Assembly: GCF_900215505.1 (NCBI RefSeq)
Contig: NZ_LT907844.1
Coordinates: forward strand, 1,646,501 to 1,710,500
DNA from: Cohaesibacter sp. ES.047
GTDB taxonomy: Bacteria > Pseudomonadota > Alphaproteobacteria > Rhizobiales > Cohaesibacteraceae
Length of the DNA: 64,000 bases
Direction of reading: 5' to 3'
Shown here: piece by piece, positions 1-64,000 of the stretch
Layout: each line of letters opens with the position of its first letter
Numbering within the stretch: position 1 is the first letter of the stretch
The notes under the pieces: generated by a model
Databases searched by the model: none
What the model saw: the letters and a program-made list of their open reading frames with translations, nothing else
What the model was told of the DNA's origin: nothing
Translations under genes and position numbers: made by a program

Positions 1-277
1 CCGGGGCAACAAAAATGCGGTGTGGTCGCTGTTGGATTGTAAGGCGACGTCAGTCTGGCTGTCCGGGGCTTTCTGTTCGGGCGCTCCCTTGCTTCATTCG
101 CCGGGACAGCAAACAGGAGCGGGCATAAATTCGCACCTTTTGAGCGGTGTCAGTTTCGAACCATCGTACTTTGGCTTATGCTGCCGTGCTCGTTAGGAGT
201 GCAACCGATGGCATGCAGACGTTCAATCGGATCAAGACCCAAAAGCCGGATCTAAAACACGAAGGAAGAACCGTCCC
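1..277. other. Leading non-coding stretch before the first gene
   Basis: No convincing coding sequence is seen on either strand. The last 20 or so bases hold a purine-rich ribosome binding site (GAAGGAAGAA) for the gene starting at 278. The rest presumably carries its promoter, but no clear -35/-10 pair stands out. Confidence 0.5.
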
Positions 278-3200
278 ATGCGCCGTCACATGATGATTTC
301 CAAGCGGTTCGCGCCTTTGTTCTGGACGCAGTATTTTTCTGCGTTCAACGACAATTTCCTGCGCTACTCGCTGATTTTTCTCATTATTGCAACCTTGCCT
401 GCCCAGCAGGGTGCCTCGCTGGTATCCCTTTCTGGCGCAGTCTTCATGCTGCCGTTTCTGCTGTTGTCTGCCCTTGGCGGCGAACTGGCTGATAAACATG
501 ACAAGGGGCGGATGGCCGAGAAGCTCAAGCTTGCCGAGATCGGTGCTGCCATCGTCGCGGTTATCGGCATTGCTCTTGGGTCCATCTGGATTTCCATGGC
601 GGCGCTGTTTCTGTTCGGCGTCGTGTCCGCGCTGTTCGGGCCGATCAAGTATGGCATTCTGCCCGATCATCTGCCGCGGCGGGAGCTGCCCGCGGCCAAT
701 GGCTGGGTTGAAGGAGCGACCTTCGTTGCCATCCTGACCGGCACGGTGGCCGCCGGTGTCGTGGCCAATGATGGGGTCGATGCGATCATCTTTGGTCCGC
801 TCATGCTGCTTCTTGCGGTTGGTTGCTGGCTGTTCAGTCGCCAGATCCCTGACACCGGGGCGGGGGATCCGGATCTGGTTATTAATCGCAACATTCTTGG
901 GTCCACATGGGCCTTGCTGAAGGAGCTGAAGGCAGACAAGCGCCTGTGGCGCGCCAGTCTCATCGTGTCATGGTTCTGGTTGCTCGGCGCGGTTCTGACC
1001 GCTTTGGTACCGACCTTTATCAGCCAGATCATGGGTGGCAGTCCGCAGGTCGTGACGGTCTATTCTCTGGTGTTTGCGGTCTCGGTTGCGGTTGGATCCG
1101 GTATTGCGGCCTGGCTGTGTGCTGGCCGGGTGGTTCTTCTGCCTGCTCCGCTTGGGGCTGCCATTGTTGCCTATTTTTCGCTACAACTGACGTGGAACCT
1201 GTCCAACATCAAGGCGCCGATTGAAGCGGTGGGCGTTGCTGATTTCTTCTCTCATCTGGTGGCGATCCGGGTGGCCATCGATCTTGCCGGGCTTGCCGTT
1301 GCCGGAGCCCTGATGGTGGTGCCATCCTTCACCGCGGTTCAGACTTGGGCGCGCAAGGATCACCGGGCCCGTGTGATCGCGGCGGTCAATATTCTCAATT
1401 CGGCCTTCATCTTTGCATCGGGTGCCCTTCTGGCTCTGGTGCAGTCACAAGGGGTCGAGATCGAGACAATCCTGTTGGTGCTCAGCGCAGCGAACGTCGT
1501 GGCGGCCTGGTTGATGATCCGCTATCTGCCCACGCATCCCATGTGGGATCTGGTCAATATCCTGTTTCGTACCTTCAGCCGTCTTGAAGTTGAGGGGCGG
1601 GAGAATCTGGAGAAGGCCGGAAAGGCTCCGATACTCGCGTTCAATCATGTGAGCTTTCTGGATGGGCCGCTCGCCATGGCCATCGCCGAGGCAGAGCCGG
1701 TGTTTGCGATTGATGCGCGCACGGCAAAATCATGGTGGATGCATCCGTTTCTGCGCTTTTGCAAATATCTGGTGCTCGAGCCGTCCCAACCCGTGGCGGT
1801 TCAATCACTGATGAAGGCCATTCAGAGTGGCAGTCCGATCGTGTTGTTTCCCGAAAACCGGGTGACCGATACGGGCGGTCTGATGAAGGTCTATGACGTT
1901 GCCGCCATGGCGGCTGACATGACGGGGGCCAAGGTGGTGCCGATCCGCATCGATGGTCTTGAGCGAAGCTATTCCTCCCGGATGGGGTCACGGCAGGTTA
2001 GGCGCACATTGTTCCCCAAGGTACGCGTAACCATCCTTGAGCCGCAGACGCTCAATGTGCGCAAAGAGCTCAAGGGGCGCAAACGGCGCATGGCGGCGGG
2101 TGCCGAGCTGCAGCACATGATGGGTGAACTGGTTTATCGGACCACCAATGTCGACAGGACTGTCGTGTCCAAGGTGATCAAGGTGGGGCGTAATCTGGGA
2201 ATGCGCCGGATAGCGGTGGAAGATCCATTTGCCGGACGTCTGAGCTACGGCAAGATGCTAACTGGAGTGCGGGTGCTTGGCGCACGGTTTGCTGCTGACT
2301 TTACCGATGAGGACCGGGTCGGGGTGATGATGCCCACGTCCAACGGTGCGATTCTTGTCATTCTTGCCATGATGTCGGCGGGCAAGGTGCCGGCATTGCT
2401 CAACTTCACAAGCGGTGTGAGCAGCTTGCTTGCAGCTTGCGAGGCAACGCAACTCACTGTGGTTCTGACCTCCCGGGCCTTTGTCGAGCAGGCAAAGCTT
2501 GAGACCGTCATTGAAGCGCTCGAGGACAAGGTACGGTTTGTCTATGTCGAGGACATTCGCGCCGGTCTGTCGTTTGGTGACAAGGTGGCGGGCCTGTGGC
2601 GGCGCAAAAAGCCGGTTGTGGAGCGGCAGGCCGATGATCCGGCTGTCGTGCTGTTCACATCCGGGTCTGAAGGGGTGCCAAAGGGGGTGGTGCTGACGCA
2701 CCGGAACCTTCTCGCCAATGCGGCACAAGCCGGAGCGAGCATCGATCTGACCATGGATGACAGGGTGTTCAATCTGTTGCCGGTGTTCCACTGCTTTGGG
2801 TTGACTGCAGGGACAATCCTGCCGCTTGTTCGGGGCATGCCGATCTATTTCTATCCCTCGCCGCTGCATTATCGGGTGATACCAGAGCTGATCTACGGCT
2901 CCAATGCGACCATTCTTTTCGGCACGGATACCTTTCTGAATGGCTATGCGCGCACGGCCCATCCCTTTGATTTTCGCTCTATACGCTATTGCGTCGCCGG
3001 GGCCGAACCAGTGAAAGCCTCGACGCGTCACACCTTTGTCAATCGCTTCGGTCTGCGCATCCTCGAAGGCTATGGTGTTACGGAATGCTCGCCGGTGCTC
3101 TCGCTCAATACACCGATGTTCAGCAAGGTCGGATCGGTCGGCAAGGCACTGCCCGGTATCGAAACGCGCCTTGAAGCCGTGCCGGGCGTGAAGGAAGGCG

Positions 3201-3682
3201 GGCGGCTGCTCGTCAGGGGTGCCAATGTGATGGCGGGCTATTTGCGCGTCGAAAATCCCGGTGTGTTGGAACCGCCCAAGGATGGCTGGCATGATACGGG
3301 CGACATCGTCACGATTGATGAGGATGGCTACATTACGATCATCGGTCGAGCCAAGCGGTTTGCCGAAATTGCCGGTGAGAAGGTCTCTCTTGCTGCCATC
3401 GAACGTCTGGCAGATGAATTGTGGCCCGATTCCACTTCGGCGACCGCCATCTTGCCCGATCCCAAGCGGGGCGAGCGGATTGTCATGATGACCGACAATG
3501 TCGATGCCGACCGGACCCAGTTTGCAGCCTATGTGCGCAAGACGGGCGGCATGGATTTCATGGTTCCATCCGAAATCGTCATTCAGGATGTTCCGGTTCT
3601 GGGAACGGGCAAGGTAGACTATGTTTCGGTTCAGAAGATGATGGATCTCAGGGCGCTTGGCGGAGCTGACGCCAAATCATGA
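278..3682 (+). CDS. aas: LplT-PlsC-acyl-ACP synthetase fusion (lysophospholipid transporter / acyltransferase / acyl-ACP ligase)
   Basis: This 1134-residue protein joins three modules. Residues about 1-410 form an MFS-type transporter with about a dozen hydrophobic segments, like LplT, which flips lysophospholipids across the inner membrane. Residues about 430-630 form a PlsC-type acyltransferase, with the catalytic HX4D motif in NHVSFLD near residue 456 and a substrate motif FPENRVTDTGG further on. Residues about 660-1120 form an AMP-binding ligase with the P-loop LFTSGSEGVPKG near residue 790 and the late GRAKRFAEIAGEKVS motif. In E. coli LplT and Aas are separate; together they reacylate lyso-PE in the inner membrane. 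Fused forms are known in many proteobacteria. The start at 278 is backed by GAAGGAAGAA upstream, though in-frame ATGs at 290 and 293 are possible. It appears to be a single-gene unit. Confidence 0.9.
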   Translation: MRRHMMISKRFAPLFWTQYFSAFNDNFLRYSLIFLIIATLPAQQGASLVSLSGAVFMLPFLLLSALGGELADKHDKGRMAEKLKLAEIGAAIVAVIGIALGSIWISMAALFLFGVVSALFGPIKYGILPDHLPRRELPAANGWVEGATFVAILTGTVAAGVVANDGVDAIIFGPLMLLLAVGCWLFSRQIPDTGAGDPDLVINRNILGSTWALLKELKADKRLWRASLIVSWFWLLGAVLTALVPTFISQIMGGSPQVVTVYSLVFAVSVAVGSGIAAWLCAGRVVLLPAPLGAAIVAYFSLQLTWNLSNIKAPIEAVGVADFFSHLVAIRVAIDLAGLAVAGALMVVPSFTAVQTWARKDHRARVIAAVNILNSAFIFASGALLALVQSQGVEIETILLVLSAANVVAAWLMIRYLPTHPMWDLVNILFRTFSRLEVEGRENLEKAGKAPILAFNHVSFLDGPLAMAIAEAEPVFAIDARTAKSWWMHPFLRFCKYLVLEPSQPVAVQSLMKAIQSGSPIVLFPENRVTDTGGLMKVYDVAAMAADMTGAKVVPIRIDGLERSYSSRMGSRQVRRTLFPKVRVTILEPQTLNVRKELKGRKRRMAAGAELQHMMGELVYRTTNVDRTVVSKVIKVGRNLGMRRIAVEDPFAGRLSYGKMLTGVRVLGARFAADFTDEDRVGVMMPTSNGAILVILAMMSAGKVPALLNFTSGVSSLLAACEATQLTVVLTSRAFVEQAKLETVIEALEDKVRFVYVEDIRAGLSFGDKVAGLWRRKKPVVERQADDPAVVLFTSGSEGVPKGVVLTHRNLLANAAQAGASIDLTMDDRVFNLLPVFHCFGLTAGTILPLVRGMPIYFYPSPLHYRVIPELIYGSNATILFGTDTFLNGYARTAHPFDFRSIRYCVAGAEPVKASTRHTFVNRFGLRILEGYGVTECSPVLSLNTPMFSKVGSVGKALPGIETRLEAVPGVKEGGRLLVRGANVMAGYLRVENPGVLEPPKDGWHDTGDIVTIDEDGYITIIGRAKRFAEIAGEKVSLAAIERLADELWPDSTSATAILPDPKRGERIVMMTDNVDADRTQFAAYVRKTGGMDFMVPSEIVIQDVPVLGTGKVDYVSVQKMMDLRALGGADAKS

Positions 3683-3819
3683 GCCCATGGTAAAATGCTT
3701 TAGGCATAACTACTTAGATCTATCCCAAAGTCTGTGAATTCTGATCGTTATATCCAAATCACCTTATAAAATGAAGGTTTGCAGGCCGTTCCTTTACGCT
3801 TTGTTCAAACTCCACGAAC

Positions 3820-3839
3820 ATTGTACATTGGCATACAAT
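3820..3839. promoter_or_regulatory. Inverted repeat just upstream of the first chemoreceptor gene
   Basis: ATTGTA at 3820-3825 and TACAAT at 3834-3839 form a perfect 6-bp inverted repeat with an 8-nt spacer. It ends a few bases before the ribosome binding site of the gene at 3853. It could be a regulator site or a leader hairpin; no family is assigned. Confidence 0.3.
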
Positions 3840-3852
3840 TGGAGTGGCCAAC

Positions 3853-6285
3853 ATGCTCAAAAGACTCACAGATTTGAAATTTTCGTTCAAGGTTGGCGGC
3901 GGTTTTGCTGTCATGATGGTTCTGACCGCTTTGGTCGGGATTGTTGGAATATTGGCGATTGTCAATTCCAAGACACAGTCTACGATCAACGAAGAATCCA
4001 TCGCAGTGCTCGATGTCCTGCAAGATGTCTCGAGCAAGCGTGAGGGCTACCTTTCCAAAAACACGGCAGAAAATGCAGACCTCGTTCTCGCAGGGATCTC
4101 ATCTCTTGATGGTCGACTTCAGGAGCTTTCCGTCTCGCTTGCCGATCAGGCAGGGGCGACCGAGAAATTGGCGCAGGCGCGTCAGTCTGTGGGCGGTCTG
4201 GAAAACCAATTCAATGCCATGACAGTTCTGATGGATCAGCAACACAAACGCTCACAGCATTTGCTGAACAGCGTCGCTCAGTTGGTGAGTGGCACTGAGA
4301 TCATCACGAAGCAGCTTGAAGAAATGAAGAGCGAAGCTCAGCTTGTTGCTCAAAAAGCGAGTCAGGACAGTGTCCAGGCTGAAAGCATCGTTCGCATCGT
4401 CACCGAAATCAAGGACGAGGCGATCTCACTTGAGCGCAATCTGGCCAAGGAAAAAGATTCCAAGGATCAATACAAGTGGAAGAGCTTTGCGGTTAAGGCC
4501 GATTTGCTTGCGAAAATGGGTGATAATGCCAGCAAGATAGAACTATCGAGACTTGATTCCTCCCTCCTTACGATCCTGTCCGAACGGGCAGCCAGCTTGC
4601 GTCAGATTCTGACCGAAGTATCTGATAATCTCAACAATTATTCAGAGAAGGCCGTTGAGCAGCGCAACAGTGTTGGTCGCTTTGCTTCTGCGCTTGCTTC
4701 CGTGTCTAACTCCATTCGCCGTACGGTTTACAAGGTGCTTGACGAGACACGAGCCGAAGCGAAAACTCAAAATGATAAGTTGAATTTTATCAACAGGTTG
4801 ACGGGTAGAGCAGCCGTTGTCTACACAGGCGCGCTCGATACCAAGGCTGTGTCTTTGGAATTCTTCTCCAGTGATAACAATCTGACCAAACCTGATATTT
4901 TGGCGAAGATCGATGGCTTCCGCAAGTCGGGTCAAGTGCTGAAAACGAGTTCGGGCTCTTTGCCGGAAGTCAAAAAGATTTCTGAAGCGATCTTGCTGGA
5001 AATCGATGATTACGAGACCGAATTTGTTCGAATGGCCGAAGGGGCGAAAAAGGCCGAGGTCCAGCGGGCACAGCTGATTGCCCTTTCCGGAAAAGTTCAA
5101 ACCATCATCAACGCGCTGGTTCAGGAGCAGTCCCATCTGGCCATGACCGCTGCGGATACCATGATGGTGTCCATCGGGCTGGCTGTGCTGATTGCTCTGT
5201 TGATTGGAGCCACGTTCGCCGTGGTGATCACTCTTGCGGTGACGCGTCCGATCGGGTCTTTGACCGATGTGATGACGACCCTTGCTGGTGGCAACCTTGA
5301 TGTGGACATCAAGGGAGCGGAGCGTAAGGACGAAATCGGCAATATGAGCCGGGCCGTTCAGGTGTTCCGCGACAATGCCAGCGAGCGGATGCAACTGGAA
5401 AAGGCCAACAAGGCAGAAGAAGCCAAGCAGCGTGAACGGCAGAGCCGGATCGAGAGCATGATCGCTTCGTTCGAAACCCGCATGCAGACCCTCTTGTCTG
5501 GTGTCAGCCAAACCGCCAGCACGATGGAGGGCACGGCGACGTCGCTCACCGATATCGCCAACCAGAGCGCAGATCAGGCTCAGAACACCGCTGTGGCCAG
5601 CCAGAACGCTCTGGATAGTGTGCAGAGTGTGTCCGGCGCAGCTGAAGAGCTTGCCTCTTCCATCAATGAGATTGGTCAGCAAGTGCAGCGGACCGAGGCC
5701 ATCGTGCGCAATGCCCGGTCCTCAAGCGAAGAGACCAACGAGAAAGTGACCGCTCTGGCCAATGCTGCCAGCAAGATCGGCGAAGTCGTCAATCTTATTC
5801 AGGATATTGCCGAACAGACAAACCTGCTGGCGCTCAATGCCACGATAGAGGCAGCGCGTGCAGGGGATGCAGGTAAAGGCTTTGCGGTTGTTGCAGCAGA
5901 AGTGAAAAACCTTGCTAACCAGACCTCGAAAGCAACCGAGGAAATCGGCAGTCAGATTTCCGCTATTCAGGGGTCTACAGACGCCGCCGTTTCGTCCATC
6001 GCCGCGATTGTGTCCACCATGGAAGAGGCCGATTCCTACACGACGGCGATTTCTTCGGCGGTTACTCAGCAGAATGCGGCAACCGGCGAAATCTCCGGCA
6101 ACGTGCAGACCGCAGCTTCCGGGACGCTTTCGGTGCAGAACAACATGGAGAGCCTGTCTCAAGCCGTCGAGCTGACCCGCACGTCTTCGGGCGAGGTTCT
6201 GGATGCCTCCGTCAGCCTTGGGCAGAAAACCCAGCAGCTTCAGCAGGAAATTTCTGCCTTCCTTCGGGATGTCTCTGCAGCCTGA
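3853..6285 (+). CDS. Methyl-accepting chemotaxis protein with large helical periplasmic domain
   Basis: Chemoreceptor of about 810 residues. A membrane segment near residues 20-40 is followed by a roughly 400-residue, mostly helical periplasmic region, a second membrane segment ([20 protein letters not shown]), a HAMP linker beginning [11 protein letters not shown], and a cytoplasmic signalling domain with the hairpin tip [20 protein letters not shown]. The ligand is not predictable; the long helical sensor could be of the helical bimodular type. It lacks a C-terminal CheR/CheB tethering pentapeptide (it ends RDVSAA). An in-frame GTG lies at 3844, but ATG 3853 is preferred because GGAG at 3841-3844 is then spaced correctly. 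No che genes lie nearby, so it must feed a chemotaxis pathway encoded elsewhere. Confidence 0.9.
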
Positions 6286-6498
6286 TCGGTCTGCAAACAA
6301 GCAAACAAATGGAGTGAGGTGTCCCTTGGGCATCTCACTTTTTTATTTCTGCCGCCGTGGGGCGGTCATCGAACAGCCCTTTGGGCTGGGCCTGCTCCTG
6401 TTTGCTGTGAGCTTTGTGTGTTTTCTCGCATACTCTTTCGGTGTGGATCTGATACGATCCCGACACAGTTGCAGTTTTGAATCTCGGAAGGAAAAGCC

Positions 6499-7506
6499 AT
6501 GTCTAAAGAACGGTTCGGTGAAATGCCGGATGGTACACCGATTGATTGTATCACGATTTCCGGGGGCGGATTGACAGCGAAGGTCCTGACCTATGGAGCG
6601 ATCATTCAGGACTTGCGCCTTGAGGGTCACGACAAGGCGCTGGTGCTGGGATATGAGACCCTTGAGCCGTATCTGACCGATTCCCCCTATTTCGGGGCCA
6701 CAGTCGGACGCGTCGGGAACCGCATCCGTGATGGTCATCTGGAAATCGACGGCAAGACCTATCAGCTTGACATCAACTTCGTGGGCAAGCACACCCTGCA
6801 TGGCGGCACGGTGGGCATGAGCCAGAAGGTCTGGCGTGTCGAATGGATCAAGCCGGATGCCGTCCAGCTCTCGGTTGAACTGCCCGATGGCGAGATGGGC
6901 TTCCCGGGAACCCTGTCCATTGTGCAGACCTACAGCCTCAAGGAAGGCGGTGTGCTTGATCTTGATCTGACCGCTCACACCGACAAGACCACGGTGTGCA
7001 ACCTGGCCCATCACAGCTATTTCAACCTTGATGGCTCTGCGACCATTCACGATCACGTCCTGCAGGTGAACGGGGATCGCTATACGGTTTCGGATGAAGA
7101 GTGCATTCCGTCCGGCGAAATTGCGTCGCTTGATGGTCACCCGCTCGACTTCCGCAAGCCCAAGCGCGTTGGTGATGTGATTGCCATCACATCGATCATC
7201 GACAACAATATCTGTTGTGAAGAGGGTGCTGGTACGCTGCGTAAGCTGGCCGCTTTGTCGAGCCCGAAATCGGGGGTTTCCGTTGAGGTTATGAGCACCG
7301 AGCCGGGGCTTCAGATCTATGACGGCATTCATATCAAGACCGACGTGCCCGGGCTTGACGGGTTCAAGATGGGTACCAACGCGGCCTTTTGCATGGAACC
7401 CCAGATCTGGCCGGATGCGGTGCATCACGCCAATTTCCCGCAGCCGATCCTTCGGCCCGGAGAGACCTATCATCAACACACGCAGTACGTCTTCTCCAAG
7501 GCCTGA
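6499..7506 (+). CDS. galM: Aldose 1-epimerase (galactose mutarotase)
   Basis: 335 residues, the usual size for GalM. It interconverts alpha and beta anomers of aldohexoses such as galactose or glucose, feeding sugar catabolism. Recognisable family elements are the early FGATVGRVGNRI segment, the HTLHGG loop, the catalytic-histidine region NLAHHSYFNLDGS and the late TEPGLQIYDG stretch that precedes the catalytic Glu region. The start ATG is preceded by GGAAGGAAAAG. It stands alone between two chemoreceptor genes, with its own terminator downstream. No galactose operon is visible around it, so its specific sugar is not determined. Confidence 0.92.
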   Translation: MSKERFGEMPDGTPIDCITISGGGLTAKVLTYGAIIQDLRLEGHDKALVLGYETLEPYLTDSPYFGATVGRVGNRIRDGHLEIDGKTYQLDINFVGKHTLHGGTVGMSQKVWRVEWIKPDAVQLSVELPDGEMGFPGTLSIVQTYSLKEGGVLDLDLTAHTDKTTVCNLAHHSYFNLDGSATIHDHVLQVNGDRYTVSDEECIPSGEIASLDGHPLDFRKPKRVGDVIAITSIIDNNICCEEGAGTLRKLAALSSPKSGVSVEVMSTEPGLQIYDGIHIKTDVPGLDGFKMGTNAAFCMEPQIWPDAVHHANFPQPILRPGETYHQHTQYVFSKA

Positions 7507-7537
7507 GCATTCAAGCGAAATGCCGACTTAATCAAGC

Positions 7538-7570
7538 AAAAGCCGCCCTCATGCTGTGAGGGCGGCTTTT
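7538..7570. terminator. Strong rho-independent terminator between galM and the second chemoreceptor
   Basis: A perfect 10-bp stem (AGCCGCCCTC at 7541-7550 with GAGGGCGGCT at 7558-7567) with a 7-nt loop is flanked by AAAA on the left and TTTT on the right. It can therefore terminate both galM and the convergent chemoreceptor gene. Confidence 0.9.
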
Positions 7571-7635
7571 CATCTTTTCGGCGAGCAGCCTTGCTCTGGT
7601 CTTTGCCCAGTGCTGCGCACTCCGATGCTGAGGGG

Positions 7636-9693
7636 TCAGGCGGCGGCGACCTTTTGCAGGAAGTCGTCGATCACATTGCGCATGTCATGGGCGACATCGG
7701 CCACGGTTCGGGACGCGCTCTCCACTTCATGGGACGATTGCATCGTCTGCTCAGCAGATTGTGCTACGCCGGAGATGTTGCCGACGATGTCCTGAGTGCG
7801 GTCCGCTGCTTCATGGATGTTGTGGGAGATCTCGCTGGTCGATGCATTCTGTTCATGGACAGCGGCACTGATGGCGGTGGTGAATTCGCTGATCTCGCCC
7901 ATCTTGGTTGCGATGGCGCGAATGGCTTCCATCGAGTCGGTGCTGGACCTTTGAATTGCCTGAATGCGTGTCTCGATGTCTTTGGTGGCCTGACCGGTCT
8001 GATGGGCCAGATTCTTGACCTCGGCCGCTACAACTGCGAAGCCCTTGCCGGTTTCACCTGCACGGGCCGCTTCGATGGTCGCATTGAGGGCCAAAAGATT
8101 GGTCTGTTCGGCAATGTCGCGGATCAGAGAAATGACTTCGCCTATGTGTTCCGCCGCGCTTGCAAGCCCTGCAACCTTCTTGTCGGTCTCGCGGGCTTCA
8201 TCCGTTGCTGCTGATACCAGATCATTGGTGCGCACCACCTGCTCACCGATCTCTGCGATCGAGGCCGTCATTTCGGTGCTTGCCGCGGCCATCGTCTGGA
8301 CGCTTTCGGCGGAACTGGCTGACGCTTCGTCTGCCGAACGCGCCTGTTCTGATGTTGCCGAGGAAATGTTGTTCAAGGCAACCGCCGACGCCTGCATGGT
8401 CGATGCGTGGGTCGATACTGTCTCAAGGGATTGCTGGATCTTCGAGCGGAAGTCGGCAAACAGGGCATCAATCGTTTCCTGACGCTTGAGTTGTTGCTCG
8501 ATATGCTCCTTGCTTTCCTGCTCCAGTTTTCGCCGGGCGGCGGCATTGTCCTTGAAGATTGAAACGGCACGCGACATGGCGCCGATCTCGTCTTGTCTGT
8601 TCACGCCGTTGGCTTCGACTGTGAGGTCGTCTTCAGCAATGCGCAGCATCGCGGAGGTCAGGTTCCTGAGCGGCCGGGTCAGCACTCTGCTCAAGGCGAC
8701 CATCAAAAGGCCGATGGTCAACAGGAAGAAGGCGATCTTGGAGCCAAGGCCCATCCACGAAGCGGTCTCACGGGTGCTGTCGAGTTCAGCCTTGGCCGCG
8801 CTCATGGTGGCATTGTAGTCTCTTGTCTGGGCTTCGGCGTCGGCCTTCTGTTGCTCGCTTTGTGCAACAAGGCTGGCCTGCTCGGCTTCGAGTGTCTTGG
8901 TAAGCTGACCGATCTGTTGCTCGGACTTGGCACGAAGGACGAGCAACTCCTCATTTGGTACTGCAACCTCAAGAATGCCGCGCACTGGTTGGGCTGGGTC
9001 ATGGCAGCTTTGGCAATCCTCGTCATTCTTCAGAATGAAGTAGGAATAGGCGATGGGGATCGTGTTGCCGTCCTCGTCCTTGATCTCTGCTTCAAGGCTC
9101 TCGTGGTTTGAGTTCTTGGACAAGGCCTGCTTGAGGGTTTTCATACGGTTTGAGGGAATGGTAACGGCTTTTTCAGCGTCCCGCGGTTCATAAACCTCAG
9201 CATCGATGAAGCGATTGACCGCCTCGATGGTCTTGTTGTCACGGAACGCCAGTTCACCGCTGTCTCGCCAGATGTTGATCGCGGCGATCTGGTCATTCTC
9301 GAGCAATGTGTCGATCTGATCGAGGGCTGTTTCGGCCTCGCCGGACAGCATTGACGCTCGCACCAGAGATGCCACGGACATGGAAATGCCGTACCGCTCG
9401 CCATCAAGATAGGCTTGCTTGCGTTCGCTGACCGCTTTGAGTTCATGAGACGCAAGGGCATGGTTCACATGCTGATTTTCGGCCTTGGAATCAAGCAGGC
9501 CGTTCAACAGTTTTTGGATCTGGGCGTCCTTCTGTGAAACAACCGAGCGCATCTGTTCGCTGAGGGCTTCCGTACTTTCGTAAACACTGCTGCTGATCGA
9601 CTGATTGAGCAGCGTGTCAGCAATGAAGACAAAGGCGACCAATGTGAAAACGGTCGCGATAATTTTCATGCTGAGTGATCTGAATTTGCTCAT
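7636..9693 (-). CDS. Methyl-accepting chemotaxis protein with periplasmic haem c motif
   Basis: About 685 residues from the preferred start MSKFRSLS at 9693; a longer in-frame ATG at 9741 is less likely because GGGGGG sits upstream of 9693. An N-terminal membrane anchor ([19 protein letters not shown]) is followed by a periplasmic domain of roughly 300 residues, a second membrane segment, HAMP ([11 protein letters not shown]) and the signalling tip [20 protein letters not shown]. The periplasmic domain contains CQSCH (bases 9001-9015), the attachment motif for a covalently bound c-type haem. Haem c-binding chemoreceptors such as DcrA of Desulfovibrio sense oxygen or redox state; this role is inferred here. 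It lies opposite to galM, with no che genes nearby. Confidence 0.9.
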
Positions 9694-10174
9694 CTGGGCG
9701 ACGTCCCCCCGTAAATTCTTTTGTTCGTGAATCGCGGTCAAAATGGCGAGCTTCAGAACTTCATGATGTCTGAAAGTAATAGAGCATTAATTAGATAAAA
9801 TATTCTTAAGCAGAACTACGGTTATTGAGCAGAATTGGCGGAAAGCCTTGCCTTTTTGGACGCACTTGTCCCGTTTCCTAGAACTCTTCGACTTTTGTTT
9901 GATAGTCGATTTGCCGCACGTAGTTTCGCGATGGGACAGGGTTTTGCACAATGTCGTCCTGAATGTGTGAGCCTCCATTCTCACTGCTGATTAGCCCTTT
10001 TGCGATTGCTTTGGGCCTTGGATGAGCGGGCTTTTCCTTTTGATATTTGTACAAGTCTCAGCGTGGCTGTGTCCTGTCAGAGGGCAAATTCCCAAAAGAG
10101 CAAGGGTGATTGTTACGCAAGTGTCATGAACGGCTCCTAGGTTGCGGCCATCATCTTGATCGGGAGTTTCAGTG
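9694..10174. other. Divergent intergenic region between chemoreceptor and alkaline phosphatase genes
   Basis: Roughly 480 bases with no supported gene. Short ORFs on the minus strand here lack family features. The part near 9780-9820 is AT-rich and probably holds the chemoreceptor promoter. A Pho-box-like element at 10110-10127 lies on the phosphatase side. Confidence 0.5.
10110..10127 (+). promoter_or_regulatory. Candidate Pho box upstream of alkaline phosphatase
   Basis: TTGTTAC-GCAA-GTGTCAT matches the PhoB direct-repeat layout CTGTCAT-N4-CTGTCAT with 4 of 7 and 6 of 7 bases. It lies 48 bp before the phosphatase start, a sensible distance. The first half is weak, so this is a candidate only. 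Confidence 0.4.
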
Positions 10175-11650
10175 ATGAATAAATCTATTCTTATGGCAGC
10201 AACCCTGCTGCTTACTTCTTCTGCTGCCTTCGCAGCTGATTTCAAACAGGCTGACAATCAGTGGTTCAAAGACGGTCAGGCGACCGTCAAGATGCTGATG
10301 GGCGTTCAGCCAATCACCGAGAAAGCCAAGAACATCATTCTGCTGATTGCAGATGGCAATGGCATCGGCACCAACTATGCGACCCGTCTTTATCAGGGTC
10401 AGCAGATGGGCAAGCTGGGCAGTGAACATGTATTGCCGCAGGATGCTTTGCCGCATGTTGCAATTGTCAAAACCTACAATACCAACGCGCAGACCCCTGA
10501 TTCCGCTGGGACGGGCACCGCGTTCCACACCGGCGTGAAAACCAAAGCCGGTGTTCTTGGCGTTGACGAGACGCTGGCTCGTGGCGATTGCTCCGGTGTT
10601 GACGCTGCGACGGTGACCAATGCTGTTGAGTTCTTCTCCGGCATTGGCAAAGAGATCGGTGTGATCTCCACCGCACGCCTCACCCATGCGACCCCGGCAT
10701 CTGCCTACGCGCACTCTGCCGACCGCAACTGGGAAGCCGATTCCTACCTGCCGGAAGGCTGCGGCCAGAAAGACATCGCTGTTCAGCTAATCGATGCCAT
10801 GAAGTCCGGCTCTGTCGATCTGGCTCTGGGCGGCGGTCGTCGCAACTTCATCGCCAAAGACGCGAAAGATGAAGAAGGCAAGGGCGGCAAGCGTACAGAT
10901 GGCAAAAACCTCATCGAAGAAGCCAAGGCTGCTGGCATTCAGTATATCTGGGATGACAAAGGCTTTGCTTCTGCCGATTGGAGCAAGCCGGTTCTTGGCC
11001 TGTTCGAATCCTCCCACATGAAATATGAAGCCGACCGCACCGGTGAGCCTTCTCTGGCCGAAATGACTGCAGCCGGCATCAATGCTCTCAAAGACTCCGA
11101 GAATGGCTACTTCCTGACCATCGAAGCGGGCCGCGTCGACCATGCCAACCATGCTGGCAACGCTGCGCGTGTCGTCACCGACGGTGTTGCCTTCGCTGAT
11201 GCGATCGCAAAAGCGGTTGCAATGACCGACCCTGAGGAAACCCTCATCGTCGTCACCGCCGACCACGAACATGCCATTGCCTTCAACGGCTATTGCGGTC
11301 GCGGTTCCAACGTCCTTGGTCTTTGCTACGACATCGACGGGGCTGGCACCAAGCATTCCGACAAGCCGCTGACCGGCAAGGATGGCAAGCCATACACCGT
11401 GATGGGTTACCTCAATGGTCCCGGCTCGATCATCGGCGAAGATGGCACTGGGTCCCGCCCTGACGTTACGCAGGAAGAGGCAACCGACATCGACTATGTT
11501 CAGCAGTCCCTGATCCCGCTGTCTTCTGAATCCCACTCCGGTGAAGACGTTGCCGTTTATTCTCGTGGTCCTTGGTCTCACCTGTTCGACTCCACCATCG
11601 AACAGAATGTCATCTTCCACGTTATGATGCACGCTGCGACCGCAGAGTAG
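10175..11650 (+). CDS. phoA: Secreted alkaline phosphatase
   Basis: About 490 residues with a clear Sec signal peptide (MNKSILMAATLLLTSSAAFA). It hydrolyses phosphomonoesters in the periplasm, releasing phosphate. Family signatures are the metal-binding LIADGNGIG near the mature N-terminus, the nucleophile motif PDSAGTGTA, TIEAGRVDHANHAGN with metal ligands, and VTADHEHA. The GTG at 10172 is in frame, but ATG 10175 fits CGGGAG at 10161-10166. The gene is monocistronic in appearance and a possible Pho box lies upstream, consistent with phosphate-starvation control. Confidence 0.92.
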   Translation: MNKSILMAATLLLTSSAAFAADFKQADNQWFKDGQATVKMLMGVQPITEKAKNIILLIADGNGIGTNYATRLYQGQQMGKLGSEHVLPQDALPHVAIVKTYNTNAQTPDSAGTGTAFHTGVKTKAGVLGVDETLARGDCSGVDAATVTNAVEFFSGIGKEIGVISTARLTHATPASAYAHSADRNWEADSYLPEGCGQKDIAVQLIDAMKSGSVDLALGGGRRNFIAKDAKDEEGKGGKRTDGKNLIEEAKAAGIQYIWDDKGFASADWSKPVLGLFESSHMKYEADRTGEPSLAEMTAAGINALKDSENGYFLTIEAGRVDHANHAGNAARVVTDGVAFADAIAKAVAMTDPEETLIVVTADHEHAIAFNGYCGRGSNVLGLCYDIDGAGTKHSDKPLTGKDGKPYTVMGYLNGPGSIIGEDGTGSRPDVTQEEATDIDYVQQSLIPLSSESHSGEDVAVYSRGPWSHLFDSTIEQNVIFHVMMHAATAE

Positions 11651-11673
11651 TCTTCGCGATACTCAAACAGGGA

Positions 11674-11695
11674 AGAGGCGCAATGTTGCGCCTCT
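11674..11695. terminator. Perfect hairpin after phoA, before the metal-linked ABC operon
   Basis: AGAGGCGCAA and TTGCGCCTCT form a perfect 10-bp inverted repeat with only TG between. There is no strong T tract after it, so it may be a weak terminator for phoA or an operator for the operon starting at 11723. Confidence 0.45.
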
Positions 11696-11722
11696 CCATC
11701 CATCTGCAGACAGGTTTGTTTC

Positions 11723-12172
11723 ATGTTGGACCGACGCACCCTTCTCAAAGGCACTGCCTTCGCCGCGGCTTCGAGCATTCCGGGATTGACGATCTTATCG
11801 TCTGCTCTGGCGGCACCTCCTCAGATCAAGTTGCGTGACCTCTACAACAAGGACATGTCCTTCTCCGATTTTGCCAAGGAGCACGACGGCAAGATCATTC
11901 TTGTGAACGGCTTCATGGCTCCACCACTGAAGGCGGAATCGAAATTCTTCGTGCTGACCAAAATGCCGATGGCGGTGTGTCCCTTTTGTGAACCGGAGAC
12001 TGATTGGCCCGATGACATTCTGGCTGTCTATGCGCGCCGAACCGTCGATGTGATCCCGTTCAATCGTAAGATCATCACGCAGGGGCGTTTGCAACTGGGC
12101 GGTTACTCGGATCCGGAAACCGGATTTTACAGCATGGTTCGGCTAGAAGACGCCAAATACGAGCGGGTCTAG
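11723..12172 (+). CDS. Tat-exported small protein with CPFC motif (DUF3299-like)
   Basis: 149 residues. The N-terminus MLDRRTLLKG followed by a hydrophobic stretch to ALA is a twin-arginine signal, implying export of a folded or cofactor-loaded protein. The mature part contains KIILVNGFMAPPL and a CPFC pair (Cys86 and Cys89) suited to metal binding or a redox disulfide. The layout resembles DUF3299 proteins, a recollection that needs a profile search. It is the first gene of a group with an ABC ATPase 3 nt downstream, an FtsX-like permease and a His-rich secreted protein, suggesting a role in handling a metal in the periplasm. Confidence 0.65.
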   Translation: MLDRRTLLKGTAFAAASSIPGLTILSSALAAPPQIKLRDLYNKDMSFSDFAKEHDGKIILVNGFMAPPLKAESKFFVLTKMPMAVCPFCEPETDWPDDILAVYARRTVDVIPFNRKIITQGRLQLGGYSDPETGFYSMVRLEDAKYERV

Positions 12173-12175
12173 ACC

Positions 12176-12862
12176 ATGGGTTCACTTCCCCTCAAAGTCC
12201 GTGATCTTGTCGTTGGTGGTGATGGCGGCCGAACGCTGTTGTCCATTGATGCGCTTGATGTGAAGCCCGGCGAGACCCTTGGCATTCGCGGACCCTCCGG
12301 GGCTGGCAAGTCGACCCTGCTGTTCGCGCTTGCGGGGCTTGCCAGGATCAAATCCGGTCAGGTGCTGTGGGGGGAGAGCGATCTTGCCACCATGCGTGAA
12401 GAGGCGCGGGCGCGCTTTCGCCGGCAGAGCCTTGGCATGATCTTTCAGGATTTTCTTTTGTTCGAAGAGCTGGATGCGCTGGCCAACGCAACGATTGCCG
12501 TGGGGTATCTTGATGTTGCCCGGCATGCCGATCTTTATCAAACCGCGAGCGCAACGCTGGAGCGGCTCAAAATCTCCCAAACTGAAAGTCGGACCATTGC
12601 GAGTTTCTCGGGCGGTGAACGGCAAAGGGTCGCCATCGCGCGTGCTCTGGCCCATGAGCCGGCGGTCATTCTGGCCGATGAACCCACCGCCAGCCTTGAT
12701 CGGTCTGCCGCTGATCGGCTGATCGAAGATCTCGTTGCTCTGGTGCGTGAGGAGAATAAAACGCTCATTGTCGTCAGCCATGACCTGCATCTGCACGAGC
12801 GGATGGATCGGGTCGTCGAGATTGTTGATGGCACGATGGTTGGTGAGGTGAGCCATGGATGA
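12176..12862 (+). CDS. ABC transporter ATP-binding protein of the LolD/MacB type
   Basis: 228 residues, the standard length for this subfamily. It has Walker A GPSGAGKST near residue 40, a Q-loop in MIFQDFLLFEEL, the signature FSGGERQR, and Walker B VILADEPTAS with the following catalytic Glu and H-loop VVSHD. It starts 3 nt after the Tat protein gene and overlaps the permease gene by 8 nt, so the two ABC genes are translationally coupled. LolD/MacB-type ATPases drive mechanotransmission rather than simple import. The substrate is inferred from neighbours to be a metal or a metallated protein. Confidence 0.9.
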   Translation: MGSLPLKVRDLVVGGDGGRTLLSIDALDVKPGETLGIRGPSGAGKSTLLFALAGLARIKSGQVLWGESDLATMREEARARFRRQSLGMIFQDFLLFEELDALANATIAVGYLDVARHADLYQTASATLERLKISQTESRTIASFSGGERQRVAIARALAHEPAVILADEPTASLDRSAADRLIEDLVALVREENKTLIVVSHDLHLHERMDRVVEIVDGTMVGEVSHG

Positions 12863-14186
12863 TCTCTTCTATTGGCTCTCGGGCTATTGGGACATGCTGC
12901 CAAATGGCATGCAGGATGCTCTGTTGCTGCTGGTCTATCTTCTGCCGACCCTGCTGATCGGCTTTGTTGTGGTCCGCGGGATGCGTCCGCTGCCGCTCGT
13001 CAGGGCGATGTTGTGGCAGTTCCGCTGGTCCAATCTGGTGTTCGTGCTGTTGATTGCGATCTCGGTGGCGCTAGGCGTGGGCCTGATCGCGCAGGAGCGG
13101 GGTCTCAGGCGCGGCACGGCCAAGGCTGCTGACAAGTTCGAGCTGATCGTCGCAGCGCCGGGCAGCGAAGTCACCAATGTCATGGCGACGGTCTATTTGC
13201 AGGCGAGCGACATGCCGCTGCTCGATGGCACCATCTACAACGCGGTTGCCAATCACGAACAGGTGGACTTTGCCGCCCCCATCGCCTTTGGAGACAGCTA
13301 TCATGGTGCGCCGGTTGTCGGCACGACGGCAGACTTTCTCGATCATTTGAGTGGTTCGCTCGCCGAGGGCAAGGCGTTTGAAGGCTATTTCGATGCTGTT
13401 GCCGGGGCGGATGTGCCGCTTGCCATTGGTGATGCCTTCACGCCCGCCCACGGGGTGGGAGACGGCGCGGAAGAAGGCGCCCACGAGGGAACCCATTTCA
13501 CGGTGACGGGCCGGATGCAAAAGACTGGCAGTCCATGGGACAAGGCGATCCTCGTGCCCGTCGAGGCGGTCTGGGTGGTGCATGGACTTGGCACCGGACA
13601 CAGGGACGAAGAGGGCGAGAAAATCGGCCCGCCGTTCGATGCGACGCTCTTCCCCGGTACACCGTCCATTCTGGTTCATGCCAAGCAACTGTGGGCCAAC
13701 TATGCGCTGAAGTCCGAATTCACGACAGAGAAAAGCATGGCACTGTTTCCCGGCGCGGTGCTGTCCGAATTGCACGCTTTATTGGGAGATGTGCGTGAGG
13801 TGATGTCGGTCATGGCTGTGATCACGCAGATCCTCGTTGCGGCGGGCGTGCTGACCGGGCTTGTCATCCTGACCAAGCTTTTCTCGCGCCGGTTGGCATT
13901 GCTCCGGGCGATTGGCGCGCCGAGGCGGTTTCTGTTTGCGATTGTCTGGAGTTTTGCTGCCAGCCTGATCGGGTTTGGTGCCTTGCTCGGTGTTGTGCTC
14001 GGGTTTGCCGCGACACAGGTCATTTCGCGCATTGTCAGCGAGCGCACGGATATTCTGGTTGAGGCAAGTCTTGAGTGGCCGGAATTCCATCTGGTTGCGC
14101 TTTTCGTCAGCCTGACCATCGTGATGGCTATGATCCCGGCTTTTCTGGCGCTTCGGCGTCCTGTTGTCGCGGATTTGCGCGGCTGA
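12855..14186 (+). CDS. FtsX-like ABC permease
   Basis: 443 residues. Two N-terminal hydrophobic segments (ALLLLVYLLPTLLIGFVVV and LVFVLLIAISVALGVGLIA) precede a long extracytoplasmic domain of about 220 residues, then three C-terminal membrane segments with the FtsX-type cores MAVITQILVAAGVLTGLVIL and LIGFGALLGVVLGFAA. The external domain has several His and acidic residues, for example in the segment around GAHEGTH. It pairs with the upstream ATPase, which it overlaps by 8 nt. Together they look like a MacB/LolCDE-type machine. Confidence 0.85.
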   Translation: MDDLFYWLSGYWDMLPNGMQDALLLLVYLLPTLLIGFVVVRGMRPLPLVRAMLWQFRWSNLVFVLLIAISVALGVGLIAQERGLRRGTAKAADKFELIVAAPGSEVTNVMATVYLQASDMPLLDGTIYNAVANHEQVDFAAPIAFGDSYHGAPVVGTTADFLDHLSGSLAEGKAFEGYFDAVAGADVPLAIGDAFTPAHGVGDGAEEGAHEGTHFTVTGRMQKTGSPWDKAILVPVEAVWVVHGLGTGHRDEEGEKIGPPFDATLFPGTPSILVHAKQLWANYALKSEFTTEKSMALFPGAVLSELHALLGDVREVMSVMAVITQILVAAGVLTGLVILTKLFSRRLALLRAIGAPRRFLFAIVWSFAASLIGFGALLGVVLGFAATQVISRIVSERTDILVEASLEWPEFHLVALFVSLTIVMAMIPAFLALRRPVVADLRG

Positions 14187-14226
14187 ATTGGTGACGTTAC
14201 CTTTTGTGACCCTGAGAGGAACTATC

Positions 14227-14778
14227 ATGATCAAGCAATCTGTTTTGGCTTTGGCGTTCGCTGCTTCCGTTTCGTTTGCAGGCGGAGCAGCACGCGCGTC
14301 TGGCGACCACGAGGACCATGCGCACGAAGAACATGGGCACGAAGAGAACGGGCACGATGAGGCTCATCATGTGGCTGAACTGGATGGCCTCAGGTCGGTC
14401 CATGCATGGACACGCGCTGCCCACAAAGGGGAGGACGCGCTTGTGTTTGTCGAACTCCAGAACCGGTCCGACACGCCTGCAGTCCTCAAGGGGGGCGAGT
14501 TTGATCATGCCGCTTCCGTGGAGTTGGTTGGCTTCACGCTCAAGGACGGCACGGATGTCTATGTGAGCATCCCCGAGATGCCTTTGAAACCGGGGCAGGA
14601 ACTGCATCTGGAACCCAAGGCCTTGGCGCTTCGTCTGAATGGCATCGAAGACGACTTTCACAAAGGCGAGACCGTCGAGATGCATCTGGTCTTTGGTCGC
14701 GGTGAGATGGAAGTTGATGTGTTGATCGAGGCCGAGAATGCTAAACAACACAGTCACGCGGGCCATATGCACGAATAG
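14227..14778 (+). CDS. His-rich secreted protein with a PCuAC-like copper-chaperone fold
   Basis: 183 residues from ATG 14227, which has GAGAGGA upstream. A Sec signal peptide ends near AARAS. It is followed by an His/Glu-rich segment (HEDHAHEEHGHEENGHDEAHH in outline) and the protein ends HSHAGHMHE. The core VHAWTRAA, the LVFVELQNRSDTP strand, IPEMPLKPGQELHLEP and the closing GETVEMHLVF strand follow the layout of PCuAC (DUF461) periplasmic copper chaperones. The position that normally reads HVMLMGL is ALALRLNGI, so the usual His/Met copper ligands are missing from the core. Binding probably depends on the His-rich tails, which would suit zinc as well as copper. Last gene of the ABC operon. 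Confidence 0.7.
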   Translation: MIKQSVLALAFAASVSFAGGAARASGDHEDHAHEEHGHEENGHDEAHHVAELDGLRSVHAWTRAAHKGEDALVFVELQNRSDTPAVLKGGEFDHAASVELVGFTLKDGTDVYVSIPEMPLKPGQELHLEPKALALRLNGIEDDFHKGETVEMHLVFGRGEMEVDVLIEAENAKQHSHAGHMHE

Positions 14779-14901
14779 GCCTTCTGCCACGAAAGCCAGA
14801 AAAGCAGGGGGATTTGCCAAAAAAGTGCAGCTCCCTCCTGTCATTGCGACACCATTGTTTTATAAAGGTTGCAACAGACTAGGAAAACGAAGGTGAGTGC
14901 G

Positions 14902-15681
14902 ATGGCCATTGTCGATCTGAATTCGGACCTCGGGGAAAGCCACGGGGCCTATACAATTGGCGATGATCCCGCGATGTTGAAGATCGTCAGCTCCGCGAAT
15001 ATTGCCTGTGGCTTTCATGGCGGCGACGCGCTGGTCATGCACGAGACCATTCGGCTGGCGGCTGAAAATGGTGTTGGCATCGGGGCGCATCCCGGCTTTC
15101 AGGACCTCTGGGGCTTTGGCCGCCGACCCATCCTTGGCGAGCGGCCCGAAGACATCGAAAAGCAGCAGATCTATCAGATCGGTGCGATTGAGGCGATGGC
15201 GGCGTCCCTTGGTCAGAAGGTCGGCCACTACAAGGTCCATGGCGCGCTCAACAACATGGCCTGCGTCGACGACGACCTCGCTATGGCGACCGCACGGGCC
15301 GTTGCTGCGGTCAACAAGGATCTTATCTATCTCGTCATGCCGGGCAGCGCCATGGAGCGGGCCGGCGAAAAACTGGGGCTGAACGTTGCTCGAGAGATCT
15401 TTGCGGATCGTGCCTATGAAGACGATGGCATGCTGGTTTCGCGCAAGAAGGCCGGGGCGATGATCGGAGACGCCGAGGAGGCGGCTCGCCGCATGGTGGA
15501 TTTCGTCCAGAATGGCGTGGTTGAAAGCCTCAGCGGTAAGCGCATTGCCGTCAAGATCGACTCCATCTGTGTGCATGGAGACAGTCCGCACGCGGTGGCA
15601 ATGGCCAAGAAGGTGCGCGCGGCGCTCATCGAGGCGGGCGTGACCATTGCGCCAATGGCCAAGACGCTGGGTGCGCTCTGA
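14902..15681 (+). CDS. pxpA: 5-oxoprolinase subunit A (LamB/YcsF family)
   Basis: 259 residues from ATG 14902, chosen because AAGGTGAG lies just upstream; the open frame begins earlier. The N-terminus MAIVDLNSDLGES and the motifs ANIACGFHGGD and GAHPGFQD are the hallmarks of the family. With PxpB and PxpC it forms the bacterial ATP-dependent 5-oxoprolinase that opens pyroglutamate to glutamate. The stop overlaps the pxpB start by one base (TGATGG). Confidence 0.93.
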   Translation: MAIVDLNSDLGESHGAYTIGDDPAMLKIVSSANIACGFHGGDALVMHETIRLAAENGVGIGAHPGFQDLWGFGRRPILGERPEDIEKQQIYQIGAIEAMAASLGQKVGHYKVHGALNNMACVDDDLAMATARAVAAVNKDLIYLVMPGSAMERAGEKLGLNVAREIFADRAYEDDGMLVSRKKAGAMIGDAEEAARRMVDFVQNGVVESLSGKRIAVKIDSICVHGDSPHAVAMAKKVRAALIEAGVTIAPMAKTLGAL

Positions 15682-16400
15682 TGGCGGTGTCCTACCTTCC
15701 TTGCGGTGACTGCGGTTTGACCGTCGAATTCGGCCAAGGGATTGATCGCAAATTGAGCCAGCAGATCATGGCGCTTCGGGCTGCGGTAGAAGACGCGGGC
15801 CTTGCCGGTGTGATCGAGACGGTGCCGACCTATCGCTCGCTGCTCATTCATTACGATCCGCTTGCGACCAGTCAGGCGGATCTGATCGCCGCTGTCGATC
15901 CCCTGATTGCGGGCATTGATGACACGAGCAAGGCAGCTGCGCGACGTTGGGAATTGCCCATTTGCTTTGATGACGAGTTTTCGCCCGATCTTGGCAATGT
16001 CGCCGAGTTTGGCAAGATGTCACCGGATGCGGTGATGGATGTCATCACTTCGGTCGAGCATTTCATCTATATGCTCGGGTTCGCGCCGGGGCTTCCCTAT
16101 ATGGGAGATCTGCCCGAAGCGCTCGCCATTCCGCGCAAAAAGACGCCTATCAAGCATGTCCCGAAGGGGTCGGTGCTGGTTGCGACGGGGCTGACGCTCA
16201 TTTACCCGGCGGTCAACCCGACCGGTTGGCATATCATCGGGCGTTGTCCGGTGCCGATCTTTGATGTCGAGCGCGAGGATCCTGTTTTGCTGACGGCGGG
16301 GGATCGGGTGTCTTTCAACAAGGTCTCTCGTGCTGAGTATGACGAAATCGAAGCCAAGGTCGCTGCAGGAAGCTATGAGATCGAAGGGAGGACGGTGTGA
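15681..16400 (+). CDS. pxpB: 5-oxoprolinase subunit B (KipI family)
   Basis: 239 residues. The N-terminal half contains VSYLPCGDCGLTVEFG and the C-terminal half the well-conserved YMLGFAPGLPYMGDLPE and NPTGWHIIGRCP stretches typical of KipI/PxpB. It partners PxpC, forming the ATP-dependent part of 5-oxoprolinase. It overlaps pxpA at its start and pxpC at its stop (TGATG), indicating translational coupling. Confidence 0.93.
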   Translation: MAVSYLPCGDCGLTVEFGQGIDRKLSQQIMALRAAVEDAGLAGVIETVPTYRSLLIHYDPLATSQADLIAAVDPLIAGIDDTSKAAARRWELPICFDDEFSPDLGNVAEFGKMSPDAVMDVITSVEHFIYMLGFAPGLPYMGDLPEALAIPRKKTPIKHVPKGSVLVATGLTLIYPAVNPTGWHIIGRCPVPIFDVEREDPVLLTAGDRVSFNKVSRAEYDEIEAKVAAGSYEIEGRTV

Positions 16401-17425
16401 TGGGTGCCAGTCTCGCAGTTGTGTCTCCCGGCATGATGACCACCGTTCAGGATCTGGGGCGCTTCGGCCATCAGGCGCAAGGGGTGCCGGTGTCCGGTGC
16501 GCTCGATCCCGGTCATTTGCGCCTTGCCAATGCGCTTGTCGGCAATGACGAAGGGCAGGGAGCGCTTGAGATCCGCATTATGGGGCCGAGCTTCAAGGTG
16601 ATGGCGAAGAGCGTCCGGGTTGCCCTTGCGGGCACAGACGCGGTGATTGAGGTCACCAGCGGCAAGAAAAGGGATATACCCGCAGGTACCTCGGCGACCC
16701 TTGTTGAAGGCGAAGAATTTCGCGTCGCCGTGATCAAGGACAGCGCGGTCTGTTATCTAGCGGTCGCGGGCGGGTTTGGCTTGCCGAAGATCTATGGCAG
16801 CCAGTCGACCTATCTCTCTGGCGGCTTTGGTGGCTTGGCGGGGCGGGCGCTGCAAGCAAAGGACAATTTGCCGCTCGCATTGGCTGAAGCCCCCGATGAG
16901 CCAGAGCGCAGATGCACGGTTCCGCTTGATTATCCCACCGGTCCCGTGCGTGTTGTTCTGGGGCCGCAGGATGATTATTTCTCAAAAGCTGCCATCGAGA
17001 CTTTCCTCTCGCAGGATTATGCCATTTCGGCGGATGCCAACCGCATGGGCTTGAGGCTCGAGGGCGAGGCGATTGGTCATGAGAAGGGGGCGGACATCAG
17101 CTCGGACGGCATTGTCACCGGTGCCATTCAGGTGCCCGGCAATGGTCTTCCCATCATCCTTCTTGCCGATCATCAGACCACCGGCGGCTATCCCAAGATC
17201 GCCTGTGTCGCCAGTGCCGACATCCCGCGCCTTGGTCGGATGAAGCCGGGCGCGAAGATGCGCTTTGAGGCTGCTTCTGCTGCGGAAGCCGAAGAGGCCA
17301 GACGCGGCTTTGAGGCCATGATCAGAAACGCAATTGCGTCGATTGCGACAATCGCGGATGAAGCGGCGATGCTCGAGCTGCGGCTTGTCGAGGTCAATCT
17401 GATCAGCGGTGTTGTTGTGGCGTGA
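16400..17425 (+). CDS. pxpC: 5-oxoprolinase subunit C (KipA / biotin-dependent carboxyltransferase-like)
   Basis: 341 residues. It opens with VVSPGMMTTVQDLGRFGHQ and continues with GVPVSGALDPGHLRLAN, both diagnostic for the KipA/PxpC family, and ends with the expected ADHQTTGGYPKIACV. ATG 16400 shares a base with the pxpB stop; an adjacent GTG at 16397 is in frame but less likely. It completes a compact pxpABC operon for recycling 5-oxoproline arising from peptide or glutathione turnover. Confidence 0.93.
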   Translation: MGASLAVVSPGMMTTVQDLGRFGHQAQGVPVSGALDPGHLRLANALVGNDEGQGALEIRIMGPSFKVMAKSVRVALAGTDAVIEVTSGKKRDIPAGTSATLVEGEEFRVAVIKDSAVCYLAVAGGFGLPKIYGSQSTYLSGGFGGLAGRALQAKDNLPLALAEAPDEPERRCTVPLDYPTGPVRVVLGPQDDYFSKAAIETFLSQDYAISADANRMGLRLEGEAIGHEKGADISSDGIVTGAIQVPGNGLPIILLADHQTTGGYPKIACVASADIPRLGRMKPGAKMRFEAASAAEAEEARRGFEAMIRNAIASIATIADEAAMLELRLVEVNLISGVVVA

Positions 17426-17551
17426 GCCTTCGAGCCGATGGTGTCGCCCTAACGGCGAAATCAGGCTTCCACAGCGCTGCAATGGACTAGAGATTTTGCG
17501 CGACAATGCTGTTACAGATAGCCCAATTGTCCCGCCGACGGAGGCTTTTCC

Positions 17552-18607
17552 TTGACCCAAACAGATTTTGTCATTCGCAGGCCCGATGACTGGCACCTGC
17601 ATTTGCGCGACGGTGCGATGCTCAAAGCGGTGCTGCCTCATACCAGCGCTGATTTTGGCCGCGCCATCATCATGCCCAATCTGGTGCCGCCAGTGGTCAC
17701 GACCAGTGATGCCGCCGCCTATCGCGAGCGCATTCTGGCTGCTCTGCCCAGCGGACACAGTTTTGAGCCTCTGATGACGCTCTATCTGACCGAGGGCTCC
17801 GATCCGGCGGACGTGGAAGCGGGTGTGAAATCCGGCCTGATCAAAGCGTTGAAGCTCTATCCCGCAGGCGCGACCACCAACTCGGACAGTGGCGTACGTA
17901 AAATCGAAGCGGTCTATCCGGTGCTGGAGAAGATGAGCGAAATTGGCGTGCCGCTCTGTGTGCATGGTGAAGTGACCGATCCGGACATTGACATCTATGA
18001 TCGCGAGGCGGTGTTCATTGATCGGGTGCTCGATCCGATCCGGCAGCGCTTTCCGGCCTTGCGGATCGTCATGGAGCATATCACCACCAAGGATGGCGTT
18101 GATTATGTCATGGGGGCGGGACCGGCCACCGGGGCGACTATCACCACCCATCATCTCATTATCAATCGCAACGCTTATCTGGTTGGGGGCATCAAGCCGC
18201 ATTACTATTGCCTGCCAGTAGCCAAGCGTGAGGAGCACCGGTTGGCGCTGCGCAAGGCGGCAACGTCCGGCAATCCCAAATTCTTCCTTGGCACAGATTC
18301 CGCGCCCCATCCCGACAAGGCCAAGGAGACGGCCTGTGGCTGCGCGGGGATCTATACCTCCATCAACACGGTGAGTTGTCTTGCCCACGTGTTTGAAGAT
18401 GAGGGCGCGCTTGAGCATCTGGAAGCCTTTGCCTCTTTGAATGGTCCGGCCTTCTACGGGCTGTCGCCAAATGAAGAGACGATCCGCCTGTTAAAAGGCG
18501 ATGCGCCGATTGACATAATCAAGAAATTCCCCGCAGGAGACGACGAGGTCACTGTTTTTGACCCCGGCTTCCCGCTTTTGTGGCGGCATGAAGCCGTCTC
18601 CGCCTGA
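17552..18607 (+). CDS. pyrC: Dihydroorotase, class II
   Basis: 351 residues, typical of PyrC. It cyclises carbamoyl-aspartate to dihydroorotate in pyrimidine synthesis. Zinc ligands lie in DWHLHLRDG (His15 and His17), the carboxylated lysine in [13 protein letters not shown] (Lys101), and further ligands in VHGE, MEHITT and the catalytic GTDSAPH. It starts at TTG 17552 (stored as Met), supported by GGAGG at 17540-17544 with 7-nt spacing. pyrE follows after 29 nt, so the two form a pyrimidine unit. Confidence 0.95.
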
Positions 18608-18636
18608 CCGCCGATAGTTTTCAAGAGGACAACACA

Positions 18637-19338
18637 ATGATCCCTTCTTCCTTCCCCGATCGTGCCCTGATGGCTGAGTTGACAGCCAAGATGCTGATCG
18701 AAATCGAGGCTGTTCATTTCCGCACCGATGAGCCCTACAAACTGACGTCCGGTCTCGCCAGCCCGGTTTATATCGACTGCCGCAAGTTGATTTCCTATCC
18801 GCGCATTCGCAACAGCCTGATGGATTTCTGCGCCTGCACCATCCAGCGCGATATCGGTTTTGAAGCCATTGATACGGTGGTTGGTGGCGAGACCGCTGGC
18901 ATTCCCTTCGCGGCCTGGATTGCCGACAAGCTGGCGTTGCCGATGAACTATGTGCGCAAGAAGCCCAAGGGCTTTGGTCGCGATGCCCAGATCGAGGGTG
19001 CGCCAATCGATGGCAAGCGGGCCTTGCTGGTCGAGGATTTGACCACCGACGGCGGCAGTAAGATCCGTTTTGTCGAAGCCATGCGCAAAGCGGGTGCCGA
19101 GGTGAACCACACCATCGTGCTGTTCTATTACGACATCTTCCCCGAGGCGCTTGATAACCTCAAGTCAATTGACCTCAACCTGCATTATCTGGCGACATGG
19201 CGCGATGTGCTCGAGGTGTCCAAGGCCAACAATTACTTCGATGTGAAAACGCTTGATGGTGTTGAAGCCTTCCTCAATGACCCGCTGGTTTGGTCTGGCG
19301 AGAATGGCGGCGTTACCGAGATCACGCCCGTTTCGTAA
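18637..19338 (+). CDS. pyrE: Orotate phosphoribosyltransferase
   Basis: 233 residues. It makes orotidine monophosphate from orotate and PRPP. The PRPP loop [13 protein letters not shown] places the acidic pair at Glu133-Asp134, and the dimer-lysine region [12 protein letters not shown] is present. The start is preceded by CAAGAGGAC. It lies directly behind pyrC and is followed by a strong terminator at 19399-19431, which separates it from the ParA/CHAD operon. Confidence 0.94.
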
Positions 19339-19398
19339 TAGGCTGTTATGAGCGCGAAAACTTTGCGCCGTGCCTGAGCAATGCGCTTACAGGATTGG

Positions 19399-19431
19399 AA
19401 AGGTGGAGAGGCTGGCCTCTTCACCTTTTTT
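19399..19431 (+). terminator. Rho-independent terminator of pyrCE
   Basis: AAAGGTG-G-AGAGGC pairs with GCCTCT-T-CACCTTT across a TG loop, giving a 14-bp stem with one G-U pair, and the stem runs into TTTTTT (19426-19431). It insulates the following operon from pyrE transcription. Confidence 0.92.
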
Positions 19432-19495
19432 GTCGGTATTTCGCATGAGCAAGCCGGTATGGGCTGAATATTGATCATGGCTTTCCACAATGCTC

Positions 19496-19526
19496 AGAGA
19501 AAAATGCACATTGTGCACTTTTCTCT
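19496..19526. promoter_or_regulatory. 31-bp near-perfect palindrome, candidate operator of the RHH-CHAD-ParA-CYTH operon
   Basis: The core TGCACA-T-TGTGCA is perfect, and the flanks AGAGAAAAA and CTTTTCTCT extend the symmetry to 14 of 15 pairs. The site ends 57 bp before the RHH gene. A further perfect 8-bp palindrome, TGACGTCA, lies at 19555-19562, close to a CATAAT hexamer at 19566-19571 that could be a -10 box. Autoregulation by the 60-residue RHH protein is an inference. The same structure could also fold as a hairpin, but it lacks a T tract. Confidence 0.6.
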
Positions 19527-19583
19527 TGAAGGTTGCAGCTGCTTCGTGAAACACTGACGTCATGACATAATGAAAGCGCGGCC

Positions 19584-19766
19584 ATGTCCAAGCCCAACAA
19601 GCAAGACGAGAGCGGCAACAAGAAAAAGAACACCTCCCTGCGTTTGAGCCGGAACACGCTCAAGGCGCTGAAAATTCGCGCCATTGAAGAAGATGCGAGC
19701 ATTCAACAGATCGTTGAGAGGCTCGTTGAAGACTATCTCCAGACGTCTCGAAAGAGCAATTCATGA
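19584..19766 (+). CDS. Small ribbon-helix-helix protein (ParG/CopG-like)
   Basis: 60 residues. A very basic, probably disordered N-terminal tail (residues 1-17, several Lys) precedes a predicted beta strand NTSLRLSRN and two helices (TLKALKIRAIEED and SIQQIVERLVEDYLQ), the pattern of dimeric RHH DNA-binding proteins. Partition systems of the ParFG type pair such a protein with a short ParA, and its flexible basic tail stimulates the ATPase; the same role here is inferred. It overlaps the CHAD gene by 4 nt (ATGA) and heads a four-gene operon. It may also repress its own promoter through the palindrome at 19496-19526. Confidence 0.75.
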   Translation: MSKPNKQDESGNKKKNTSLRLSRNTLKALKIRAIEEDASIQQIVERLVEDYLQTSRKSNS

Positions 19767-21292
19767 AACATGCCGAGCAGCTTACCCACTATTTGCCAAC
19801 CTATTCGGCAGACGGATTGACCGACGAGAGTTTCGGAAAACTCCGGCTCACCTATGCGCCGAGCAACGACGGCTTTAGTGCCACGCTGTTGGACACGTTT
19901 GATCACGCCTTGCGTCGCTCCGGCAGGCTGCTGGTCGCAGGCGAAGGCATGCTGGAGTTGATGGACCGGGACGGGTCCCCGGTTCGGCAGGCAGCCCGGC
20001 AGACTGGTGGCTTCGTTGCGGATTTCGATGACGGAGCGGTGAAGGAGGCGATTGCCGATGTGCCGGCCCTACGGGCGCTGCTTGCCATTGGTGATGTCGA
20101 CTTGTGCGCCATTTCTGCGGCGCTCGTTGATGACGAGGAAAAGACCCATGTCCGGGTTCAGCTGATGCAGGTTTCGACCTCGGATGGCTTCATGGGGTTG
20201 CTTGTCACGCTCAGGGCCTTGCGCGGCTATGAAAAGTCCCGATCCGCCGCACTGGATCGTCTGGCGGCTCTGGGTGGCAAGCCGCTGAAGGCAGCTGATC
20301 TCTATACGCGGCTGTTTCCAAAGCGACTTGCCTACAATACCAAACCGAAGATCCGCATTGGCAATGATGAGGAAGCCTTCGATGTGGCGACGGATATCAT
20401 TGCTGCCCATCTGCCGGTGGCTCGAGCCAATGAGGCAGGGATCATCGAGGATATCGATACTGAATTCCTGCATGACTATCGCATAGCGCTGCGCAAAACC
20501 CGGTCTGTGTTGAGCCTGTTCAAGGGTGTTTATGATGACGAGACCACCCGATCTTTGAAGGACCGGTTCTCAACTCTGATGGCACCGACAGGTCGGCTGC
20601 GTGATCTCGATGTCTATCTGCTCGAGAAGCAGAAATTCTATGATCTGTTGCCCCAGAGCCTGCATGGGGGGCTTGATCAGATGTTTGCGCTGTTCGCGGC
20701 CGAGCGTCAGGACGTGCAGCAGACCATGGCCGGGCTTTTGTCGAGCAAGGCTTATCGGCGGGAGATCACGGATCTGCAAAAGCTGTTTCGTAAGCCCAAA
20801 AGGCTCGGGCGCGGACCAAAAGCTGACCTTCATGCCCATAGCTATGCCTCGAAGCTGATCTGGAAACGCTATCGCAAAATCTGCAAAATTGCCAAGGGGA
20901 TCGGCCCGGAGACGGATGATCGCGAGGTTCATGAGCTGCGCATCCATTGCAAGAAGTTGCGTTATCTGATGGAATTTTTTGCTCCGATCTTTCCAAAGGC
21001 CGAGTTCAAAAGCCTTATCCGACCCTTAAAGCGCCTGCAGGACAATCTTGGCAGCTTTAATGACTATTCGGTGCAGAAGGAAACGCTGGCGGCTTTTGTC
21101 GAAGGGCTCAATGTCAAACAGAAGAAGCAACAGATGGAGATCGCCCAGACGGTCGGCGCGCTGATCGCCATCCTGCACCGACGCCAGCTTGAGGAGCGGG
21201 CGAAGGTGGTTGACAATTTTGCGCGCTTCAACAGCAAAGAGACCCAAAAAACCTTCCGTCACCTTTTTAACGGCGGGGAGAGCAAATCATGA
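19763..21292 (+). CDS. CHAD-domain protein with degenerate CYTH-like N-terminus
   Basis: 509 residues. From about residue 200 to the end it is a CHAD domain, an all-helical repeat rich in basic residues that binds polyphosphate. The first half carries HDYRIALRKTRSVL (His237) and GRLRDLDVYL; the second carries HELRIHCKKLRYLMEFF (His390) and RLQDNLGSFNDY. The N-terminal 190 residues resemble a CYTH fold in outline (LLDTFDHALRRSGRLLV recalls the usual strand-turn around YFDTPD..LRR) but have no ExExK motif, so they are probably not catalytic. A complete CYTH protein is encoded two genes downstream. Starts and stops overlap neighbours by 4 nt on both sides. Confidence 0.85.
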   Translation: MKHAEQLTHYLPTYSADGLTDESFGKLRLTYAPSNDGFSATLLDTFDHALRRSGRLLVAGEGMLELMDRDGSPVRQAARQTGGFVADFDDGAVKEAIADVPALRALLAIGDVDLCAISAALVDDEEKTHVRVQLMQVSTSDGFMGLLVTLRALRGYEKSRSAALDRLAALGGKPLKAADLYTRLFPKRLAYNTKPKIRIGNDEEAFDVATDIIAAHLPVARANEAGIIEDIDTEFLHDYRIALRKTRSVLSLFKGVYDDETTRSLKDRFSTLMAPTGRLRDLDVYLLEKQKFYDLLPQSLHGGLDQMFALFAAERQDVQQTMAGLLSSKAYRREITDLQKLFRKPKRLGRGPKADLHAHSYASKLIWKRYRKICKIAKGIGPETDDREVHELRIHCKKLRYLMEFFAPIFPKAEFKSLIRPLKRLQDNLGSFNDYSVQKETLAAFVEGLNVKQKKQQMEIAQTVGALIAILHRRQLEERAKVVDNFARFNSKETQKTFRHLFNGGESKS

Positions 21293-22038
21293 AAATCATT
21301 GCATGCTATTCGAACAAGGGGGGCGTGGGAAAAACCGCTGTGTCGGTCAATCTGTCCTATGCCATGGCAGAAGCGGGCAAGCGGGTTCTTTTGTGTGATC
21401 TCGATCCGCAAGGGGCTTCCAGTTTCTACTACCGCGTCAAACCTTCCCGGAAACTGACAGACGAGAAGTTCTTCAAAGACGTGGAGCGCTTCACGAGCGC
21501 GATCCGTGGAAGCGATTTCGACAATCTCGACATTCTGCCCGCCAACATGACCTTTCGCAATTTCGATGTCTTCCTGTCGCGGATGCGGAACAGCCGATCA
21601 CGCCTGAAAAAGGCTCTGAAGAGCGTCAAGGCCGATTATGACATTATCGTTCTGGATTGCCCGCCGAACATTTCGGCGCTGTCGGAAAGTGTCTTCAAAT
21701 CTGCCGACTACATCGTCGCGCCGGTCATTCCGACAACCCTGTCGCAACGCACGTTCGAGCAACTTCTCGATTTCTTCAAGAAACATGATATCCCGCGCAA
21801 GAAACTTCTGGCATTCTTCTCCATGGTGCAGTCGGTCAAGACGCTTCATCAGGGACTGATCGACGAGATGTCGGACCAGTATGGCAAGCATTTTCTTGAG
21901 GCGCGCATCCCGTTTGCGTCCGATATCGAAAAGATGGGCGTTCACCGCGCGCCAGTGTTGGTCACGGCATCGTCCAGCGCGGCCTCGAAAGCCTATCGGG
22001 CACTTTACCGGGAATTGAGCGAAAGGATATCGCTTTGA
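21289..22038 (+). CDS. ParA-family ATPase
   Basis: 249 residues, the short ParA class without an N-terminal DNA-binding domain. The deviant Walker A is NKGGVGKTAVS with signature Lys10 and catalytic Lys15; Walker A-prime is in LLCDLDPQGASS and Walker B in DIIVLDCPPNIS. Such ATPases form ATP-dependent dimers on the nucleoid and move plasmids, chromosome origins or large protein bodies such as carboxysomes. No parB or centromere repeats are seen nearby. It lies between polyphosphate-linked genes and shares 4-nt overlaps with both, so cargo positioning related to polyphosphate is a reasonable inference. Confidence 0.9.
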   Translation: MKIIACYSNKGGVGKTAVSVNLSYAMAEAGKRVLLCDLDPQGASSFYYRVKPSRKLTDEKFFKDVERFTSAIRGSDFDNLDILPANMTFRNFDVFLSRMRNSRSRLKKALKSVKADYDIIVLDCPPNISALSESVFKSADYIVAPVIPTTLSQRTFEQLLDFFKKHDIPRKKLLAFFSMVQSVKTLHQGLIDEMSDQYGKHFLEARIPFASDIEKMGVHRAPVLVTASSSAASKAYRALYRELSERISL

Positions 22039-22529
22039 CCAATGACAACTTCAAGACTGCCTCGATCGAGATCGAGCGGAAATATCTGGTGCAGGTGTTG
22101 CCTGTGCTTGATGGACTGAAGGCAACAAAGGTGCGGCAGGGCTATCTGACGGCCTCAAGTGACAGCATTGAAATCCGATTGCGCGAGCAGGATGAAAATC
22201 AGGTCATGACGTTGAAGTCGGATGGTGGCCTCGAGCGGACCGAGGTCGAAATGCCGATCTCGAATGAGCAGTTCGAATGCTTCTGGCCTGCGACCAAAAG
22301 CGCCCGTATCGAGAAGGTGCGCTATCTTGGCAGCTTGCCGTCGGGACTTACGTTCGAGCTGGACGTTTTTGCCGGGGATCTTTCGGGTCTGAGACTGGTT
22401 GAGGTGGAGTTTTCCTCGCGCGAGGAGGCGGAGAGCTTTGTCGCGCCGGACTGGTTCGGCACGGATGTCACTGAAGACAAGCGCTACAAGAACAAGAGGC
22501 TCGCCGAGCAGGGGCTGCCCGCAGAGTGA
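22035..22529 (+). CDS. CYTH-domain protein (triphosphate tunnel metalloenzyme family)
   Basis: 164 residues. The signature ExExK is present as EIERK (Glu12, Glu14, Lys16), followed by alternating charged strands: IEIRLRE, QVMTLKSDGG, TEVEMPI, FELDVFAG, LVEVEFSS, and the closing DKRYKNKRLAE. These form the tunnel that binds triphosphate or polyphosphate with divalent metal; close relatives in bacteria hydrolyse tripolyphosphate. All key charges look intact, so it is likely active. It starts at TTG 22035, overlapping the parA stop, with AAAGGA eight bases before. Last gene of the operon; it ends 17 nt from the convergent tonB. Confidence 0.88.
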   Translation: MTNDNFKTASIEIERKYLVQVLPVLDGLKATKVRQGYLTASSDSIEIRLREQDENQVMTLKSDGGLERTEVEMPISNEQFECFWPATKSARIEKVRYLGSLPSGLTFELDVFAGDLSGLRLVEVEFSSREEAESFVAPDWFGTDVTEDKRYKNKRLAEQGLPAE

Positions 22530-22546
22530 GGCTCTGTTATCTGCTT

Positions 22547-23524
22547 CTAGAGCCTGAAGGCGATGGGCACCGTCATTGAAATCGAGGTGCGCCCCAATCC
22601 TTTGGGTAAGGGTGGGAACGGCGACGCGCGCTTGACTGTCGCAAGGGCTGCTTTGTCCAGCCGTGTGCGACCCGATGATCTGACAACGCTGACCGAGCTT
22701 GCCCGTCCGTTGGCTGTGATCCTGAAGCGGACTGTGGCTGTTCCTGTCTCGCGGCGCTGTTGTGCGGCGCGCGGATAGACGAGACTTCGGCGCAGTCTGG
22801 CTCTGATCTTGCCCAGATAATTGCTCTTGAGCGCTGCACCATTGGCGGCTTTGGTCTTGCCCCTGTTGCCGCCCGTGGCCGATTTTTTGCCTTTTTCATC
22901 GGCTTTGGCGCCGCCCTTTCTTGCAGCTTTGGAGGCGCGGCTGGCTTTCTGGCGAGCCTTGCGTGCGGCAGCCTTCTTGGCGGCACGCCTTTTTTCAAGT
23001 TTCTGCTGTTTCTTGATGGCCTTGACGAGCTCGGGCGGTTTGCTTCGCGGCATGGTGCTGAGCGCGGTCTTGGTCGCCTCAACGGCGTTGCTTGCTACCT
23101 TGATTGCCTTTCTAGGTTTGATGATGTCGGCAGCGCGGACTTCGGGCGTTTGTGTCAGAGCCTCGGGCAGCTCTTTGGCAACCACCTCTTTGGCAACGAC
23201 CTTTTGGGCTTTGGCGCTTGTGTCCATCGGTTCGGGCGTGACAGGTGCCGGGCTGACCGCCTGCTGATGGAAGGATTTGATCGGAATGGCCCGGTGTGTT
23301 TCGACCTCTTGCGGTTCGGTGATGGGGCTTTTTGTTTGTGGCACGCTTGCCGGTTCCACGGCCTGACTTGCGATGGAATCAAACAGGCTGCCCATTTCGA
23401 GTGCGGCGGTGCCTGTGCCCGCTTCCTCCATGACCGTTTTGGACGGGGCAAGAAACACTGCCGCAATCGTGACATGGGCCAGGATCGAGAGGCCGGCAAA
23501 GATCACGAGGCCAAGCTTGCGCAT
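22547..23524 (-). CDS. tonB: TonB-family energy transducer
   Basis: 325 residues. An N-terminal membrane anchor (LVIFAGLSILAHVTIAAVFL) is followed by a long periplasmic linker with Pro/Lys sections and a strongly basic Ala/Lys/Arg run near residues 170-215. The protein ends with a TonB C-terminal domain (YPRAAQQRRETGTATVRF, SVVRSSGRTRLDKAA, FPPLPKGL). It transmits proton-motive force from ExbB to outer-membrane receptors, most likely the haem receptor encoded at 25337. It follows exbB by 35 nt; there is no exbD between them. Confidence 0.9.
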   Translation of the reverse strand: MRKLGLVIFAGLSILAHVTIAAVFLAPSKTVMEEAGTGTAALEMGSLFDSIASQAVEPASVPQTKSPITEPQEVETHRAIPIKSFHQQAVSPAPVTPEPMDTSAKAQKVVAKEVVAKELPEALTQTPEVRAADIIKPRKAIKVASNAVEATKTALSTMPRSKPPELVKAIKKQQKLEKRRAAKKAAARKARQKASRASKAARKGGAKADEKGKKSATGGNRGKTKAANGAALKSNYLGKIRARLRRSLVYPRAAQQRRETGTATVRFRITANGRASSVSVVRSSGRTRLDKAALATVKRASPFPPLPKGLGRTSISMTVPIAFRL

Positions 23525-23559
23525 TCTGTTCTCCCTGAGCCTTTGTCAGACGGTTGGCT

Positions 23560-24297
23560 TCAAGCGGACTGAACGTCGCCGATCACGCCCGCGGCGGTGT
23601 TCGAAGCGGTTGCCCGGACGGTTTGTGCATCGGTGATCTGGCCGGTCAAAATGCCGGTCACCAGTTCCTCGATGGTTTCGCGTTCGCGCTCGAGGCGGGT
23701 GTTGAACCAGTCGGCGCAGAGACTGGCGGGAATGGCAACCGCAAGGCCAACGGCGGTGGTCAACAGGGCAATCCAGATGCCACCAGCCAGCACAGAAGGG
23801 TCAACCGAGGAGCCTGCTTGCTGCAATTTCTGAAAGGCCTCGATCATGCCGATCACCGTGCCGAAGAGGCCGAGAAGCGGCGAGATCTGGCCTATGGTTT
23901 CCAAAAGGCGCAGCAGCGACCGGGCGCGCGAGAGGGTCTGGAGCGCAACGCGCTCGATATCTTCGCGCAGAAGGGCGGGTTTGTCGGCATGCAAAAGCTG
24001 CCCGCGCATGGCATGGCAGAGAACGACACTCACCGGGGCCTTGCCCTCCTCGATCAGCGACAGGGCGGGCCGATGCTCACCGCCCTGCCAGAGGCGTGCT
24101 GCTTGCTGTGCCCGTTTGTGACGGCCGATGCCAAGCCATGAGAATTGCCAGAGCTTGTAGAGGATGACAGTGAGAGACAGGACGGAGAGAAGCGCGAGGA
24201 GCAGCACGACCGGCCCACCCATGTCCAGAAAGGACCGTACCTGGTCGAACAGGGCCGCGATCATTCCCGTTGCGGGATCAATGGTTTGTTCTGGCAT
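23560..24297 (-). CDS. exbB: ExbB/TolQ/MotA-family proton channel protein
   Basis: 245 residues with three membrane segments: VVLLLALLSVLSLTVILY near the N-terminus, ISPLLGLFGTVIGMIEAF, and IWIALLTTAVGLAVAIPA. The last two carry the typical LLGLLGTV-like and LLTTAVGL signatures of ExbB. It powers TonB. The gene lies 17 nt downstream of the small secreted protein gene and 35 nt upstream of tonB. ExbB normally works with ExbD, which is absent from this window. Confidence 0.9.
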   Translation of the reverse strand: MPEQTIDPATGMIAALFDQVRSFLDMGGPVVLLLALLSVLSLTVILYKLWQFSWLGIGRHKRAQQAARLWQGGEHRPALSLIEEGKAPVSVVLCHAMRGQLLHADKPALLREDIERVALQTLSRARSLLRLLETIGQISPLLGLFGTVIGMIEAFQKLQQAGSSVDPSVLAGGIWIALLTTAVGLAVAIPASLCADWFNTRLERERETIEELVTGILTGQITDAQTVRATASNTAAGVIGDVQSA

Positions 24298-24314
24298 GGT
24301 TCGTGATCCTTTGC

Positions 24315-24743
24315 CTAGAGGCCGAGTTTGATGTCAATGCGCGAAGAGGGGACAAGGGCGGCAAGGCAGCCGTTGGCGTCGAGGTCTCCGGCGGCGCATT
24401 CCGAAATGTCGTTGATCAGCACTTCGCCTAGCGTGTTGCAATTCACGTCCGGCAGATTGAACTGGCGAATGCGGCGTTTGCCTTTAGGCATGTTGCCGGC
24501 TCTGAGCATAAGAAAGTCTGTCGCCAGTCCCTCCTTGTCGAGCAGCACCACCTCAAGACCGATGGCCTCAAGCGGGTGATCCAGGCCATTGTGGATCTGG
24601 AAGCTCAATCGGCACACGCTGTCATGATTGACGGCGTTGTTCAGCTCAATGCCGAGGGTGCCGTTTGCGGATGCATCCGCGACGGCGAGGGTGAAGAGAG
24701 AGGCGAAACAGAGTTTCTTGAGGTAATCCTTCATTGTGGTCAT
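24315..24743 (-). CDS. Small secreted protein with four cysteines, haem-locus associated
   Basis: 142 residues from ATG 24743, chosen because AGGGAG lies five bases before it; the open frame extends further upstream. An N-terminal signal (KKLCFASLFTLAVADASA) is followed by a beta-rich domain with four cysteines in the mature part, in VCRL, NCNT, ECAA and GCLA, fit for two disulfides. I do not recognise the family. It is the first gene of a unit continuing into exbB and tonB, divergent from a haem-degrading monooxygenase, so a periplasmic role in haem or iron uptake is likely but unproven. Confidence 0.6.
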   Translation of the reverse strand: MTTMKDYLKKLCFASLFTLAVADASANGTLGIELNNAVNHDSVCRLSFQIHNGLDHPLEAIGLEVVLLDKEGLATDFLMLRAGNMPKGKRRIRQFNLPDVNCNTLGEVLINDISECAAGDLDANGCLAALVPSSRIDIKLGL

Positions 24744-24790
24744 GGTCTCCCTGAGGATGCTGTGCAAGACTGACTGGAATGAAAATAATA

Positions 24791-24805
24791 TGAGTGCATA
24801 ACTCA
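24791..24805. promoter_or_regulatory. TGA-N9-TCA palindrome (RirA/IRO-box type) in divergent haem promoter
   Basis: TGAGTGCATAACTCA fits TGA-N9-TCA, the layout of RirA (iron-responsive) boxes in Rhizobiales, with the symmetry extended to TGAGT-N5-ACTCA. It lies between the exbB-tonB unit and the divergent haem monooxygenase gene. The same extended half-sites recur at 27575-27589. Confidence 0.6.
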
Positions 24806-24937
24806 TGATTTGTTTGACTGGTCGTGCAAAGACTGGAAAATCGCGTTTGCATGAAAGGGTGTGCGTTTGCCACCCGCTTGAAGACATCCGGCAGACCAGC
24901 CAGCCGCCACTCTGCCCAACCCAATGGAGACAAGGAC

Positions 24938-25267
24938 ATGTATGTCGCTATGAACCGATTTCTGGTGAAAAAGGGATTTGAGGAGGCTTTCGAGAGCATC
25001 TGGGCGAACCGGGAGAGCAAGCTGACGGAAATGGATGGATTTCTGCATTTTGACCTCCTGAAAGGCGCCGACACCGAGGACGGCTATGTTCTGTATGCCT
25101 CTCACGCGATCTGGCGGGATGAGGAGAGTTTCATCGGCTGGACCAAGTCCCAGCAGTTCCGGGAGTCCCATGCGAGCGTCATACCGACCGTTGAATATAA
25201 GGGGCGCCCCAATCTTGAGCTTTTCACCGCTGTTGAAGGCTTGAGCATTCGCAACTGGGATGCCTGA
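24938..25267 (+). CDS. Haem-degrading monooxygenase (ABM fold, HmuQ/HmoA/IsdG-like)
   Basis: 109 residues from ATG 24938, which has GGAGA upstream. It is an antibiotic-biosynthesis-monooxygenase-fold protein: MYVAMNRFLVKKGFEEAFE, MDGFLHFDLLKG, and SHAIWRDEESFIGWTKSQQFRESH match IsdG/HmuQ-type haem oxygenases, which open haem and release iron in the cytoplasm. Position in the haem locus and the shared TGA-N9-TCA promoter support this. Proof would need the catalytic Asn/His/Trp set checked by alignment. Confidence 0.82.
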   Translation: MYVAMNRFLVKKGFEEAFESIWANRESKLTEMDGFLHFDLLKGADTEDGYVLYASHAIWRDEESFIGWTKSQQFRESHASVIPTVEYKGRPNLELFTAVEGLSIRNWDA

Positions 25268-25300
25268 GCGGGCCAGTGATCGGCTTCGTGACCAAGGGCA

Positions 25301-25334
25301 AGGCCGGGCAGTCCGAGGACTGTCCGGCCTTTTT
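25301..25334 (+). terminator. Terminator between the haem monooxygenase gene and the haem receptor gene
   Basis: AGGCCGGGCAGTCC (25301-25314) pairs with GGACTGTCCGGCCT (25317-25330) with one G-U pair and continues into TTTTT. It serves the plus-strand monooxygenase gene and possibly the convergent receptor gene. Confidence 0.85.
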
Positions 25335-25336
25335 GT

Positions 25337-27418
25337 TCATCCTCCGAAGGTCTTGGAGAGGGTGAACTTGAAGGTGCGGCCATGGGCCGGATCATTTGCG
25401 AGATGCTCGCGATAGTCCCGATCAAAGATGTTTTCGACCGAGACGCGGGTTTCAAGTCCTGCAAACTTCCCCTCGTCCGGTGTCCAGCTTGCAGAGAGGC
25501 CGTGAACCCCATATCCACCAGTGCGCGAAATGGCACCGGAGACTTTTTCCTGGTCGGCGGCGAAGACGGAATCCCAGGCGACCTTGATGTCATGGTTCGG
25601 TAGAAGAACGCCAAAGGACGTTGCGAGGGTGTCTGCGGCGATCGAGTCGAGATCGCTTCCGTCGGTCTTGTTCTCGCCACGGGTTGCCGCATAGGCTGCG
25701 CGTACGAAGTAGTTTTCCGCAACGTAGCTCGCTTCGAGTTCAATCCCGTGGATGCGGGCCTTGGCGATATTGTGATAGTAGGTCGGGCCGTCGGAATCGC
25801 TTTCGATCAGGTCGCGCACATTGTTCTGGAAAGCCGTGACCTTGGCCGTGAAGCGATCATTGCCGAACACATCGTCAAACTTGAGCGCCATACCGCCTTC
25901 GAAGTTGGTCGACCTTTCCGGATCCAGATCGGGGCTTGAAGACCGGGCCGGAATTGGCATGGGACCACGGAAACCGGCAGCTGACGAGGAGTAGTATTCG
26001 TCAAGGGTCGGCGCCCGCTCCGTGTAGGCGACAGAGCCGAACAGCGAAAGAAAGTCGGTGACTTCCACCAATGCCGCAAGCTTGGGCGAAAAGGCCCCGA
26101 TGTCGTTGTCCTTGAAGGACGGGTCTTCGGGATCATTCATGTAATGGTCATACCGCACACCAGGAATGAGCGTGAAGCGGTCGTTGATGATCAACTCGGA
26201 CTGGGCGTAGCCGCTGAGCTTTGTCTGGGTGCCCTCGGGGTGGCTCAGCGCGGTGCTGGTAACGCCGCTGGTCGTCATCGTCGAGGTGCGTTCCTGGAAG
26301 CTGTATTCGGTGCCGAGCGTCAGATAATGCTGGATGCGATCTCCGAAGGACAGGTCCGAGGTGTTTTCAACTTTGGCAACGTAAGTCCGATAACCATACT
26401 CCGCCTCGTCCCCGAAGGTTGAGATGTACCGGCTTCTGGTGTTGGTTTGCTCGTTCTGGGTATCGGAAAAGCCCAGATTGACCTTGATGTCGAGATATTT
26501 GTTACCGAGCACCGGATTGGCATATTCGAGCGCGATATTGCGGTCCGTAACCTTGCGGTCCGTGATGCCGAAGTCCATGCCGCCGGTCTGGTTGTAGGCG
26601 GTGTCGTCAAGATCGGAATAGAACTGCATGGCGCTCAGGCGCAAATATTGTTGCATATCCTCGCCAAAATAGAACTTGGCATTCACCATGCCCGACAGGC
26701 TCTGGAAGTCGCTGTTCGCGACGGTGTCGCCATTGCCATCTTTATAGCTGTCAGCCTTGCGGAAGGAACCCGCTGCCAGCAGTTCGAACGCTTCATTGAC
26801 GCGCGTGGCCAGAATGCCGGACGTGGTAGCGCCTGCACCGTTGGTGGAGGCCGTCACCTTGGGTTTGAAGGCCCATGTCTTGCCATCGCCAAGGAAGTCG
26901 GACGCGTCCTTGGTGGTCATGGAAATAACGCCGCCCAACGCACCCGATCCATAAAGGGTGGAGGAGGCGGGACCGCGCAGAACTTCGACACGCTTGAGGA
27001 GTTCGGGGTCCACGAACAAGGAGCCCATGCGATATTGCTCGAAGAATTTGTTGACCCCGTCGACCTGCATGATGATCTTGGATTCATCGGCTGCGGCTGC
27101 CGAACCGATACCGCGGATGTTGAAGCTCTGACCCATGGGGCGGTCCGATCCAATGGTGGATACGCCCGGGACGAACTGGAACAGGTCGCCAACCGTGTCG
27201 GGCTGTGCTTCGTCGATGTCTTCCTGCGAGAGAACCGTCACCGCCTGTGGTGTGTCGATAGCGACTTTTTCCTCGCCAGCACTGACGACAATGCGGTCAA
27301 GAAAGTTATCGGAGGTGAGTTCTTCTTCCATTTCCTGCGCGCCCACAAGGGTCACAGGCTGGAGAAATGTGGACGCAGCCAGCGCGACCAACAGCATCTT
27401 GTACATTGTACGCCTCAT
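25337..27418 (-). CDS. hmuR: TonB-dependent haem/haemoglobin receptor
   Basis: 693 residues with a signal peptide ending near LVGAQ. A TonB box-like segment DRIVVSAG is followed by the plug domain (GDLFQFVPGVSTIG, FNIRGIG, VEVLRGPASSTLYGSGALGG) and a 22-strand barrel closing with ENIFDRDYREHLA and a terminal aromatic-rich strand. The receptor loops contain TERAPTLDEYY and DPERSTNFEGG, equivalents of the FRAP and NPNL boxes of haem receptors. It is transcribed divergently from hemP-hmuSTUV with two TGA-N9-TCA sites between. Confidence 0.9.
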   Translation of the reverse strand: MRRTMYKMLLVALAASTFLQPVTLVGAQEMEEELTSDNFLDRIVVSAGEEKVAIDTPQAVTVLSQEDIDEAQPDTVGDLFQFVPGVSTIGSDRPMGQSFNIRGIGSAAAADESKIIMQVDGVNKFFEQYRMGSLFVDPELLKRVEVLRGPASSTLYGSGALGGVISMTTKDASDFLGDGKTWAFKPKVTASTNGAGATTSGILATRVNEAFELLAAGSFRKADSYKDGNGDTVANSDFQSLSGMVNAKFYFGEDMQQYLRLSAMQFYSDLDDTAYNQTGGMDFGITDRKVTDRNIALEYANPVLGNKYLDIKVNLGFSDTQNEQTNTRSRYISTFGDEAEYGYRTYVAKVENTSDLSFGDRIQHYLTLGTEYSFQERTSTMTTSGVTSTALSHPEGTQTKLSGYAQSELIINDRFTLIPGVRYDHYMNDPEDPSFKDNDIGAFSPKLAALVEVTDFLSLFGSVAYTERAPTLDEYYSSSAAGFRGPMPIPARSSSPDLDPERSTNFEGGMALKFDDVFGNDRFTAKVTAFQNNVRDLIESDSDGPTYYHNIAKARIHGIELEASYVAENYFVRAAYAATRGENKTDGSDLDSIAADTLATSFGVLLPNHDIKVAWDSVFAADQEKVSGAISRTGGYGVHGLSASWTPDEGKFAGLETRVSVENIFDRDYREHLANDPAHGRTFKFTLSKTFGG

Positions 27419-27547
27419 TGATTTTGTTGATTTATTTTGGCTGGCTGCTCGTGCGTCAGGCAGAGGCTGGCTGGCTGGAACTTCTTCACACCCTTTTGGG
27501 CGATAACCAGCTTTCGTGAAGAAGTCTCTTGCGCTTGGTATAAAACC

Positions 27548-27562
27548 TGAGTAAATGAGTCA
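27548..27562. promoter_or_regulatory. Second TGA-N9-TCA site in the hmuR-hemP promoter region
   Basis: TGA-GTAAATGAG-TCA at 27548-27562, less symmetrical inside than the neighbouring 27575 site. Together the two sites sit 13 bp apart in the divergent promoter, suggesting cooperative binding by an iron regulator. Confidence 0.45.
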
Positions 27563-27574
27563 ACTAATAAATTG

Positions 27575-27589
27575 TGAGTTTCATACTCA
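27575..27589. promoter_or_regulatory. TGA-N9-TCA palindrome (RirA/IRO-box type) between hmuR and hemP
   Basis: TGAGTTTCATACTCA fits TGA-N9-TCA and extends outward by one pair (GTGAGT-N5-ACTCAC, 27574-27590). Half-sites are identical to those at 24791-24805. In Rhizobiales RirA represses haem uptake through such boxes when iron is sufficient; the regulator itself is not in the window. Confidence 0.65.
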
Positions 27590-27676
27590 CCTTTATGCGG
27601 GGCAAGCAGCGGACCAGACAGCTCCCCGGTCAAATGGACCAAACGTTTCAAGCTGAAACACAACGATTGGAACATC

Positions 27677-27874
27677 ATGACGAAGACAGCAAAATTGGGT
27701 CCGCACGCGACCAAGACTCCCGGTCTTGGCCTTTCCAGCGATGGCTCTGCAGACATTCCCACCATCGATTCACGTCAGCTTTTTGCGGATGGACGTGAAA
27801 TCCAGATCTCCCATCGCGGCGAGTTCTATCGCCTGCGCATCACGGCGCAACAGAAACTGATCCTTACCAAGTGA
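27677..27874 (+). CDS. hemP: Hemin uptake protein HemP
   Basis: 65 residues. The C-terminal half carries the whole family signature: IDSRQLFADGREIQISHRG followed by EFYRLRITAQQKLILTK. HemP genes sit at the front of haem-uptake operons; in Burkholderia and Bradyrhizobium HemP/HmuP acts as a regulator or accessory factor needed for receptor expression. The first of the hemP-hmuSTUV series. Confidence 0.93.
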   Translation: MTKTAKLGPHATKTPGLGLSSDGSADIPTIDSRQLFADGREIQISHRGEFYRLRITAQQKLILTK

Positions 27875-27934
27875 ATAGTGACACAGCGCCTGTCCGTGGG
27901 CTGGCTGCTGGTCTTTGATATGGAGTTTTGAACC

Positions 27935-29023
27935 ATGACTTATCGGGTTTTACCGCATCCTGAGGCAGAAAAGCTCGGCCCTCTGATTGCGCAGGGCAGG
28001 CAGGATAATCCCGGCCTCAGGGCACGGGATCTGGCGCAGAGTTTGGGCTTGTCGGAAGGCTTGATGCTGTCCGCACGCTGCAGTGAGGATGTTGTGCGCT
28101 TGCAGTCGGCCACCAAGGCCATGCTCAAGGCATTCATTGATCTTGGTGAGGTCATGGTGCTCACGCGCAATGAATCCTGTGTGCATGAAAAAGTGGGGCA
28201 TTGGGGCCGGATCGGTGGCGGCGATCACGTTGCGCTCGTGCTCAACGGTGCCATTGATCTGCGCATCTTCCTCAAGCACTGGCTGCATGTGTTTGCCGTG
28301 TCAGAGGACACACCAAAAGGCATCAAGCGCTCGATCCAGATCTTCAACGCAGAAGGGGACGCGGTGCACAAGATCTTCCTGCGTGAAGCGTCCGACGTGG
28401 CGACTTTCGAAGCGCTTGTCGAGCGCTTCCGGCACGAGAACCAGTCTCCCTTCTTCCTGCCCGGTGAGACCGAAGCTTTTGAACAGGAGCGAGTGCGTGA
28501 GGATGGCGAGGTCAACGTCAAGGCGCTGCGGGCCGACTGGCTCGCCATGGGCGACGTGCACGAGTTCTTTGGCATGCTCAACAAGCACAAGGTGGACAGG
28601 ATGCAGGCGCACCGGCTGGTCGGGCCGGATCTGGCAAAGCCTCTGGATGTCGGTGCCGTCAAGGCTGTGATCAACGCCGCTGCCGAAACGCAGCTTCCGA
28701 TCATGGTGTTCGTAGGAAGTCCCGGCTGCGTGCAGATTCACGCCGGTCCCGTTGAAACTCTGAAAACGGTCGGGCCGTGGTTCAACATCCTCGATCCGGG
28801 GTTCAACCTGCATCTTCGCGAGGATCATATCAGCAAGGTCTGGCTTGTCCGCAAGCCCAATGCCTTCGGACACGTGACCTCGATCGAGGTCTATGATGCG
28901 TCTGACAAACTCATCGTGCAGTTGTATGGCGTGCGGAATGAAAAGGCGGATGAAAATCCTGATTGGCGGGCGCTTGCCGAAAGCCTGCCTGCATTAACCG
29001 GACTTGAGGAGGTCGTGTCATGA
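27935..29023 (+). CDS. hmuS: Hemin-degrading factor / haem chaperone
   Basis: 362 residues with the duplicated HemS/HmuS fold: repeat one around VHEKVGHWGRIGGGDHVALVL and repeat two around GSPGCVQIHAGPVETLKTVG. These proteins bind haem in the cytoplasm and either hand it on or degrade it. ATG 27935 is preceded by GGAG. It overlaps hmuT by 4 nt. The locus encodes two possible haem-degrading proteins, this one and the ABM-fold monooxygenase. Confidence 0.92.
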   Translation: MTYRVLPHPEAEKLGPLIAQGRQDNPGLRARDLAQSLGLSEGLMLSARCSEDVVRLQSATKAMLKAFIDLGEVMVLTRNESCVHEKVGHWGRIGGGDHVALVLNGAIDLRIFLKHWLHVFAVSEDTPKGIKRSIQIFNAEGDAVHKIFLREASDVATFEALVERFRHENQSPFFLPGETEAFEQERVREDGEVNVKALRADWLAMGDVHEFFGMLNKHKVDRMQAHRLVGPDLAKPLDVGAVKAVINAAAETQLPIMVFVGSPGCVQIHAGPVETLKTVGPWFNILDPGFNLHLREDHISKVWLVRKPNAFGHVTSIEVYDASDKLIVQLYGVRNEKADENPDWRALAESLPALTGLEEVVS

Positions 29024-29922
29024 TGAAACGCAGATCGCTTGGTGGGGTCTTCGCTCTTGTTGGCTTGTTGTTCAGCGCATCGCTTGTCTCAGCCGAAGCC
29101 CCGCAGCGCATCGTGTCGCTTGGCGGCTCGGTGACCGAGATTTTGTATCAGCTTGGGATTCAGGACCGGATCGCTGCGGTGGATGTCACCAGCGTCTATC
29201 CGCCTCAAGCGCTCAAGGACAAGCCCAATGTCGGCTATATCAGGGCGCTCAATGCAGAAGGGGTGCTGGCTGCTGATCCGGATCTTATCCTTGCAGAGCA
29301 TGATGCAGGCCCGCCCGAAGTTGTTGACCTCCTCAAATCGGCCTCCGTGCCGTTCGTGCAGATCAACGCGGCGCGGGATGCGTCCGGGGTCTATCAGAAG
29401 ATCCGCACCATCGGCGAGGCGGTTGATCGGCAAGCTGAAGCCGAAGCGCTGATTGCTGACGTCTCGAAGGCTTTTGACGCGACGAAGAAGGCTGTCGCGA
29501 AACTCCCTCAGGACCGGCGGCTCAATGTGCTGTTCATTCTCAGTGTTCAGGATGGCCGGTTGATGGTTGCCGGGGAGAACAATCAGGCCGATGCGGTGAT
29601 TGCCATGGCCGGTGGAACCAATCTGATGGATGGGTTCGAAGGCTTCAAGATGGTTGACGACGAAGCGCTACTGGCCAATCCACCCGACGCCATCGTGATG
29701 ATGACGCGCAGCAATCATGTGGCTGGCGATGATGTCCTGTCGGCGCATCCGGCGCTCAAGGCGTCGCCTGCAATAAAGAACAAGCGGATCATTCGCATGG
29801 ACGGGATGTATCTTCTGGGGTTTGGTCCTCGCACGGCTTTTGCCGTGGCAGACCTTGCCCGGACGCTCTATCCCGGTGAGACGGCGCTTGAAGGTCTTCC
29901 GTCGACGGATCACAAACCATGA
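29020..29922 (+). CDS. hmuT: Periplasmic haem-binding protein of the HmuTUV importer
   Basis: 300 residues. A signal peptide (LGGVFALVGLLFSASLVSA) precedes a class III binding fold typical of iron and haem: RIVSLGGSVTEILYQLG, LILAEHDAGPPEVVDLL, DGRLMVAGENNQADAVIAMAG. It receives haem from the outer-membrane receptor and delivers it to HmuUV. It is coupled to hmuS and hmuU by 4-nt overlaps (ATGA). Confidence 0.92.
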   Translation: MMKRRSLGGVFALVGLLFSASLVSAEAPQRIVSLGGSVTEILYQLGIQDRIAAVDVTSVYPPQALKDKPNVGYIRALNAEGVLAADPDLILAEHDAGPPEVVDLLKSASVPFVQINAARDASGVYQKIRTIGEAVDRQAEAEALIADVSKAFDATKKAVAKLPQDRRLNVLFILSVQDGRLMVAGENNQADAVIAMAGGTNLMDGFEGFKMVDDEALLANPPDAIVMMTRSNHVAGDDVLSAHPALKASPAIKNKRIIRMDGMYLLGFGPRTAFAVADLARTLYPGETALEGLPSTDHKP

Positions 29923-31022
29923 GCGCTGTCGATGCCTATCACAGGAGGCGCCTGCACCAGCGCGTGCGGCGTCTTGAAGGAGACAGGGGGCCTCTGGCTC
30001 GCCTGACGATGGGTGTGTTGCTGGTTGCTCTGATTTTAGTGGCTGCTGCGTCGCTCACGGTCGGGGCGTCGGGTTTGGGGGGCGCGACGGTCGTCGATCA
30101 GATCCGGGCTTTTGTTACCGGGGCGGAGCCGGATACGTCCCACTTTTCGGTGATCTTTTGGGATATCCGTCTGCCGCGCATGGTGCTGGCCATCCTTGTG
30201 GGTGCATCGCTGGCCTCCGCCGGGGCGGTCATGCAGGGGCTGTTCCGCAATCCGCTTGCAGACCCGGGGATTGTTGGCATCTCCTCCGGTGCGGTGCTGT
30301 TCGCGGTCATTGCGATCGTGCTTGGCGGTACGGTGCTGGCGCCGGTCGAAGCGGTGTTCGGCATCTATATGCTGCCACTCTTTGCCTTTGTCGGCGGAGC
30401 GGGCAACACCTTGTTGCTCTATGTGATTTCCACCCGGCACGGGCAGACCTCCGTTGCGACGATGCTGTTGTCCGGAATTGCCATCAATGCGTTGATGCTG
30501 TCTTTTATCGGCTATCTGACCTTCATTTCCGATGATCAGCAGCTGCGCGACCTGACTTTCTGGAGCATGGGGTCGCTGGGTGGTGCGAACTGGGTCAAGA
30601 TACAGGCGATCCTGCCGTTCATTCTGTTGTCTCTGGCTTTGATGCCGCTTTTGTCCAACGGCCTTGATGGTCTGGTCTTGGGCGATCATCAGGCGCGGCA
30701 CATGGGCGTTCCTGTTCAGGCTCTCAAGCGTCTGGCAATCTTTGGGATTGCGCTATCGGTCGGAGCATCGGTCGCGGTCACGGGCGGGATTGGCTTTGTC
30801 GGACTCGTGGTTCCGCATCTGTTGCGGTTGCTCATCGGGCCGGATCATCGCTATCTGTTGCCGACGTCGGCTCTTTTGGGCGCGATCCTCTTGCTGCTGG
30901 CCGACATGGTGGCGCGCACGGCGGTGGCGCCAGCCTCTCTACCCATCGGTATTGTCACTGCGGCCATTGGCGGGCCGTTCTTCCTGTGGCTTGTGGTTCG
31001 ATCACGGGGGATCCTGTCATGA
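29919..31022 (+). CDS. hmuU: Haem ABC transporter permease
   Basis: 367 residues, BtuC/FecCD-type with about ten membrane segments. Family marks are WDIRLPRMVLAILVGASLASAG, MQGLFRNPLADPGIVGISSGA, and the ATPase contact region GGIGFVGLVVPHLLRLLIGPDHR. It forms the membrane channel of the haem importer. Overlaps hmuT and hmuV by 4 nt each. Confidence 0.93.
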   Translation: MSAVDAYHRRRLHQRVRRLEGDRGPLARLTMGVLLVALILVAAASLTVGASGLGGATVVDQIRAFVTGAEPDTSHFSVIFWDIRLPRMVLAILVGASLASAGAVMQGLFRNPLADPGIVGISSGAVLFAVIAIVLGGTVLAPVEAVFGIYMLPLFAFVGGAGNTLLLYVISTRHGQTSVATMLLSGIAINALMLSFIGYLTFISDDQQLRDLTFWSMGSLGGANWVKIQAILPFILLSLALMPLLSNGLDGLVLGDHQARHMGVPVQALKRLAIFGIALSVGASVAVTGGIGFVGLVVPHLLRLLIGPDHRYLLPTSALLGAILLLLADMVARTAVAPASLPIGIVTAAIGGPFFLWLVVRSRGILS

Positions 31023-31822
31023 CAGCGCAGAGCTTTGAATGTCGCGGTGCATCGGTTTCGGTTGGCGACAAATGCCTGTTGCAACCGCTTGATCTGGTTA
31101 TCTCGCCCGGTGAGCTTGTGGTGATCGTCGGCCCGAACGGTGCGGGAAAATCCACCTTGCTGAAGCTTTTGGCCGGCGACCATCGCCCGAGCACCGGAGA
31201 GGTTTTCTATGATGGCCGGAAGCTGTCAGAGTGGGAGGTGCCGAAACTTGCGTTGCGCCGAGCTGTTATGGCGCAGTCGGGCTATCTGTCGTTTCCGTTC
31301 ACCGTGCTGGAAGTTGTCAGGCTCGGAGCCCGTCTTGCGGCAACTGATCGCGATGCGGCAAACAACCGGGCGCGTGAGGCTTTAGGGCGCGTTGATCTGG
31401 CGGGGTATGAAGGCCGGTTCTACTCCGATCTGTCCGGTGGCGAACAACAACGGGTGCAGCTGGCGCGGACTTTGTGTCAGGTGTGGGATCCGGTGGTTCA
31501 CAACATCCGGCATTTCCTGTTTCTTGATGAGCCGACCGCCAGCCTCGATATCCGGCATCAGCTCGACATTCTCTCGCTTGCGCAAGACTATGTGGCGGCC
31601 GGGGGCGGCTGCATTGCGGTGCTGCATGATCTCAACATCGCGGCGATGTTCGCGGACAGGCTGATCGCCCTGTCTCAGGGTGTCGTGAGGGCAGACGGTT
31701 CACCGCGGGAGGTGCTCACCGACGCGTTCATGCAAGATGTGTTTGAGGTGCCTGTGCGCGTCGGGCAGACACCGCGTTGTGACTTTCTTCCCTTCATCCT
31801 GCCCCAGACCGTTATGCATTAG
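31019..31822 (+). CDS. hmuV: Haem ABC transporter ATP-binding protein
   Basis: 267 residues from ATG 31019, overlapping the hmuU stop; the open frame extends further upstream but GGGGGAT precedes 31019. Walker A is GPNGAGKST, the signature LSGGEQQRVQLARTL, and Walker B FLFLDEPTASLD, with the H-loop in VLHDLN. The insert WDPVVHNIRHFLF before Walker B is characteristic of HmuV. Last gene of the haem operon. Confidence 0.93.
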   Translation: MTAQSFECRGASVSVGDKCLLQPLDLVISPGELVVIVGPNGAGKSTLLKLLAGDHRPSTGEVFYDGRKLSEWEVPKLALRRAVMAQSGYLSFPFTVLEVVRLGARLAATDRDAANNRAREALGRVDLAGYEGRFYSDLSGGEQQRVQLARTLCQVWDPVVHNIRHFLFLDEPTASLDIRHQLDILSLAQDYVAAGGGCIAVLHDLNIAAMFADRLIALSQGVVRADGSPREVLTDAFMQDVFEVPVRVGQTPRCDFLPFILPQTVMH

Positions 31823-31835
31823 GCGGTTATGCATT
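31811..31835 (+). repeat. Short tandem duplication at the 3' end of hmuV
   Basis: GTTATGCATT occurs at 31811-31820 and again at 31826-31835, a 15-base period across the hmuV stop codon. It looks like a small slippage duplication. Confidence 0.5.
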
Positions 31836-31963
31836 CGTGATCTTGCCCTGATGCGCATCCGAGGGAGGCAATTGCTGGTGGCAATGGGGATGGTCAGACC
31901 TGCAAGGTTGCCAACGGGATCGTCCTGGCGCTAAATATCGAGGCTTCTTAATCGAACCTCGAA

Positions 31964-33253
31964 ATGCCCGCTAATCACACGGTAGCCCAAATGCTTGATC
32001 CCAAATCCTTCCTTCGGTCTCTTTTCGACGCCGCTGTCGCCTCTGCGCAACCGTCGCTTTGCATTCCGCCGTTCCTGCCAAAACAGCCCGCGCGCGGACG
32101 CTTCATCGTCATCGGTGCCGGGAAGGCAAGCGCGGCCATGGCCAAGGCGGTAGAAGAGCATTGGGACGGGCCCTTGGAGGGGCTCGTCGTCACGCGCTAT
32201 GGCTATAATGTGCCATGTGAGCATATCGAGATTGTAGAAGCGGCTCATCCTGTTCCGGATGCGGCAGGGCAGGAGGCGGCCCGGCGCTTGCTGGACTATG
32301 TTCAGGATCTCAATGAGGATGATGAGGTTCTTTGCCTTATTTCCGGTGGTGGATCGGCACTGTTGTCGCTGCCGCTGGATGGTCTCAGCCTTGAAGACAA
32401 GCAGGCGGTGAACAAGGCGCTTCTCGCTTGCGGGGCGACGATCACCGAAATGAATTGCCTTCGGCGTCATCTCTCGGCGGTCAAGGGCGGGCGGCTTGCT
32501 GCTGCCTGTCATCCGGCCAAGGTGACGACGTTGCTGATTTCCGATGTGCCGGGCGACAATCCGATGGATATTGCCTCAGGGCCAACGGTTGCCGATCCGA
32601 CCACACGTCAGGATGCCCTCGAGATCGTGCGGCGCTACAAGCTGGATCTCCCTGCCTCTGTTATGGCGGTGCTTGAGAGTGACGGCTCGGAAAGCATCAA
32701 GCCTGATGATGACCGCTTGGCTGGAGCGGAGGTGCATATAGTGGCTGCGCCCCAGATCGCTCTGGAGGAGGCGGCCAAGGTCGCTGTTGATGCAGGCATC
32801 ACACCTTATATTCTTGGCGACAGTCTGGAAGGCGAGGCGAGCGATGTGGGCGTTATGCACGCCGGGATCGCCCGTCAGGTGGCTGAGAAGAACCAGCCTT
32901 TTGAGAAACCCTGCCTGATCCTGTCTGGCGGCGAGACCACGGTGACCCTGAAGGGCGACGGGCGCGGTGGCCGCAATGTCGAGTTCCTGCTCTCTCTTGC
33001 GGTTGCCCTTAACGGGTTGGATGAGGTGTATGCGCTTTCTGGTGATACAGATGGCGTGGATGGGGCAGAAGAAATCGCCGGTGCGATTGCAACGCCAGAT
33101 ACACTGAAACGAGCCGTAGACAAGGGCCTTAATCCGCGCCTCGAGCTGGAAAACAACAATGGGCACGGCTTTTTCGAGGCGCTTGGAGACAGCGTTGTCA
33201 CCGGTCCGACCCATACGAACGTGAATGATTTCAGGGCCATTTTGATCCTCTGA
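31964..33253 (+). CDS. Glycerate 2-kinase (GK-II / MOFRL family)
   Basis: 429 residues. It phosphorylates D-glycerate to 2-phosphoglycerate; homologues are often labelled hydroxypyruvate reductase TtuD. Signatures: VIGAGKASAAMAKAVE, SGGGSALLSLPLDGLS, NCLRRHLSAVKGGRLA, ISDVPGDNPMDIASGPT and the C-terminal SGGETTVTLKGDGRGGRN with ALSGDTDGVDG. An inner ATG at 31991 (MLDPKSFLRSL) is an equally plausible start since neither has a good ribosome binding site. It stands between the haem operon and the arabinoside locus with no obvious operon partner. Confidence 0.9.
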   Translation: MPANHTVAQMLDPKSFLRSLFDAAVASAQPSLCIPPFLPKQPARGRFIVIGAGKASAAMAKAVEEHWDGPLEGLVVTRYGYNVPCEHIEIVEAAHPVPDAAGQEAARRLLDYVQDLNEDDEVLCLISGGGSALLSLPLDGLSLEDKQAVNKALLACGATITEMNCLRRHLSAVKGGRLAAACHPAKVTTLLISDVPGDNPMDIASGPTVADPTTRQDALEIVRRYKLDLPASVMAVLESDGSESIKPDDDRLAGAEVHIVAAPQIALEEAAKVAVDAGITPYILGDSLEGEASDVGVMHAGIARQVAEKNQPFEKPCLILSGGETTVTLKGDGRGGRNVEFLLSLAVALNGLDEVYALSGDTDGVDGAEEIAGAIATPDTLKRAVDKGLNPRLELENNNGHGFFEALGDSVVTGPTHTNVNDFRAILIL

Positions 33254-33473
33254 TTGCGGTGCATCGCGTGCGGTTGTTCCTGCCGGGTCAATCCTCTCAC
33301 CCTTGTGGTTCGGGCTGTCGCTGTGCCTTGTCAGCCTTTGTCGATGCATACTGGCGAGGGTATGTCCCGAATGCGCTGTCCACACGCTCTTCAAGAATTT
33401 TGATATACATGACAAGGCCGTGACACTTTTACCAAGGGTTGACGGTTTCGTGGCGTGGACGAATTCAAAAAAC

Positions 33474-33494
33474 TGATATATATCCTGATATCAG
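33474..33494. promoter_or_regulatory. Two adjacent perfect palindromes at the ArsR-like regulator start
   Basis: GATATATATC (33475-33484) and CTGATATCAG (33485-33494) are each perfect 10-bp palindromes, placed just before the ribosome binding site GAAGGGAAAG. They share GATAT with a spaced inverted repeat upstream of the arabinosidase gene (34441-34459), suggesting autoregulation and control of the sugar operon. Confidence 0.5.
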
Positions 33495-33508
33495 AAGGGA
33501 AAGAATTC

Positions 33509-34438
33509 ATGCGCGAAGAGAGCAAAAGATTCATGCTGATTACTCCTGAAGACGGAGCCGACGTGCTGAAGGGGTTATCGGCTCCAGCGCGATTGTCGAT
33601 CCTTACCCTGTTGCACCAGCGTGGGCCAATGAATGTTAACGACATCGCCGAGATCCTCGGCTTGCCCCAGTCGTCAACATCCACCCATATCAATCTGCTT
33701 GAGAAGACCGGTCTGATCGAGACCGACAATCGCAAGGCGCGCAAGGGAAGTCAGAAAGTCTGTCGGGCTGCCTTTGACGAGGTGGTTCTCTCCTTCAAGG
33801 AAGCCAGGCAAACCGATGAGGATCTCATCGAAGTGGCCATGCCAATCGGTCTTTATTCCGGCTGTGATACCAGCGCGCCGTGCGGCTTGTGTTCGCACGA
33901 AGGGATTGTCGGCTATCTCGATAGCCCCGATACTTTTCACTCGCCGGAGCGCATGAAGGCCGGACTTCTGTGGTTTACGCGGGGCTATGTTTCCTATCAG
34001 TTCCCCAACAATGCCCGTATTGCAGGCCGTGAGGTCAAAGAGTTGGAGCTGCTGGTTGAGCTGTCTTCGGAAGTTCCGGGGACGGCGGAAAACTGGCCGT
34101 CTGACATCAATATCTCGATCAACGATCAGCTCATTGCGGTCTGGACCGCACCGGGTGACTATGGTGACCAGCGCGGCAAATTCACCCCTGAATGGTGGAA
34201 GCTGGCCGGGTCACAATATGGGCATCTCAAGAGCTTTCGCGTCACGACGGAAGGAACCTTCGTTGACGGTATGCGAGTGTCCGATGTGACATTGGACGCG
34301 CTGGAACTGGATGATCACCGTTCGATCCGCGTGAAGTTTTCGGTGCCTGACAAGGCCGAGTATCCGGGTGGGATCAACATTTTTGGACGGGGCTTCGGCA
34401 ACTATGATCAAGATATCGTTTTACGCCTAAGTACTTAA
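33509..34438 (+). CDS. ArsR-like winged-helix regulator with a cysteine-containing C-terminal domain
   Basis: 309 residues from ATG 33509, preferred over earlier in-frame starts because of GAAGGGAAAG upstream. Residues about 15-90 form a winged HTH of the ArsR kind (LSAPARLSILTLLHQRGPMNVND, LGLPQSSTSTHINLLEKTGLI). The following domain has GCDTSAPCGLC, three cysteines in a short space, then a beta-rich segment with conserved aromatic residues that could bind a sugar. Such two-domain regulators occur beside glycoside hydrolase and sugar ABC genes. It directly precedes the GH51 gene and probably controls this operon. Confidence 0.8.
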   Translation: MREESKRFMLITPEDGADVLKGLSAPARLSILTLLHQRGPMNVNDIAEILGLPQSSTSTHINLLEKTGLIETDNRKARKGSQKVCRAAFDEVVLSFKEARQTDEDLIEVAMPIGLYSGCDTSAPCGLCSHEGIVGYLDSPDTFHSPERMKAGLLWFTRGYVSYQFPNNARIAGREVKELELLVELSSEVPGTAENWPSDINISINDQLIAVWTAPGDYGDQRGKFTPEWWKLAGSQYGHLKSFRVTTEGTFVDGMRVSDVTLDALELDDHRSIRVKFSVPDKAEYPGGINIFGRGFGNYDQDIVLRLST

Positions 34439-34440
34439 TC

Positions 34441-34459
34441 ATATCAAGAAATCAGATAT
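34441..34459. promoter_or_regulatory. Candidate operator upstream of the arabinofuranosidase operon
   Basis: ATATC (34441-34445) and GATAT (34455-34459) form an inverted repeat with 9-nt spacing just after the regulator gene. The same GATAT words make the palindromes at 33474-33494. A repeated word ATCAAGAAA occurs here and again near 34510. Confidence 0.4.
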
Positions 34460-34560
34460 AAATTTCCTCAAAACCTTTGTTGACGGCTGCATCTCACTCA
34501 CGTTATTATCAAGAAAACGGAATTGTATCACGTTTTTCGATATGAATAGGGAGGCCGAGT

Positions 34561-36063
34561 ATGCGTGCAACAGTCACGGCGCATAAAGACTATACTATCT
34601 CAAAAATTGATCCGCGCCTATACGGCTCGTTTATCGAGCATCTCGGACGGGCTGTTTACACGGGTATTTATGAGCCGGGTCATCCGCGCGCTGACGAGAA
34701 CGGGTTCCGGGAAGACGTTATTGATTTGATCAAGGAAATCGACGTTCCGGTGGTTCGGTATCCGGGCGGCAATTTCGTGTCTGCCTACAACTGGGAAGAT
34801 GGCATCGGACCGAGGGAAGATCGCCCCGTGCGGCTGGATCTGGCCTGGCATACCTCCGAGAGCAACCAGATTGGCATTCACGAGTTTGCCGACTGGGCCG
34901 ACAAGGCTGGCACCGAAATGATGCTTGCCGTCAACCTCGGCTCTCGCGGGATGGATGAAGCCCGCGCCTTCCTTGAGTATGTCAATCATCCCGGTGGTTC
35001 CTACTGGTCCGATCTGCGCAAGAAGAACGGCCGCGAGGAGCCCTGGAACGTCAAGCTCTGGTGCCTTGGCAACGAAATGGACGGCCCGTGGCAGATTGGG
35101 CAGAAGACGGCGGACGAATATGGCCGCACGGCTTTTGAGGCTGCCAAGGCGATGCGCGCCTTTGATAAAAATATCGAGTTGGTCGTGTGCGGGTCCTCCT
35201 CACCAAACATGGCGACCTACCCGCAGTGGGAATACACCGTTCTGGACCATACCTATGACAGCGTTGATTACATTTCGCTGCATATGTATTTCACCAATTA
35301 CGAAAAAGACACCGCCACCTATCTGGCCAAGGCGGCGCAGCTCGACACCTATATCGAGACCATTGCGAGCGTTATCAAAGCCATCAAGACCAAGAAGCGC
35401 TCCAAAAAGGATGTCTATATCTCCTTTGATGAATGGAACGTCTGGTATCACTCCACCGAGCAGGACAAGGCCATTCTGGAAGGGCAGGAAGGCTGGCCCC
35501 ATGCGCCGGCGCTGCTTGAGGACATCTACGATTTTGCTGATGTGTTGCAGGTGGGCTGTATCCTCAACACCTTCATCCGCCGGTCCGATGTGGTCAAGGT
35601 GGGTTGTCTTGCCCAGTTGGTCAATGTGATCGCGCCGATCATGACGGTCGAAGGTGGGCCTGCATGGCGGCAGACGATTTTCTATCCTTACATGCTGGCG
35701 TCACAATATGGTCGCGGAACCGCGCTTAACCTGTCCGTTGACTGCCAAGGGTACGACACGGATTTCGCGAACAATGTGTCCTATCTCGATGTTGCCGGCG
35801 TGCTCTCGGAGGATGGTGCGCTCACTTTCTTCCTTGTGAACCGCCATGAAACTGAGGCGATCACCATGGATCTGTCCCTTGAGGGCTTCGACCATGGCTC
35901 GGTGATCATGGACAAGGTTATGGTTGGACACGACCTTGACGCCGTCAATGGACCGAATGCCGAGACAATTGCGCTGGCCGATGGCAGCGGGGCCCAGGTT
36001 GCTGATGGCAAGCTGACGGTTGAGTTGGCACCCCTGAGTTATCGCATGATCCGACTTCGATAA
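34561..36063 (+). CDS. abfA: Alpha-L-arabinofuranosidase, GH51
   Basis: 500 residues, typical of GH51. It releases arabinose from arabinan or arabinoxylan oligomers. The acid/base is Glu172 in WCLGNEMDGPWQ and the nucleophile Glu291 in ISFDEWNVWY, equivalent to the known catalytic pair of the Geobacillus enzyme. The N-terminal DPRLYGSFIEHLGRAVYTGIYEPG and VRYPGGNFVSAYNWEDGIGP are also diagnostic. There is no signal peptide, so it acts in the cytoplasm on imported oligosaccharides, fitting the ABC transporter genes that follow. ATG is preceded by AGGGAGG. Confidence 0.95.
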   Translation: MRATVTAHKDYTISKIDPRLYGSFIEHLGRAVYTGIYEPGHPRADENGFREDVIDLIKEIDVPVVRYPGGNFVSAYNWEDGIGPREDRPVRLDLAWHTSESNQIGIHEFADWADKAGTEMMLAVNLGSRGMDEARAFLEYVNHPGGSYWSDLRKKNGREEPWNVKLWCLGNEMDGPWQIGQKTADEYGRTAFEAAKAMRAFDKNIELVVCGSSSPNMATYPQWEYTVLDHTYDSVDYISLHMYFTNYEKDTATYLAKAAQLDTYIETIASVIKAIKTKKRSKKDVYISFDEWNVWYHSTEQDKAILEGQEGWPHAPALLEDIYDFADVLQVGCILNTFIRRSDVVKVGCLAQLVNVIAPIMTVEGGPAWRQTIFYPYMLASQYGRGTALNLSVDCQGYDTDFANNVSYLDVAGVLSEDGALTFFLVNRHETEAITMDLSLEGFDHGSVIMDKVMVGHDLDAVNGPNAETIALADGSGAQVADGKLTVELAPLSYRMIRLR

Positions 36064-36153
36064 AGGGCGGTACGGGGCCGTCTTGACGGCCATAAGCTGC
36101 CGTTCACGGCCCTTTCGCACCCTTTTCGACGGTTTCGGAAAAAAGAGAGACTC

Positions 36154-37260
36154 ATGTCCGCAACAATTGACATTAACAACATCACCAAAACCTACGGTGC
36201 CCTAACTGTTCTTGATGACATCTCGCTTCACATCAAGGCTGGTGAATTCATCGTGTTCCTCGGCCCGTCTGGGTGTGGTAAATCAACGCTTCTGCGCATG
36301 ATTGCCGGTTTGGAAGCTGTCGACAATGGCACGATTTCGATCGGTGAGGAACGGATTGACACCTTACCTCCTGGTAAGCGAGGCGTGGCGATGGTGTTCC
36401 AGACCTATGCGCTCTATCCACATATGACTGTCGCCCAGAATATGGCTTTCGGGCTCGAAAACATCAAGATTTCCAAATCCGATATCGATGCCCGGGTTAA
36501 AGAAGCGGCCGAGACGCTGGAAATGGCCCATTTGCTGGATCGGAAGCCGGCCAAGCTTTCCGGCGGGCAGCGTCAGCGTGTCGCCATCGGGCGGGCCATC
36601 GTCAAGGAACCCAAGGCATTCCTGTTCGATGAGCCGCTTTCGAACCTTGATGCTGCCTTGCGCAGCCGGACCCGGCTCGAGCTGGCCCAGCTGCACCAAC
36701 GGCTCGGGTCGACGATGATCTTCGTGACACACGATCAGGTGGAAGCCATGACATTGGCGCATCGCATCGTCGTCATGCATGACAAGAAGATCGAACAGAT
36801 CGGTACGCCGATGGAGATCTATCAGCGCCCGGCCACGCGCTTTGTGGCGAGTTTTGTCGGGTCTCCCGCCATGTCAATCCTTCCCGTCAAGGGCTACAGC
36901 CCACAAGGCAATGGCGTGACGCTTGATGTCGATGGCCTTGGGGATGTGAAAGCCCGTATGCGGTTGCCTGCGGATTTCAATCTCAACGGTGCGACAGTCG
37001 GTGCGCGCTCGGAGGATACTTTCGTGCTGGAGGCCGGCAAGGATGGCTATTCGCTCAGCGTGACAGTGGTTGAACGCCTTGGCGAACGTACCCTGCTTTA
37101 TGGCACCCTGAGCAACGGACTTGAGCTAATTGTCGAGGACAGTGGTCGATCGATGGTGAAAGCCGGTGACGTGGTTCAGGTGGGGCTGGATGAAACGGCT
37201 TTGCATGTCTTTGACGGCAATGGCAAGGCCTATCACAGCGAGGAGGAGGCCAATGGCTGA
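36154..37260 (+). CDS. Sugar ABC transporter ATP-binding protein (MalK/UgpC type)
   Basis: 368 residues. Walker A GPSGCGKSTLLRM, signature LSGGQRQRVAIGRAI, Walker B FLFDEPLSNLDAALR and H-loop VTHDQVEAM are followed by a C-terminal TOBE/OB region (MSILPVKGYS onward), standard for carbohydrate uptake class 1 ATPases. It overlaps the next permease gene by 8 nt. Its own operon supplies permeases and binding protein, so it is dedicated to the arabinoside system. Confidence 0.93.
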   Translation: MSATIDINNITKTYGALTVLDDISLHIKAGEFIVFLGPSGCGKSTLLRMIAGLEAVDNGTISIGEERIDTLPPGKRGVAMVFQTYALYPHMTVAQNMAFGLENIKISKSDIDARVKEAAETLEMAHLLDRKPAKLSGGQRQRVAIGRAIVKEPKAFLFDEPLSNLDAALRSRTRLELAQLHQRLGSTMIFVTHDQVEAMTLAHRIVVMHDKKIEQIGTPMEIYQRPATRFVASFVGSPAMSILPVKGYSPQGNGVTLDVDGLGDVKARMRLPADFNLNGATVGARSEDTFVLEAGKDGYSLSVTVVERLGERTLLYGTLSNGLELIVEDSGRSMVKAGDVVQVGLDETALHVFDGNGKAYHSEEEANG

Positions 37261-38128
37261 GTCCTATCGCAGATCTCGCTGGTCGAACGGGTTGTTCGTA
37301 TTGCCCTATCTGACGGTTTTCGTCTCCCTGCTGGTCTTTCCACTATGCTGGGGCGTCTGGTTGTCGCTCAACAAGGTGGACCTGTTTGGCGGTGCCCGTT
37401 TCATCGGTATAAAAAACTATTTCCGTGTGTTCAATGACCCCGTCTTCGGGCAAGCGGTCTGGAACACGGTGCTCTTTGTTCTGGTCTCCGTGCCAACGCT
37501 TGTTGCGCTGGGGCTGTTTTTGGCGCTGGCACTCAACAAGACAACGCGCGCCTCGTCCTTCATGCGCGGACTTTTCTTCTCGTCTTCGATCCTGTCGGTT
37601 ACCATCGTGACGTTGATCTGGCGGTTTGTCTTCATCCCCGGTGATGGGCTGCTCGCCATTCTGTTCGACGCCATGGGGTGGCAACAGATCGGTTTTCTAT
37701 CGACTGAAGGGTGGTCGCTCTTCTCCGTTGGGGTGGCAACTGTCTGGTGGTGCCTAGGCTTGCCGATGATGCTTTTCCTCGCGGCCCTGCAGCAGATTTC
37801 AAATGATCTTTATGAGGCGGCGGCGCTCGATAACGCGGGGCGCTGGCGGATTTTCACGCGCATCACGCTGCCCTCGATCAAGTCAACCATTCTCCTCGTA
37901 GCCATCATCCAGATTGTCATGCAGTTCCAGCTCTTCGGTCAGGCCCAGTTGATGACCAATGGTGGTCCGGCGGGCACGTCGCGCCCGATCGTGATGTATA
38001 TTTATGAAACCGGCTTCATCCGTTGGGATGTGGGTATGGGGGCTGCTGCGTCCGAAGTGCTGTTCCTCATCATCCTTGCTGCTGCAATGGTTCAATATTG
38101 GGTAACCTCGAACAAGGAGGAGGCTTGA
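37253..38128 (+). CDS. Sugar ABC transporter permease (MalF-like)
   Basis: 291 residues from ATG 37253, preceded by AGGAGGAGG and overlapping the ATPase gene. Six membrane segments; the EAA loop reads EAAALDNAGRWRIFTRITLPSIKS, which docks on the ATPase. Probably imports arabinose-containing oligosaccharides together with the gene 3 nt downstream. Confidence 0.92.
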   Translation: MAESYRRSRWSNGLFVLPYLTVFVSLLVFPLCWGVWLSLNKVDLFGGARFIGIKNYFRVFNDPVFGQAVWNTVLFVLVSVPTLVALGLFLALALNKTTRASSFMRGLFFSSSILSVTIVTLIWRFVFIPGDGLLAILFDAMGWQQIGFLSTEGWSLFSVGVATVWWCLGLPMMLFLAALQQISNDLYEAAALDNAGRWRIFTRITLPSIKSTILLVAIIQIVMQFQLFGQAQLMTNGGPAGTSRPIVMYIYETGFIRWDVGMGAAASEVLFLIILAAAMVQYWVTSNKEEA

Positions 38129-38131
38129 TCC

Positions 38132-38986
38132 ATGCTAAGCAAGAAACATGAAAGCTACTCGCCTGAAGGGCTGACCGCCAACCGCAATCTGTTCTGGATC
38201 TCCTGCGTCTTCGCTGTGGTGATGATTGCTCCAGTGCTCTGGATCGTTGGGTTGTCTTTGAAGGACAATACGCTTTTGATGCGTGGCACGGATGCTGTCT
38301 TCTCCTTTCCGTACACGCTCGAGAACTACGGTAATCTGTTCCATTCCAGCCTTGTGTTCAGATGGCTTCTCAATTCCATGGTGGTCGCCGTCGGGCAGAC
38401 ATTGGGGGTTCTGGCTCTGTCTTCTCTGGCCGGGTATGCCTTTGCGCGGCTTGAGTTCCCGTTCCGCAAAACACTGTTCGTCATCGTCCTGTTCGGGCTT
38501 GCTGTGCCTGAACAGGCCGTGATCATCGCCCGTCATCAGATGTTCAGCTGGCTGAACATGCACAACACCTATCTGGGGCTGATGCTTCCGGGCATGTCGT
38601 CGGCCTTCGGGGTGTTCCTGATGACCCAGTTCTTCCGGGCTATCCCCAAGGAAATCGACGAAGCGGCTCTGCTCGATAATACACCCCGCTTCCGGATCTT
38701 CTGGCGAGTGTTGCTGCCGCTGACCATGCCTGCACAGGCAACGCTTGGCATTTTTACATTCTTGCTTGCATGGAACGATTACTGGTGGCCGCTGATCTCT
38801 GCCACCAAAAAGGACATGTATACGCTGACCATCGGGATTGCATCGTCGCAAACCAATTTCGCCCAGACCGAGGGCCTTGGCTTTCTGGCAGCACAGGCGA
38901 TCTTTGCGTCATTGCCGGTCGTCATCGTCTACATCTTTTTCCAGCGTCACATTGTGACTGCTGTATCAGGTGGGGCCGTCAAATAG
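38132..38986 (+). CDS. Sugar ABC transporter permease (MalG-like)
   Basis: 284 residues with six membrane segments. The EAA loop is EIDEAALLDNTPRFRIFWRVLLPL, and the C-terminus ends in a membrane helix followed by QRHIVTAVSGGAVK, typical of MalG relatives. The ribosome binding site AAGGAGGAGG lies inside the preceding gene. Confidence 0.92.
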   Translation: MLSKKHESYSPEGLTANRNLFWISCVFAVVMIAPVLWIVGLSLKDNTLLMRGTDAVFSFPYTLENYGNLFHSSLVFRWLLNSMVVAVGQTLGVLALSSLAGYAFARLEFPFRKTLFVIVLFGLAVPEQAVIIARHQMFSWLNMHNTYLGLMLPGMSSAFGVFLMTQFFRAIPKEIDEAALLDNTPRFRIFWRVLLPLTMPAQATLGIFTFLLAWNDYWWPLISATKKDMYTLTIGIASSQTNFAQTEGLGFLAAQAIFASLPVVIVYIFFQRHIVTAVSGGAVK

Positions 38987-39075
38987 GCGGCCAGCCAATT
39001 CTGCCACACCGGGCATCAGGGAGACGCCCGGCAGGCTGGATTTAACGGGGGAGACCCCAAACTAGGGAGAGAGAA

Positions 39076-40386
39076 ATGAAACGCATTCTAATGGCTACCG
39101 CGTCGGCAGCTCTGATGAGCTTGTCTTCGCCCGTATGGGCTGACACGACGATCGAACTTCAGCGCTTCTTCGGTGCCTGTGAGGCTGACTATGGCGATGT
39201 AACGGATGTGTCCAAGGCTGTCGGCGAGTGCGGCATTATCACCGCGCTCATCAACAAATTCGAAGCGGACAATCCGGGCATCGACGTCAATGTCACTACC
39301 GTGGAATGGCCCGGCTATGACCAGTTGAACGCACAGTTGGCCTCCAACGCTGCTCCTGATGTGGTTTCCATGCACTATTCGGCCATTTCGGACTATTCAT
39401 CCCGCGGTCTGTTGATCCCGCTTGATGAAGTTCTGAAAGCACAGGGCCTCAGCTCATCCGACTTCACCGAAGCGGGGATTGGTGGTGTAACCAAGGATGG
39501 CAAGATCTATGGTCTGCCATTTGATAACTGGACCATGCTGTTCCACGTCAACCTGAACCTGATGAAAGAAGCCGGTCTGGTCAATGCTGATGGCACCCCG
39601 ATGCTGCCCAATTCCGTTGATGAATTCTTCGAACTTGGCAAGAAATTCAAGGAAGCCACCGGCAAACCCTATCTGGTGCAGATCTATGCCAACGAAACGG
39701 CAGCCTACACCCGTATCCTCTACACCCTTCTGCAGCAGCAGGAAGCGGAGTTCTTCTCCGATCCCAAACAGGTCAATCTGGTAACTCCAGAAGCCAAAGC
39801 TGCGGTTGAGTTCATGAAGAAAATCCATGACGAAGGTCTCAGCACCCTCGATATGGACTATTCGGCAGCAGTATCAGGCTTTGCAAGCGGTGAGGGCGGT
39901 ATTGCGGTCAACGGTACATGGCTGATTGGTGATTATGATGCCCAGTCCAAGGAAGAGGGCAATGCGCTTTCGGGTGGCTACACGGTTTATCCCGTGCCGC
40001 AGTTCTTCCCCGCCAAGGACAGCACCTATGCGGATGGTCACGGCTGGGTCGTGCCGCGTGGTGATCGTGACGAAGAAAAAATGGAAGCGATTGGCAAGCT
40101 GTTCAAATTCCTGAAGGAAAATGACTTCGAATGGGCTCGTACCGGTCACCTTCCTGCGGTCAAGTCTGTTTTCGAAATGGACGAGTTCAAATCTCTGCCG
40201 CATCGCGACAATATCGCCAAAATCGCTGAAATCGGCCAGTCTTTGCCTGAGGAAGTGCTGCGTCAGTTCGCTATTCAGGATATCATCGGAGAAGAACTTG
40301 CTGCTGCCGTCAATGGTAACAAGTCTGTCGATGAAGCATTGGAAACCGCTCAGGCCCGTATCAACGACCTGCTTGAAAACATCTGA
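39076..40386 (+). CDS. Sugar-binding protein of the arabinoside ABC transporter
   Basis: 436 residues. A signal peptide (KRILMATASAALMSLSSPVWA) precedes a family 1 extracellular solute-binding fold (ITALINKFEADNPGIDVNV, YDQLNAQLASNAAPDVVSMH, IAVNGTWLIGDYD). Being last in the operon is unusual, since binding proteins are often first. The terminator at 40554-40591 ends the transcript. The substrate is inferred from the GH51 enzyme as arabino-oligosaccharide. Confidence 0.92.
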   Translation: MKRILMATASAALMSLSSPVWADTTIELQRFFGACEADYGDVTDVSKAVGECGIITALINKFEADNPGIDVNVTTVEWPGYDQLNAQLASNAAPDVVSMHYSAISDYSSRGLLIPLDEVLKAQGLSSSDFTEAGIGGVTKDGKIYGLPFDNWTMLFHVNLNLMKEAGLVNADGTPMLPNSVDEFFELGKKFKEATGKPYLVQIYANETAAYTRILYTLLQQQEAEFFSDPKQVNLVTPEAKAAVEFMKKIHDEGLSTLDMDYSAAVSGFASGEGGIAVNGTWLIGDYDAQSKEEGNALSGGYTVYPVPQFFPAKDSTYADGHGWVVPRGDRDEEKMEAIGKLFKFLKENDFEWARTGHLPAVKSVFEMDEFKSLPHRDNIAKIAEIGQSLPEEVLRQFAIQDIIGEELAAAVNGNKSVDEALETAQARINDLLENI

Positions 40387-40553
40387 TTTCAGGCGATTTG
40401 AGGAGCTTGAAAGACTGGCCGGTGGGTTTCGGCTCTCGGCCAGTCTGTAAATACCGCAAACAGGTAACCCCTGATTTCGGTTGGGTGTGATAGGGACTGG
40501 GACTGGGACCATGTGGTCCTTGGTTTTCCTTCCCATTGCAATGCAAGACATGC

Positions 40554-40591
40554 CAAAGGGCGCTCGGTTCTGGAGCGCCCTTTGTTTTTTT
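40554..40591 (+). terminator. Strong terminator of the arabinoside operon
   Basis: CAAAGGGCGCTC (40554-40565) and GAGCGCCCTTTG (40573-40584) form a perfect 12-bp stem with a 7-nt loop, followed by seven T (40585-40591). A three-fold GGGACT repeat and a GGACCA-TG-TGGTCC palindrome lie just before it near 40490-40520. Confidence 0.95.
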
Positions 40592-40604
40592 GCGCATGTA
40601 GGCT

Positions 40605-41573
40605 CTATGGTTTAGCTGAGGCTATTAGCGCGTTAATGTGGGCCGGGCCGGTTGGCCGGATGCGCGAAGGGTTGAGCGCCTTGATGGAATAATAGCCTCT
40701 GGTGATGTGATCCATGTCGACGGTTTCCGCGACACCGGGAAAGCGATAGATGCGCTCCATATAGGCGTTGAGGCGCGGATAGTCCTTTATCTGGCGGCGG
40801 TTGGTCTTGAAGATGCCGTGATAAGCCGCATCAAATCGGATCAACGTGACAAAGGTGCGGATGTCGGTTTCCGTCAGCCGGTCACCGAAGATATAGTCAC
40901 CCTGCAGCCGATCCTCCAATTCATCAAGCATCGAGAAGACACCGTCCACGGCCTCGTCATAGGCTTCTTGTGTGGAGGCAAAGCCGGATTTGTAGACCCC
41001 GTTGTTGAGCAGGTCATAGATGTGCGGGTTGAGCGCGTCGATTTCCTCGGCAAGATCTAAGGGATAAAGGCGCAAATCCGATGGAGCGAGATGTTCAAAG
41101 ACGGTGTCGAACATGCGCAGGATATCGGCGCTTTCGTTGTTGACCATCACATTGCGCTTCATGTCCCAAAGGACGGGAACGGTGGCCCGACCGGTGAAAT
41201 GATTGTCGGCGCGCGTGTAGAGCTCGTGCATGTAGCGCGAGCCGAAGAGCGGATCTTCATCTGCGCCATCATAGCCGCCAAACTCCCAGCCATCGTCACC
41301 CAACATCGGGTTGACCACGGTCACCGGGATGAGCTCTTCAAGGCCCTTCAATTTCTGGGCGATGAGGGTGCGCGAAGCCCATGGACAGATGAGGGCGACA
41401 TAGAGGCGATAGCGATCGGCTTCGGCCTCAAATCCGCCCTCGCCCGTTGGTCCGGGGCGTCCGTCCGGGGTGATCCAGTTACGGAAACCGGAGACCTGTC
41501 GCACGAAGCGACCCTTTTCATCCGCCTTCTGCACCGGTTGCCAGTTTCCTTTCCATTGACCGTTTACGAGCAT
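40605..41573 (-). CDS. Glutathionyl-hydroquinone reductase (Xi-class GST, YqjG/ECM4-like)
   Basis: 322 residues, the size of YqjG. It removes glutathione from glutathionyl-hydroquinones. The active cysteine is in YVALICPWASRTLIAQKLKG, and RGYYSIKALNPSRIRPTGP near the C-terminus is typical. ATG is preceded by GAGGAGAG. It is the last of three minus-strand genes, after the DOPA-dioxygenase-like gene by 11 nt, and the set lies divergent from a LysR gene, pointing to quinone or catechol detoxification. Confidence 0.92.
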   Translation of the reverse strand: MLVNGQWKGNWQPVQKADEKGRFVRQVSGFRNWITPDGRPGPTGEGGFEAEADRYRLYVALICPWASRTLIAQKLKGLEELIPVTVVNPMLGDDGWEFGGYDGADEDPLFGSRYMHELYTRADNHFTGRATVPVLWDMKRNVMVNNESADILRMFDTVFEHLAPSDLRLYPLDLAEEIDALNPHIYDLLNNGVYKSGFASTQEAYDEAVDGVFSMLDELEDRLQGDYIFGDRLTETDIRTFVTLIRFDAAYHGIFKTNRRQIKDYPRLNAYMERIYRFPGVAETVDMDHITRGYYSIKALNPSRIRPTGPAHINALIASAKP

Positions 41574-41584
41574 GGTTTCTCTCC

Positions 41585-42409
41585 TCAGGCTTGATGGAAG
41601 ACAAAAGACCGCATGGAGACGGACCCCAGATCGATGCTGTCTGTCATGAAGGTTAGTTCATCGGTGGGGTCTGAAGCGCCCGCGATCGTGAGGGCCGGTA
41701 GATAGTGATCAACACTTGGATGGGCCATGCGGAGCAGGGGGCCCAGTTTTTCTGTGTTGGACAAGGCACCGAAATCCCGGTCCGTCATTCTGTCGGCAAA
41801 GAGCGTGTCGAATTCGAGCGCGAAGTCTTGTGGCTTGCCGCCCATGCGCATGGCGCGGAGGTTGTGAACGACGTTGCCTGAGCCAAGGATCAGAACGCCC
41901 CGGTCCCGAAGGTCGGACAGGGCCTTGCCGATCTCGAGTTGATAGGCGAGGTCGCGGGTCATGTCGATCGAGATCTGGAAAACCGGAACGTCAGCGCCCG
42001 GATAGAGGAATTTCAAAACCGTCCATGCGCCGTGATCAAGGCCCCACGTGTCATCTTCTTTGGCGTGATGGCTCTGGAGCAGCGAGACCACCTCTCGGGC
42101 GAGCTCCGGATTGCCGGCGGCGGGATATTGCTGATTGTAGAGCGCATCGGGGAAGCCATAAAAATCATAAATCGTGCGCGGCGCAGCGGACACGTCAACC
42201 AGCGTCGTGCCGCGGGTCATCCAGTGGGCAGAGACCACAAGGATGGCCTTGGGGCTTGGCAGGGTTTGTCCCAGCTCGCTCCAGGCGCGGGAGTATTCGC
42301 TGTCTTCTATGGCGTTCATCGGGCTGCCGTGACCGAGAAAGACCAGCGGCATGCGATCGGATAGCGAAAGGCTGTCGCGCAAGCGTCTGAGTGCGTGTGC
42401 AGTGGTCAT
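41585..42409 (-). CDS. ygiD: 4,5-DOPA dioxygenase-like extradiol dioxygenase (LigB superfamily)
   Basis: 274 residues from ATG 42409, chosen by GAGGAGAG upstream; the open frame extends further. MPLVFLGHGSPMNAI holds the first metal-binding His, ILVVSAHWMTRGT the second, and the DTWGLDHGAWTVLKFLYP stretch is the YgiD signature. The family opens catecholic rings such as L-DOPA; in many bacteria it belongs to stress operons with DoxX and GST genes, as here. The true substrate is unknown. Confidence 0.9.
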   Translation of the reverse strand: MTTAHALRRLRDSLSLSDRMPLVFLGHGSPMNAIEDSEYSRAWSELGQTLPSPKAILVVSAHWMTRGTTLVDVSAAPRTIYDFYGFPDALYNQQYPAAGNPELAREVVSLLQSHHAKEDDTWGLDHGAWTVLKFLYPGADVPVFQISIDMTRDLAYQLEIGKALSDLRDRGVLILGSGNVVHNLRAMRMGGKPQDFALEFDTLFADRMTDRDFGALSNTEKLGPLLRMAHPSVDHYLPALTIAGASDPTDELTFMTDSIDLGSVSMRSFVFHQA

Positions 42410-42522
42410 GATGTCTCTCCTCAAATCAGGCCCGAAATGGGTGGACCGCCCGAAAGGGGCGGCCCGTCTGGTTTGGCTCATCAATATGGACTTTGTGAGC
42501 CAAGGTCTTCAAGCAAAAGTCT

Positions 42523-42945
42523 TCAAGCAAACTGGCCAAGCGTGCGCTGTAGAACCGGAATGCGCAGGGCATAGGCTCCGCTGCCCAAAAAGGCGATTGC
42601 GGCTTGTGCGACGGCCCAGAAGAACGGGTATTCCCATCCGCCACCCTCGGCTGAGAAGGTCCAGCCATTGCCTGCATGAACCCAGACTGCGCCCAAGAGG
42701 ATCGGGATCAGGCCGATGGAAACCAGGCGGGTCGCAACACCAAGAATGAGCGCGATGCCACCGGCGATTTCAGCAAAGATCGTCACATAGGCGAGGATGC
42801 CGGGAAGGCCAAGGCTTTCGAAGTAGCCGACAGTGCCGGCAATGGTGAAGACATTCACCTTCATCAGGCCATGGGCAAGAAAAAGAGCGCCACTGCTGAC
42901 GCGCAGGAGGAGGGCGGCAAAATCGGTGTTTCTGGTAGAGGTCAT
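42523..42945 (-). CDS. DoxX-family membrane protein
   Basis: 140 residues with four membrane segments. LLLRVSSGALFLAHGLMKV, VTIFAEIAGGIALILGVATRL and ISIGLIPILLGAVWVHA-type segments match DoxX/DoxD. DoxX proteins link to quinone and thiol-oxidative stress. First gene of the doxX - ygiD - yqjG group, divergent from LysR at 43167. Confidence 0.9.
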   Translation of the reverse strand: MTSTRNTDFAALLLRVSSGALFLAHGLMKVNVFTIAGTVGYFESLGLPGILAYVTIFAEIAGGIALILGVATRLVSIGLIPILLGAVWVHAGNGWTFSAEGGGWEYPFFWAVAQAAIAFLGSGAYALRIPVLQRTLGQFA

Positions 42946-43085
42946 GTCGTATCTCCTGATCCACGGTTCGACCAGATTGATCCAGAAAGCTGATCAAGCC
43001 GTGGTGTTGTTGCAATTGTGTCCGGCCTTGTTTGGGCCAGTCGCTCTGCCGGGTGTCTTGGCAGGGTGCGTTTGTTGATGTGGCC

Positions 43086-43101
43086 TCAAGATAGAGCTTG
43101 A
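43086..43101. promoter_or_regulatory. Candidate LysR operator in the doxX/lysR divergent promoter
   Basis: TCAAG-ATAGAG-CTTGA is a perfect inverted repeat (5 bp arms, 6-nt centre) roughly 65 bp before the LysR start. A second, wider inverted repeat TAGAA (43128-43132) with TTCTA (43150-43154) lies nearer the start. Both are plausible LysR binding sites. Confidence 0.45.
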
Positions 43102-43166
43102 CCTCTTTCAATGAAATGGAGATTTTATAGAATGACTATCAACAAAATGTTCTAAATGAGGGTGAG

Positions 43167-44063
43167 ATGGATCTGGTCGATGAATTGCGGGCCTTTGTGG
43201 CGACAGCCCAGACCGGGTCTTTTACGGCGGCGGCGGAACAACTGGCGGTCTCCAACCGGTTGACCTCGAAATATGTCGCCGAGCTTGAAGCGCGTGTCGG
43301 CGTGAGACTGCTGCAAAGGACGACGCGGCGGGTTGGCCTGACGCCTGCGGGGGAGGATCTGTTGGCGCGAGCGCCGGCGCTCATTGATGATCTGGATGAT
43401 CTGATCGCGGAAATATCGGAAGGCTCCCATGGTTTTTCCGGTGTGATCCGTGTGTCTGCGCCGGTGACCTTTGGCGAGCTCTATGTCATCGGCATGCTAG
43501 AGCGCTTTGGAAAGGCAAACCCGAACCTTACCTTTGATTTGCGCCTGAACGATCGCTATGTGGATCTGGCAACGGAGGGGATTGATCTGTCCTTCAGGAT
43601 GGGGCGATCGGACATGCTGTCCCTCAAGGAGCGCAAGATCGGCATGTCCCGGGCCATGCTGGTGGCGAGCCCGGATTATATCGCTGAACATGGGGCACCG
43701 CAGACACCTCAAGAGCTTGAGGGCCATGCGTGCATTGTCGATAGCAACCGGCGGTCACCGCGTCGCTGGACCTTTCGGCATGATGGTAAGGAAATGGTGG
43801 TGCAGGTTCATGGTCGCTTTCATGTCAATTCTGCACGGGGGGCGGCGGAGTTGGCTGCCCGTGGTCACGGCATCGCCTACACGCCTCATTTTGCTCTTCA
43901 GGATAGTTTGCAGAGCGGCGCCTTGGTGCCGGTGATGGAGGCGTTCGAGGGCGAAAGCAGCTTCCTTAATGCCGTCTATCTGGAAGGGCGTACTCTGCCG
44001 CGCAAGGTCAGGGCGTTGATCGATTTCGCCGTTGAGGATATTCGCGCCGCGGGTATTTTGTGA
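43167..44063 (+). CDS. LysR-family transcriptional regulator
   Basis: 298 residues. The N-terminal winged HTH covers residues 1-60 (LRAFVATAQTGSFTAAAEQL, SNRLTSKYVAELEARVGVRLLQRTTRRV), and the rest is the typical effector-binding periplasmic-binding-like domain. It is divergent from doxX - ygiD - yqjG, the standard layout for a LysR controlling its neighbours, so it probably responds to quinones, catechols or oxidative stress. Confidence 0.92.
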   Translation: MDLVDELRAFVATAQTGSFTAAAEQLAVSNRLTSKYVAELEARVGVRLLQRTTRRVGLTPAGEDLLARAPALIDDLDDLIAEISEGSHGFSGVIRVSAPVTFGELYVIGMLERFGKANPNLTFDLRLNDRYVDLATEGIDLSFRMGRSDMLSLKERKIGMSRAMLVASPDYIAEHGAPQTPQELEGHACIVDSNRRSPRRWTFRHDGKEMVVQVHGRFHVNSARGAAELAARGHGIAYTPHFALQDSLQSGALVPVMEAFEGESSFLNAVYLEGRTLPRKVRALIDFAVEDIRAAGIL

Positions 44064-44245
44064 CTGGGGCCAGGCCGATTGCAAGGACGTCTGCCTTTGA
44101 ACTGGCTTCCCGTTCATGGCCAAGTGCGATATCCTGGTGATGCGTCCACCCGGACAGGCCGCAGAAGGACGGCAAAACCTCGCTCGGGCATCGTTGATGC
44201 TCAGGGGCTTGCGCTCCTGCGAGACGGGCCTTTAGGGAAATCGGA

Positions 44246-45913
44246 ATGTTTGAGAAAGTATTGTCGGTCCTCAAGGTGGAACTGGTTCACGCCGCGATCA
44301 TCTTTTCCATTCTGACCTTTGTTTCGATCCCTTTTTATGGGGAGATGAAAAACTCTCTTACTTCCAGTGAGTTGTTGCTCAATATGTATCGGTCCAGTCT
44401 CGAGACCGAGATTTCGCGCTACAAGTATCTGCCGTTCATTCTGTCGCAGAATGATAAGCTCGTAGAGATCCTGTTTGGCGAGATGGGTAAAGAGGAAAGT
44501 GGCTATTTCCTGCAGCGGACCAAATATGCCACCAATGTGTCCACGGTCTATGTGCTCGACAGCAACGGCAACACGGTGGCATCGAGCAACTGGCACACGG
44601 ACGAGAGCTATATCGGCGAGAACTTCGGTTTTCAGCCCTATTTTGATGAAGCCATGGCGGGGCGTCTGGGGCAGTATTACGGTGCTGGCACCACTTCATC
44701 CAAGCCCGGCTTCTTCATTGCCTATGGCCTCAAGTCCAATGGTGAGATTGTCGGGGTCGTGTCCATCGAAATCCATCTTTCCGAGCTTGAGCAGGTCTGG
44801 CGTTCCGGGCCGGACGATGTCCTGGTCTATGATGTCAACGACGTGGTGTTCCTCAGCTCGAACAGGGATTGGAAATACAAGGTTCTGGGAAAGGAAAATG
44901 GGGCACCAATTCCCCCCACGCTTGATGCCTTTAGCGCGCCTTTCCAGACCGGCGCGCCCGACGATCAGTCTTTGGTCAAATGCTACCAGATCGGGGAAGC
45001 CAGCTTCTACAAGGATCCGCGTTTGGGGTGTTTGTTGCCAGCAACGCTCTCGATACAGGAAGAGATCATCGAATATGGCTGGACCATCCTGTCGCTCAAG
45101 AGCACGCGTCCGATCTATACTGCCCTGTGTCTTGTGGTCTTCATCAGCCTGCTGATCTATCTGATCCTCATTTTCTCCTATCGCAGTTTCAAGAACCGGT
45201 TCAACAAGAGTATCCAGAAGCTCAGAAACCAGGTGGTCGAGAACAGCAAGCTGGCGGCCATCGGCCAGATGGCGACCGAGGTGGCGCACGAGTTCAATCA
45301 GCCGCTCGCGGCAATCCATATGCTGCTCGATACGACCCGGCTTCTGTTGAAACGGCAGCGCTTTGACGAGGCCGATGACAATCTGGAGCTGATCTCCTCC
45401 CACATCGAGCGGATGGCTCAGCAGATGTCGCAAATGAAGTCCTTTGCGAGCCGTCATCGCGTGCCTCGGGGCAATGGGGAGGTCGTCAGTGTCGCCAACG
45501 CTACGATCAAGCTGTTCCGGCTCACACTGGAAAAGCAAAATGTGCAGTTGAATTTCCAGTCTTCCCAAAGCGAGTTGCATGTCTCTTGCAACGAAATCGG
45601 TCTCGAGCAGATCTTCAGCAACCTGATCAGCAACGCGCTTGATGCCATGGAGGGGCAGGTGCGCAAATGCCTGACCCTTGCGATCAGCAAAAGGGATGGC
45701 GAGGTGACTGTGCGGGTGCATGACAATGGCTGCGGCTTCAAGGACCCTTCGCGGATCTTCGAGTCCTTCTACTCTACCAAACAGAGAGGCACTGGTTTGG
45801 GGCTGGCGATTGTCAACGACATCATCGAGAACTCAGGCGGGTCCATATCCGCCCAGAATCATCCTGATGGCGGCGCAGAATTCGTCCTCAAATGGCGCGA
45901 ACTGGTCGCCTGA
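44246..45913 (+). CDS. dctB: C4-dicarboxylate sensor histidine kinase
   Basis: 555 residues. A membrane helix at residues 14-31 precedes a double-PAS-like periplasmic sensor (residues about 35-290), then a second helix (IYTALCLVVFISLLIYLILIF). The dimerisation box is ATEVAHEFNQPLAAI with phospho-His near 348; N and G boxes are ISNALDAM, DNGCGF and GTGLGLAIV. DctB phosphorylates DctD in response to dicarboxylates. Here dctD lies on the opposite strand, convergent with dctB and 27 nt away, whereas dctBD is usually an operon. The dctPQM transporter is beyond dctD. Confidence 0.9.
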   Translation: MFEKVLSVLKVELVHAAIIFSILTFVSIPFYGEMKNSLTSSELLLNMYRSSLETEISRYKYLPFILSQNDKLVEILFGEMGKEESGYFLQRTKYATNVSTVYVLDSNGNTVASSNWHTDESYIGENFGFQPYFDEAMAGRLGQYYGAGTTSSKPGFFIAYGLKSNGEIVGVVSIEIHLSELEQVWRSGPDDVLVYDVNDVVFLSSNRDWKYKVLGKENGAPIPPTLDAFSAPFQTGAPDDQSLVKCYQIGEASFYKDPRLGCLLPATLSIQEEIIEYGWTILSLKSTRPIYTALCLVVFISLLIYLILIFSYRSFKNRFNKSIQKLRNQVVENSKLAAIGQMATEVAHEFNQPLAAIHMLLDTTRLLLKRQRFDEADDNLELISSHIERMAQQMSQMKSFASRHRVPRGNGEVVSVANATIKLFRLTLEKQNVQLNFQSSQSELHVSCNEIGLEQIFSNLISNALDAMEGQVRKCLTLAISKRDGEVTVRVHDNGCGFKDPSRIFESFYSTKQRGTGLGLAIVNDIIENSGGSISAQNHPDGGAEFVLKWRELVA

Positions 45914-45940
45914 CCGCTGCGCCGGGCCAAAAGGTTGCGC

Positions 45941-47305
45941 TCAATCCGTTGAGGACTGGGACCCCGAGCGGTAGGCTTCGGGCTTGATTGCGTGGCGATT
46001 GAGCTTGTCATAAAGGGTCTTGCGCGGCAGCAGAAGCTGCTCGGCTGTGGAGCTGACACGGCCGCCGTTTTGCTGCAAAGCATCCTCGATCAAGCGCTTT
46101 TCGAAAGAATCGAGGGTTTCGGTGAGGCTCATGCGGTTGTCTTCCGACAGGGCGAAGCCCTCAAAGTCCGGCGTCAGCAGTCCAAGCACATATCGTTCGG
46201 TGACATGTTTCAGCTCTCGCACATTGCCGGGCCAGGACTGGGATTGCAACCAGACGATCAACTCCGGCTTGAGTTCGGGCATGGGGCGTTTGTAGTTCTG
46301 GGTTGCCTGGAAGGCAAAATGGTAGAAGAGTTCGGGAATGTCCTCGCGCCGCTCTCTCAACGGGGGGATGGTAATCGTCACGACATTGAGGCGATAGTAG
46401 AGATCGGAGCGGAACTCTTTTCGCTTGCTCATGGCGAGCAGGTCTTCCTTGGTTGCGGCAACCACGCGGCAATCCACCGGAATGATCTTGTTCTCGCCAA
46501 GGCGCTCCACACTGCGTTCCTGCAGCACACGCAGGAATTTGGCCTGAATATCCAATGGCATGCTTTCGATTTCGTCGAGAAACAGGGTGCCTTGATGGGC
46601 ATGCTCGATCTTGCCGATCCGTTTTTTTGTAGCTCCCGTGAAGCTGCCCGCTTCGTGCCCGAACATTTCGCTTTCAAACAGGGTATCGGGGAAGGCGGCG
46701 CAATTGAGCGGAACGAAATGTCCCGTTCGCCGCTCGCTCCAGGCATGGATCATGTTGGCGACGACTTCCTTGCCGGTGCCGGTTTCGCCCTCGATCAGCA
46801 CATCGACGTCGGTATCGGCGATGTTCAGGATCATCTCGCGGATGCGCTGCATGGCCTTGGATCGACCGATCATGACAGGGCCGTTCTTTGCCTTTTGTTC
46901 CAGTCTGAGCTGCTTGTGCTCGAGAACCAGACGGCGCTGTGCTATGGCACCTTCCAGAAGCTCCATCAGGCGCTTGGTGTTGCAGGGCTTTTCAATGAAA
47001 TTATAGGCCCCTTCCTTGATGGCATTAACCGCCATTTCGACATCGCCATGTCCGGTGATCAGAACAACCGGGACCTGATCGTCGGTCTTCAGAACCTCGT
47101 GCATCAATTCGATGCCGGACATGCCGGGAAGCCGAACATCAGTAAGGACAATGGATGCCGGGTGGAGCTTGAGACGCCTTAAGCCTTCTTCGGCATTGTC
47201 AGCGGCGATCACTGCGAAGCCCGCCAGTTCCATGGATTGTTGATAGGCGAACTGGACGCTCTTATCATCCTCGATGTAGATGATCGAAACTTCGATTTGG
47301 TCCAC
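45941..47305 (-). CDS. dctD: Sigma-54-dependent response regulator DctD
   Basis: 454 residues from GTG 47305, preferred because GGGAGAGGG lies before it; an earlier ATG at 47335 lacks a ribosome binding site. It has a receiver domain (phospho-Asp in VLTDVRLPGMSG), an AAA+ domain (GETGTGKE, TLFLDEIESMPLDIQ, ERLGENKIIPVDCRVVAAT) and a C-terminal Fis-like HTH (QNGGRVSSTAEQLLLPRKTLYDKL). The sigma-54 contact loop reads GSFTGA instead of the common GAFTGA. It should activate dctP from the sigma-54 promoter at 47693-47708, about 400 bp away. Confidence 0.92.
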   Translation of the reverse strand: MDQIEVSIIYIEDDKSVQFAYQQSMELAGFAVIAADNAEEGLRRLKLHPASIVLTDVRLPGMSGIELMHEVLKTDDQVPVVLITGHGDVEMAVNAIKEGAYNFIEKPCNTKRLMELLEGAIAQRRLVLEHKQLRLEQKAKNGPVMIGRSKAMQRIREMILNIADTDVDVLIEGETGTGKEVVANMIHAWSERRTGHFVPLNCAAFPDTLFESEMFGHEAGSFTGATKKRIGKIEHAHQGTLFLDEIESMPLDIQAKFLRVLQERSVERLGENKIIPVDCRVVAATKEDLLAMSKRKEFRSDLYYRLNVVTITIPPLRERREDIPELFYHFAFQATQNYKRPMPELKPELIVWLQSQSWPGNVRELKHVTERYVLGLLTPDFEGFALSEDNRMSLTETLDSFEKRLIEDALQQNGGRVSSTAEQLLLPRKTLYDKLNRHAIKPEAYRSGSQSSTD

Positions 47306-47869
47306 TGTCTGGTCCCTCTCCCAAGTGAAAGGCAATCATAGAGCATGATTGGGAGGATTGCCATTGTGGTGATTTTGAGGGTGGTCTCTGCGTATCTCGG
47401 TTGGGGATAGCAGATTGTGGTGTGCGGATTTCGTGACAAACCCCATTATGGCTGGCTGGAGAAGCGCACAACCTCCTGACTGTCCGGCTATGATTGCGGG
47501 GCGAGGGTCGGTGACTTGCCGTTGATCACGCTTTGCATCCCGGGGTGGGCTTTGGTGCTTCCGACAGGGTGAGACTGCTTTCATATTCGTGTAAATATAT
47601 TTATTTTCAATGACTTAATTTTTTATTGGTTTCGTGTTTGGAGTAGGCTTTGTGGCTTGATTTTCTTCCGGGTGCGGCATTACTGCACCTTTTGGCACGA
47701 CCCTTGCTACTGGTGTTGGGTGTACACGCATCGCCGTCGCCATTGGATGGAGATCCGCACAGGCGGCGATTGACTGGCATCAGTGCAACTTGGTCTGTTA
47801 TAGGAGTATGACCGGGTTGGAGTGGTGCCAAGAGCAAAAGTAGAAACTGCAAGACAGGGAGGAAAATCA
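47306..47869. other. Divergent dctD-dctP regulatory region
   Basis: About 560 bases without a supported gene. A near-perfect -24/-12 sigma-54 promoter for dctPQM lies at 47693-47708. The stretch near 47410-47440 contains GTGTGCGGATTTCGTGACA, partially symmetrical and a possible DctD upstream activator site. The rest is unassigned. Confidence 0.6.
47693..47708 (+). promoter_or_regulatory. Sigma-54 promoter of dctPQM
   Basis: TGGCACGACCCTTGCT matches TGGCAC-N5-TTGCT with GG at 47694-47695 and GC at 47706-47707, exactly ten bases apart. It lies about 160 bp before dctP, so transcription should begin near 47719 with a leader of around 150 bases. DctD next door is the expected activator. Confidence 0.88.
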
Positions 47870-48850
47870 ATGATCCGTTTTGCAAGCATTCTTGGCGCTG
47901 GCCTCATGGCGCTGTCTCTGGCAACGCCAACCTTGGCTGCCGACGTTACCCTTAAACTTGGCCATATCGCCGTTCCCGAGCATCCCTACGGCAAGGGTGC
48001 TGACTATTTCGCCAAACTGGTTGGCGAGAAAAGCAACGGCTCCATCGATGTGAAGGTTTTCCCGAGCTCCCAGCTTGGTGGCCAGAAAGATCTCATCGAA
48101 GGCATGGTCTTTGGTGCTGTCGATATGGCTCTGGTCGGAACCGCCGTACTTGGTCAGTTCCAGCCGCAGATTTCCATCTTCGACATGCCCTTCCTGTTTG
48201 ATGATCGTGAGCATGCCTACAAATCCCTCGACACCGTCGGAATGGATCTTGGCAAATCGCTCGAAGGCCGTGGCCTCAAGCTGCTTGGCTACATGGAAAA
48301 CGGCATTCGCCATCTGACCAACGATGTCCGCCCGGTTAAGACGCCAGATGATATGGCTGACATGAAGGTCCGCGTGATGACCAACAAGGTCTTCGTTGAA
48401 ATGATGAAGTCCCTTGGTGCGTCCCCGACCCCGATGGCATTCAGCGAGCTCTATTCTGCCATGCAGCAGGGCACCGTTGACGGTCAGGAAAACCCGTCCG
48501 CCCACATCTTCACCAAGCGTTTCTACGAAGTTCAGAAATACGCGTCCAAGACCGCGCACGCCTACTCGCCAGAGCCAATGCTGATTTCCATGATCAGCTG
48601 GGGCAAACTCAATGATGAGCAGAAAGCCATCATTCAGGAAGCCGCCAAGGAAGCGATTGACTGGCAGCGTCAGGTCTCCGAAGAGCAGGACAACGAATAT
48701 TGGAAAGAGATCAAGGCAACCGGCAAGATGGATGTCATTGAAGTGGATCGGTCCAAATTCAAGGAAGCCACTGCGCCTGTCTATGAAATGTTCGCCGAAA
48801 CCGTCGGTCAGGACAACATCGACAAGATCAAGGCTCTCAGCACCAAATAA
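47870..48850 (+). CDS. dctP: TRAP transporter substrate-binding protein DctP
   Basis: 326 residues from ATG 47870, preceded by AGGGAGGAAAA. A signal peptide ending near LAADV is followed by the DctP fold: KLGHIAVPEHPYGKGADYF, FPSSQLGGQKDLIEGM and the substrate-arginine region DMKVRVMTNKVFVEMMKSLG, where Arg pairs with a carboxylate. It binds C4-dicarboxylates such as malate or succinate in the periplasm, consistent with the adjacent DctBD. Confidence 0.92.
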   Translation: MIRFASILGAGLMALSLATPTLAADVTLKLGHIAVPEHPYGKGADYFAKLVGEKSNGSIDVKVFPSSQLGGQKDLIEGMVFGAVDMALVGTAVLGQFQPQISIFDMPFLFDDREHAYKSLDTVGMDLGKSLEGRGLKLLGYMENGIRHLTNDVRPVKTPDDMADMKVRVMTNKVFVEMMKSLGASPTPMAFSELYSAMQQGTVDGQENPSAHIFTKRFYEVQKYASKTAHAYSPEPMLISMISWGKLNDEQKAIIQEAAKEAIDWQRQVSEEQDNEYWKEIKATGKMDVIEVDRSKFKEATAPVYEMFAETVGQDNIDKIKALSTK

Positions 48851-48862
48851 GGTCATTTGAGC

Positions 48863-48927
48863 GGCAGAGTCTTCTCTGCCAACGGGTTCCCTTACCCAAG
48901 ACCATGCCTCGGGGCGTCTCCCCGGGG
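48863..48927 (+). other. Two stem-loops between dctP and dctQ
   Basis: GGCAGAG-TCTT-CTCTGCC at 48863-48880 lies right after dctP; CCTCGGGG-CGTCT-CCCCGGGG at 48907-48927 has an 8-bp stem with one G-U pair. The dctP-dctQ gap is about 290 bases with no supported gene. Such intercistronic hairpins often raise expression of the binding protein over the membrane subunits. Confidence 0.6.
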
Positions 48928-49142
48928 TGTGATCCGCTCCTCCCCGCAAGGCCTGAAAGCCGGTCGGGAGGCCAGCACCACGCTCCGTTTAACGCTCCGG
49001 GGTGATGGTGTTCGGCGCAATGACCCCACGTCTGGGCTGTTGATGTCAAAGATGTTCACTGGCGCTTTCCGGCTGTTTCTCTCGCGCATGCAAATCCTGA
49101 CTGCTGTGAGGGGTGCCTCAGCTTTCCAAAGGTTCAAATAAA

Positions 49143-49649
49143 ATGGACAGCATTTTCAAACTCCTGCGCAAATTCCTCTACGGCATTTCTGTTGCCGCGA
49201 TGGTCGTCATGCTGGTGATCATCTTCTTACAGGTTATCACGCGCTATATTTTCGGTTTCTCGTTCGAATGGTCCGAAGAGCTCGCGCGCTTCCTGTTCGT
49301 CTGGGTCGTGTTTCTGGGGTCGGCGCTCATCATGGGTGAAGATGGCCATCTTGCCGTTGAGCTTCTGCCGCGGATCCTGAATGGCACAAAACCGGGGTTC
49401 GTCCTCAACATCTTTATCAATCTATGTGGTTATGCCTTCATCCTGCTGCTGATCGTTCAGGGCTGGAAAATGACCGAAACCATGACATTCCAGACTTCGC
49501 CGGGCCTTGGTATCTCCATGAGCTACATTTACATCATCATGCCGGTCTCCGGTGTCTTGATGCTGATGTATCACGTCAAGGACACCATCAAGATCTTCCG
49601 TGACCTGATCAATGGTCCGGATGACGACGCTGCGGCTCAGGCAAAGTAG
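49143..49649 (+). CDS. dctQ: TRAP transporter small permease DctQ
   Basis: 168 residues from ATG 49143. Four membrane segments (SVAAMVVMLVIIFLQVITRY, FEWSEELARFLFVWVVFLGSAL, VLNIFINLCGYAFILLLIV, SYIYIIMPVSGVLMLMY); the EWSEELAR motif is the DctQ signature. It forms the small membrane subunit with DctM. The gene is followed by dctM after 13 nt. Confidence 0.92.
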   Translation: MDSIFKLLRKFLYGISVAAMVVMLVIIFLQVITRYIFGFSFEWSEELARFLFVWVVFLGSALIMGEDGHLAVELLPRILNGTKPGFVLNIFINLCGYAFILLLIVQGWKMTETMTFQTSPGLGISMSYIYIIMPVSGVLMLMYHVKDTIKIFRDLINGPDDDAAAQAK

Positions 49650-49662
49650 GGGGAACACCATA

Positions 49663-50937
49663 ATGGAAACTGCACTTATTCTCGGATTTGTGGTGTTGGC
49701 TCTGATCGGGGTTCCGGTCGCCTATGCCCTGACACTGTCTGTCTCCTTCGTGCTGGTCTGGTATATGGACCTGCCGCAGGTGCTGATCATCAACAATCTG
49801 TTCTCCGGTATCGACTCCTTCTCCTTCATGGCGGTGCCTTTCTTCATGCTGGCAGGCGCCTTCATGTCGGCAGGCGGTGTGACGTCGCGCCTTGTCAATG
49901 TGGCGCAGGCGATGGTCGGCTCCTTCACCGGTGGCCTGTCACAGGCCGTTGCCGTGGCGGGCATGTTCTTTGCCGCGATTTCCGGCTCCTCTGCGGCCAC
50001 CACGGCGGCCATCGGTTCGACGATGGTCAACGAGATGGAGCGCAAAGGCTACAAGCGCGAGATGGCAACGGGCATCGTGGCCGCTGCCGGGACCGTCGGC
50101 ATCGTGATCCCGCCTTCGATCACCTTTGTGGTTTATGGGGTCATCGCCAACGTCTCGATCGGCGATCTGTTCATGGCCGGTGTCGTGCCGGGTCTGCTGA
50201 TGGGCGGCGTGATGTGCGGCATGGGCTGGTATCTTGCCAAGAAGCACCAGATCCCGCCTGATGGCTCCTTCTCTTGCGTCCGGCTCGGCAAAGCCGTCAA
50301 AGACGCCTTCTGGGCTCTGATGACACCGGTTATCATCATCGGAGGTATCTATAGCGGCATCTTCACGCCGACTGAGGCGGCCGCTGTTGCTGCTGTCTAT
50401 GGTATCGTTGTCGGGCTCTTCATCTATCGTGAGTTGGCACTAAAAGATTTCCCGCAGATCATCTTCAAGGCCGTGATTGGCACCACGCTGATCATGTTCC
50501 TTGTAGGTGCTGCGCGGGTCTTTGGCTGGCTGATGACCAACCTGCAGATCCCGCACATGATTGGGGAAACGGTCACTCAGCTCACTTCGTCGCCAGTCCT
50601 GTTCCTGTTGATCATGAACGTGCTGTTGCTGGTGCTCGGCACGCTGGTGAATGCGTCGGCGGCGGTCGTCATTCTGACGCCGATCTTCCTGCCGGTTGCC
50701 ATTGCAATGGGCATCGATCCGATCCACTTCGGCGTGGTCATGGTCGTGAACCTTGCCATCGGCTGCATCACGCCTCCGGTCGGGCTGGATCTGTTCGTGG
50801 CCAGTGCGATCACCAAGGTGCCGCTTGAAAAGGTCATGAAGGCGACGACGCCCTATCTGTTGGCGTTGATTGCGGCGTTGCTGGTCATCTCCATGGTTCC
50901 GGCTGTGTCAACAACCCTGCCTTACCTCTTTAAATAG
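49663..50937 (+). CDS. dctM: TRAP transporter large permease DctM
   Basis: 424 residues from ATG 49663, which has GGGGGAA upstream. Eleven or more membrane helices with the DctM marks PFFMLAGAFMSAGG, GSSAATTAAIGS and IGCITPPVGLDLFV. It carries out sodium-coupled transport. A strong terminator follows at 50986-51019. Confidence 0.93.
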   Translation: METALILGFVVLALIGVPVAYALTLSVSFVLVWYMDLPQVLIINNLFSGIDSFSFMAVPFFMLAGAFMSAGGVTSRLVNVAQAMVGSFTGGLSQAVAVAGMFFAAISGSSAATTAAIGSTMVNEMERKGYKREMATGIVAAAGTVGIVIPPSITFVVYGVIANVSIGDLFMAGVVPGLLMGGVMCGMGWYLAKKHQIPPDGSFSCVRLGKAVKDAFWALMTPVIIIGGIYSGIFTPTEAAAVAAVYGIVVGLFIYRELALKDFPQIIFKAVIGTTLIMFLVGAARVFGWLMTNLQIPHMIGETVTQLTSSPVLFLLIMNVLLLVLGTLVNASAAVVILTPIFLPVAIAMGIDPIHFGVVMVVNLAIGCITPPVGLDLFVASAITKVPLEKVMKATTPYLLALIAALLVISMVPAVSTTLPYLFK

Positions 50938-50985
50938 AGCCTCTCAAGACGTCGTTGGTAGCGCGGTGGGGGCGCTGACGACAGA

Positions 50986-51019
50986 GGCCCGGATGGAATA
51001 CCATCCGGGCCTTCTTTTT
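50986..51019. terminator. Terminator between the two convergent TRAP systems
   Basis: GGCCCGGATGG-AATA-CCATCCGGGCC forms a perfect 11-bp stem followed by TTCTTTTT. It ends dctPQM and lies just before the minus-strand binding-protein gene stop at 51047. Confidence 0.93.
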
Positions 51020-51046
51020 GCTTCAAGTCTGTCTTTCAGGACAGGA

Positions 51047-52087
51047 TCAGGAATAACGATAAGGCACGCCAGCCTTTTCCATGACCTGATTATATTCCTT
51101 GAAGATGTCGATGACCTTGCGGGCGCGTTCGTTCTCGGACGCCAGTTCTTCCCAGAAGTCTTCGGCATCCTTGACGACGGTATCCCATTCTTCTGCGGGA
51201 ATCGTGGTCAGTTCCATCTTGTCGCCATGGACGCGCAGTTCCGCTTCGCCGCCCCAGTACCAGACCTGACGATAATAGTGGGACTGGTCGATGGTGATCT
51301 TGTAGAGCTCCTGCAGGTGCGGCGGTACTTTGGCCCAGCTCTCCGAGTTCACGAAGTAGGAACCGCACCATGCGCCGGTGACGTTGTTCAAAAGGGCATA
51401 GTTGCAGACATCCGCCCAACCCACTTCGTAAGCTTCGGTGAAACCGCACCACGCAACGCCGTCAAGCTCGCCGGTCTGAAGGGCCACTTCCACGTCTTCC
51501 CAAGGTACGGTTACAGGAATGAGGCCGTAACGGGCAAGGAAGCGACCGGCGGTCGGGACGCCAAAGACGCGCTTGCCAGCCATGTCGGCGATGGAGTTGA
51601 TCGGTTCTTTGGTGAAGATGTGGCAGGGATCCCAAGCGCCAGCTGAAATCCACTCGACGCCTTCGATTTCGTCGTAGGCTTCCTTCCAGATCTTGTCGAG
51701 GCCGTAACGCTGGAAGAGCACCGGCAGATCGAGGCTGTAGCGGGTGGAGAAGGGGAAGTAGCCGCCAAAGGCTGCCACGTCAGCAGGCGATGCCATGGTG
51801 GCGTCATCGGACTGGACCGCATCAAGGGTGCCGTTCTGCAGCGAGCGGAACAGCTCGGAGGTCGGGACGAGCTGGTCGGCATAGTAGAGCTCGATTTCCA
51901 TTTCGCCGTTGGCGGCCTTGTTGAAGGCATCAATCTGCGGCTTGATCACATGGGCGCCGAGCGGCGCGCCGGAGTAGGACTGCAGGCGCCATTTGATCGG
52001 GGCCTGTGCCTTGACAATAGCGGGCGTTGCCAGCGTCGCGGCGCCACCAAGGCCTGCGGTTTTCAGAAAGTTACGTCTCGAAGTCAT
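51047..52087 (-). CDS. TRAP transporter substrate-binding protein, Tat-exported (DctP superfamily)
   Basis: 346 residues with a twin-arginine signal (TSRRNFLKTAGLGGAATLATP). The mature domain follows the keto-acid/lactate-type DctP layout: LGAHVIKPQIDAFNKAANGEM, IELYYADQLVPTSELFRSLQ, SAGAWDPCHIFTKEPINS and LQTGELDGVAWCGFTEAYEVG. Tat export is seen for some of these, including TakP-like proteins. It is the last gene of a dctQ-dctM-dctP-like unit on the minus strand. Substrate is unknown; the polyol-like operon upstream on the same strand is a hint only. Confidence 0.9.
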   Translation of the reverse strand: MTSRRNFLKTAGLGGAATLATPAIVKAQAPIKWRLQSYSGAPLGAHVIKPQIDAFNKAANGEMEIELYYADQLVPTSELFRSLQNGTLDAVQSDDATMASPADVAAFGGYFPFSTRYSLDLPVLFQRYGLDKIWKEAYDEIEGVEWISAGAWDPCHIFTKEPINSIADMAGKRVFGVPTAGRFLARYGLIPVTVPWEDVEVALQTGELDGVAWCGFTEAYEVGWADVCNYALLNNVTGAWCGSYFVNSESWAKVPPHLQELYKITIDQSHYYRQVWYWGGEAELRVHGDKMELTTIPAEEWDTVVKDAEDFWEELASENERARKVIDIFKEYNQVMEKAGVPYRYS

Positions 52088-52171
52088 TGTTGTCTCCTCA
52101 AGAAGGGTAGAAGGGGATTGCTGGCGGGCTTTTGCCCGCTCATCTTTTCGTTGGTTCGGGGTTGGGCCCGA

Positions 52172-53497
52172 TTATTTGCCATAGACATAATCCGGTAGCC
52201 ACAGAGCGATTTCCGGGAAGAACATCAACAGCATGAGCGATACGACCATGAGACCGACAAACGGAATGATCGACGCATAGATGTCGCGAATTCCGATGGT
52301 TGGCGGCGCCATGGCGCGCATCAGGAAGAGGTTGTAGCCAAATGGCGGGGTCATGTAGGCGATTTGCGTGGTGATGGTGTAGAGCACGCCATACCAGATG
52401 AGATCGAAGCCAAGCACCTTGACCAGCGGCACATAAAGCGGAGCCACGATGACCAGCATCGCCGTGTCATCAAGAAAGGTGCCCATGATGAGGAAGCTCA
52501 ACTGCATCAGGATCAGGATGGTCCAGGGATCAAGTCCGAGTTGTTCGGTGAAGAGGAACTTGATCGCATTGACTGCGCCAAGGCCGTCGAACACGGCACC
52601 AAAGCACAGCGCCGCCAGAATGATCCACATGAACATGCAGGAGATGGCAAGTGTCTGGCGCACCGAGGTCTCGAACACCTTCCATGTCATGCGGCGCTTC
52701 AGGATGGCGGCGAGAAAGGCCGTCATGGCACCGATGGCCGAGCTTTCTACCAGCGACGTATACCCTTTGATGAAGGGGATCATCATGGCAAAGAAGATGC
52801 CGAGTGGCAGAAGGCCGGCGCTCAAGAGCCTCAGCTTCTCCTTCGTGGCGACGCCTGCGGTTTCTTCCTTGCTGATCGCGGGGCCGAGGTTGGGCTGGAA
52901 ATGGCAGCGTATCGCGATATAGAGGATGAAGAGGCCAGCCATCATCAGACCGGGAATGACGCCCGCGAGCCAGAGCTGCCCCACCGGCTGGCGGGCAATC
53001 ATGGCATAGAGCACGAGCACCACGGATGGCGGCACAAGGATGCCTAACGAGGAACCCGCCTGGATGACCCCCGTCACCATCCGCTTGTCATAGTTTCTTT
53101 TGAGCAGTTCTGGCAGGGCGATGGTTGCGCCGATGGCCATGCCAGCAACGGACAGGCCATTCATGGCCGAGATCAGCACCATCAGGCCGATGGTGCCGAT
53201 GGCAAGGCCGCCGTTTATCGGTCCCATCCAGACATGGAACATCTTGTAAAGGTCGTCGGCGATCTTGCTCTCGGAGAGCACGTAGCCCATGAAAATGAAC
53301 ATGGGCAGGGTCAGCATCGGGTACCATTTCATGACCTTCATGGCGGCCGAGAATGGCAGGTTCGAGCCGCCCGGCCCCCACAGCAGTAGGGCCGCAATGG
53401 CGGCGATGCCACCAATCGCGCCGAAGACGCGCTGCCCGGTGAGCAGCATCAGCATCAGCGACGAGAACATCAATATGGCGATCATTTCCTGTGACAT
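52172..53497 (-). CDS. TRAP transporter large permease (second system)
   Basis: 441 residues with about twelve membrane helices. MFIFMGYVLSESKIADDLY, GAMTAFLAAILKRR, MGTFLDDTAMLVIVAPLYVPL and IAYMTPPFGYNLFLM mark it as DctM of the keto-acid/lactate subgroup. It overlaps dctQ by one base (TGATG). Its SBP gene lies 84 bases further on. Confidence 0.92.
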   Translation of the reverse strand: MSQEMIAILMFSSLMLMLLTGQRVFGAIGGIAAIAALLLWGPGGSNLPFSAAMKVMKWYPMLTLPMFIFMGYVLSESKIADDLYKMFHVWMGPINGGLAIGTIGLMVLISAMNGLSVAGMAIGATIALPELLKRNYDKRMVTGVIQAGSSLGILVPPSVVLVLYAMIARQPVGQLWLAGVIPGLMMAGLFILYIAIRCHFQPNLGPAISKEETAGVATKEKLRLLSAGLLPLGIFFAMMIPFIKGYTSLVESSAIGAMTAFLAAILKRRMTWKVFETSVRQTLAISCMFMWIILAALCFGAVFDGLGAVNAIKFLFTEQLGLDPWTILILMQLSFLIMGTFLDDTAMLVIVAPLYVPLVKVLGFDLIWYGVLYTITTQIAYMTPPFGYNLFLMRAMAPPTIGIRDIYASIIPFVGLMVVSLMLLMFFPEIALWLPDYVYGK

Positions 53498-54042
53498 CAG
53501 GCAGTTGCTCCTCTTAGTCGGGCAATGTCCTTGATCAGTTCAGAAATGGCCTGAAGCAGCATAAGGAAGAAACCAACACACATGATGGCCTTGACCGGCC
53601 AGATATAGGGACGCCAAAGGCTGGGATTCCGCTCGCCATATTCAACGGAATAGGCGGTGGATTCGATGCCGCCATAGAGCAGGACGCCGAGATAAAGGAT
53701 GAGCAGAAGGATCGTGAAGCTGTCGACCCAGGCCCGTTTGCGCAAGGACCAGTTGCCGTAGAACAGATCCATGCGGACGTTGGCACCCAGCTGGATCGAA
53801 TAGGGGCCACCCAAAATGTAATAGGCGGCCAGAGCGAACTGGGCGACTTCCAGCGTCCAGAAAGCAGGCACGACAAACAGGGCTTTGGAAATGGTTGACC
53901 AGAGCAGGATGCCGACGATGACGAAGACGCCAAACATCATGACGCGGCCGATGTAATAGTTGACCCGGTCGACCACTCTGACGTAGCCGACAGCCAGCGG
54001 ATGCATGTCTGCTGTCTTGAAAATTTCTTCGATGTCGATCAT
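53497..54042 (-). CDS. TRAP transporter small permease (second system)
   Basis: 181 residues from ATG 54042, chosen by GGGGGCG upstream; a longer frame starts at 54066. Four membrane segments with VMMFGVFVIVGILLWSTISK, FWTLEVAQFALAAYYILGG and a conserved ANVRMDLFYGNW. Standard DctQ small subunit. First gene of its unit. Confidence 0.9.
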   Translation of the reverse strand: MIDIEEIFKTADMHPLAVGYVRVVDRVNYYIGRVMMFGVFVIVGILLWSTISKALFVVPAFWTLEVAQFALAAYYILGGPYSIQLGANVRMDLFYGNWSLRKRAWVDSFTILLLILYLGVLLYGGIESTAYSVEYGERNPSLWRPYIWPVKAIMCVGFFLMLLQAISELIKDIARLRGATA

Positions 54043-54574
54043 GACGCCCCCGCTTGTTGGGAGCACGGGTCAGACGTTCGCGTGGGCGCGTCAGTCTGAC
54101 ATGGTCTGGAAGCCTGCATAGTACCCTCTGTCTTGTTTTTTAACAGACTTGCAGGAATTTCAACTTTTGCAAAGAGTAAAATGATCAAATCGTCAAAAAA
54201 TACTAAAAACAGTTGAAATATAATGACTTAAGAAATTAATAGCAGTGACTAAAAAATGACTATTCGTTCAAAAATTAGGCGCAACATTGCTTCTTGGAGC
54301 CGCAGTTTTAAGGTGACTCCAATTGGTCGGACGTGGTTTCGCATGCCGCTGACGGTCTGCTTCTGGTGATGCGTTGTTCCCTTGCTCCATTGCTCATGTT
54401 TTGAGGTTTGGCGATATGGATTGCTCTATGCAAATCCCATTCCAGTTTCGCCTAAAGTATAAAATGGATAGAGCGTGCGTGTGTCGGTGAGCGGCCAAGA
54501 CGCAAATGGCCGAATTCTGCAGATTTTTGGCTGTCCGGAGAGGCTTGTGATTGCAAGGCGTAGTTGTTGGCTGC
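54043..54574. other. Intergenic stretch between the kinase operon and the second TRAP unit
   Basis: About 530 bases with no supported gene; a 68-residue minus-strand frame at 54394-54600 has no family features. The section 54130-54280 is very AT-rich and has three TGACT words at 54224, 54246 and 54257. It probably contains the promoter of the TRAP unit on the minus strand. Confidence 0.5.
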
Positions 54575-55999
54575 CTAGCTGTTGCCCCAACTGCGAGCAA
54601 TTTTGATGGCCTGCCTAAATTTTAGCAGGTAGGGAGCAAACTGGTTTTTTGGTTTGCAATGACCAAAATCGATTTTTGCAGGCAGATCCGTTCCTGCCTG
54701 CTCGGATGCGAGCGACAAAGTGCCCAGCCCGGTCAACTCGGGAAAATGGGCCGGGCGGATGGTGCGTCCGGTCGTGTCGGCAAGGAATTGGGTAAAGTAG
54801 GGATTGGTGCACATGCCCCCATCAATCAGCAGCTCATCGGCCATTGGTACGCACATGTGCATGGCGTCGATCACCTCTGCAGTTCGCAGGGCGATGCCTT
54901 CAAGGATTGCCTGCATCAGATCGGCAGGTTGGTGGTCGATGCTCAGGCCGAGCCAGCATCCTCTTGTGTCGCTGCTCCAGTGTGGGCAGCCAAGGCCGGT
55001 CAGTGCTGGCACGAAGGTGAGGCCGCGTTCGATGGCGGGGGTGGCGTCAAACTGGCTGATTGCTGAAAAGTCAGAGAAGAGGCCGAGCGAGCGCCCCCAG
55101 TTGACCGCGGCGCTTGCCGAAAAGACGCCGCCATCAAGGGCGTAAACCGCGGGTTTGTCATGCGTTTGCCAGGCGACCGTCGGCAGAAGGCCAAGGTCGG
55201 AGCGGTTGATGATCTCGTTGCCGGTGACCATCAGCGCAAAGGCTCCGGTGCCAAAGGTGACTTTTGCCTCGCCTCTTTCCCTGCAACCAAATCCATAAAG
55301 GGCGGCTTGCTGGTCAACAATGCTTGCGGTTACCGGGACGGGGCCGTGGTCGGTGGAGATGCTGCCGAAGTCGCCGGTGGTTGGAACAATGGTGGGCAGA
55401 CATTGGATGGGAATGCCGAAGAGATCACAAAGGGTTTCGTCCCATGTGAGCGTCTTGAGATTCATCAAGGACGTGCGGCTTGCGGTGCTCACGTCGGTGA
55501 CGCAGTGGCCCGTCAGGCGATGAAGAAAGAAAGCGTCGGTTGTGCCAAGGCGCAGCGTTCCGCGTGTCAGGGCGTCTTTTGCCTTTGGCTGGGTTTTGAG
55601 GATCCAGCCAAGCTTACTGGCGGAAAAATAGGGATCAAGCGGCAGGCCTGCTCTGGCAAGGGTTTCATCTTCCGCGCCCGCTTCGCGCAGGATATCAAGG
55701 TGAGCTGCCGTGCGGTTGTCCTGCCAGACAATGACCGGCGAAAGGGCTTCAAGGGTCTCGGCGTCCCATGCAAGGCAGCTTTCGCCCTGATTGTCGATGC
55801 CGATGGCGTCGAGCGGTCCGCAGGCATTGATGCAGGCAAGAATGTTTCTGATAAGCTCTTCTGGATCATGCTCAACCCAGCCATCCTCAGGATAGCGCTG
55901 TTCGTGGCTTTCCGTATGGATGACCTGGATGCGACCATCCTCGTCCACCATGATGGCTCGGGTGCTGGTTGTTCCCTGATCTATGCTTGCGATGCGCAT
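54575..55999 (-). CDS. FGGY-family carbohydrate kinase, glycerol-kinase-like with altered substrate loop
   Basis: 474 residues, somewhat shorter than GlpK (about 500). It starts IDQGTTSTRAIMVDE and keeps HEQRYPEDGWVEHDP, VIVWQDNRTA, the tyrosine of DPYFSASKLGW (Tyr124) and VDQQAALYGFG (Asp229). In E. coli GlpK glycerol is held by Arg83, Glu84, Tyr135 and Asp245; here the loop reads NQGES (residues 70-74) where GlpK has NQRET, so the arginine is Gly72. The missing Arg suggests a different polyol or sugar substrate. It is third in a minus-strand operon after an FAD oxidoreductase and a GlpA-like dehydrogenase. Confidence 0.88.
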   Translation of the reverse strand: MRIASIDQGTTSTRAIMVDEDGRIQVIHTESHEQRYPEDGWVEHDPEELIRNILACINACGPLDAIGIDNQGESCLAWDAETLEALSPVIVWQDNRTAAHLDILREAGAEDETLARAGLPLDPYFSASKLGWILKTQPKAKDALTRGTLRLGTTDAFFLHRLTGHCVTDVSTASRTSLMNLKTLTWDETLCDLFGIPIQCLPTIVPTTGDFGSISTDHGPVPVTASIVDQQAALYGFGCRERGEAKVTFGTGAFALMVTGNEIINRSDLGLLPTVAWQTHDKPAVYALDGGVFSASAAVNWGRSLGLFSDFSAISQFDATPAIERGLTFVPALTGLGCPHWSSDTRGCWLGLSIDHQPADLMQAILEGIALRTAEVIDAMHMCVPMADELLIDGGMCTNPYFTQFLADTTGRTIRPAHFPELTGLGTLSLASEQAGTDLPAKIDFGHCKPKNQFAPYLLKFRQAIKIARSWGNS

Positions 56000-56018
56000 C
56001 TAGGTCTGGTTCCGTCGG

Positions 56019-57278
56019 CTAGGATTCGATGGTCAGTTCAATGTCACGGGTGGGGGCCAATTTGTAAATGGCATCGAGCGGTAACAAGGTCCGCCGGACA
56101 GGACGTGTTTTGATTGGGCAGGACCAGATGAGATCCGAGCCGGAGCGGGCGACGAGCTGTCCGTTGATCGGCTGGTTTGCGCCGATCTGCATATGCTTCA
56201 TGCCGAGGGATTGGTCGTTCGATAGGCTGCAGACGGAGAGGCGTTGCGGCAGGATGAATTTCAGCGCAGGGTCTTTTGCAATCAACCTGATGGGAGGCTG
56301 GTTTTCGCTGAGTGTGCCGGACAGATCCGCAAGGATATGCTTTGCTGTTGCCACGCCTTCGCGCCAGCAGAAGCCGGAGGTCTCAACCGGGCGCAGCAGG
56401 TTCCCGGCCGAGAAATAGGCGGGATCGGAGCTGCGTCCGAATTGGTCGATGATCGGCCCGCCGGAGCCGGGATCCACCTCGATCGGGCTGTGGCGCAATA
56501 GGGCGGCTTCCGGGCGGAAGCGGCCGGAGACAATGACCCCGTCACATTCGATCCGGTTGGGGGTGCCGTCAGGAGCTGTGAAGCTGATGGCTTCAACCGT
56601 CTCGCTGCCATGGATGTATGGCTGCTTGATGCCGGTATGCAAGGCGATGCCATTCAGGGTCAGATAGGGTTGCAACATGCGCTGGGCAATCAGGCCGGCA
56701 GTTTCCTCGATCATGGCAACAGGCTTGATGCCCAAGTGGCGGCAGGTGTTGATGGCCGAGAAGGACACGAGCTCGGAGCCCAGAATGACTGGACGGGAGA
56801 AGGGTTTTATGCCCTTGAGATAAACGAGGGACTGGAGCGCTGCGGTGGACAGAACGCCGCTGACGCGATCGCCGCTGATGAAGCGCTGGGCGCGGCTGCT
56901 CTCGCGCACGCCGGTGGCAAGAACGACGCGGCTGGCCTCAAGTCTGGACGGTCCGTCATTGGTCGTGATGTCGAGCGCCCCGCCTGCATGAAGCTTGGTG
57001 ACCGTTGTGTCTGTGCGGATGTCGACGCCCAGTTTGAGCGCTGCTTCGACATTGCGATGCGCATAGTCCGGGCCTTTGAGGAGGCGTTTGTATTCGCGCA
57101 GGCCGAAGGGGTAGTGGCCGCAATGGCGAGGGATGCCGCCGGCCTCCGATTCCCGTTCCAGAATGATAACGCGGGAGACGCCTTCTCGTTTGAGTTCGCT
57201 AGCGAGAGCAAGGCCAGCGGTGCCGCCGCCGACGATGGCGACGTCGCATTGTTCGGATTTCTGTGGAGCGTCAGTCAT
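56019..57278 (-). CDS. FAD/NAD-dependent oxidoreductase (pyridine nucleotide-disulfide type, HcnB/GlpB-like)
   Basis: 419 residues. It begins with a dinucleotide-binding motif VAIVGGGTAGLALASELKREG, has the GG doublet loop REVATGV-like VLATGVRESSRAQRF, and a second domain ending AYFSAGNLLRPVETSGFCWREG. Such proteins pair with GlpA-like FAD dehydrogenases in multi-subunit polyol-phosphate or amino acid oxidases. It overlaps the upstream dehydrogenase by 8 nt and precedes the kinase by 19 nt, so the three genes form one operon. Confidence 0.85.
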   Translation of the reverse strand: MTDAPQKSEQCDVAIVGGGTAGLALASELKREGVSRVIILERESEAGGIPRHCGHYPFGLREYKRLLKGPDYAHRNVEAALKLGVDIRTDTTVTKLHAGGALDITTNDGPSRLEASRVVLATGVRESSRAQRFISGDRVSGVLSTAALQSLVYLKGIKPFSRPVILGSELVSFSAINTCRHLGIKPVAMIEETAGLIAQRMLQPYLTLNGIALHTGIKQPYIHGSETVEAISFTAPDGTPNRIECDGVIVSGRFRPEAALLRHSPIEVDPGSGGPIIDQFGRSSDPAYFSAGNLLRPVETSGFCWREGVATAKHILADLSGTLSENQPPIRLIAKDPALKFILPQRLSVCSLSNDQSLGMKHMQIGANQPINGQLVARSGSDLIWSCPIKTRPVRRTLLPLDAIYKLAPTRDIELTIES

Positions 57279-58731
57279 GGCTGCCTCCTTTGTCGGAGGG
57301 ATCTGTTTCGATTGGCGCTGTGCCGGGGAAGGGGTGCTTCAGCCGTCCTTTTGTCATGGCGGTAAGCTCGGCGGTGCAATAAAAACCCTGACAGCGCCCC
57401 ATGGTTGCGCGCGTCCGGCGTTTGAGCCCGGAAGGACTGTTGGGAGGCAAGGGGCCATCAAGGATGCGGTTGATTTCGCGGCGGGTTACCAGTTCACAGT
57501 GACACACGATGCCGCCGTTGCCCTCTTCCTGCCAGTCTCGCGGGTGGTAGTTGGACAGTCGGTCGAGCGTGGGCGAGGCCGGATCACTGATTGTCTCGCC
57601 TGAAAAGGTGTCGGGATCCAGTTTGCCCGAGACATGGCTCGCAATGCCGAGGGCGGCGGTAAGGCCGGTTGAGCGGATGCCGCCAACACTCACATAGTTG
57701 CGGTCTGAGTGGATTGTGATCTGAAAGTCCTGAAATTCCGAGGCTGGTCTGAGGCCCGCATAGGCGGTCGTGACTTCGCACTGTGCCAGATCCGGGATCA
57801 TCTCGATGCCCCGGTCGCGCAGCATCATCAGGGTTTGGCGTTCGGTGGAGGCGTCGGTGCGGCTTTGCTGGTCCTCGGCTGTCGGGCCGACCAACAGATT
57901 GCCGAAGATTGTGCGGCAGATGACGATGCCTTTGGTTTTCTTGGTCGGGACCGGCAAGAGGATCGCGGATGCCAGATCGGAGGCGACCTTGTCAAAGACG
58001 ACGAATTGTCCCTTGCGCGGAGTGATCGTGAAGTCGTGTTGCCCAAGGAGGGTTTCGTCAACCCGGTCGCCATAAAGGCCGGCGCAGTTGATGACCTGTC
58101 GGGCCGAGATTGTGCCGTGGTTGGTGTCGAGGTGCCAAAGATTTTCGGTGAAACGGCCACCCGTAACCTCGGTGTCCGTGAGAAGCGTCGCGCCATTGAG
58201 GACTGCCTGATGGATGTAGGCATGTGCGGACGTCCACGGATCAATGAGATATTCGCGTGGGACTTCGAAGCCGCCCAGCAATTTGTCCGAGAGATGCGGC
58301 TCGCGCTTCAGGATGTCCTCGCGGCTGAGCATCTTGACGTCCATGACGCCGTTCTTGTGGGCCTTGTCGATTAGTGAGGGCAGGGTTTCAAGCTGGGTTT
58401 CATCCCATGCCAGAACCAACGCGCCGCTCTTCAGGATCGGCAATCCCATTTCTTCGGCAACGGTGAGATATTCGGCGTGGCCAGCCTTGACGCATTGCTG
58501 CTCCTGTGACCCCGGTGGGGCGTCGAACCCGGTGTGCAGGATGGCGCTGTTGCCCTTTGAGGCGCCGGACAGGACATCAGCACCCTTTTCAATCAGAACG
58601 ACGCGCGCGCCATCAAGGGTCAAGCGACGCGCCATGGCGCACCCCACCACGCCAGCCCCGATGATGGCGACATCGTTCGTCGTCTCATGCTCGGGGCTGG
58701 TAACTGCGGTGGGTGTCTCGGTTGCTGTCAT
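57271..58731 (-). CDS. GlpA-like FAD-dependent dehydrogenase with C-terminal [2Fe-2S] BFD domain
   Basis: 486 residues. The DAO-type FAD domain opens with VAIIGAGVVGCAMARRLTL, and HTGFDAPPGSQEQQCV follows. The last 100 residues contain CHCELV and RCQGFYC, four cysteines of a bacterioferritin-associated-ferredoxin-like [2Fe-2S] site, as in GlpA of anaerobic glycerol-3-phosphate dehydrogenase. With the oxidoreductase and kinase it forms a glycerol-like pathway; the altered kinase leaves the exact substrate open. First gene of the operon, divergent from a DeoR regulator. Confidence 0.88.
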   Translation of the reverse strand: MTATETPTAVTSPEHETTNDVAIIGAGVVGCAMARRLTLDGARVVLIEKGADVLSGASKGNSAILHTGFDAPPGSQEQQCVKAGHAEYLTVAEEMGLPILKSGALVLAWDETQLETLPSLIDKAHKNGVMDVKMLSREDILKREPHLSDKLLGGFEVPREYLIDPWTSAHAYIHQAVLNGATLLTDTEVTGGRFTENLWHLDTNHGTISARQVINCAGLYGDRVDETLLGQHDFTITPRKGQFVVFDKVASDLASAILLPVPTKKTKGIVICRTIFGNLLVGPTAEDQQSRTDASTERQTLMMLRDRGIEMIPDLAQCEVTTAYAGLRPASEFQDFQITIHSDRNYVSVGGIRSTGLTAALGIASHVSGKLDPDTFSGETISDPASPTLDRLSNYHPRDWQEEGNGGIVCHCELVTRREINRILDGPLPPNSPSGLKRRTRATMGRCQGFYCTAELTAMTKGRLKHPFPGTAPIETDPSDKGGSHD

Positions 58732-59107
58732 TGATGGCTGCTTTCGCTTGTCTTGGGTCTGCTGTGTTCGGCGAGCATATCCTCAGCCTGCGTTGTGCGG
58801 CAACCGAAATATTGCAATTCTTGGAGAATCAACAAAGTTATTTCAATGGTATTTATTTATTAAAACGCTGTAATTAATTGTGAAATTAAAATTATTTTTG
58901 ATATGAACAAATATTGTGCAGGATTGCGATGGCCGTTTGGGATTTCACAGCGCAATCATTAGGCTGCGGTTTCCGATCATGCATGGCTCCTCTAGATGGG
59001 TGTGTCGGGTTGGCTTGCTGTGTGGGTTCGCCGGACGGCGCAATGTTGGGACGGATGAGAAAAATGCTCAAATGGCCGCTTGCATTTGCCGGGTGGAGGC
59101 TGTGAAT
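58732..59107. other. Divergent promoter region between the glp-like operon and the DeoR gene
   Basis: About 375 bases. The part 58805-58915 is strongly AT-rich and is expected to contain both promoters. TTTCAAT near 58840 and ATTGTGAAA near 58877 give a loose inverted pair that might be the DeoR operator. No gene is supported. Confidence 0.5.
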
Positions 59108-59911
59108 ATGGGGCACCGAAAACAAGGAATGATATCAGTGAGCGAACCGAAGCCTTCGATCCGGCCCAGCTATCGCCGGGCCGCCATCCGGGATCACATC
59201 GAGAAACGCGGTTCAGCGACCATCGAAGAGCTGGCCCAGAAATTCAAGAGCTCGACCGAGACCGTCAGGCGCGATCTCAAGGTGCTGGCTGATGCGGGGC
59301 AAATTCGCAAGATCCATGGCGGGGCCTGCCGGATCGATGTGAGCGAGGAAGGGCCGTTTGAAGCGCGCATGGGGCGGAATACTCTGGCCAAGCAGGCCAT
59401 TGCCGAGAAGGTTCGCTCGCTCGTTGCGCCCGGTCAGACGCTGTTTATCGATACCGGTTCAACCACGCTGATCTGCGCCAAGGTGCTGGCGCGCATCCGC
59501 AAGCTGCGCGTTGTGACCAACTCTGTTTTGATTGCCGATGTCTTTGCCAAGGGGAGTGGTGGTGCGGATGTCACCCTGCTCGGCGGGCGGTTTCGCAGCG
59601 ATAATCACCAGACAGTTGGAGCGGAAACCGTGCAGGAAATTCGCAATTTTCAGCTCGATCATGCCATTCTGACCGTGGGGGCAATTGATCAGGATGGATT
59701 GCTTGATATCTCCGAGGAGGAGGCGCAGGTCGCCCGTGCCATGATCCGCTCTGCGCGGGATCTGACCGTCGTTGCGGATCTCTCGAAGCTGCAGGCGCGA
59801 GGGCAGTATCGACTGTGCGGATTTGAGGATGTGACCAATCTGGTGCTGGACGAGGCGCCCAATGCCGCCTTTGCCCAACGGGTCGCCGAAGCAGGCGTGA
59901 CCCTCTATTGA
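59108..59911 (+). CDS. DeoR/GlpR-family transcriptional regulator
   Basis: 267 residues from ATG 59108, which follows GGTGGAGG by 8 nt; another possible start is GTG 59135. The N-terminal HTH reads SATIEELAQKFKSSTETVRRDLKVLADAGQI with the DeoR signature KIHGGA. The sugar-phosphate-binding domain has IFIDTGSTT-like LFIDTGSTTLICAK and DLSKLQARG. DeoR proteins repress sugar or polyol genes until a phosphorylated intermediate binds. It is divergent from the glycerol-like operon, which it probably regulates. Confidence 0.9.
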   Translation: MGHRKQGMISVSEPKPSIRPSYRRAAIRDHIEKRGSATIEELAQKFKSSTETVRRDLKVLADAGQIRKIHGGACRIDVSEEGPFEARMGRNTLAKQAIAEKVRSLVAPGQTLFIDTGSTTLICAKVLARIRKLRVVTNSVLIADVFAKGSGGADVTLLGGRFRSDNHQTVGAETVQEIRNFQLDHAILTVGAIDQDGLLDISEEEAQVARAMIRSARDLTVVADLSKLQARGQYRLCGFEDVTNLVLDEAPNAAFAQRVAEAGVTLY

Positions 59912-60053
59912 TCAAACATTTGGCAGGTCTGCCTAGATTCGATGCTTGTCTATAAGCCTCGGGCGGAAGCATACTGTCGCCATTCCTTTTAAAGGCCCGT
60001 CCGGATCGGTTTGATCGCTGGATAGCCGCCAATGCCCGACCGAAAGCAAGATT

Positions 60054-61451
60054 ATGGTCCAATATGCAATCACACTGGGTGGTGAGCGCCATCTTTTTCC
60101 GGATCTCAAGAGTCTGATGGCGGTGGCGTCATCGCCCAAATCCGGAGATTATCTGGCAAGGGTAGGTGCGCCTTCCAACGAGAAGCGCGTTGCAGCCCGG
60201 TATTGTCTTGCCGATGTGCCGCTCAAGACCTTTCTTGAAGATCTGCTCGTGCCCTATGAAAGCGATGAGGTTTCGCGCCTTATCATCGATGATCATGATG
60301 CCGAGGCCTTTCAGCCGGTGTCGCACATGACGGTCGGGGCGTTTCGTGACTGGTTGCTGTCCTATGAGGCGACGCCATCCAAACTCAAGGCACTTGCGCC
60401 GGGGCTGACGCCGGAAATGGTGGCGGCGGTTTCCAAGATCATGCGCAATCACGATCTCATTGTTGTGGCTGACAAGATGGAAGTGGTCACCGCGTTCCGA
60501 ACGACGGTTGGACTCAAGGGTCGTTTATCAAGCCGCCTGCAGCCCAATCATCCGACCGATGATCCTGAAGGGGTTGCTGGGTCGACGCTGGACGGGCTGC
60601 TCTACGGGGTGGGGGATGCGGTCATTGGCATCAACCCGGCAACGGACAACCTTGAAGCCTGCACTCGTCTGATGGTGCTGTTTGATCGGTTGCGCGAGAA
60701 GTTCGACATCCCCATGCAGTCCTGCGTGCTTACCCACGTCACCACCTCCATTGAGGCGATGGAGAAGGGCGCGCCGCTTGATCTGGTGTTCCAGTCGATT
60801 GCTGGCAGCGAGGCGGCGAATGAGGGTTTCGGGGTTGATCTGAAGGTGCTGAAGGAAGGCTATGATGCAGCCCTTGCCATGAAGCGCGGCACTGTGGGCG
60901 AGAATGTGATGTATTTCGAGACCGGGCAGGGCAGTGCGCTGTCTGCCAATGCCCATCACGATGTGGATCAGCAAACCATGGAGGCGCGGGCCTACGCGGT
61001 TGCACGTCGATATAAGCCCCTGCTGGTCAATACCGTCGTCGGGTTCATTGGGCCAGAGTATCTGTTCGATGCCAAGCAGATCATCAGGGCGGGTCTTGAA
61101 GACCACTTTTGCGGCAAACTGCTCGGCGTGCCCATGGGTGTTGATGTCTGTTACACCAACCATGCCGAAGCCGATCAGGACGATATGGATAACCTGATGG
61201 TTTTGCTCACCACCGCGGGGGTCAATTTCCTCATTGCGGTTCCGGGTGCGGATGATGTGATGCTCAATTACCAGAGCCTTGCCTACCACGATATTGTCAG
61301 TCTCAGGCATCAGTTCAATCGCCCGCCTGCGCCGGAATTCGAGGCGTGGCTGAAGGCTATGGGGATGCTTGACGACAGCGGTCGTCTCGCGCCGATGTCT
61401 CTGTCCAGCCCGACGTCCAGCAAATTTCTTTCCTACAAGGTGGCCAAATGA
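60054..61451 (+). CDS. eutB: Ethanolamine ammonia-lyase large subunit
   Basis: 465 residues. The adenosylcobalamin-dependent enzyme splits ethanolamine into acetaldehyde and ammonia. EutB marks: GDYLARVGAPSNEKRVAARY, GLKGRLSSRLQPNHPTDDPEG, DGLLYGVGDAVIGINPATDN, YFETGQGSALSANAHHDVDQ and CYTNHAEADQDDMDNLM. It overlaps eutC by 4 nt. No reactivase (eutA), acetaldehyde dehydrogenase or microcompartment gene is in the window, as is usual for short eut operons of alphaproteobacteria. It follows the DeoR gene after 142 nt, and no cobalamin riboswitch was found. Confidence 0.94.
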   Translation: MVQYAITLGGERHLFPDLKSLMAVASSPKSGDYLARVGAPSNEKRVAARYCLADVPLKTFLEDLLVPYESDEVSRLIIDDHDAEAFQPVSHMTVGAFRDWLLSYEATPSKLKALAPGLTPEMVAAVSKIMRNHDLIVVADKMEVVTAFRTTVGLKGRLSSRLQPNHPTDDPEGVAGSTLDGLLYGVGDAVIGINPATDNLEACTRLMVLFDRLREKFDIPMQSCVLTHVTTSIEAMEKGAPLDLVFQSIAGSEAANEGFGVDLKVLKEGYDAALAMKRGTVGENVMYFETGQGSALSANAHHDVDQQTMEARAYAVARRYKPLLVNTVVGFIGPEYLFDAKQIIRAGLEDHFCGKLLGVPMGVDVCYTNHAEADQDDMDNLMVLLTTAGVNFLIAVPGADDVMLNYQSLAYHDIVSLRHQFNRPPAPEFEAWLKAMGMLDDSGRLAPMSLSSPTSSKFLSYKVAK

Positions 61452-62203
61452 GCGATCTGATTGAGCTTGATCCTTTCCGTCGTTTTCGTGATGTCACCCG
61501 CGCCCGCATTGGTCTTGGTCGCACGGGCGATGCCATCCCAACGAAGGCTGTGCTCGACTTTCAGCTGGCTCATGCGCGGGCGCGCGATGCGGTGCATGGG
61601 CAGGTGGATTTTGCCGCCATGGCCGCGCGTCTCGCGCCGCTTGAGGTGCTTGAGTTGCGCTCAAGGGCTGGGGATCGCATGACCTATCTGTCACGCCCTG
61701 ATTTGGGGCGGGAGCTGGATCCGGCGTCGTTGGAAAATGTCTCTGAGGGGCCGTTTGATGTGGCGTTCGTCATTGCGGACGGGCTATCCGCCTCTGCTGT
61801 TGAGGCGCATGCCGAGGCCGTTTTGAAAGCCAGTCTGGCGTTGCTTGGCGATGTGTCCGTTGCGCCCATCATTCTTGCTGAGCAGGCGCGCGTTGCCTTT
61901 GGTGATGAAGCGGCCGAGGTGCTTGGTGCCAGACTCGTTGTGGTGCTGGTGGGAGAGCGTCCGGGGTTGACGACGCCAAGCAGCCTTGGTGCCTATCTGA
62001 CGTATGGGCCGCGCAAGGGACGGCTCGATAGCGAGCGCAATTGCATCTCCAATATCCATGATGATGGACTGTCTCACGAGGCGGCTGCACACAAGATCGC
62101 GTGGATTGTGTGCGAGGCCCTGCGCCTAAAACTGACCGGTGTTGCGCTTAAGGAAAACTCACCCGAGGCCGGATTGCTGATCGATGGATCGGATTCCGAT
62201 TAG
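61448..62203 (+). CDS. eutC: Ethanolamine ammonia-lyase small subunit
   Basis: 251 residues. TRARIGLGRTGDAIPTKAVLDFQLAHARARDAVH, read across its N-terminus, is diagnostic, as are SRAGDRMTYLSRPDLGR, IVADGLSA-type FVIADGLSASAVEAHAE and ERPGLTTPSSLGAYLTYGP. It forms the cobalamin-binding partner of EutB. Start ATG overlaps the eutB stop. Confidence 0.94.
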   Translation: MSDLIELDPFRRFRDVTRARIGLGRTGDAIPTKAVLDFQLAHARARDAVHGQVDFAAMAARLAPLEVLELRSRAGDRMTYLSRPDLGRELDPASLENVSEGPFDVAFVIADGLSASAVEAHAEAVLKASLALLGDVSVAPIILAEQARVAFGDEAAEVLGARLVVVLVGERPGLTTPSSLGAYLTYGPRKGRLDSERNCISNIHDDGLSHEAAAHKIAWIVCEALRLKLTGVALKENSPEAGLLIDGSDSD

Positions 62204-62427
62204 GTTATATTTTCCAATGCTTTAATTCTCTTTTAGAGCTTTTTCTTGTGTCGAATCCATGCTCTTTGGGACCGCGCTTTTGGGGGTGTGGTCGCGGTGG
62301 CGTCTTTTTGGACATCGGAACAAATCTCCTCATCAAGCATTGTTTTACCGAGAGCGACGAGCTTTGAGAGACCTTTTCGGTTTGGCTGTCAGCTCGTTGG
62401 AAACAAGTTTGGATTGAAGGAGTATTG

Positions 62428-62925
62428 ATGATGAAACGCGCATTGAAACTGCTGGCCGTTGCTGCCGTTCCGGCCATGTTGATGGGACAGAGTGCTCAGG
62501 CCGAGGGCGTCGAGCGAGTCGAGGTTGGTCGGCTTGATTGCGCTGTCAGCAGTGGCGACGGATTCATTTTCCAGTCCACCAAGGATCTGTCCTGTACCTT
62601 CCATCCCGCCAATCCCGATGCTGCCGATGAGCCCTATTTTGGCGTCATCAATAAATGGGGCCTCGATATCGGGAAATCGGAGAATGGTGTGATTTCCTGG
62701 TTGGTGTTGGCACCGACCAAGGATGACTACCGTCCCGGTGCTCTGGCTGGTGATTATGCCGGTGTGAGCACGCAGGCGACGGTCGGGGCCGGTGTCGGGG
62801 CCAATCTGCTACTTGGTGGCTCGAGCGAGACGATTGCCCTGCAGCCGCTGAGTGTTTCGACCCAGACGGGCCTCAACTTCGCACTGGCTGTCAGTCAGAT
62901 CGAGCTGCGTACGGCTGTTGACTGA
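62428..62925 (+). CDS. DUF992 family secreted protein
   Basis: 165 residues from ATG 62428 (or 62431); GAAGGAG at 62416-62422 precedes it. A signal peptide ends near QSAQA. The mature part VEVGRLDCAVSSGDGFIFQSTKDLSCTFHP, with a Cys pair, and the Gly/Ala-rich segment YAGVSTQATVGAGVGANLLLGGSS match DUF992, found mainly in Hyphomicrobiales, of unknown function. Monocistronic. Confidence 0.88.
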   Translation: MMKRALKLLAVAAVPAMLMGQSAQAEGVERVEVGRLDCAVSSGDGFIFQSTKDLSCTFHPANPDAADEPYFGVINKWGLDIGKSENGVISWLVLAPTKDDYRPGALAGDYAGVSTQATVGAGVGANLLLGGSSETIALQPLSVSTQTGLNFALAVSQIELRTAVD

Positions 62926-63040
62926 TAAGCGGACCTAAACCAGCGACACACCCTTGATCGGGGACGATGCAATCGTGAGGACCGGCTTGACCTGTCCCTT
63001 CATCGTCCCCAACCCCTTTTCCAAAAGGAGCTCACGCACC

Positions 63041-63232
63041 ATGTACGGTTATAGCCTTCTTGGCCTTCTTATTCTGATCGCCGATATCTACGCCATCATC
63101 AAGACCCTGCAGAGCGGGGCAAGCACCGGAGCCAAGTTGCTCTGGGTCCTCGGCATCCTGATCTTCCCGGTTATTGGCGTGATTGTCTGGTATTTTGCTG
63201 GCCCCAGTGGCGGGCGCAGCGTTAGGATTTAG
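63041..63232 (+). CDS. Small membrane protein with PLDc_N-like domain
   Basis: 63 residues from ATG 63041, preceded by AAAGGAG; the frame extends upstream but is not needed. Two hydrophobic helices (YSLLGLLILIADIYAIIKTL and KLLWVLGILIFPVIGVIVWYFAGP) form the PLDc_N motif, seen in cardiolipin synthases and in stand-alone small proteins. The function of stand-alone forms is unknown. Its stop overlaps the convergent sensor kinase gene by 11 nt. Confidence 0.82.
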   Translation: MYGYSLLGLLILIADIYAIIKTLQSGASTGAKLLWVLGILIFPVIGVIVWYFAGPSGGRSVRI

Positions 63233-64000
63233 TCTTCTCGCTGGTTTCGAGCGGGATGATGATCTCGACTGTCAGGCCGTGATCTTCATAGCGCCGCTCG
63301 ATTTTACCGTTCAATTCGCCGACGATATTGGCGTCAATCAGTTTGGTCCCGAATCCCTTGTGGGTCGGGGCCTCTATTCTTTCTGCGCTTTTTTCCTCCC
63401 ATAGGAACGTAAGAAGCCGTTTCTTGCCTTTGATCATTACGTTCCATTTCACCTTCAGCACTTCCTTGGCTGTGGAGACCGCGCTGTATTTCAACGCGTT
63501 GGTTGCAAGTTCGTGGAACGTCAGGGCAAGTGCCTGAGAGGTGGTTTCGTCCAGTTCAACTTTCGGCCCCGATATGCGGTTCTTTATGCCATTTTCTCCC
63601 AGAACCTGCTCAAGCTCCTTGGCGAGTAGATCTGACAGATCGGCGCGTTGCCAACGGGAGCGCGTGAGAGCATCCTGAGCGTTCGCCATGGCCTGTAGGC
63701 GGGCGTTGAAAGACTCGGTGAAGTCATCAATGGTATCCGAGTGGCGGGCTGTCTGGCGGGATATTGCCAGAATGCGGGCAATCGAATTCTTGATGCGATG
63801 CTTCATTTCCTGAAGCAGCAGTTCCTTCTCCTTCAAGTTCTTTTCCGTCAACGCATGCATTGCATGTGCTGTCCTGACTGCGCGCAGTTGCGAATGGGTG
63901 ATCCATGCGAGCATGCCGGCAAGCAGTAGGAACATGACAGCCGAAACGTAGGGCGCCAATGTTTCAAGATCCCACTTGGTGGCCTTGCGTATCCGGACAT
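63222..64000 (-). CDS. HWE/HisKA_2-type sensor histidine kinase, partial (5' end beyond window)
   Basis: At least 258 residues are visible; the reading frame stays open from 63959 to the window edge (VRIRKATKWDLETLAPYV precedes the membrane helix), so the true start lies beyond 64000. A helix (SAVMFLLLAGMLAWITHS) leads into a coiled segment and the H-box LLQEMKHRIKNSIA with His followed by RIKN, then a HATPase domain (HELATNALKYSA, GFGTKLIDANI). Such kinases are common in alphaproteobacteria, often in general stress or light signalling; the sensor part is missing here. Confidence 0.88.
   Translation of the reverse strand, partial: VRIRKATKWDLETLAPYVSAVMFLLLAGMLAWITHSQLRAVRTAHAMHALTEKNLKEKELLLQEMKHRIKNSIARILAISRQTARHSDTIDDFTESFNARLQAMANAQDALTRSRWQRADLSDLLAKELEQVLGENGIKNRISGPKVELDETTSQALALTFHELATNALKYSAVSTAKEVLKVKWNVMIKGKKRLLTFLWEEKSAERIEAPTHKGFGTKLIDANIVGELNGKIERRYEDHGLTVEIIIPLETSEKTKS

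Follow-up and report, generated by a model that had tools for sequence, protein, structure and literature searches.

A conserved CHAD–ParA gene pair as a candidate system for positioning polyphosphate granules

The ParF/ParG system consists of a ParA ATPase and a small ribbon-helix-helix (RHH) protein. In McdA/McdB, which positions an organelle or granule and not DNA, the gene of a ParA-type ATPase adjoins that of a cargo binder (PMC6328270, PMC13052382). Spacing of polyphosphate (polyP) granules in Pseudomonas aeruginosa has been assigned to AlgP, a histone-H1-like protein and not an ATPase (PMC9239181); a 2025 review tabulates AlgP as a polyP granule positioner with ATP dependence marked unknown, and states that the Caulobacter proteins responsible for polyP granule positioning have not been identified (PMC13052382). 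CHAD phosins were described by Tumlirsch and Jendrossek (2017). A folD-ppk-parA-CHAD synteny of Acidithiobacillus was published in a copper-resistance study, whose account of it notes ParA for plasmid partition only (PMC10892726); the ppk/parA/CHAD gene order is already in print, there without a granule-positioning reading. A CHAD–ParA positioning system was not found in the literature on CHAD, ParA and polyP, in a search that covered few subscription papers and no preprints.

The operon described here lies in a 64,000-nucleotide stretch of the Cohaesibacter sp. ES.047 genome, hereafter the window, and encodes an RHH-like, a CHAD, a ParA and a CYTH protein. As in McdA/McdB, a ParA-type ATPase gene adjoins that of a putative cargo binder, but the proposed polyP/ParA adaptor is a CHAD protein instead of McdB and the cargo would be polyP (PMC6328270, PMC13052382). 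The window protein shares with CHAD phosins and with the CHAD protein of C. tepidum (CtCHAD) the CHAD fold and the central polyP-contact residues (PMC6537752), and differs from them in being coupled to a ParA and in having an N-terminal CYTH-like fold. As with AlgP, attachment to the nucleoid would space granules evenly (PMC9239181). The likeness to Acidithiobacillus, where parA also adjoins CHAD and ppk, is one of published gene order (PMC10892726).

Operon layout and encoded proteins

The four-gene operon described in the earlier note was confirmed (Table 1): each of the three junctions is a 4-nt overlap (ATGA, ATGA and TTGA), and a terminator and a 31-bp palindrome lie upstream. The terminator-like hairpin stands 3' of the preceding phosphoribosyltransferase (pyrE-like) gene; a separate terminator scan, which demanded a loop of 3-8 nt, omits this hairpin, whose loop is 2 nt. 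Pfam matches were obtained for CHAD (203.7 bits, cut-off 25.6), for AAA_31 on ParA (142.2 bits, cut-off 27) and for CYTH on the 164-aa protein (24.8 bits, cut-off 23.2). The remark that no parB is visible also held: a scan of the operon and its immediate neighbours detected no ParB. A PADLOC scan for known defence systems gave just two weak PDC-M28B matches, both to the Walker A region of ParA.

Table 1. Operon genes and upstream elements, with positions in the window
Feature	Position	Strand	Details
Intrinsic terminator-like hairpin and T run	19399..19433	+	inverted repeat 19399-19428, 93%
31-bp palindrome, core TGCACATTGTGCA	19496..19526	.	15-nt arms, 93% complementary, 1-nt spacer
Putative RHH operator, TGACGTCA then degenerate 8-bp repeat TGACATAA	19555..19570	.	
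RHH-like ORF, 60 aa	19584-19766	+	ORF list
CHAD ORF, 509 aa	19763-21292	+	ORF list
ParA ORF, 249 aa	21289-22038	+	ORF list
CYTH ORF, 164 aa	22035-22529	+	start codon TTG

The CHAD protein is composed of an N-terminal CYTH-like fold (about residues 3-187), which has no CYTH match in Pfam, and a C-terminal CHAD domain (about residues 195-506). The predicted fold of this domain matches CtCHAD without and with polyP at Z 34.4 and 33.9, respectively (for 6qv7, Z 34.4 and rmsd 1.9 over 313 residues). Mutation of CtCHAD His253, Arg256, Arg260, Arg296, Arg418 or Tyr419 lowers polyP binding (PMC6537752), and the window counterparts of these residues (H237, R240, R244 and R280 at an offset of 16, R400 and Y401 at an offset of 18) are identical to them and invariant among seven aligned CHAD sequences. 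The proteins with which ParA-type ATPases pair reportedly work through a positively charged disordered N-terminus (PMC10241942); the window CHAD protein has no basic disordered N-terminus. A basic C-terminal tail was also considered as the ParA contact and rejected, since ParA-linked CHAD proteins are no different from controls in mean net C-terminal charge (1.6 in 20 ParA-linked proteins versus 1.2 in 28 others, p 0.78, the latter including L051 and L065, both with another ParA).

The Walker A motif of the ParA reads KGGVGKT, and K10, G11, G12, G14, K15, T16 and D123, comprising the deviant Walker A with its signature lysine and the Walker B aspartate, are invariant in eight sequences; a deviant Walker A of this kind is common to positioning ATPases. 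Among structure chains the best match is Soj-like (87.9 bits), with ParF (4dzz) at 34.3 bits, and the NCBIfam ParA_partition model scores 97.5 bits (cut-off 180). The window ParA belongs to a distinct family. It is better conserved within the genus than the other two shared genes, with 74-91% to the window, as compared with 50-73% for CHAD and 59-72% for CYTH. In a tree of 94 ParAs the CHAD-linked members are scattered within the family, and numerous deep branches are weak, which means that the tree neither shows nor excludes that the CHAD–ParA link arose once. L051, treated there as lacking CHAD, sits on a very long branch.

The CYTH protein matches NE1496 with 174.7 bits. Its E12-I-E14-R-K16 (ExExK) motif, Y37 and K61 are invariant in six sequences, Y37 and K61 matching the Tyr-28/Lys-52 dyad of NeuTTM (PMC3440374), and it is a NeuTTM-type triphosphatase, probably a tripolyphosphatase. 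The earlier idea that this enzyme tunes the cargo is plausible to the extent that it belongs to the NeuTTM family and retains the catalytic residues.

Distribution and neighbourhoods of the CHAD–ParA pair

In the window's genus the ParA was found in 11 of 18 genomes, all 11 having the arrangement CHAD-ParA-CYTH, at two chromosomal sites. Because of this constant order, and because RHH-CHAD-ParA-CYTH recurs in a distant genome (L085) and on six Paracoccus plasmid records, the operon is more than a chance assembly. Conservation within Hyphomicrobiales, to which the earlier note had looked, gave a divided answer: all 23 genomes sampled from the order beyond the genus itself lacked a ParA of this family, which nevertheless turns up again in taxa far removed from the order. 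CHAD also lies directly 5' of a family ParA in loci of other Pseudomonadota, Desulfobacterales and Actinomycetota, and of 23 loci with the pair, 20 show a 4-nt overlap of the two genes, among them 10 of the 13 that are not from the genus. The core of the operon is CHAD-ParA.

A search led by ParA kept 80 database loci from genome contigs, which a score gap splits into 11 family members (at least 235 bits) and 69 other ParAs (at most 163 bits). In the DNA examined, CHAD is directly upstream of six of the 11 family ParAs versus none of the 69 others (Fisher 1.5e-6). When the search was led by CHAD, five of the seven non-self matches to the window protein at E 1e-25 or better (G166, G204, G274, G288, G311, G327 and G381) were found to adjoin a ParA of the window's family. 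Nine of 198 Actinomycetota genomes match the ParA, five of them with CHAD upstream, and CHAD stands beside a family ParA in 7 of 398 sampled Pseudomonadota genomes. Among the 65 family ParAs of the latter sample, from whose 69 matches four were left out (G052, G259, G299 and G326, at most 204 bits), 58 have no CHAD in the flanking DNA, which spans up to about 6 kb per side and in some cases less than 1 kb.

CHAD is encoded elsewhere in 39 of 47 genomes with such a stand-alone ParA, versus 17 of 47 genomes without a family ParA, a comparison uncorrected for kinship; the 47 were taken from 61 genomes, the 14 left out being mostly less complete, and the controls were selected, according to their handle numbers, from the genomes that lacked a match to this ParA. 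Restricted to family f175, a comparison picked after seeing the data, the figures are 4 of 6 versus 0 of 19. No CHAD at all was found in 8 of the 47 stand-alone-ParA genomes or in 2 of the 11 database genomes with a family ParA, and some ParAs of the family may carry other cargo. In the Pseudomonadota sample the ParA score separates loci with CHAD (at least 340 bits) from those without (at most 325 bits), but as a sole predictor of CHAD adjacency it was rejected, since it fails elsewhere (L101, 252 bits with CHAD; L095, 334 bits without). In L051 and L065 a CYTH-CHAD gene is followed by a ParA of a different lineage.

Some loci lie close to polyP genes. One locus (L092/L285) has PPK1-CHAD-ParA, then PPK2 on the other strand, an Na/Pi cotransporter and a SixA-like gene; among 79 loci searched, PPK1 is near ParA in L092 alone. 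On the P. marcusii plasmid pCP157_03 the operon is located about 1.3 kb behind pstB-phoU-phoB, and P. aestuarii DSM 19484 has it on p296221. CHAD is present in six of nine plasmid records with a family ParA, and in two of the other three ParA is at the start of the record. Of the 18 genus genomes, 17 carry ppk1, with or without the operon, which is thus not needed for polyP synthesis.

The RHH-like protein and upstream elements

We term the 60-aa protein, the least securely labelled of the four, RHH-like because its best Pfam scores are below the curated cut-offs (RHH_1, 17.9 of 20.5; CopG_antitoxin, 19.4 of 28), as are those of the relatives that were scanned, which likewise match mainly RHH-type families. 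Relatives occur in L033, L085 and the six Paracoccus plasmid records. A comparison with the PDB gave no match, and the structure model, one long helix built from a single sequence, is not informative. The protein is dispensable: 9 of the 11 genus loci lack it, and in one further set of loci searched it is present in L085 alone, CHAD-ParA remaining in the others. Its assignment in the earlier note as part of a ParFG-type motor was rejected on these grounds, and the window ParA is closer to Soj-like chains than to ParF. The operon pairs a ParA with a small RHH-like protein, as ParF/ParG does, but here the small protein is dispensable.

The sequence TGACGTCA precedes the RHH start in all nine RHH-bearing loci, at 27-29 bp in eight and at 72 bp in L085, which is why the RHH-like protein is best read as a probable autorepressor. 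An extended form of the motif has exactly one occurrence in the window's genome. TGACGTCA also stands 17 bp 5' of CHAD in L202, a locus without RHH, and may thus serve more than RHH.

The palindrome core is found about 60 bp 5' of CHAD in six of nine galactokinase-site loci without RHH, in some with one base changed, and 5' of RHH in L033; it is lost in three loci (L039-L041). Its role as the RHH site was rejected, since six of the nine RHH-less genus loci keep it, and it is likely the operator of a regulator acting in trans. At one mismatch it matches four further places in the genome versus one for a reversed control pattern, and no clear regulon was found among these four. One of them (L045) adjoins a helix-turn-helix gene and another (L046) is about 100 bp 5' of a possible 41-aa ORF.

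Proposed mechanism and alternative readings

We propose, with a probability of roughly 0.6, that CHAD-ParA is an ATP-driven, nucleoid-based pair that positions polyP granules with CHAD as adaptor. Gene order, coupling, distribution, binding and catalytic residues, the predicted CHAD fold and some polyP-gene neighbourhoods are the observed basis; from them we infer CHAD–ParA contact, nucleoid binding by ParA, movement, the in vivo CYTH substrate and binding by the RHH-like protein. The CHAD protein would coat polyP granules via its CHAD domain, while the ATP-bound ParA dimer would bind the nucleoid non-specifically; granule-borne CHAD would stimulate ATP hydrolysis and release of ParA, so that granules would climb the ParA gradient, keep apart and be divided between daughters, as McdA/McdB does for carboxysomes. 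The CYTH enzyme could remove tripolyphosphate or short chains at the granule surface, and the RHH-like protein, where encoded, could repress the operon via tandem TGACGTCA-like sites. The role of CHAD as polyP adaptor for a ParA motor, already suggested in the earlier note, gains support from the conserved, mostly translationally coupled pair across phyla and from the loci adjoining PPK1, PPK2, Na/Pi cotransporter or phosphate-regulon genes.

ParA-type ATPases can also be regulators, and the ParA might be a switch that with CHAD senses ATP or polyP and controls synthesis, granule size or recruitment of enzymes such as PPK and CYTH, without transport. The metabolic neighbours at some loci (PPK1, PPK2, SixA-like, NUDIX, CYTH) would suit such a role, but the ParA retains the deviant Walker A and signature lysine of positioning ATPases (K10 and K15 being invariant) and the 4-nt coupling to one polyP-binding-type protein fits an ATPase-adaptor pair, which leaves the switch unlikely. 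We consider it improbable that the pair positions a cargo other than polyP, with CHAD binding another polyanion or a protein: the identical and invariant counterparts of the six CtCHAD residues argue against it, as does a report that CHAD domains do not bind nucleic acids, even though a CHAD neighbour is lacking for many ParAs of the family and CHAD is missing altogether from the 8 of 47 and 2 of 11 genomes mentioned above.

The chances are slimmer still for ParFG-like partition, in which RHH and ParA would move DNA with the palindrome or TGACGTCA as centromere and CHAD and CYTH as passengers. The occurrence of RHH with ParA, the six plasmid-borne copies and weak ParG matches (16.0 and 14.3 bits against a cut-off of 21.4) for two of the three RHH-like proteins scanned from Paracoccus speak for it; the window's operon is chromosomal, however, with a ParA closer to Soj-like chains than to ParF, and nine of 11 genus loci keep CHAD-ParA without RHH, six of these nine also keeping the palindrome. 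An accessory stress or phosphate-scavenging cassette with a decayed or neutral ParA would account for the patchy spread (11 of 18 genus genomes, and CHAD adjoining in 7 of 398 Pseudomonadota genomes), but is hardly to be expected of a gene that is better conserved in the genus than CHAD and CYTH.

The occurrence of CHAD and ParA as neighbours in several distant bacterial groups suggests, from the gene arrangements, a dedicated machine that positions polyP granules or shares them out. A broader and more tentative proposal, to which we give slightly less than even odds, is that at least three phyla possess a dedicated ATP-driven partition of polyP granules with CHAD as adaptor and ParA as motor, that stand-alone ParAs use CHAD in trans, and that Paracoccus plasmids carry a self-regulated cassette. 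The conserved pair is a candidate motor and adaptor that is also present in culturable Paracoccus species, where the question is directly testable. If the granule-positioning reading is true, the list of ParA/MinD cargoes would gain one that is neither protein nor DNA.

The operon and its CHAD and CYTH proteins

Reading of the window sequence bore out the four open reading frames with 4-nt overlaps at their junctions described in the earlier note, as well as the terminator and palindrome ahead of them. The upstream neighbor is a phosphoribosyltransferase (pyrE-like) gene, and convergent TonB and ExbB-type genes lie downstream. The CHAD, ParA-type ATPase and CYTH assignments are above Pfam cut-offs; the 60-aa protein, previously assigned as ribbon-helix-helix (RHH), and likewise its relatives, match RHH families exclusively below threshold, and for this reason RHH-like is a fair label for it.

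Features with coordinates at the window operon and at related loci (L handles)
Feature	Locus	Position	Setting	Basis
Hairpin with T run	window	19399-19428	5' of operon	inverted-repeat scan and sequence
31-bp palindrome	window	19496-19526	5' of operon	inverted-repeat scan
Palindrome	L045	G000:C1:1942423	beside small helix-turn-helix gene, with second imperfect copy	
Palindrome	L046	G000:C1:2141316	about 100 bp before possible 41-aa ORF	
CYTH-CHAD gene	L051	153-2342	trailing ParA of 216 aa	
CYTH-CHAD gene	L065	about 713-2211		
Rhodothalassium CHAD partner	L096	4223-6001	long lysine-rich C-terminal tail	
Helix-hairpin-helix protein	L202	8358-8840 (-)	long lysine-rich tail	
Acidobacterial CHAD (Mor1)	L281	6496-8585 and neighbors	overlaps gene for SixA-like phosphatase; Ppx and PPK1 adjacent	

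The CHAD structure model, obtained from seven sequences (mean pLDDT 81.4, pTM 0.68), matches the C. tepidum CHAD protein (CtCHAD) with a Z of 34.4 and its polyphosphate (polyP)-bound form with a Z of 33.9. Residues 3-187 of the model resemble CYTH/TTM structures, with 2gfg at a Z of 12.0 and an rmsd of 3.7 over 165, and no CYTH Pfam match was found in this segment. According to the CtCHAD study, alanine at His253, Arg256 and Arg260, then at Arg296 and Arg418/Tyr419, reduces polyP binding (PMC6537752). The window counterparts (H237, R240, R244, R280, R400 and Y401) are identical to these residues and invariant in the seven-sequence alignment. The CYTH protein aligns with N. europaea NE1496, which we take to be NeuTTM, at 174.7 bits. 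NeuTTM has been described as a specific tripolyphosphatase with Tyr-28 and Lys-52 as the suggested catalytic dyad (PMC3440374), and the counterparts of both residues, plus ExExK, are invariant in six CYTH sequences.

Distribution of the CHAD-ParA pair

The window CHAD at 1e-10 matched 46 of 142 genomes of the class, the window's own included; besides the latter, only G166 was matched near full length, the remaining matches covering mainly the CHAD domain. Among 29 non-self loci examined from this search, the distinct family of the window ParA (family ParA) occurs in one (G166), and in two others, L051 and L065, a ParA of another lineage lies directly behind a CYTH-CHAD gene. These two ParAs, 53% identical to each other and presumably ParF-like by size and KGGCGKT motif, seemingly represent a second CHAD-ParA pairing, independent of that of family ParA. 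Six others of 299 phylum genomes matched the window CHAD at 1e-25: four have family ParA beside CHAD, in G381 CHAD-CYTH and a family ParA occupy different sites, and G204 has no family ParA beside CHAD.

Within the genus (the window and 17 congeners, one 64% complete), family ParA was found in 11 of 18 genomes, the ten besides the window being 74-91% identical, and it sits between CHAD and CYTH in all 11. Two of these loci are at pyrE/tonB with the RHH-like gene, and nine lie behind a 369-aa ORF (galactokinase by Pfam in the one copy scanned) without it. Of the 18 genomes, 17 have ppk1, and the one without it is the 64% complete one. Family ParA was absent from all 23 genomes sampled elsewhere in the order, where the best matches are 23-33% identical.

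A profile built from eight ParAs (A1) was used to scan the contig database; from 529 relatives, the 80 best-scoring ones were retained. Among these 80, scores split into 11 loci of at least 235 bits and 69 of at most 163 bits, with CHAD directly upstream, considering up to 6 kb each side of ParA, in 6/11 versus 0/69 (Fisher 1.5e-6). The six comprise Desulfobacterales, gammaproteobacterial, actinomycetal and Microthrixaceae MAGs, whose contigs may be misbinned, and two isolates, Rhodothalassium salexigens and Prauserella muralis. CHAD is somewhere in the genome for 9 of the 11 high scorers, including G571, where a second family ParA adjoins CHAD (L282). In the phylum of Prauserella, 9 of 198 genomes matched family ParA, with CHAD directly upstream in five (1.5 kb each side), one being Prauserella itself, already in the contig-database set, and one also having CYTH; two of the four CHAD-less matches score just 168-177 bits, within the earlier score gap. 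In Pseudomonadota, 68 of 398 genomes have family ParA at 1e-48, in 69 places; CHAD is directly upstream in 7 of 65 contexts examined (the window, L085, L086, L088, L089, L201 and L202) and not in the other 58 (L203-L260); L078, listed alongside these contexts, belongs to a different sample. Many of these lone ParAs fall in one large clade, and many have nearby genes that we take to be truA- and cysM-like.

The order RHH-like, CHAD, ParA, CYTH also occurs on six Paracoccus plasmid records, in which the RHH-like gene, "hypothetical protein" or unannotated, was identified by alignment. An annotated NUDIX gene is next in four, with no such annotation on the two KGP plasmids; annotated CHAD/ParA junctions keep the overlap in one record and have a 1-nt gap in five. 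Two plasmids of P. marcusii KGP bear the operon (L293, L294), and one annotated CDS of pKGP1 spans ParA and CYTH. In P. liaowanqingii (L292) ParA is annotated as two overlapping pieces and the frame seems interrupted. On pCP157_03, pstB-phoU-phoB lies about 1.3 kb ahead of the operon, with two small hypothetical genes between. No CHAD was seen in three other ParA plasmid records, from Marinobacter, Halomonas and Pontibacter, the latter two starting at ParA so that the upstream side falls outside them.

Putative regulatory sites

The 8-mer TGACGTCA lies upstream of the RHH-like start in all nine RHH-bearing loci, six of which are closely related Paracoccus, at 27-29 bp in eight and at 72 bp in L085. 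A further 8-mer of similar sequence lies 8 or 16 bp from it. This placement and the second copy suggest that the RHH-like protein is an autorepressor acting on tandem 8-bp sites, an arrangement that we take to resemble MetJ boxes. The extended motif has a single exact match in the window's genome, at this operon, and 7 places at up to two mismatches versus 1 in the reversed control. Among loci without the RHH-like gene, the 8-mer is inside parA as coding sequence in six of the genus, and in L202 it lies 17 bp before CHAD.

The palindrome core is kept in 8 of the 11 genus loci, in some with one base altered, and lies directly 5' of CHAD in those without the RHH-like gene. Similar TGCAC-N3-GTGCA-like palindromes occur at L045 and L046 in the window's genome, and may mark a small regulon.

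Gene coupling and a possible role in polyP granule positioning

Besides the window, 20 of 23 loci, ten of the 20 in the genus, have a 4-nt overlap (ATGA or GTGA) between CHAD and ParA; the other three junctions are a 1-nt overlap, a 2-nt gap and a 17-nt gap. At the locus L092/L285, PPK1, CHAD and ParA follow on one strand. Beyond ParA come PPK2, on the other strand, and then genes for an ATP-cone protein, a Na/Pi cotransporter and a phosphatase of SixA-like type. In L202, CHAD-ParA faces genes for CYTH, NUDIX and a helix-hairpin-helix protein whose make-up resembles that of proteins tethering PHB and polyP granules to the nucleoid. In the acidobacterium Mor1 family ParA is not at the CHAD locus.

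Two observations count against a positioning role: the lone family ParAs, and the window CHAD having no basic N-terminus. CHAD is elsewhere in 39/47 lone-ParA genomes versus 17/47 genomes without family ParA (p 6.6e-6, kinship ignored). Conserved synteny of folD, ppk, parA and CHAD has been described in Acidithiobacillus, with no positioning proposal in the accessible text (PMC10892726), and nothing nearer was found in the literature searched on CHAD, ParA and polyP, which held few subscription papers and had preprints outside its scope. From sequence, gene order and predicted structure, the best reading is that CHAD-ParA would act as a ParA-type pair positioning polyP granules, with CHAD as the proposed adaptor.
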